DNA of 21,592 nt. It comes from a virus. The notes beneath the pieces were generated by a model. It saw only the letters and a list, made by a program, of their open reading frames with translations, was not told the DNA's origin and searched no databases. The position numbers and the translations under genes were made by a program. Shown here piece after piece: positions 1 to 21,592 of this stretch. The stretch's first letter is position 1; the number at the start of each line of letters is the position of its first letter. The stretch spans positions 1 to 21,592 of the IMG/VR virus record IMGVR_UViG_3300035070_003204; one strand, given 5' to 3'.

Positions 1-77
1 ATTGATTCGCAGAGTTTATCGACTTTTGAATCAAGGGTAATTAATATCTCTCTATCTGTTTCGGGGTCTATTGCCAT
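1..77 (-). CDS. Partial small protein, possible lysis-cassette (XhlA/holin-like) component
   Basis: An ATG at 77-75 opens a minus-strand frame that runs off the left edge with no stop. The visible N-terminus is MAIDPETDREILITLDSKVD followed by KLCES. It is charged and amphipathic, with hydrophobic positions spaced as in a coiled coil. The start overlaps the end of the preceding small exported protein by 26 nt, which suggests translational coupling. Small proteins with a charged coiled-coil N-terminus and a C-terminal membrane anchor (XhlA-like) often follow the tail fibre in siphophages and belong to lysis cassettes. No membrane segment is visible here because the gene is truncated, so the function is only a positional guess. 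Confidence 0.5.
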   Translation of the reverse strand, partial: MAIDPETDREILITLDSKVDKLCES

Positions 78-321
78 CTTTTATTTGTTTTTGAATTTGT
101 GCTGAAATTGTCATTTGTAAACTGTCAATAGATTTGTCAATAAACACTACCTGCTGATGTGGCAGATTGCTCTCATTCACTATCTGTTTTATAGCTTCTA
201 ATTTTTGCCAATGTTTATTTATTTCCGTTTCTGAAAATTTTATTGTAAATTCTTTTTCAATCACATTGTAAGTGAAAGATGAAAGTAAAATTGCCGATAA
301 AATTAATAGCGTTTTTTTCAT
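52..321 (-). CDS. Small exported protein of unknown function (89 aa)
   Basis: The chosen start is the ATG at 321. A longer frame from a GTG at 363 would add 14 residues ahead of an obvious signal peptide and overlap the fibre gene. From this start the protein begins MKKTLLILSAILLSSFTYN, a basic n-region plus hydrophobic core typical of a Sec leader, with no lipobox cysteine. The mature part of about 65 residues is polar and predicted helical (FSETEINKHWQKLEAIKQIV, then SNLPHQQVVFIDKSIDSLQ) and ends in a basic tail. It lies between the tail fibre and the truncated gene at the left edge. It could be a periplasmic lysis accessory or spanin-like protein, but no specific family is recognised. Confidence 0.65.
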   Translation of the reverse strand: MKKTLLILSAILLSSFTYNVIEKEFTIKFSETEINKHWQKLEAIKQIVNESNLPHQQVVFIDKSIDSLQMTISAQIQKQIKDGNRPRNR

Positions 322-328
322 ATATGAT

Positions 329-2557
329 TTAGTTTTTGAATACGAATACTTTAAATGTCCCACTTGCAGGGTCTAACGCTGTTAACAAGTTGGTATTTGT
401 AAATCTTACTGTTACTGTATTTGCTGCCGAAACCCATGCTGTAAAAACACCATTTGCAAGGGTTGAACCATTTGGGACACCTACTGATACAGCATCCCCA
501 TTTACTGCACCTGGAACTGTTATAGTTAAATCTGAAGATGCCCCTGCCAAAGTCGAAGCAAAATTTAATGTTGCATAATTTGAATAATCACCTTTAGATA
601 AATATTTATAATTAACATACGAATTATTTTGTGATAAAACTCTATTATTACTAATAGCATCATTTAAGAATGTCAACCACAAACTTTTCCCTACTTGTGT
701 AAAATGAAGGTTGTCGCCACTAAAATATGTAGTGTTTGAAGCATCTGGCAATAAAAGATCTAACCTAACCAAATAATCATACAAAGATGGGTCGCTTAAT
801 ATTAAATTGTTTATCGTATCTTTTTTTGCTAAAACAGCAGCAGTCGCACCCGCTGACCCTGTAAAGTCAGCCATTGTGTGTGCTATTACTTTATAACCGT
901 TACTTCTGCAAATTGCCCAATAAGTTTTTATGCTATCATAAACCTGCTGAGAGGTAGTTGCTGAATAAAAGGCATCATTCGTTCCGACATATACACATAT
1001 ATAAGCAGAAGTGTAATTATCCGTTCTTTTGTTATCAATAACAGAAGTTTGAACCCTTGCTAACAAATCATTTATTTTGTTCCCACTAACTGCGTTATTG
1101 ATATATCTTGCGTTTAAGAAATTAGCACTTTTAGTCTTCATGCTATCAACCGTGTTGGCTCCTGCTGTTTGGCTGTCTCCTTCAAATAAAACAAATTGAA
1201 GTTGTTGCTGCAACCATTGTAATTTGTCAGCTCCAGCAGAAGATAGTATCTTATAATTTCCGCCTGTTGAATTAGCACTATCAACTATTGAAGTAACCTT
1301 AGCCGAACCGCTTACTGTTAATGGGTAATTGACAGTTGTTGTCCCGATTGCCAACCCTGTACTATTTAGCCTCATTTTTTCACTCTCATCTATATAGAAT
1401 GTAGCGAATCCTCCCCAACCGAAACTCCTACCTATTGCAAGTCTCATTTCGGCTGTGTTAGGTTTTACTTTTAAGTACCCATCCAACGCGCCTTCTTGTT
1501 GGAAATTAATACCTGAAAAAGTAGTGGATAAAGTATTTTTCAAAACAAAAGTAGCGGACGGGCTTCTTGCTTCCAATACCTCGACGGCATTTTCCGCAAC
1601 CCCAATGGATAAACCTGCACTATTCAACCTCATATTAAGCGATTGGTCTGTGTACCAAGAATGCTTGCCTCCCCAACCTGCTTGCCTCCCAGAAGAATAA
1701 TCTAATAACGCTTGATTGTTTGTTGCTTTTATATATGCGTCTAAAGTGCCATTATCCCTAAATTCAACCCCGTTAGGGGTAGCATTATTGGTGCTATTAA
1801 AATTAATAATAGGAGTTGCATAATTCATATTTAAATCACCTGTTAAAGTGCCACCACTTAAAGGTAAGTAATTGCCTAAAGAAGTATTGAAAACAGAACT
1901 TAAACTATCAACACCTTTTTTATAATTTGCCTTAGTGGAGTAAATTGTTGAATCGCTATATTTTACTCTCAACGCCCCAACCAAATTACCACTACCGTCA
2001 CTCGTTAGTACGCTATCTCCTAAATTGTAATTATTAAATTTTACCCGGCCATTACTTGCAATAACTAATCTATCATTATCATTTGTCATTAAAGCTAAAG
2101 ATTGTGTTGCATTGGCTTGTAACCCTGTAAATAAATTAGAGCTATTTTTAGCCCCATAAATTCCAGCACCACCTGAAAATAATTTAAAGTAACCTCCCTT
2201 TGCTGCTAATGAGTTTTGAACCGTTAAATCATAACCGTTGATGGTATGGATTCTTTCTGCATCAAAAGTTAAATCGGCATTGGCGAAATTATCAAATCCT
2301 ACCACGTCATCTTCATCTAACAACAATTTCCACTTTGTACTATCGTGAAAATAAAATCTTTTGTTACTACTCTTAAACACAAGCCCCCCACCTCTACTCA
2401 ATGAGTTATTAAGGCTTGTATCTCCTTTAGGTGCTGTCAAACCGCTTTCCGTTGCTATCCTTTTAAAGTTGATACCAAACGTACCATTCTGCTGGTATGC
2501 CTGACCGAATCCTTTTAAACTCGCTAATAAAACTAAAAATAAAATTATCCTTTTCAT
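329..2557 (-). CDS. Tail fibre/spike with SGNH (GDSL-like) hydrolase domain and Sec-type leader
   Basis: 742 aa. Residues 1-20 look like a Sec signal peptide ending GFGQA. Residues 25-90 resemble the N-terminal part of Bacteroidota secreted adhesin-type proteins. A phage-fibre motif, YLPLSGGTLTGDL, spans 230-242. Two repeats follow (about 265-320 and 352-405), each ending in MRLNS.GL.IG. The segment 455-635 carries a full SGNH set: block I GDSQ with nucleophile Ser462, Gly492 (block II), block III GTND at 525-528, and block V Asp615/His618 in DNLH. The C-terminal 85 residues form a beta-rich domain (ASTLAGASSDLTITV... ASGTFKVFVFK) seen at the ends of many phage tail proteins. SGNH domains in receptor-binding proteins usually deacetylate or de-esterify surface glycans. 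It follows the second tube-like gene with one base between them. The leader is unusual for a virion protein. Confidence 0.82.
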   Translation of the reverse strand: MKRIILFLVLLASLKGFGQAYQQNGTFGINFKRIATESGLTAPKGDTSLNNSLSRGGGLVFKSSNKRFYFHDSTKWKLLLDEDDVVGFDNFANADLTFDAERIHTINGYDLTVQNSLAAKGGYFKLFSGGAGIYGAKNSSNLFTGLQANATQSLALMTNDNDRLVIASNGRVKFNNYNLGDSVLTSDGSGNLVGALRVKYSDSTIYSTKANYKKGVDSLSSVFNTSLGNYLPLSGGTLTGDLNMNYATPIINFNSTNNATPNGVEFRDNGTLDAYIKATNNQALLDYSSGRQAGWGGKHSWYTDQSLNMRLNSAGLSIGVAENAVEVLEARSPSATFVLKNTLSTTFSGINFQQEGALDGYLKVKPNTAEMRLAIGRSFGWGGFATFYIDESEKMRLNSTGLAIGTTTVNYPLTVSGSAKVTSIVDSANSTGGNYKILSSAGADKLQWLQQQLQFVLFEGDSQTAGANTVDSMKTKSANFLNARYINNAVSGNKINDLLARVQTSVIDNKRTDNYTSAYICVYVGTNDAFYSATTSQQVYDSIKTYWAICRSNGYKVIAHTMADFTGSAGATAAVLAKKDTINNLILSDPSLYDYLVRLDLLLPDASNTTYFSGDNLHFTQVGKSLWLTFLNDAISNNRVLSQNNSYVNYKYLSKGDYSNYATLNFASTLAGASSDLTITVPGAVNGDAVSVGVPNGSTLANGVFTAWVSAANTVTVRFTNTNLLTALDPASGTFKVFVFKN

Positions 2558-2558
2558 A

Positions 2559-3233
2559 TTATTTATATAAAATTCTTACAAATTCATTTGCCGATAATGG
2601 GTTGCTACTATTCAGTGTAACCGTACCCGTTCCCGAATCGAAATACACTTGATAAGTAGTCGGGCTGCCCACCGTTAATATATCTTCTACATCCACACCG
2701 CCTCTGCTCATGTAGAGCATCTCTTTCCCTATTAATTCAGCAAGGGCAAAAGATGTTTCCCCACCCGCTGCTCTATAACTTGTTTCTTTCACATCTCCTG
2801 GATTTGCGGGGTTAGTCCCCGATACACCTAACTGACCAGACCCTTGTAAGGATATGGTATAAGTACCTGCATCGTTATTTGCCCCTGTTAATGATAATGA
2901 TGTAATAAAAGCTAAGCCTGTGTAATAAGTACTACCGTCAACGCCGTTATCAACCACAAATTTAATATCTAATATTTCCCTATTCAGTAAGGCGTTTGTC
3001 ATCTTAGTATATCCAAAATTATCTAAAATCATTAACCCATCATCCGACAAATCCCACCCTATTACATCAGGCTTATATTCTTTAAAAAAAGCAGAATTAT
3101 AATTAGTAACTTCCCTTGCCGAAAGTTCAAGATTAAGAGTAACCGACCTTGAACAAGCAACTACAACATAAACCTCAGTATCATTGTTGTAGATACTGAG
3201 TGCCATGTTACTGCCTTTTACAATTTCTGCCAT
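2559..3233 (-). CDS. Distal tail protein with tail-tube-like N-terminal domain
   Basis: 224 aa. The N-terminal 135 residues resemble a phage tail tube fold and share a pattern with the tube protein at 7542-7982: a MA.x.I/RG start, an Ala-Cys pair (26-27) before VT..xEL, and a late beta strand followed by T.T/SI.L. A short Pro/Gly/Asn linker (136-150) joins a C-terminal domain (151-224; YRAAGGETSFALAELIGK ... EFVRILYK). Similar domains occur in tail-associated proteins of Bacteroidota phages. It directly abuts the 666-aa distal tail gene upstream and is one base from the fibre gene downstream. A role as a tail tip or fibre-attachment subunit is inferred. It could also be a tail sheath-independent adaptor. 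The tube relationship is my pattern reading, not an alignment. Confidence 0.6.
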   Translation of the reverse strand: MAEIVKGSNMALSIYNNDTEVYVVVACSRSVTLNLELSAREVTNYNSAFFKEYKPDVIGWDLSDDGLMILDNFGYTKMTNALLNREILDIKFVVDNGVDGSTYYTGLAFITSLSLTGANNDAGTYTISLQGSGQLGVSGTNPANPGDVKETSYRAAGGETSFALAELIGKEMLYMSRGGVDVEDILTVGSPTTYQVYFDSGTGTVTLNSSNPLSANEFVRILYK

Positions 3234-5234
3234 TTATTTATAAATTGTTTCTTCTGTTATTGTTGCTGCAAGTTCTTCGTTCCCTGTTTGTAGTAAATTA
3301 CCGCTTAATGTATTATCATAAAAATCAAAAGTGGCATTCCCTAATACATATTTTTTTGTTACAACCTCGTAAGGGTCGCCTGCATTGTCATCTACTTTGC
3401 AGCTATCTAAGTATTCAAAAGTAGTAACACCGTCTCCTATTTTATTGGTATAAAGACCAAATATTTTGCCTTGTAAAGTTATGCTATTTTTCGCTACTGC
3501 ATTGATGTAATTTTGTGCTAATAATTTAATTAAACTATCAAAAATAATTCCGCTTGAATTTAACCTATACCAATCAATCAACGGTACGCCGCTTGCATTC
3601 TGCAATACGCCGTTTATCATGTTATTACTTATTCTAGGTGTAACACCTACTGAAACGGTTACATTCTTTTTATAAGAATTATTTGCACCCCTTTCAGCCT
3701 TAGTAACTATCTTACTTACTTTTTCTTTGTCGTTATTAATACCTTTTAAAACAGCGTTCTTTAACCTTACTTCTTCTTTGGTTGTAGATAAAGGAATGGA
3801 TGGTATAGCAACTCCTAAACTAAAAGTAACTTTTAATTCGCCTGTTATTGGTGACAATCCTAAATTATAAGTTAATCTCTTCCATAATTCAGTATCATTA
3901 TCAACCGTTATTTCATTCCCATAATCAACAATATTTGATAATAACCCTATCTTCCATTCATTATTCTGTATGTTATAATACCATGCTACTGTTGCATTCT
4001 GAACAATATAAATTATCAATCTCAATGCAACTGGCTTCCCTAAAACCGCGGGTGTAACAACCATATCAAAGCCTATTTCGTAAATCTCATTTTGAAATGC
4101 TGTGAACGTGTTATTTGTGCCCCCTGTCCCCATTGATACACCCCCTGTTATGTCTGCCCCCGAATAATACAACACTCTGCAATTAAAATCCAACGCCGTT
4201 GCTAAAGCAGTATTTCCTGAAAAGAAACCTGCCGAAGTATTCCATCCAAAAGGCTGCCCTAAGTATTCTTGTTGAAAGTCTTTGTTATACCAAAGGTTTT
4301 CTGCATACTTTATCTCCTGCTCAATCTCTAAAACATTAAAACCTTTCTTTAAATATTTTACTTGCTCATTATCTATAAAATAATTTTGTGCCGACAAACT
4401 ATACCCTTTAATAAATCTCTTATTAGCAAATTGACCCGAAGCAACCACCGCCCCTAAATTATCATACTTCGTTAACCATACTGTATTGTCGCTTCTTTCA
4501 TTTACTTGACTAACTACATACTGCCCATTTGATTGAAATAAATTACAACCAAAGGCAATCATTATATCCGATAATATTTCATAGCAATTTTTATAAACAT
4601 CAGGTTCTTGAAACCATGACCTTATCCTCGTGTAACTCTGTGAGAAAGGTTCTGCACTCGAATCCGTTGTTCTATCTACCATGCCATTGGCATAGATTGA
4701 ACATTGAATATTTAAGAAAAAATCAGGTAACCCCATTTGATTTAAACATCCCAAAATAACATCTAACAAACTTCTTAACTGACTTTCATTATCGGGCATT
4801 ACTAAGTTAGCATTGTAGTTAATGTTTTTTAACAACCCTAACCCATCCACCGCTTTAAAGCTCATAAAACGCAAACCTGTGGTAAAAGGTAACTGAATAT
4901 CGTTTACTAATAGAAAACCTTGCCAAATTAAAAAGTCATAGTAACTTAAAGTATTTGTTGAAGCGTATAATTTAACTAAGTACTTAGTATCGTCATCAGA
5001 AAACAAATCAATGTTTATATTATTGTCCGTTACCTCTAAATCAAAAGCTAATTCACTACCTATTATTGGTGTGAATACATCATCATCAGTAGAATAGTAA
5101 TTTAATGTAAAAGGATTAACACCTGCATTAACAGGTGTGCTTCCTGAACTATAATCTTTTTCGCTTATTTCTAAGATATACGTTAACCCATTCTTTGATG
5201 GTACACTTGCTATGTATTTAACTCCGTAACTCAT
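3234..5234 (-). CDS. Large distal tail/baseplate protein
   Basis: 666 aa. The N-terminus (MSYGVKYIASVPSKNG, then a segment with NPFTLNYYS, a GSELAFDLE strand, and LIWQGFLLVNDIQLPF) matches my memory of a family found just after the tape measure in Bacteroides and Flavobacteriia siphophages. The start of the conserved region extends through VDGLGLLKNINY (about 129-141). The middle and C-terminal parts are beta-rich, with no enzymatic motif seen. Its ATG shares one base with the tape measure stop (TAATG), implying coupled translation. The position between tape measure and fibre argues for a distal tail or baseplate hub role, equivalent to Dit/Tal. The exact function is inferred from position. 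Confidence 0.7.
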   Translation of the reverse strand: MSYGVKYIASVPSKNGLTYILEISEKDYSSGSTPVNAGVNPFTLNYYSTDDDVFTPIIGSELAFDLEVTDNNINIDLFSDDDTKYLVKLYASTNTLSYYDFLIWQGFLLVNDIQLPFTTGLRFMSFKAVDGLGLLKNINYNANLVMPDNESQLRSLLDVILGCLNQMGLPDFFLNIQCSIYANGMVDRTTDSSAEPFSQSYTRIRSWFQEPDVYKNCYEILSDIMIAFGCNLFQSNGQYVVSQVNERSDNTVWLTKYDNLGAVVASGQFANKRFIKGYSLSAQNYFIDNEQVKYLKKGFNVLEIEQEIKYAENLWYNKDFQQEYLGQPFGWNTSAGFFSGNTALATALDFNCRVLYYSGADITGGVSMGTGGTNNTFTAFQNEIYEIGFDMVVTPAVLGKPVALRLIIYIVQNATVAWYYNIQNNEWKIGLLSNIVDYGNEITVDNDTELWKRLTYNLGLSPITGELKVTFSLGVAIPSIPLSTTKEEVRLKNAVLKGINNDKEKVSKIVTKAERGANNSYKKNVTVSVGVTPRISNNMINGVLQNASGVPLIDWYRLNSSGIIFDSLIKLLAQNYINAVAKNSITLQGKIFGLYTNKIGDGVTTFEYLDSCKVDDNAGDPYEVVTKKYVLGNATFDFYDNTLSGNLLQTGNEELAATITEETIYK

Positions 5235-6877
5235 TAACCTATAAAACCTAAATTTTGATTACCTCTTTTGTTAATTAATACAATATCCGAACCTCTTATA
5301 ACGCCTTGCACTTGTACGCTTCCACCACCCATGCTACCCATTAATTGTGGTAACTTGTTTAAAGGCATGAAAACCTCTGGTCCAGCCTCACCAAACATCC
5401 CAATAGTAGGCTTAGTGGCTATACCTCCTTCGGCTGCTTTAAAGCCTAATAACGAACCCAATCCACCGCCCCCCATCATTTTTAATATACTCCCAAAACC
5501 TTCTTTCCCTGCAAACTTACCGCCCCCTATTCCTAACCCTGCTAACACCGCTTGCAATGCCAATGCAGCAAGTAAAGTACTTATTAATTTAACGGCTAAT
5601 TTCTTTAGTTCTTGAATAAAAGCATCAAAAGCATTACCGCCTGATAGTAATGTTTCAAAAAAAGTTGTAAAGGCGGGTGCAAGCATATTTGAAACCATTT
5701 CGGCTTGCATTTGTTGTAAGGCTATTGTCTCTTTTTGCTTGTCGTTATACGACCCAGAATTAGCTATTAAAGTAGATAATGTTGGTATATGCTTTAATCT
5801 CGCTATATTTTGTTGTTCTTCGGCTGCTGTTACTATGTACGTTTGTAAACCTAAAAGTCTTTTTTGTTCTGCTAATTTCTTTGTAGATTCTGTTAAAGCA
5901 TTTGTTGTTATTGTTGATTTTGCTTGACTTGGTGCTAAAGCCCCAAATAATTGTGTAGATTCAATCAGGGCTTTATTCATTTCACCTGTCTCTTTCTTTA
6001 GAGATTCGGTAAATGTTTTATATTCTTTAGTCGCAGAAATTAAATTTTTATATTTTGATTCTAATAAACCGCCTCCTACTATATTACCCTCAATAGTTCC
6101 TTCTAACCCTTCAGATGCTTTTTTTACGCTTTCATAAGATGCTTTAGCATCTCCAAACGCTTTAGATAACTCTTTTTGTCTTAACGTTAATTCTGCAACT
6201 CTATCTGCATACTTAGTGGCAATAGCTTGTTTTAAAAAGGCTTGTGTTAATTGATTTACAGTGTCGGTAGTCTTTTGACTATTTATATTAACAAGTGTTA
6301 ATTTTTCTGCATGGTCTCCTATTAATTTATTAGCTTGTTTTATTGCCTCATTTCTTTGGGTTAAAGGCAAATTACCATTCTTGGCTATATTTACAAATGT
6401 TTGAAGCTGCAAACCTGTTGACATAGCTTGTGTCTCGGCTTTCCTCAAATCCTTTGTAAATTCTTTCATTGTGTCCTTCGCCTCGTTGGTTGCCCCAAAC
6501 ATCTTCTTTAAAGCATCCACACCCCCTAAAGCAAAAAACTGAAAAGCACTTAAAGCCAATCCAATACCCCCCGCTCCCATTAAAGAAGCCCCTAATACTT
6601 TCAAACTTTGTGCTGTACTTCCTGTTTCTTTTTGTAATCTTTGGAAACTTTCTAATAAAGGATTTAAGTTGTTGGCTATACCTATAAAACCAAAAGGAGC
6701 ATCTTGAGCAACCCTGCCTAAATTAGTTAAGGCGTTACTTGCTTGGTTAAATCCTACTCTACTATTGGCAGCCGTTTTATTAAGCCCATCCATAGCTTTA
6801 GCCGTTTGATTAAACGAACTTAAAGCCTGTTTATTATCCGCCGTTATCCGTAACTCTAAAGTATTAACCGTTGCCAT
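5234..6877 (-). CDS. Tape measure protein
   Basis: 547 aa. It has a helical, Ala/Lys/Gln-rich N-terminal half (coiled-coil segments around 10-90 and 130-310) and a hydrophobic stretch at about 92-125. A second hydrophobic Gly/Ala/Leu-rich stretch lies near 430-475. The C-terminal signature GGIATKPTIGMFGEAGPEVF is the motif found near the end of many siphophage tape measures. It sits after the tail chaperones and before the distal tail gene, exactly where this protein is expected. Tape measure length sets tail length at roughly 0.15 nm per residue, so a short tail of about 80 nm is predicted. It overlaps the downstream start codon by one base. Confidence 0.93.
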   Translation of the reverse strand: MATVNTLELRITADNKQALSSFNQTAKAMDGLNKTAANSRVGFNQASNALTNLGRVAQDAPFGFIGIANNLNPLLESFQRLQKETGSTAQSLKVLGASLMGAGGIGLALSAFQFFALGGVDALKKMFGATNEAKDTMKEFTKDLRKAETQAMSTGLQLQTFVNIAKNGNLPLTQRNEAIKQANKLIGDHAEKLTLVNINSQKTTDTVNQLTQAFLKQAIATKYADRVAELTLRQKELSKAFGDAKASYESVKKASEGLEGTIEGNIVGGGLLESKYKNLISATKEYKTFTESLKKETGEMNKALIESTQLFGALAPSQAKSTITTNALTESTKKLAEQKRLLGLQTYIVTAAEEQQNIARLKHIPTLSTLIANSGSYNDKQKETIALQQMQAEMVSNMLAPAFTTFFETLLSGGNAFDAFIQELKKLAVKLISTLLAALALQAVLAGLGIGGGKFAGKEGFGSILKMMGGGGLGSLLGFKAAEGGIATKPTIGMFGEAGPEVFMPLNKLPQLMGSMGGGSVQVQGVIRGSDIVLINKRGNQNLGFIG

Positions 6878-6879
6878 CT

Positions 6880-7161
6880 CTACAAATTATTATACAATTT
6901 CACAATCTTAGCAAGCTCTTCTTTGCTTATCTTTTCGCCTTTGTCTTCTTTCACATCCGTTGGCAGTGGCATGAATCTATGAATACTAGGAAATGGTTTC
7001 TTTGGGTCTCTATTAGCCGCCGCAATCGTGTAACTTATCATTCTCGTTTGTTCTAACTGCTTATAATAACGAAGGGAATAGCCCTCATAAATCAGTAACC
7101 ATTCCCTCCATTCCAAACTTTCAAAATATCCTATCTCTAAACCCACCTCACCTAATGCCAT
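6880..7161 (-). CDS. Tail assembly chaperone, distal frame (gpGT-type extension)
   Basis: 93 aa from the ATG at 7161, but most likely made mainly as the C-terminal part of a frameshift fusion. Its frame continues upstream without a stop, giving KLTFDDVER before the Met, and joins the 118-aa chaperone through the slippery run at 7187-7195. The sequence (LGEVGLEIGYFESLEWREWL ...) starts with the helical TFDDVERM-type segment common to T-part tail chaperones. It lies between the tube protein and the tape measure, the standard place for the G/GT pair. The GT fusion binds the tape measure and recruits tube subunits during tail assembly and is absent from virions. Internal initiation at 7161 cannot be excluded. 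Confidence 0.8.
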   Translation of the reverse strand: MALGEVGLEIGYFESLEWREWLLIYEGYSLRYYKQLEQTRMISYTIAAANRDPKKPFPSIHRFMPLPTDVKEDKGEKISKEELAKIVKLYNNL

Positions 7162-7181
7162 CCTTTCAACATCATCAAAGG

Positions 7182-7538
7182 TTAGCTTTTTTTTTCTTCG
7201 CCGTTGTTACTAAAAGCCGAAGTACTCAATACCATTGCCTCCACCATCTTACCAAAGACATCAACAATCTTTTCACTTCCTATGCCTCCACATTCGTCTA
7301 TCCAATCGCATACTTCTAACTCGCTAATCGTAAAATGTTTGCCTGTGGCTTTGTACTGTGGATATTCGGATGCCGCCTGTAAACAAGCTACTACAAAGTC
7401 TATATGTAGTTTACCGTCTCCAAACTGCTCAAATAATTCACTTAATGAAATGTTCAACAACTTGCAACATCTTTTCATTGCCCATGTGCCCCATTTCAAC
7501 TCAATAGCCTTACCACTTGGTAGTTCTAAGTTTATCAT
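7182..7538 (-). CDS. Tail assembly chaperone, upstream frame (gpG-like)
   Basis: 118 aa, beginning MINLELPSGKAIELKWGTWA and mostly helical. It resembles the short chaperone of siphophages (gpG of lambda; gp13/14 pair of HK97). It lies 3 nt downstream of the tail tube gene. The last codons are GAA GAA AAA AAA AGC TAA, so the ribosome meets a run of nine A just before the stop. Slipping back by one base there bypasses the stop and yields a fusion of about 219 residues with the next frame. The unshifted product ends NNGEEKKS. Confidence 0.82.
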   Translation of the reverse strand: MINLELPSGKAIELKWGTWAMKRCCKLLNISLSELFEQFGDGKLHIDFVVACLQAASEYPQYKATGKHFTISELEVCDWIDECGGIGSEKIVDVFGKMVEAMVLSTSAFSNNGEEKKS

Positions 7539-7541
7539 AGA

Positions 7542-7982
7542 TTATACTGTTACTGCTTGTGTAATAGTTGGTTCTTTAGGTTTGATAGTGATTGAGAAGG
7601 TAGCCTTATCATTATCAGGAGTACTTAACTCCCAACTAAAGATATAACCGCTTCCACTATACACTATGTCGCCTGACACGGGGCTTGCCTTACCTATCTT
7701 AAACGGTAACAATGTTTTGTTAACATGATAAGTGTACAATGCCGAATAACTCTCTTTTGTTGGTGTGCCTGTCTGGTCAATAGCTATTGCTTCTGCTGTA
7801 ATCTCCTGAGTGAACACATCGCCTGCTAAAGTCTTATTACCACACTTTGAATTAGCATCTATTTCATCTAACTCAGATGAAAAAGTTACATCTGTTAAAC
7901 AAGCCGCTGGAAGGTAAGTATTATTACCATCTGCATCTATTAACAACAACCATTCCCGACCCCTGATTTCTGTATCTGCCAT
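7542..7982 (-). CDS. Major tail tube protein
   Basis: 146 aa, beta-rich, beginning MADTEIRGREWLLLIDADGN. The segments LPAACLTDVTFSSELDEIDA and SGSGYIFSWELS, followed by ATFSITIKPKEP, fit the tail tube fold of TP901-1/Bacteroidota siphophages. It polymerises as hexameric rings around the tape measure and forms the DNA conduit. It lies between the tail terminator gene (3 nt gap) and the tail chaperones, which is the canonical position. Compare the second tube-like protein at 2559-3233. Confidence 0.85.
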   Translation of the reverse strand: MADTEIRGREWLLLIDADGNNTYLPAACLTDVTFSSELDEIDANSKCGNKTLAGDVFTQEITAEAIAIDQTGTPTKESYSALYTYHVNKTLLPFKIGKASPVSGDIVYSGSGYIFSWELSTPDNDKATFSITIKPKEPTITQAVTV

Positions 7983-7985
7983 TTT

Positions 7986-8405
7986 TTAAATTTTATGTAG
8001 TTTATGTGAAAATCTTAATAACGTTCTAAATACCCCATCCTCTGGGTTTAGGCTCGTAAGATTATTAGTGTCCGTTAATTCGGTACTAACCATCTCAAAG
8101 CCGTATGCAGTAAGGTCTAATAAAGAATTTGAGTTGATAAATCCTAACACTTGCTCCGCAATATCATCGCTCTTATAATATCCAAAGTTAGTACTTTTTA
8201 CAACACAATCAACTAACATGGTACAAGAATAATCAAACCCGCATTTATTATCCTCTTGGGTGGCACTTCTTTCAGCAAGTACAATGTACATACTTTCTTC
8301 ATTAGGGTTCACACCGTCATAAATAGGTATCGTTATCATGTCAACCGTTATGTTACCTTCCAACGCATCAAAGTAACCTTTTCTTAAAGCTATAATAGGA
8401 TTCAT
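7986..8405 (-). CDS. Tail terminator/completion protein (gpU/DUF3168-like)
   Basis: 139 aa. The N-terminal helix MNPIIALRKGYFDALEGN followed by ITIPIYDG, a central SCTMLVDCVVKS strand, and a C-terminal strand FRTLLRFSHKL are the layout of tail terminator proteins that cap the tube end and join it to the head. The start overlaps the stop of the upstream gp10-like gene by 4 nt (ATGA). It immediately precedes the tail tube gene, as expected. The family call rests on layout and position rather than on a unique motif. Confidence 0.72.
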   Translation of the reverse strand: MNPIIALRKGYFDALEGNITVDMITIPIYDGVNPNEESMYIVLAERSATQEDNKCGFDYSCTMLVDCVVKSTNFGYYKSDDIAEQVLGFINSNSLLDLTAYGFEMVSTELTDTNNLTSLNPEDGVFRTLLRFSHKLHKI

Positions 8406-8821
8406 GAAAAAAGATTTTTTAAGCGTTCTAATAATTTAGGTAACTCTTCTCTATTGGCTTTGAATAAAAAAGGTCTTGCTGGTAAGTTTACTTTTCTTAT
8501 TCCTTTGCCGATAAACTCCATAGCATATTTTTCCAATTCCGTTGGTACACTAACCTTATCACCCGTCCCAAACTCTACATAAGGGGCATACTCTTTTGTA
8601 TTGCCTACTGTCTTAAAGTATTTCTTTGTAGTGTCAATGCTCATACCTTGCCTTAACTTACCCGTGTCTATCGGGGCATATCTCTTAGCCCCCTTCTGCA
8701 CATCCAAAGCATAAGCACTTAATTCCATATCCAACTCTTTCTGTAATTCCTTACTCTTTCCTTCAATTACTTTCTGTACTTCTTTTATTCCCACCAAACT
8801 TATATCAAATGCTTTTGCCAT
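8402..8821 (-). CDS. HK97 gp10-like head-tail/tail component
   Basis: 139 aa. Signature blocks of the HK97 gp10 family are visible: AKRYAPIDTGKLRQGM at 45-60, YAPYVEFGTG at 78-87, and ARPFLFKA at 115-122. Members sit between the head closure protein and tail terminator and help form the head-tail interface or act as minor tail proteins. The gene abuts both neighbours (one-base overlap with the upstream stop; 4-nt overlap with the downstream start). Confidence 0.9.
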   Translation of the reverse strand: MAKAFDISLVGIKEVQKVIEGKSKELQKELDMELSAYALDVQKGAKRYAPIDTGKLRQGMSIDTTKKYFKTVGNTKEYAPYVEFGTGDKVSVPTELEKYAMEFIGKGIRKVNLPARPFLFKANREELPKLLERLKNLFS

Positions 8822-9165
8822 TAGTTATATGCTAATATTTCAACCCATCTATCTTGAAAATCTATTATAACTACTGAATGAATAGTATAACTTTCACCTC
8901 TAATCATTAGTTTCTTCGTCTCATGCAAACTAGGTGTTGCCACATCCCTCGTCCATAGCTTCATAACCTTGTTCCACTTCAACCCGCTTTGCTCTAATCT
9001 CCTGCTCCCTCTTTGTGGTTCGGCTATACACTGTATGAAACCTTCTTGCGAATAACCCCTCTGTATGCCGCCACCCGTTACAGGCGTATCAGTTAAACTC
9101 ATAACAGTTACTCTTTCCTTTGCCTTGCCTGCTGTTAACTCAATATTCTTTTTAAATAATCTCAT
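8821..9165 (-). CDS. Head closure/head-tail joining protein (SPP1 gp16-like)
   Basis: 114 aa. Small beta-barrel type protein. The order of strands and the conserved-looking RGESYTIHSVVIIDFQDRWV near residues 89-108 match head-tail joining proteins (Phage_H_T_join; SPP1 gp16/HK97 gp7-like). It is expected to bind under the adaptor ring and close the DNA channel. It overlaps the upstream adaptor stop and the downstream gp10-like start by one base each. Confidence 0.75.
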   Translation of the reverse strand: MRLFKKNIELTAGKAKERVTVMSLTDTPVTGGGIQRGYSQEGFIQCIAEPQRGSRRLEQSGLKWNKVMKLWTRDVATPSLHETKKLMIRGESYTIHSVVIIDFQDRWVEILAYN

Positions 9166-9686
9166 TATGAAATAGCTGGTATTCTTGAATGTTTATTTGC
9201 TAATCTTACACTCGCTGCACATACACCCCTAGTCTCTGTGCTTTCATCCCCTCGCATCTCATACAAGTAAAGTATCTGAGCAAGTATAGCCTGCTTTAAA
9301 TCAAAAGGCACTGTCTCATACCCCGCCGTATATTCTATCTCCATATCCTCATACGTTGGATTCTTTACCTTTATAAAATCCAACCCTATAAACTCTTTAT
9401 TGGCTTCATCAGTAGTATCTGCAAAAGTAGGTGTATTAGTAACTGGCCCGAAAGGCAATTCAATATAACCACACGGATTGCTTATGATAGCTGTTACCGT
9501 TCTTGTTATCAAAGAAAGTTTAGTATATTGCTCAATAGTTTGTGTTGCTGCTTTAATCATTAACGTAATATCTACATCGTCATTAGACAACCCTATCCTG
9601 CAATAATCTTTCGCTTCTTGTAGTGTTACAGGGTATGTGCTACTCTCATCCGTAAACCTTATATCTTGAACAATATTATAACTCAT
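9165..9686 (-). CDS. Head-tail connector/adaptor (gp6-like)
   Basis: 173 aa. The segments YPVTLQEAKDYCRIGLSNDD (residues about 17-36), then DVDITLMIKAATQTIEQYTK, and FDLKQAILAQILYLYEMRGD are the alpha-helical core of HK97 gp6-like adaptors (Phage_gp6_gp15/YqbG-type). The adaptor forms a ring on the portal. A middle region (about 65-125) is beta-rich, with the IEYTAGYETVPFDLK segment common to the family. It overlaps the 3' end of the upstream small gene by 11 nt and the downstream start by one base. Confidence 0.88.
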   Translation of the reverse strand: MSYNIVQDIRFTDESSTYPVTLQEAKDYCRIGLSNDDVDITLMIKAATQTIEQYTKLSLITRTVTAIISNPCGYIELPFGPVTNTPTFADTTDEANKEFIGLDFIKVKNPTYEDMEIEYTAGYETVPFDLKQAILAQILYLYEMRGDESTETRGVCAASVRLANKHSRIPAIS

Positions 9687-9864
9687 TCTTTTTAGGGCTT
9701 TTTCTTACTTTTTTTTCAATAACTATTTCCTTTTCCACCGCTTCAACAAAGCCTTTACTGATTAACTCATTGGCTCTTTCATCCGAATATTCTGCCTTCT
9801 TTCCTGGCATCATTATATTCTTTGTGTCCTTATCGGTGTATGTCTTTATTACTACTATTTCCAT
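9676..9864 (-). CDS. Small head-region protein of unknown function (62 aa)
   Basis: The ATG at 9864 is chosen. A TTG at 9870 would add only two residues and falls inside the tRNA-like stem. The protein starts MEIVVIKTYTDKDTKNIMMP and has a helical part (SDERANELISKGFVEAVEKE) with a Lys-rich tail. Small proteins of this layout (short beta hairpin, then a segment on residues entering an ER..LI.KG..E. helix) are common between capsid and adaptor genes of phages and are usually unannotated. The start codon lies one base after the discriminator position of the tRNA-like element at 9866-9913, so processing there could leave an almost leaderless message. Confidence 0.72.
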   Translation of the reverse strand: MEIVVIKTYTDKDTKNIMMPGKKAEYSDERANELISKGFVEAVEKEIVIEKKVRKSPKKNEL

Positions 9865-9865
9865 G

Positions 9866-9913
9866 AACAAGTGGCGGGATTTGAACCCGCCTTAGTTCCA
9901 TTATTCACTTGTT
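9866..9913 (-). ncRNA. tRNA-like minihelix (acceptor stem + T arm) between capsid and next gene
   Basis: On the minus strand the gap between the capsid stop (9918) and next ATG (9864) contains, in order: acceptor-like 5' strand ACAAGTG (9912-9906), a 15-nt linker (9905-9891), T-stem GCGGG (9890-9886), T-loop TTCAAAT (9885-9879), T-stem CCCGC (9878-9874), and acceptor 3' strand CACTTGT (9873-9867). All 12 pairs are Watson-Crick, the loop fits the T-loop consensus TTCRANY, and the two stems abut as in tRNA. D and anticodon arms are absent; the linker holds a GG (9899-9898) that could meet the T-loop. No CCA is encoded. A register shift by one base gives an equally paired 13-bp variant. It could serve as an RNA-processing site, a capsid mRNA stabiliser, or an attachment-site relic. 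Confidence 0.6.
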
Positions 9914-9917
9914 TTAA

Positions 9918-11069
9918 TTAAGCTACGTTACCTAAGTCAGCGTAGATTAAAGAAGCTGGGAACATTGGGTTCACTTCTTCTAAACACTCTATTCTCGCTG
10001 TGATTAAGTTCTTCTGAACGTTATCAGAATCTTGCTCAAAGAACTCGATTGCGATTGATTCAGCTTCTACTCTCTCTAAGTAATCTCTATCGACAATTAA
10101 GATTTTGTCATCAGTACACCAATCAACTGGGATTATAGGCATACCGCTTATAACCATTGAACCGTCATTGTTAGTTACTACTCCACCCGAACCAGTGTAA
10201 TATCCGTTAACATAAGTTAACTTATTTAAACGAGCTAATTGAGTATGAGAAACAACACCATAAGAAGCTGCGAATTTAGCAGTTCTTTGACTTGCAATGT
10301 AGTCCATTATTTGCTTCACGTCATCAGTCTCAGCAGTTGTAGTTGAACCTGTGGCGGCTGCACTTACTGTTGCAAAGAAACCTGCGTTTTCAGCATTGTA
10401 AAATTCTCTTAATAACAATCTCGGAAGGGTTGACTGTAAGAACGGTAATCCTTTCATTAATTGCTTTGAGAATCTCGCAAAACCTGACATATAAGATGTA
10501 ACTGTTTTAACTTCTGCAAAGTCAAAATCAATTTGAGTTTTTGCATTACCTTCAGTTTGCTTAGAGATAGACCCTTCACCAACACTCTCACGGTCAAATG
10601 CTTGTACTAATGTTTGGCTTACGCTTGTCGGCATTAAATCTCTAAAGTTAACTTTAGTTGATGGAAGGATAGCATTTCTACCGTAACTAATTACGCTGTC
10701 TCCTGTTAAACTTCCTGCAATAGTCATGTTACCTACTGCCTTTAATTCCATCTTATAACGTCCACCTTTTAATACAGTACTCTTTAAGTCATTGTATTGC
10801 TCGGCAACGGTGTCAGAGAAAACTTGACCGAATGATTTAACTTCTTGAACATTCTTTTTATTAGATACTGCTAATTCATCGAATTGCTTTTGCATCTCTA
10901 CTTTGAATGTATCTAAATCTTCTTTGCTTGAAAGATTCTTTAAATCATTCTGTAATTGCTCTGCTAATACTTTAGCTGCTTTACCTTCAACGCTTGAAGC
11001 GTTGGCATTCTCTTTAATGGTCTGAATATTATCAGCCATCTTTTTTATTTCTAATTCTAAATTTTCCAC
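9918..11069 (-). CDS. Major capsid protein, HK97 fold
   Basis: 383 aa from a GTG start at 11069. An ATG at 11039 would give 373 aa (MADNIQTIKENANAS) and is a real alternative. I keep the GTG because it lies 6 nt after the protease stop and the extra residues extend the coiled coil. Residues 1-75 form a helical delta/scaffold domain. The segment near 100-125 (KGGRYKMELKAVGNMTIAGS) is the usual linker before the mature N-arm, so cleavage by the upstream protease probably falls there. The rest follows the HK97 layout, including the spine-helix region around 205-235 and P-domain/A-domain segments such as ISGMPIIPVDW and a C-terminal NPMFPASLIYADLGN. Confidence 0.92.
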   Translation of the reverse strand: MENLELEIKKMADNIQTIKENANASSVEGKAAKVLAEQLQNDLKNLSSKEDLDTFKVEMQKQFDELAVSNKKNVQEVKSFGQVFSDTVAEQYNDLKSTVLKGGRYKMELKAVGNMTIAGSLTGDSVISYGRNAILPSTKVNFRDLMPTSVSQTLVQAFDRESVGEGSISKQTEGNAKTQIDFDFAEVKTVTSYMSGFARFSKQLMKGLPFLQSTLPRLLLREFYNAENAGFFATVSAAATGSTTTAETDDVKQIMDYIASQRTAKFAASYGVVSHTQLARLNKLTYVNGYYTGSGGVVTNNDGSMVISGMPIIPVDWCTDDKILIVDRDYLERVEAESIAIEFFEQDSDNVQKNLITARIECLEEVNPMFPASLIYADLGNVA

Positions 11070-11075
11070 TTTACT

Positions 11076-11783
11076 TTAAATTTTGTTGTTAAATAATTGT
11101 ATCGCTTTCAACAACGCTTCGTTCTTATCTGGCTCAACTGTCTTAACGGGTTGAGTATCTAATTCACTTATCATCTGTTGTATTTGCTTAATTTGTATCT
11201 CTAATAACCCAAAAGATTCATCTGTTAGGTTACCATTTCTAAAGGTCTTACTAAGTATCTCAAACTTTTTCATCAAGTCTATCTTAGCATCTTCTAAGCC
11301 CATGCCTTTATAAACCTCCATAGTTGGAGTGTTAGGATTTGCACCCCATAACACACTCGAACCCTCCCATAATGAAACCTCTTTGATTATTCTTTCTCCT
11401 GACTTCGTTTGACTGTCCTTTACTACACTAAAACCTATCGAATGCTGGTCAATCGCTTTCTCAGCATATAACTCTAAAATGTCATTACCTAAAGTAGTGT
11501 TTGCTATCTTAGTAACTCCGATTAAATAATCACCTTCTACATACAACTCTTTAGGCTTACCTAATGCACTCTTTAATGTTGCATTATGGTCAATCAAATG
11601 CCAAATTTCATTCTTTGCCGCTGGACCTCTTTCACTGATAGTCTTTGTAAATGCACCTTCTTGTATGATGTCATTATCTCTATCTAATGACCCCATCTGT
11701 GCAAAGGCTACCTTTACAACCCTGCTCGGCTTGTCGGCATCTAATACCGACCCCTGAATATTCTTTGTGCTAAAATTCTTCAT
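11076..11783 (-). CDS. Prohead protease (HK97 gp4-like, S78/U35 family)
   Basis: 235 aa. The N-terminal core carries GSLDRDNDIIQEGAFTKTI (31-49), IWHLIDHN (60-67) with the probable catalytic His66, IDQHSIGF (111-118) with probable nucleophile Ser115, and VSLWEGSSVLWGANPNT (136-152), which contains the third acidic position (Glu140). It cuts the scaffold domain from the capsid protein during prohead maturation. A helical C-terminal extension (165-235) may bind the scaffold. Its start overlaps the MuF-like gene by 14 nt, and the capsid gene follows 6 nt later. Confidence 0.92.
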   Translation of the reverse strand: MKNFSTKNIQGSVLDADKPSRVVKVAFAQMGSLDRDNDIIQEGAFTKTISERGPAAKNEIWHLIDHNATLKSALGKPKELYVEGDYLIGVTKIANTTLGNDILELYAEKAIDQHSIGFSVVKDSQTKSGERIIKEVSLWEGSSVLWGANPNTPTMEVYKGMGLEDAKIDLMKKFEILSKTFRNGNLTDESFGLLEIQIKQIQQMISELDTQPVKTVEPDKNEALLKAIQLFNNKI

Positions 11784-12618
11784 CTATTAAATTTAATAAA
11801 CTTAAAGTCGCAAATGTTTGCAGTAAGATTAATATGGGATTGGTTCGTATTGGATGACTTGGTTCGGTACTCTCAATCGGTATTACTTTACCTCTTTCAT
11901 CTCTAACAGGAATGAAACCTACCGTACACCTGCAATTACAAACATTTCCTGCACTTGCATTAGGGTCGCCTGGATATTGTAAGGTCTCAATTCTCTTTAG
12001 CGAAGGTACAACAAAAGGTTCATTAAATGCAACTTTTATTCCGTCCATGTGCAAATGGTCGTAATTATCTCTTGGTATTCTTCTTGTCCTATTGTCTTGG
12101 GCACTTACCCATTCTTTCTCGACTACTATTCCTAAGTCCATAGCTGCTATCATTGCCCCTATATTAGCCGCCCTTGTTGTTTCCGTTCTTGCTATCAATG
12201 CAGCTCTGTATTTTGTTAATTCATCATTCTTAAAATTACTCACTATTTTTCTTATGCCCCATCCCTCTTCCTCACCTTGTACTATTACTTCCATCAGTTG
12301 CTTTCTTGTAGTTTCCGTTATTGGTAAAACGGTCTTATCGTACAAATGTTGCTTCAGATATTCAGTAATAACCCATAACCATCTTTCATTGTTCTGCTTT
12401 GTAATACTTCTTTGAACTATCTTTATATTTAGTACTCCTACTTCTTTGTATAACTTTAGTAAGGCTTTGTAAATCGGTTCTTCATCTATCTCTAAATTAT
12501 TCCCGTCATATTGTGCGGTGCTTATCTGCTCATTCAACGCAGCTTGTATTAACGCTGAATGTTTGTTTGCCATCTTAACAAACAACCTCCTAAAACGTCT
12601 GTAATAATTACTTCTCAT
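11770..12618 (-). CDS. Minor head protein, Mu gpF/SPP1 gp7 family
   Basis: 282 aa from the ATG at 12618; a later ATG at 12573 (MANKHSAL) is possible. A helical N-terminal part leads to ARTETTRAAN (143-152), a signature of the MuF domain, then KEWVSAQDNRTRR (168-180), DHLHMDG (187-193), and a cysteine block NVCNCRCT (226-232). Such proteins bind the portal inside the head and may be ejected with DNA. It overlaps the portal stop by 11 nt and the protease start by 14 nt. A hydrophobic tail (264-282) is unusual but short. Confidence 0.9.
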   Translation of the reverse strand: MRSNYYRRFRRLFVKMANKHSALIQAALNEQISTAQYDGNNLEIDEEPIYKALLKLYKEVGVLNIKIVQRSITKQNNERWLWVITEYLKQHLYDKTVLPITETTRKQLMEVIVQGEEEGWGIRKIVSNFKNDELTKYRAALIARTETTRAANIGAMIAAMDLGIVVEKEWVSAQDNRTRRIPRDNYDHLHMDGIKVAFNEPFVVPSLKRIETLQYPGDPNASAGNVCNCRCTVGFIPVRDERGKVIPIESTEPSHPIRTNPILILLQTFATLSLLNLIDEEF

Positions 12619-13984
12619 AAGGATTTAACCCTTTAGGCAATTCAAGTATTTCATCCTGTGGAACTAAGTTTTGAGGAATGTATATTTTCTTCAACTCTTC
12701 TTCATCTAAATATTCAGGTACGGTCATATCCATTATCTGATACTTTTGGTAAGGGCTTATCCACCATGCTTCATTTAAGTAGTTTACTTGGTCGGCTGTG
12801 TTTTCGTGTAACTCACTAAAACAACTCATATCAAAGTCAACAACAAGGTTCTTATCCTTCACACCCCAATCAGTCTGTAACTTCCTATTAAGCTCATCTC
12901 TAAAAGAAATAAGAAAAGGTAACGCCGCCCTTGTGGTGAGTGCTTTCTCGGCTGCCACTGCATTGGCTTGTATCTTATTGTCAGGGTCATTGAGTAACTG
13001 CGAAGGCACTCCGTAAATATTACATATTGCCCTCATGTCGAACTTCTCAGCATCGAAGATAGCCATATCCACAGGGTTTGCTCCTATCTGAGTGTATGCC
13101 GCCTCATAACCACTTGTTGCTAATTTATTCCTATTACTTGACCCTTTATATTGTCTTAAACTTTCTTTTATTCTATCCACCTGTGCCTGCACATCCAAAG
13201 GGTCGAAGTTCCCGTTGTTCTTTATACTAAGAACACCCGCTGGTCCACCGTTCTGATAACTTGCTACCGTGCTTTCTCTACCCTCGTTGCTTCTTGTTAG
13301 TACTTTACTAGCTGCCTTTAATGGGCTTAGTCCGTATAACTCCGAACCATTGATTGAGAATATCGGGTTAAAGAATTTATCATGCAAAACCTCTTCTCTC
13401 CTAAAACCTTCATAAGTACCTATGAAAAGATTATACCCTGTTACTTCATTAGGGTATTGACCTGTATTAGCTACTATGGCAATATACTGAGATGGTAAGT
13501 TATGAAGGCTTAAAGGCATTCCTTTGTTTGCTCCTGCTTCTATTAGTTTGCCGTAAAGATAACCATTACCAGTTGCCATCTTATAAATACAATGCCCTTC
13601 AACTAAGTTAGCAAAGGTTTGGTCTTTGTTAGGATATTCTATTAATTCATTTAGTCTTGCATTGCCTGTGTATATCTCATAGCTTTCTTCTTTGAGTTGT
13701 AATACTTCTTTCCAGTCCTTAACGTTGCTTGGGTTGGCTATGAGTTGCTTGTATCTTTTTGCTTTCTCCTTGTCTATACATTTGTAAACGTGCCAATCGG
13801 GTACTTTAGCCTTTTGGCTTATTAGATTGATAACGGAATAGACAATGTCATTGCCTGCATACCCATCATTTACTTGGCTTATTGAATCATTACCATTCCA
13901 AGTTATTACACCATTTACAAAGTGATAACTCGATTGCTGTTGTGGTTTAAAGAATTTCCTTAACCGATTAATTAAATTAGACAA
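12608..13984 (-). CDS. Portal protein (HK97 family)
   Basis: 458 aa. No ATG is available in the first 130 codons. The start is a TTG at 13984, giving MSNLINRLRKFFKP and overlapping the terminase stop by 8 nt. The body fits HK97-type portals: DSISQVNDGYAGNDIVYSVI (33-52), NLPSQYIAIVANTG, NPIFSINGSELYGLSPLKAA, and the NGGPAGVLSIKNNG and YGVPSQLLND segments of the stem/clip region. It forms the dodecameric DNA channel at the capsid vertex. It lies between the large terminase and the MuF-like gene. The rare start may reduce initiation, with coupling from the terminase stop supplying ribosomes. Confidence 0.93.
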   Translation of the reverse strand: MSNLINRLRKFFKPQQQSSYHFVNGVITWNGNDSISQVNDGYAGNDIVYSVINLISQKAKVPDWHVYKCIDKEKAKRYKQLIANPSNVKDWKEVLQLKEESYEIYTGNARLNELIEYPNKDQTFANLVEGHCIYKMATGNGYLYGKLIEAGANKGMPLSLHNLPSQYIAIVANTGQYPNEVTGYNLFIGTYEGFRREEVLHDKFFNPIFSINGSELYGLSPLKAASKVLTRSNEGRESTVASYQNGGPAGVLSIKNNGNFDPLDVQAQVDRIKESLRQYKGSSNRNKLATSGYEAAYTQIGANPVDMAIFDAEKFDMRAICNIYGVPSQLLNDPDNKIQANAVAAEKALTTRAALPFLISFRDELNRKLQTDWGVKDKNLVVDFDMSCFSELHENTADQVNYLNEAWWISPYQKYQIMDMTVPEYLDEEELKKIYIPQNLVPQDEILELPKGLNPYEK

Positions 13985-15140
13985 TGACTTTAAATTTATA
14001 TTTACTCAATTTAGTATGAATAGCATACCGCAAGGCATCCATTAAGTGGTCATTGGCTTTAACAGGCTCGTCAATGGGTTTATCTTCTTTATCTTTCTTC
14101 CATTTATACGACCGTATCTCTTCAACAAAGTTAGTTGATTTGTTCGTAATATACAAAGGTAATGATTTTACAGTTAATATTCCTGCATAAACATCTTTGT
14201 TAGCTGGCTTTACGTTAAACCCAGCCCGATATATTTCTTCAATCGTCTTAGGCTCTGCTGCATCGCAATATATTTCTTCTCTACTTATTCCTAATGTCTT
14301 TAGCCTTTCTATTAAATCATGAGTAGTTAGTTTAGTTTGGTAGATTGTTTGTTCTGCAAATATCTCTTTATCTTTATGAACTACTTTAACTAATGCTGTT
14401 GGGTTGTTATATCCAAAGTCTAACCCATAGATAACTTCGCCTCCATCGGGTAACATATCGCAATACTTCCAATTAGTGTATATCAACTCAGCACTTGCAC
14501 CTCTGAGACCTAAGCCGTACACTTTCCACATGAAGTCATCGGGTAGGTTTTTATAATCTTCTATAAACTCTATTTGAGATGCACTTAAATTAAACCTGTT
14601 ATCTAAGTATGTACTATGTATTTTTTTGTTCTTTGGATTGTCGGCTACATCATACACCCATGAAGTGAAGTCGGCAGGGTTGTAATCTAAAAATATTACG
14701 TCTGTTGTTCTTTGTGCTAATTGTCTAAACAACATTAGATTAATAAGGTTAGCTTCGTTTATGAAAAGTATATCACGACCTGGTCCTCTTGCTTTCCCTT
14801 CATCTTCTAAACCAAATAATTCAATATAAGACCCATTACTAAATGTGTATATGAAATTAGTTGCCATCCAATTATCGTCATCCCATATTTCTAACTTTTC
14901 TAATATTTGTTTAAAATCTCTAAAAGCACCTCTTTTGATGTGTGGTAAGGAATGACTTACTATACTTATCTTTTTACCTTTATCTTTTAAGGCTATTGCT
15001 ATTAATAATTGGATTATACTATAAGACTTTGAACTACGGGAAGAACCCTCATTGCATATTATCTTCCACCCTGATTGGTATGCTGCTAAATTCTTTTGAA
15101 ATACTGGGGTAGTTTTAACTATCTTCTTTATATCGTTCAT
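13977..15140 (-). CDS. terL: Terminase large subunit
   Basis: 387 aa from the ATG at 15140. A TTG at 15149 would add three residues. Walker A is EGSSRSSKS (31-39). The Walker B region is DILFINEAN (123-131), with the Asn-Glu of many phage packaging ATPases in place of Asp-Glu. The C-terminal RNase H-like nuclease shows YGLDFGYNNP (238-247) with Asp241, YCDAAEP with Asp293, and DHLMDALRYA starting at Asp364. It cuts concatemers and pumps DNA into the prohead. PBSX-type/Terminase_3 architecture is the best fit. It overlaps the small subunit by 26 nt and the portal by 8 nt. Confidence 0.95.
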   Translation of the reverse strand: MNDIKKIVKTTPVFQKNLAAYQSGWKIICNEGSSRSSKSYSIIQLLIAIALKDKGKKISIVSHSLPHIKRGAFRDFKQILEKLEIWDDDNWMATNFIYTFSNGSYIELFGLEDEGKARGPGRDILFINEANLINLMLFRQLAQRTTDVIFLDYNPADFTSWVYDVADNPKNKKIHSTYLDNRFNLSASQIEFIEDYKNLPDDFMWKVYGLGLRGASAELIYTNWKYCDMLPDGGEVIYGLDFGYNNPTALVKVVHKDKEIFAEQTIYQTKLTTHDLIERLKTLGISREEIYCDAAEPKTIEEIYRAGFNVKPANKDVYAGILTVKSLPLYITNKSTNFVEEIRSYKWKKDKEDKPIDEPVKANDHLMDALRYAIHTKLSKYKFKVIV

Positions 15141-15468
15141 CAAGTTCAAATGATATTGGTAATACTACTTTTCCTGAATGTTCAAACTGTTGCCTTTCTA
15201 TATACCCTCTTTTCTTACCTTTTGTTTTTAAGCTAAATATAATAGCTGTAATATCTCCATCTTGTATTTTCTTTACTAAAGCATTTTCAGCTATGTCTAA
15301 AAATAATTCATCTGGTTCTGTTGTATCAATTATACCTTTAAACTCTTTGTCTTCCTTCATCCAGAAGTAGTAAGTACCTCTGCTTATTTCGGCTGCTTCA
15401 CAGGCTTTTGTTATATTCCCAAATGTCTTTTTATAGGCTTCAATAAATCCTTTCTTTTTTACGTCCAT
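15115..15468 (-). CDS. terS: Terminase small subunit
   Basis: 117 aa. A helix-turn-helix region is visible at 18-43 (NITKACEAAEISRGTYYFWM then KEDKEF), of the kind in the phBC6A51-like small terminase family. The segments DIAENALVKKIQDGDITAII and SLKTKGKKRGYIERQ that follow are also typical. It recognises the packaging site and hands DNA to the large subunit, whose start it overlaps. It is the first gene of the late operon. The packaging (pac/cos) site may lie in or just upstream of this gene, but no site is identified. Confidence 0.88.
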   Translation of the reverse strand: MDVKKKGFIEAYKKTFGNITKACEAAEISRGTYYFWMKEDKEFKGIIDTTEPDELFLDIAENALVKKIQDGDITAIIFSLKTKGKKRGYIERQQFEHSGKVVLPISFELDERYKEDS

Positions 15469-15488
15469 TTTAGTTAAATCTTGTACAA

Positions 15489-15520
15489 CAAAGTTAATAA
15501 AAACCCCCGACTTAGAAAAG
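15489..15520 (-). promoter_or_regulatory. Candidate late promoter upstream of terS
   Basis: On the minus strand a perfect Bacteroidota -7 element TAnnTTTG (TAACTTTG, 15496-15489) lies 20 nt before the terS start. About 19 nt upstream there is a TTTT (15519-15516) in place of the -33 TTTG. Expected initiation is near 15482, with a leader of about 13 nt. The -33 part overlaps the terminator hairpin. Consensus match only; no expression evidence. Confidence 0.45.
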
Positions 15521-15529
15521 TTAGGGGTT
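15499..15529 (-). terminator. Intrinsic terminator at end of the early leftward operon
   Basis: The minus strand reads AACCCCTAACTT, loop, AAGTCGGGGGTTTTT. The stem pairs 15529-15518 with 15513-15502, with one A/C mismatch (15522 with 15509) and one G-U pair, around a 4-nt loop, and ends in a run of five T (15503-15499). It stops transcription coming from the primase gene before terS. It also lies about 25-30 nt downstream of the second candidate -7 element at 15570-15563. Confidence 0.7.
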
Positions 15530-15562
15530 CAAACCAAAACTTTATGAAAACTTGCTGCAAGG

Positions 15563-15570
15563 CAAAGGTA
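15563..15570 (-). promoter_or_regulatory. Second candidate -7 element (TACCTTTG)
   Basis: TACCTTTG on the minus strand matches TAnnTTTG fully. No clear TTTG is found 19-21 nt upstream; the nearest match is a TTTTA about 24 nt away. If active, its transcript would run into the terminator at 15529-15499 almost at once, which would suit attenuation or antitermination. Confidence 0.25.
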
Positions 15571-15620
15571 GTTAGTCTAATTTAATTATTGATATAAAAT
15601 TTGTTTTTTTTGTTGTTATT

Positions 15621-15732
15621 AATGTACACGAAACACGATAATTCGCTTTTCCTTATTTGCACTATATTAAAAAAAGGCATTTTTTTTTAAGGGCGGCTTA
15701 AATATTGATAAAAATCGTGTCTTCGTGTTCAC
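15621..15732. repeat. Imperfect inverted repeat around an AT-rich core
   Basis: The left arm (15621-15639), read on the minus strand, is ATCGTGTTTCGTGTACATT. The right arm (15714-15732), read on the plus strand, is ATCGTGTCTTCGTGTTCAC. The 74 nt between them are AT-rich and contain an A7/T9 foldback (15669-15688, loop GGCA). This may be an origin or an operator; no DnaA box was recognised. Confidence 0.5.
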
Positions 15733-15757
15733 TTGTTGATTATCAATGAGTTAAATC

Positions 15758-15798
15758 TGTACATTTCGTGTACATTTCGTGTACATCATGTACATTTT
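15758..15798. repeat. Four tandem TGTACAT units (iteron- or operator-like)
   Basis: TGTACATTTCG occurs twice in tandem (15758-15768, 15769-15779), followed by TGTACATCA (15780) and TGTACATTTT (15789). TGTACA is its own reverse complement, so each unit is a small palindrome, spaced 11, 11 and 9 bp apart. A fifth copy lies at 15623 and a sixth at 15482. The last units overlap the 3' end of the primase gene. Confidence 0.65.
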
Positions 15799-18257
15799 AT
15801 CTCAGATTTATTCATATTCTCTCTATTCCTCCTTTCTTCCAACTTCATATTAAATATATCCGCAAACTGAACAATCCCAGCTTTAAACCTTTTTTTACTA
15901 AAATCTCTTTTTTCAATGTCATTAACCTTTAAGAAATTATCATACTCCAACCCAAACTCCACCCATTGTCCTTTGTTCATATTCTGCATGTGGAATAGGA
16001 AATCTTCACCAAAGTTTATTTTTATCTGTTTGGTTTTTAAAGTCTCCGACTGATAGCTTTCCGAAATGCCTTGCTGCAAATAAATTTGTACCGATTCAAG
16101 AAGCATATTATAGAACCTATTCCATTCGTCTTTATCCCATTCATTGAAAAGAGAATGACCGAAATAATCAAACGGTGTTCTGGAAGGTGAAAAGAAATTA
16201 CTAAACTCAACTATCTTAGCCCTACGCTTCGCATGGTTACCGTTTAAAGCTATTGAGTAGTTAGTTGTGAACCCAAACTTAGGTGCATCGACATAAGGGA
16301 TGTAAAGCTCATCTTTATTTTTCTTTTCTACAGTTACCCCCTCCGTTATGTTAGAATAAAATCCTTCAAAATCAATGTTTTTTCTGCAATCTTCTATTAT
16401 TACTAATTGAGTTGAAAGGTCAACACGTTGCAATGCAAAAGTCTTATCTAACTTAAAATTCTTTCCATCAATAAAAACGGTGTTTAAAATTTTCGATACT
16501 GCCTTATAAAATATTCCTTTGCCAGTCCCCCCACCTTCTTTCTCGTTATCCGTCTCCTCTGCTAATATAACGGCATATGGGCGGGTTGAATCCTTAAAGC
16601 CATGCAAAAGATAGCCCAATATTTGTACGGTGTAAATCATACGCTCTGAATCGTTGTTACAGATACATTCAAGAAACCTATAAAACTCGACTGCTTCAAA
16701 ATCAATAGCTTCTTCAATATCAATCTTAAAGTCAACTACTTGTGTTTTCCATACATGGAAGTCACCATATTTTATAATTTCTTTCTTGCCTTTAGTAACT
16801 TTCACAATGCCATTTGAGAAAGGGAAATAGGCAGCGTCTTTGGTATCTTTTAGTAAATTCAAATTAGCGTGGTCCATAAATTCAATCAATGACATAGAAA
16901 AATAAGTTGAGTGCCCTTTATGAATAACTTCTTGAAGCTGTTCCTTTGGATTATCTTCGGCTGCTATACCATCAAAAGAATCAGGCAAATTATTTATATA
17001 ATCTTTAATAAACTTTTTCATCTGCTCTAAAGTCGCTTCTTCAACTAGCCCATCAACTATTCTAATAATTTTATAGATGCTGCTTTGCTTGTCATAATAA
17101 TAGAGAAAGAAGCCTCCATTATCCCTAAGAAAAGAAAGCATCTTTGTTCTAATAATAATAAATTTGCCTTTTTCGGTTACCTCCCAGAAAGTGCATATTT
17201 GATTCTCTTTAATATTAATTAAATTATCGACAATGGAAGAGCTTTCAGCGATGGAAGTATTTGTTTTGTTTTTGACAAAGAAAACAATATCGTCTTTTTG
17301 CTCACCTTGTTCAATCATTTTAAATACTTGATGTCTTACCACATCAGGCACTTGCTTTACTTTCTCACCATAACCATCTTCAATAAGTTTCCTAGCACAT
17401 TCTTTCCAATTATTGCCACATTCTAACAAGCAATAAACAGCAGAAGGCTTATAAGCTTTGTTCACTTCAAACTCGGTGGAAGTGGTGAAAACGGAAAACC
17501 AATTTAAGGAGTAATTATAATCACCACTACTCTTTGAATCAGTAACTCCAGGTCTTAAGAATGTAACTTTTTTAGCATCTTGCTTAACTACTTTCCATCC
17601 ATGACTTTCAAGCAACCCAATCACATCGCCTCTATTATTATAATCTTCAAAAGGAGAAATAGAAAACCCTTTACTTGCAACGTGCTGCGGCTTAACTTCA
17701 TCTATTATCTCATTAAAGGATCGTGCAGCATCCAGCATCATTTCTCTTTCGTCAATAGATACAATAGGAATGACACCACCTTTAATAATAGAGTATCCTT
17801 CCGTTGGTGGTGCAACCACATAACCCGCTTCGCCTCGTGTTTCAATTAATACTTTTACTTTCTCGTGTGGGTTTTCTTTTCGTTCCGCCTCCGTTGTAAG
17901 TCTTTGGGCAAGTTTAGCATTGCCGTTAATCACTTCACATTGGTAATAGATATGATAACCTTTATTTTTCGTTGCAACAATATAAAGTTTATCAAGCAAA
18001 GAAGTAGGAAGCATCTCACAATAATTTTTAAAAAGATTATCACTAAGAGAGTACTTCGCATCAATATCTATTACTTCTAAATTGTTGGATATTGCACCGC
18101 AAATAATAGCAATGCCTTTGCATTTGTGATTAGCGAATTGAGATTTTAGTTCATCTTCAGAAGGTCGCTTTTGTTGATATTGTTTCCAGGGCAGTATGGC
18201 TCTTTTGTTGCCGTCTACTGCTATGCAGCATAGTGTCGGGTATTTGGTGTACATCAT
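15786..18257 (-). CDS. Primase-polymerase fused to D5/P4-type helicase
   Basis: 823 aa. The N-terminal prim-pol domain (about 1-170) shows WKQYQQKRPSEDEL, GIAIICG, the metal-binding EVIDIDAK (Asp64, Asp66), KNKGYHIYY with His102, and GEAGYVVAPP (142-151). A linker region (190-500) precedes an SF3-like/DUF5906 ATPase: Walker A GGGTGKG (575-581), Walker B LVIIEDC (618-624), sensor FTTNYSI (663-669), and arginines HAKRRAK (675-681). It likely primes and unwinds DNA for phage replication. Two adjacent ATGs (18257, 18254) are possible. The start overlaps the VRR-NUC gene by 101 nt. That overlap is needed, since the first residues carry prim-pol sequence. Confidence 0.9.
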   Translation of the reverse strand: MMYTKYPTLCCIAVDGNKRAILPWKQYQQKRPSEDELKSQFANHKCKGIAIICGAISNNLEVIDIDAKYSLSDNLFKNYCEMLPTSLLDKLYIVATKNKGYHIYYQCEVINGNAKLAQRLTTEAERKENPHEKVKVLIETRGEAGYVVAPPTEGYSIIKGGVIPIVSIDEREMMLDAARSFNEIIDEVKPQHVASKGFSISPFEDYNNRGDVIGLLESHGWKVVKQDAKKVTFLRPGVTDSKSSGDYNYSLNWFSVFTTSTEFEVNKAYKPSAVYCLLECGNNWKECARKLIEDGYGEKVKQVPDVVRHQVFKMIEQGEQKDDIVFFVKNKTNTSIAESSSIVDNLINIKENQICTFWEVTEKGKFIIIRTKMLSFLRDNGGFFLYYYDKQSSIYKIIRIVDGLVEEATLEQMKKFIKDYINNLPDSFDGIAAEDNPKEQLQEVIHKGHSTYFSMSLIEFMDHANLNLLKDTKDAAYFPFSNGIVKVTKGKKEIIKYGDFHVWKTQVVDFKIDIEEAIDFEAVEFYRFLECICNNDSERMIYTVQILGYLLHGFKDSTRPYAVILAEETDNEKEGGGTGKGIFYKAVSKILNTVFIDGKNFKLDKTFALQRVDLSTQLVIIEDCRKNIDFEGFYSNITEGVTVEKKNKDELYIPYVDAPKFGFTTNYSIALNGNHAKRRAKIVEFSNFFSPSRTPFDYFGHSLFNEWDKDEWNRFYNMLLESVQIYLQQGISESYQSETLKTKQIKINFGEDFLFHMQNMNKGQWVEFGLEYDNFLKVNDIEKRDFSKKRFKAGIVQFADIFNMKLEERRNRENMNKSEIKCT

Positions 18258-18516
18258 TTAGAATAATTGTTTGAAAACCTTGATTAATAAATTCTCTCAT
18301 ACGGTGTAATTGCAACGGTGATGGCTTACCCTCTAAAGTCTTACATTCAATAAGTATTACTTCGCCATCACGGAAACAGATAAGGTCGGGCGTTCCGTTT
18401 AAATTACACTGTATTATTTTCAACACCAGCCAGCCGCTTTGCTTCAGCTTGGATATAATATTGCTCTGAATTGTACTTTCCCGCAATTTCGGCAATCTGT
18501 CTTTTTGCTTTGTCAT
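18157..18516 (-). CDS. VRR-NUC domain nuclease
   Basis: 119 aa. A compact PD-(D/E)XK nuclease: Glu13 in LRESTIQSNI, GTPD with Asp44 (41-44), IECK with Glu57 and Lys59, and Gln69 in SPLQLHRM. These match VRR-NUC proteins, a family found next to primases and SF2 helicases in phages, with structure-selective nuclease activity in studied members. The domain ends near residue 90. The last 30 residues are encoded in the 101 nt shared with the primase start, read in another frame, and may be a dispensable tail. It also overlaps the upstream small gene by 113 nt. Confidence 0.85.
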   Translation of the reverse strand: MTKQKDRLPKLRESTIQSNIISKLKQSGWLVLKIIQCNLNGTPDLICFRDGEVILIECKTLEGKPSPLQLHRMREFINQGFQTIILNDVHQIPDTMLHSSRRQQKSHTALETISTKATF

Positions 18517-18586
18517 AATACTTAGATTTTACTAACACAACAATAGGTTTTTTAATTTCGCCTTTCGGTAATTTGTTACGTCCCAT
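18404..18586 (-). CDS. Small basic protein, possible ribbon-helix-helix DNA-binding protein
   Basis: 60 aa from the ATG at 18586, starting MGRNKLPKGEIKKPIVVLVK, then a helix with SKYYDKAKRQIAEIAGKYN. The GR.KLP.GE start followed by a beta strand and helix is common in small phage proteins that look like ribbon-helix-helix regulators. Only its first 23 codons are free of overlap; the rest is shared out of frame with the VRR-NUC start. It is the first gene after the candidate leftward promoter, so autoregulation is possible. The overlap makes the annotation less sure, although no other frame fills 18517-18586. Confidence 0.55.
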   Translation of the reverse strand: MGRNKLPKGEIKKPIVVLVKSKYYDKAKRQIAEIAGKYNSEQYYIQAEAKRLAGVENNTV

Positions 18587-18596
18587 AATAATTTTT

Positions 18597-18628
18597 TTTG
18601 CTAAATTAAAATAAATAGTTTAATTTTA
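18597..18628 (+). promoter_or_regulatory. Candidate rightward promoter for the SSB-like operon
   Basis: The plus strand has TTTG (18597-18600), 20 nt, then TAATTTTA (18621-18628), a 7-of-8 match to TAnnTTTG. The start codon at 18645 is 16 nt beyond. Spacing fits the Bacteroidota primary sigma pattern. Confidence 0.55.
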
Positions 18629-18632
18629 CAAA
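18601..18632 (-). promoter_or_regulatory. Candidate leftward promoter for the nuclease-primase operon
   Basis: The minus strand has TTTG (18632-18629), 20 nt, then TAATTTAG (18608-18601), which differs from TAnnTTTG at one fixed position. The ATG at 18586 follows by 14 nt. It overlaps the rightward promoter almost completely, each -33 box sitting beside the other's -7 box. Confidence 0.5.
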
Positions 18633-18644
18633 AATAATAATTTT

Positions 18645-19202
18645 ATGGCACTAAACAATTTTGAAGGTAGCAGTACTACTTACCTTAACATTGCCGACGG
18701 CAAATTAGTACAAAGATTACAAGAAGCAAATGCAAGCACTACGGAACGAGTTACCAAAACAGGTAAGGTTGTGCATGAGTTAAAATTCAAGTCAGTAACA
18801 GGTGTGCTTACCAATGTTACTGTCAACGAGAATGATTACGGTAAGCAGTGGCACGTTAGCTTAGAAGATGAAGGTAATAAGTATATAATTACGATGCCTT
18901 ATTCATCTCGTTATGCAACATCTTTTTTGAAGCAGTTACCAAATATTGACATACATACTAAGGTAACTATCATGCCCTGGAGTATGGTCAGCAGAGATGA
19001 TGCGAGTAAGAAAATAACAGGCGTTACTACTTACCAGCATGACATCAAAACAGCACCTTTCTACACAAGAGAGAACCAGAACGGATTGCCCCAAATGACT
19101 AAGTTAAAAGTAAAAGGGCAAGAAGTTTGGGATGATAGCGATATGCTTACTTTCTTAGAAGAAATGGCAACTAATTTATTTAACGGCAAACCCCCTTTTT
19201 AA
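18645..19202 (+). CDS. Putative single-stranded DNA-binding protein
   Basis: 185 aa. The segments STTYLNIADGKLVQRLQ, KVVHELKFKSVTGVLTNVTV, GKQWHVSLEDEGNKYIITMP, and YSSRYATSFLKQLPNIDIHT suggest a beta-barrel protein of a family I associate with SSB-like proteins in Bacteroidota phage replication clusters. The C-terminus is NGKPPF; the terminal Pro-Phe recalls the protein-interaction tip of bacterial SSB (DDDIPF), although the acidic run is weak here. It is the first gene of the rightward operon, 3 nt before a RecB-like nuclease. No catalytic motif is seen. The SSB call is by resemblance and neighbourhood. Confidence 0.55.
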   Translation: MALNNFEGSSTTYLNIADGKLVQRLQEANASTTERVTKTGKVVHELKFKSVTGVLTNVTVNENDYGKQWHVSLEDEGNKYIITMPYSSRYATSFLKQLPNIDIHTKVTIMPWSMVSRDDASKKITGVTTYQHDIKTAPFYTRENQNGLPQMTKLKVKGQEVWDDSDMLTFLEEMATNLFNGKPPF

Positions 19203-19205
19203 ATT

Positions 19206-19925
19206 ATGCTAATCAAAACTGAAAACAATCAATTAACCTTCACCGATGGGAGGTTTTATTTTGATACGGATGGTGCGTTCTACCCATCCGTAACTACTTG
19301 CTTGGAGGCATATCCTAAGCCGCCGCAGTTCTACCAATGGCTTAAAGAACAAGGCGAAAATGCCGATAAAGTAAGGGATGCAGCGGGGCGGCGGGGGTCA
19401 ATAGTGCATGAATTATCGGAACACTATGACAATGGGTTAGAAGTAAATCTTATTGCTGAGAATGGCTACCCCAAGTACTCACTTCAAGAATGGGGTATGT
19501 TTGAGAAATATGTCGAGTTTGCGAATAGTCATACTATTGTGAACCATTTAATTGAGCAGAATATAGTCAGCGGTGTGTTAGGCTATGCAGGAACAATAGA
19601 CAGGGTATGTAGTATTGACGGTAAGGAATATATCTTAGACATCAAGACTAGCAACGGGGTGTACAATAGCTATTGGTTGCAGCTAGCCGCTTACCGTGAG
19701 TTACTACGAACCATTAATAAAGAAGTAGATGGGGTTGCTATCTTATGGCTCAATGCTAAGACCCGAACCGTTAAGGATGGTCAGGGCGTGGGATGGCAGC
19801 TAATTACTAAAGAAGATACGGCGCATGATTTAAGGCTCTTCGATGCAACAAGGATGTTATGGTTAGAAGAACATAGCAGCGATAAGCCTAGAGAGTTTAG
19901 TTATCAAATGTCTTATAAAAAGTAA
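19206..19925 (+). CDS. PD-(D/E)XK exonuclease, RecB/Cas4-like
   Basis: 239 aa. Motifs in order: RRGSIVHEL with His68, Glu117 in HLIEQN, GYAGTIDRV with Asp132, LDIKTSN with Asp145 and Lys147, and QLAAYREL with Gln159 and Tyr163. This is the complete RecB-family nuclease set (PDDEXK_1). In phages such proteins process DNA ends for recombination or replication. The gene follows the SSB-like gene by 3 nt, and its stop shares one base with the start of the SF2 helicase (TAATG). It carries no cysteine cluster of the iron-sulphur type, so it is not a classical Cas4. Confidence 0.88.
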   Translation: MLIKTENNQLTFTDGRFYFDTDGAFYPSVTTCLEAYPKPPQFYQWLKEQGENADKVRDAAGRRGSIVHELSEHYDNGLEVNLIAENGYPKYSLQEWGMFEKYVEFANSHTIVNHLIEQNIVSGVLGYAGTIDRVCSIDGKEYILDIKTSNGVYNSYWLQLAAYRELLRTINKEVDGVAILWLNAKTRTVKDGQGVGWQLITKEDTAHDLRLFDATRMLWLEEHSSDKPREFSYQMSYKK

Positions 19926-21121
19926 TGCTAAGAGACTACCAACTACAAGGGGCAGCCGATGGGGTTGCCCTTTTGTTGAAATATAATATTGCCTATTATG
20001 TCTGGCAGGTCAGGACAGGCAAAACACTTACTTCGTTAAGATGTGCTGAGTTGTACGGTGCAAAGAGTGTGTTATTCCTTACAAAAAAAAAGGCTATCTC
20101 TAGTATAGAGAATGATTATGAGATGTTGCAACCTTCTTTTAGCTTGGTGGTGTCAAACTACGAACAAGTCCATAACATAGATGAAGATTATGATTTGATT
20201 ATTCTTGATGAAGCTCATGTACTTGGGCAATACCCGCACCCAGCAAAGAAAATAATTTACTTAAAAGAAATATGCAAGGGTAAGCCTATCATTTATTTAT
20301 CGGGAACGCCAACGCCTGAGAGTTATTCCCAATGGTTTCATCAAATGTATGTCAGTAGTTATTCGCCTTTCATTGAGCCTAACTTCTACAAGTGGCATAG
20401 GGTGTATGGCATACCAGCAAAGAAGTATCTATACAATAGAGAGATTGCGGATTATTCTAAGACGGTTGACATAGACATAAGCCATCTGTTACTCACTAAA
20501 ACACAGCAGCAGTCAGGCTTTGAGAGTGATATACAGGAGCATATCATTAGCATCAAGCCACCAAGCGTTATAGAGTGGGCAATAGCAACGCTAAAGAAAG
20601 ATAAGATAATAAATACAAAAGAATGTAAAATAATTCTTGCAGATACGGCGGTAAAGGAAATGATGAAGGTGCACCAGATCACCAGCGGCACAATAAAATG
20701 TGAAGATGGAAGCACTATTATTATTTCTTATTACAAAGCCCAATTTATAAAAGAAAGGTTTAAAGGCAAAAAGATAGCTATTTTTTACAAGTATATTGCC
20801 GAAGCAGAAATGATTGGTAAGGTTTTTAATGTTACTCAATCAATAGAAGAATTTAACGAAACAGATAAAGTATTTATAAGCCAAATACAATCAGGTCGTG
20901 AAGGTATAAACTTAAGCCGTGCGGATGCTTTGATATTTTTCAATATTGATTTTTCGGCAGTTAGTTATTGGCAAGGTAGGTCACGTTTACAGAGCAAAGA
21001 AAGAAAAAAATCCGATGTTTATTTCATCTTTGCAGGGATAGAACATCGGATATATGAGATGGTGAGTAAGAAGAAGGATTACACTTTAAAACATTATATG
21101 AATAAAAAACTTTCCTTCTAA
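19925..21121 (+). CDS. SF2 DNA helicase (SNF2/DEAH-like)
   Basis: 398 aa. Motif I is VRTGKT (29-34), where Arg-Thr replaces the usual Gly-x. Motif II is DEAH (95-98), motif III SGTP (126-129), motif V QSGREGINLSRA (322-333), and motif VI YWQGRSRLQ (348-356) with QGRSR. Size and motifs fit compact phage SF2 helicases that are usually encoded beside VRR-NUC and prim-pol genes. It probably remodels replication forks or recombination intermediates with the nucleases. The start overlaps the nuclease stop by one base. The 3' end overlaps a leftward gene by 36 nt. Confidence 0.9.
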   Translation: MLRDYQLQGAADGVALLLKYNIAYYVWQVRTGKTLTSLRCAELYGAKSVLFLTKKKAISSIENDYEMLQPSFSLVVSNYEQVHNIDEDYDLIILDEAHVLGQYPHPAKKIIYLKEICKGKPIIYLSGTPTPESYSQWFHQMYVSSYSPFIEPNFYKWHRVYGIPAKKYLYNREIADYSKTVDIDISHLLLTKTQQQSGFESDIQEHIISIKPPSVIEWAIATLKKDKIINTKECKIILADTAVKEMMKVHQITSGTIKCEDGSTIIISYYKAQFIKERFKGKKIAIFYKYIAEAEMIGKVFNVTQSIEEFNETDKVFISQIQSGREGINLSRADALIFFNIDFSAVSYWQGRSRLQSKERKKSDVYFIFAGIEHRIYEMVSKKKDYTLKHYMNKKLSF

Positions 21122-21394
21122 ATGCATCGTCCATTTAACCCATTCTTTAATCTTATCTTTTTTTGCTTGATTACCAAAATAGCGATATTCAGCTAGTAAC
21201 TCCCATTCTTTATAAAGTTTCATTACGCCTATTGATTTGCGGGTTCTCGGTTGTGGCAGTCCTAATTCACACATAGTTGTTCTAACTGAGTGATAAGAGA
21301 AACCAAACTTAGTAGCTATTTCTTTAGCCGTTCTTATGTCGTAATTTTCAAGGCAAATATCTTTCAAAGATTTCTTTAAATTGTCTTCTATCAT
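21086..21394 (-). CDS. Small helix-turn-helix protein
   Basis: 102 aa. Residues 22-46 (TAKEIATKFGFSYHSVRTTM then CELGL) form a good helix-turn-helix, with ATKFG as turn and SYHSVRTTM as recognition helix. A basic linker (PRTRKS) and a Trp/Lys-rich C-terminal helix follow. Probably a DNA-binding regulator of phage genes; the target is unknown. Its end overlaps the helicase end by 36 nt on the opposite strand, and its start overlaps the upstream 69-aa gene by 47 nt. Confidence 0.72.
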   Translation of the reverse strand: MIEDNLKKSLKDICLENYDIRTAKEIATKFGFSYHSVRTTMCELGLPQPRTRKSIGVMKLYKEWELLAEYRYFGNQAKKDKIKEWVKWTMHLEGKFFIHIMF

Positions 21395-21557
21395 GGTCGG
21401 TTAATTTAGGTAATTTTTTAATACTAACTTGTTTTCGGTCAATAATCACAAACTTAAATCCTTTGTGTTCTTTTACTTCTAATTCTTTACCAAACATATC
21501 ATACACAATATTGTTTGGGATTTCTATGTATGGGCTTCCTATTGCTTTGTTATTCAT
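21348..21557 (-). CDS. Small protein of unknown function (69 aa)
   Basis: Starts at the ATG at 21557 with MNNKAIGSPYIEIPNNIVYD, then alternating hydrophobic strands (KGFKFVIIDRKQVSIKKLP) and a C-terminal helix DHDRRQFKEIFERYLP. It is basic. No family is recognised. It is read just ahead of the helix-turn-helix gene, with a 47-nt overlap, so the two are likely co-transcribed. The remaining 35 nt to the right edge show no promoter or gene. Confidence 0.6.
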   Translation of the reverse strand: MNNKAIGSPYIEIPNNIVYDMFGKELEVKEHKGFKFVIIDRKQVSIKKLPKLTDHDRRQFKEIFERYLP

Positions 21558-21592
21558 ATAGTTGTGTTTAGTTGCGTAAATCTAGGAGTTAT

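Follow-up and report, generated by a model that had tools for sequence, protein, structure and literature searches.

The junction downstream of the capsid gene

The window analysed here is a stretch of viral DNA of 21,592 nucleotides. Its late genes, which encode the terminase, portal, a Mu-F-like protein, protease, major capsid protein (MCP), a 62-aa protein, connector, neck and tail, are all on the minus strand around a short element that occupies the gap behind the MCP gene. The element is on the same, coding strand, between the MCP stop codon (9920-9918) and the next ATG (9864-9862). The features of this region are listed below.

9918..11069, minus strand: MCP gene (phrog_10 major head protein, E = 1e-8; relatives)
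9866..9913, minus strand: whole anticodon-less tRNA-like element (sequence, predicted folds, match to model R1)
9906..9913, minus strand: 5' acceptor strand AACAAGTG, eight Watson-Crick pairs with 9866-9873
9891..9905, minus strand: linker AATAATGGAACTAAG, replacing the D and anticodon arms (sequence)
9898..9902, minus strand: AATGG motif, suggested counterpart of the D-loop G18-G19 (also the D-stem loop sequence of L371 and L373)
9874..9890, minus strand: T-arm GCGGG-TTCAAAT-CCCGC (consensus T-loop; Rfam tmRNA T-arm positions 347-363)
9866..9873, minus strand: 3' acceptor strand CACTTGTT, pairing with 9906-9913
9676..9864, minus strand: downstream 62-aa gene, with its ATG at 9864 (phrog_5279, phrog_2616, phrog_933)
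9165..9686, minus strand: head-tail connector gene, next in the operon (Pfam Phage_connect_1, E = 1.4e-10; phrog_442)

A search with the connector protein, in a collection that may lack records very close to the window, found no relatives. Read 5' to 3' on the minus strand, the junction consists of the MCP stop TAA, TTAA, AACAAGTG-AATAATGGAACTAAG-GCGGG-TTCAAAT-CCCGC-CACTTGTT, C and ATG, so that the stop codon lies 4 nt upstream of the element. The original prediction placed an acceptor/T-arm minihelix at 9866-9913, with a 15-nt linker and a single base (C9865) before the ATG, and the sequence agrees on each count. The perfect 7-bp acceptor and 5-bp T stem that it described are slightly exceeded, as there are 13 Watson-Crick pairs, which can be divided as 8+5 or 7+6.

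The predicted fold is the same on either strand. The minus-strand element folds into the acceptor/T-arm helix at -15.4 kcal/mol (z = -2.7), and this helix is also the minimum-energy fold of the plus-strand copy (-14.8 kcal/mol, z = -3.1). A strict form of the element, with 7 + 5 Watson-Crick pairs, a TTCRANN loop and a linker of 8-24, describes the window element and is expected 3.7e-5 times per window of this composition on both strands, a per-window figure for a window drawn from an uncounted number of windows read. A looser definition had no matches in 400 Markov copies of the window. The element is thus beyond chance, even without counting its placement.

The element is not a recognisable tRNA gene. 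ARAGORN reported no tRNA gene at this position, where the linker is only 15 nt, and Rfam searches gave no RF00005 match to it. Relaxed ARAGORN settings for full or degenerate tRNAs produced false genes everywhere at low thresholds and were uninformative. Rfam sees the T-arm only, as the T-arm of tmRNA (E = 0.012), with 15.5 bits against a gathering threshold of 47. The tRNA-like domain of tmRNA (RF00023) likewise combines an acceptor, a D-loop without an anticodon and a T-arm, but the window element has no mRNA-like domain, pseudoknots or encoded CCA, and its D-loop is much shorter.

Terminators and a second element at the same junction

About 80 MCP relatives were fetched, and 65 distinct post-MCP gaps were compared. 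By a strict definition, 57 of these hold a GC hairpin with a U-tract, and several of the other eight show a hairpin by eye. The window gap therefore holds a tRNA-like element where its kin hold a terminator. The element is not conserved among the MCP relatives of the window, which implies that it is dispensable or exchangeable with a terminator.

This distribution speaks for an alternative explanation, in which the 6-bp GC hairpin of the window is a passive 3' stabiliser or intrinsic terminator that replaces those of the relatives, and its resemblance to tRNA is incidental or convenient. In a loose scan, the window hairpin passes as terminator-like (GGCGGGTTCAAATCCCGCC ACTTGTTCAT). However, while the GC hairpin is present, the U-tract is weak (ACTTGTTC) and interrupted (ACTTGTT). 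The terminators of the capsid relatives occupy the same slot with a U-tract, but have neither a T-loop nor a second long-range helix. Termination would need no T-loop, 7-8 bp acceptor extension or AAYGG motif, yet this set recurs in a second phage, L281, and in unrelated phages with covarying acceptors. We regard the stabiliser or terminator explanation as rather unlikely.

L281, a phage of the same lineage, was found via a terminase search and shares 63% identity with the window in the terminase, 49% in the primase, 53% in the helicase and 33% in the MCP. Both have the gene order MCP, small gene (phrog_933/phrog_2616 in both) and connector. At the identical MCP/small-gene junction, L281 carries AAGGATA-ATGGGAGTATTTA-GAGGGG-TTCGACT-CCCCTC-TATCCTT, the first two bases of which are the last two of its MCP stop codon. 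Its unconstrained fold favours a partly different pairing (z = -1.1), and the L281 acceptor is consequently backed by complementarity and not by energy. L294, with 79% MCP identity to L281, has a terminator in place of the element. A small open reading frame from the ATG of AATGG was considered and rejected on reading, as it is short and differs between the window and L281.

Perfect consensus T-arms are scarce in these phages, with ten in 2.79 Mb on both strands of the capsid and terminase relatives. Four lie in recognisable tRNA genes or in a remnant resembling a tRNA (phi10:1, bacterial contig), and one in a tRNA-Leu-like sequence (L082). The remaining five comprise one internal match repeated in three related contigs (three), the window and L281.

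The post-capsid gap of L227, where the capsid gene ends near 10197, has a three-way junction in place of a terminator (-28 kcal/mol, z = -4.6), built from a 7-bp acceptor-like helix, another arm of 7 bp and a hairpin resembling a T-arm. This fold is possibly another tRNA-like solution in the same slot; without a consensus T-loop, it was dropped as a family member.

A family of elements in other phages

Since the linkers of the window and L281 have (A)ATGG in common, viral contigs were scanned for TAATGG followed by a T-arm, with tRNA genes filtered out. Members of the resulting family have an acceptor of 6 or 7 pairs, a short linker beginning AAYGG and a T-arm, without an anticodon arm. The exact T-arm/acceptor pattern of the window has no matches in the viral contigs, among which records very close to the window may be missing. 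There are five elements in L326 (four of them complete) and three in L339, at successive junctions and each with its own complementary acceptor. Copies with AACGG (L326) and AAAATGG (L339) fall outside the TAATGG search pattern, and some of the copies in these two phages are therefore independent support. The GG is kept in 17/17 aligned members, some of which had been collected by requiring GG in the linker.

The window element has the acceptor helix, AAYGG and T-arm of the family and lies near the upstream stop. It is also matched by model R1 at 35.6 bits (E = 1e-4), followed by L281 (E = 1.6e-3) and a next hit at 0.62 in 816 kb. R1 was built without the window and L281, from candidates found by a pattern abstracted from both, so that membership by this match is partly circular; the model also leaves the 5' acceptor strand of the window out of register.

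At the DNA level, most of the loci show no relationship, the exceptions being the window, L281, L371 and L373. Short DNA matches at the elements themselves link L377 with L392, and L330 with L384. No Rfam family reached its gathering threshold in six element-bearing loci, and no annotated relatives of L326 were found among phage records. Of 16 element-bearing records run through ARAGORN, 15 had no tRNA gene, which indicates that the elements are not parts of tRNA arrays. Short-linker matches within tRNA arrays were mostly chance pairings inside real tRNAs and were left uncounted. A search of the open-access literature turned up no account of elements of this kind; most subscription papers and preprints lay beyond its reach. 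The window element belongs to a recurrent family of phage RNA elements that is apparently uncatalogued.

Cellular genomes were searched for further occurrences of the element. R1 found nothing over 395 genomes, a result of little weight with 16 of roughly 500-2000 first-look candidates per genome scored, and the exact pattern TAATGGTTN{2,8}GGTTCGATTCC was absent from 390 such genomes. The element might also be an attP site, carrying the 3' end of a host tRNA for integration. A tRNA-targeting attachment site had been offered as an alternative in the original prediction; it finds no counterpart with up to 3 mismatches in 395 genomes of the assumed host phylum, taken to be that of a Chitinophagaceae bacterium, which may not be that of the true host. 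Furthermore, the searches made with window proteins recognised no integrase, the element has its 5' acceptor strand, and some phages have multiple copies. One observation in favour of integration comes from Arthrobacter phages, in which an unannotated sequence matching the L392 element lies between two tyrosine integrase genes (L442:4001-4034 in phage Judy). An attP origin is extremely unlikely for the elements described here. The sequence in phage Judy may itself be an attP-type tRNA piece.

Covariation and the D-arm

Pairing was evaluated across the family. The acceptor-blind set comprises 66 matches to TAATGG plus a T-arm outside ARAGORN tRNA genes, among the matches listed, and its pattern ignores the acceptor. 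All six acceptor pairs (6/6) are Watson-Crick in 9 of the 66, against 0.57 expected from random re-pairing of the flanks, with pairs sought within a small register window. Acceptor complementarity across family members is thus beyond chance. In alignment A5, covariation is 0.793, compared with 0.188 when shuffled and at most 0.23 when slid, and 6/6 acceptor pairs have changes on both sides. Because A5 was fitted to the structure and some of its members were collected by pairing, the acceptor-blind test is the cleaner of the two.

L371 and L373 are kin of the window phage, with a shared terminase and, in L371, a shared portal. Their homologous elements have a full D-stem (TCCTTT-G-CCTT-AATGG-AAGG-... 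and TCGTTT-G-ACCT-AATGG-AGGT-..., respectively). All 14 pairs are kept in both, four of them by double changes (one in the acceptor, two in the D-stem and one in the T-stem), and slid partners give none. As the same result is reached by 29 of 500 shuffles of these two sequences, the compensatory changes are supportive but not conclusive alone. The loop of the D-stem is exactly AATGG in both phages, which identifies this motif as the D-loop. The GG of AAUGG is likely to be the G18-G19 partner of the T-loop. Support for the tRNA-like nature originally proposed for the window element therefore goes well past one copy: L281 repeats it at the same junction, acceptors covary across the family, the D-loop-like AAYGG is conserved, and L371 and L373 have the complete D-arm.

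These patterns also bear on whether the elements are decaying relics of phage tRNA genes that were inserted at gene ends and lost their anticodon arm. Remnants of this kind do exist in such phages, including the tRNA-Leu-like sequence of L082 and a third tRNA-like sequence in phi10:1, and the mini element of L212 lies near a tRNA gene. Against decay, the acceptor and T-stem pairing is kept or co-changed where the rest is absent, with compensatory changes that keep pairing in related phages seen once (L371/L373). The five L326 and three L339 copies have one architecture and different acceptors, and the near absence of tRNA genes from element-bearing records also argues against relics. Decay is, on this evidence, a quite unlikely origin.

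Placement at gene junctions

The elements are found at the ends of genes, between two genes that run in the same direction. In approximately 17 of 21 elements with an upstream ORF, the element starts no more than 8 nt from the end of that ORF's stop codon, and in nine or so, the acceptor or the TAA of TAATGG contains the stop codon. The downstream gene starts between 1 and about 55 nt after the element. The flanking genes vary, and include capsid, scaffold and many genes of unknown function, which ties the element to junctions and not to one gene. One copy in L339 is located behind a terminator, which rules out that all copies form the 3' end of the message before them; a 5' element for the following gene is the better explanation of this copy.

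An excised element could instead act in trans, as a decoy or regulator aimed, for instance, at host defences that target tRNA or at enzymes of tRNA processing. A tRNA-like fold without an anticodon, present in several copies in some phages, would suit such a role. However, the junction placement and the overlap with stop codons indicate a role in cis, and a decoy would not need a different acceptor for each copy. We consider action in trans very unlikely.

Several elements are followed by further structures. In L326:10700-13755, a small inverted repeat (of the TTGACAC..GTGTCAA type) and then a Shine-Dalgarno-like sequence come after each element, and similar hairpins trail the elements on the 3' side in L377 and L392.

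The elements are also a source of spurious gene calls. At L339:2999-3298 on the minus strand, the ORF starting MVNAGSIPASLQW reads through a tRNA-like T-arm, and this start is likely a false extension of the gene that starts at MKKMFL.

Proposed function

We propose that the element is a tRNA-like structure, made up of an acceptor helix, an AAYGG D-loop (sometimes with its stem) and a T-arm, that would fold in the mRNA and act there in cis. We put the probability that the elements are cis-acting tRNA mimics at about 0.8. At the element, the message would be cut or capped by host enzymes that recognise an acceptor/T-arm stack. In the simplest case, RNase Z would act on the 3' side and the CCA-adding enzyme after it, with RNase P acting in some members. 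Cleavage on the 3' side and the addition of CCA are properties of these enzymes. The 3' end of the capsid message would then be protected by a tRNA-like structure, and the downstream genes would acquire a new 5' end, almost leaderless in the window, with a presumed effect on their expression. The narrower suggestion that host tRNA enzymes define mRNA ends at these mimics is one we find evenly balanced.

RNase P may cleave the elements, but this is doubtful for the family as a whole, since the 5' acceptor strand or linker holds the upstream stop codon in many members. A cut by RNase P would remove the stop codon in L281, L300, L338, L339, L359, L377, L384, L392 and L404. Cleavage on the 3' side with CCA addition, or passive 3' protection, would fit better, suiting more members. 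In the window, a predicted 5' cut would do no harm, falling 4 nt past the stop codon, and after a cut on the 3' side the leader of the downstream gene would be zero or one base long.

Comparable systems are known. Mitochondrial transcripts are punctuated by tRNAs that lie between genes, next to or overlapping stop codons. These are real tRNAs with anticodons, whereas the phage elements have no anticodon arm. A small anticodon-like arm is present in mascRNA and menRNA, the tRNA-like 3' elements of MALAT1 and NEAT1. With these, too, a long RNA ends in a tRNA-like element, but they are eukaryotic and are likened to the phage elements by architecture. They are reported to use the tRNA-processing machinery (PMC12941219). 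The RNA of E. coli RNase P efficiently cuts model hairpins composed of an acceptor stem, T-stem and T-loop, and the substrates of the enzyme include phage M3 RNA, C4 RNA, pre-tmRNA and some mRNAs (PMC11143913). Such sites in polycistronic mRNAs and in phage C4 and M3 RNA have the same acceptor/T-like stack in a non-tRNA transcript, potentially cut by tRNA enzymes (PMC11143913). They are single cases, whereas the present elements recur at many junctions with a D-loop-like motif and the T-loop consensus.

If the elements are processed, they would represent a general, so far unlisted way for phages to define mRNA ends with host tRNA enzymes, and a counterpart in bacterial viruses of mitochondrial tRNA punctuation. 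In that case, they would also provide RNase P, RNase Z and CCA-adding enzymes with minimal substrates of natural origin. A broader and more tentative idea, to which we lean slightly less than evenly, is that different phage groups punctuate polycistronic mRNA with a dedicated, fast-evolving, anticodon-less tRNA mimic that replaces terminators by recruiting the tRNA maturation enzymes of the host, with a parallel version in other phages apparently derived from the tRNA-like domain of tmRNA.

Other tRNA-like and tmRNA-like sequences

Other sequences of related appearance were encountered. A tRNA-like domain of tmRNA, approximately 67 nt long and with the whole mRNA-like domain missing, occurs at L335:4080-4146, at L328:2366-2432 and from L409:3079 onward. 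CCA is encoded in the L335 and L409 copies, and in L335 and L328 the domain immediately follows a stop codon. With the Rfam tmRNA model (gathering threshold 47), the L335 copy reaches 64 bits, with 310 model positions deleted.

The tRNA-Leu-like sequence of L082 (318-427) has a perfect extended acceptor and T-arm with an aberrant anticodon region, and was missed by ARAGORN. It is situated between two genes, well upstream of the capsid gene. In Cellulophaga phage phi10:1 (L011:1871-1941), the unannotated third tRNA-like sequence lies downstream of the annotated tRNA-Tyr and tRNA-Phe, and its acceptor and T-arm are intact.
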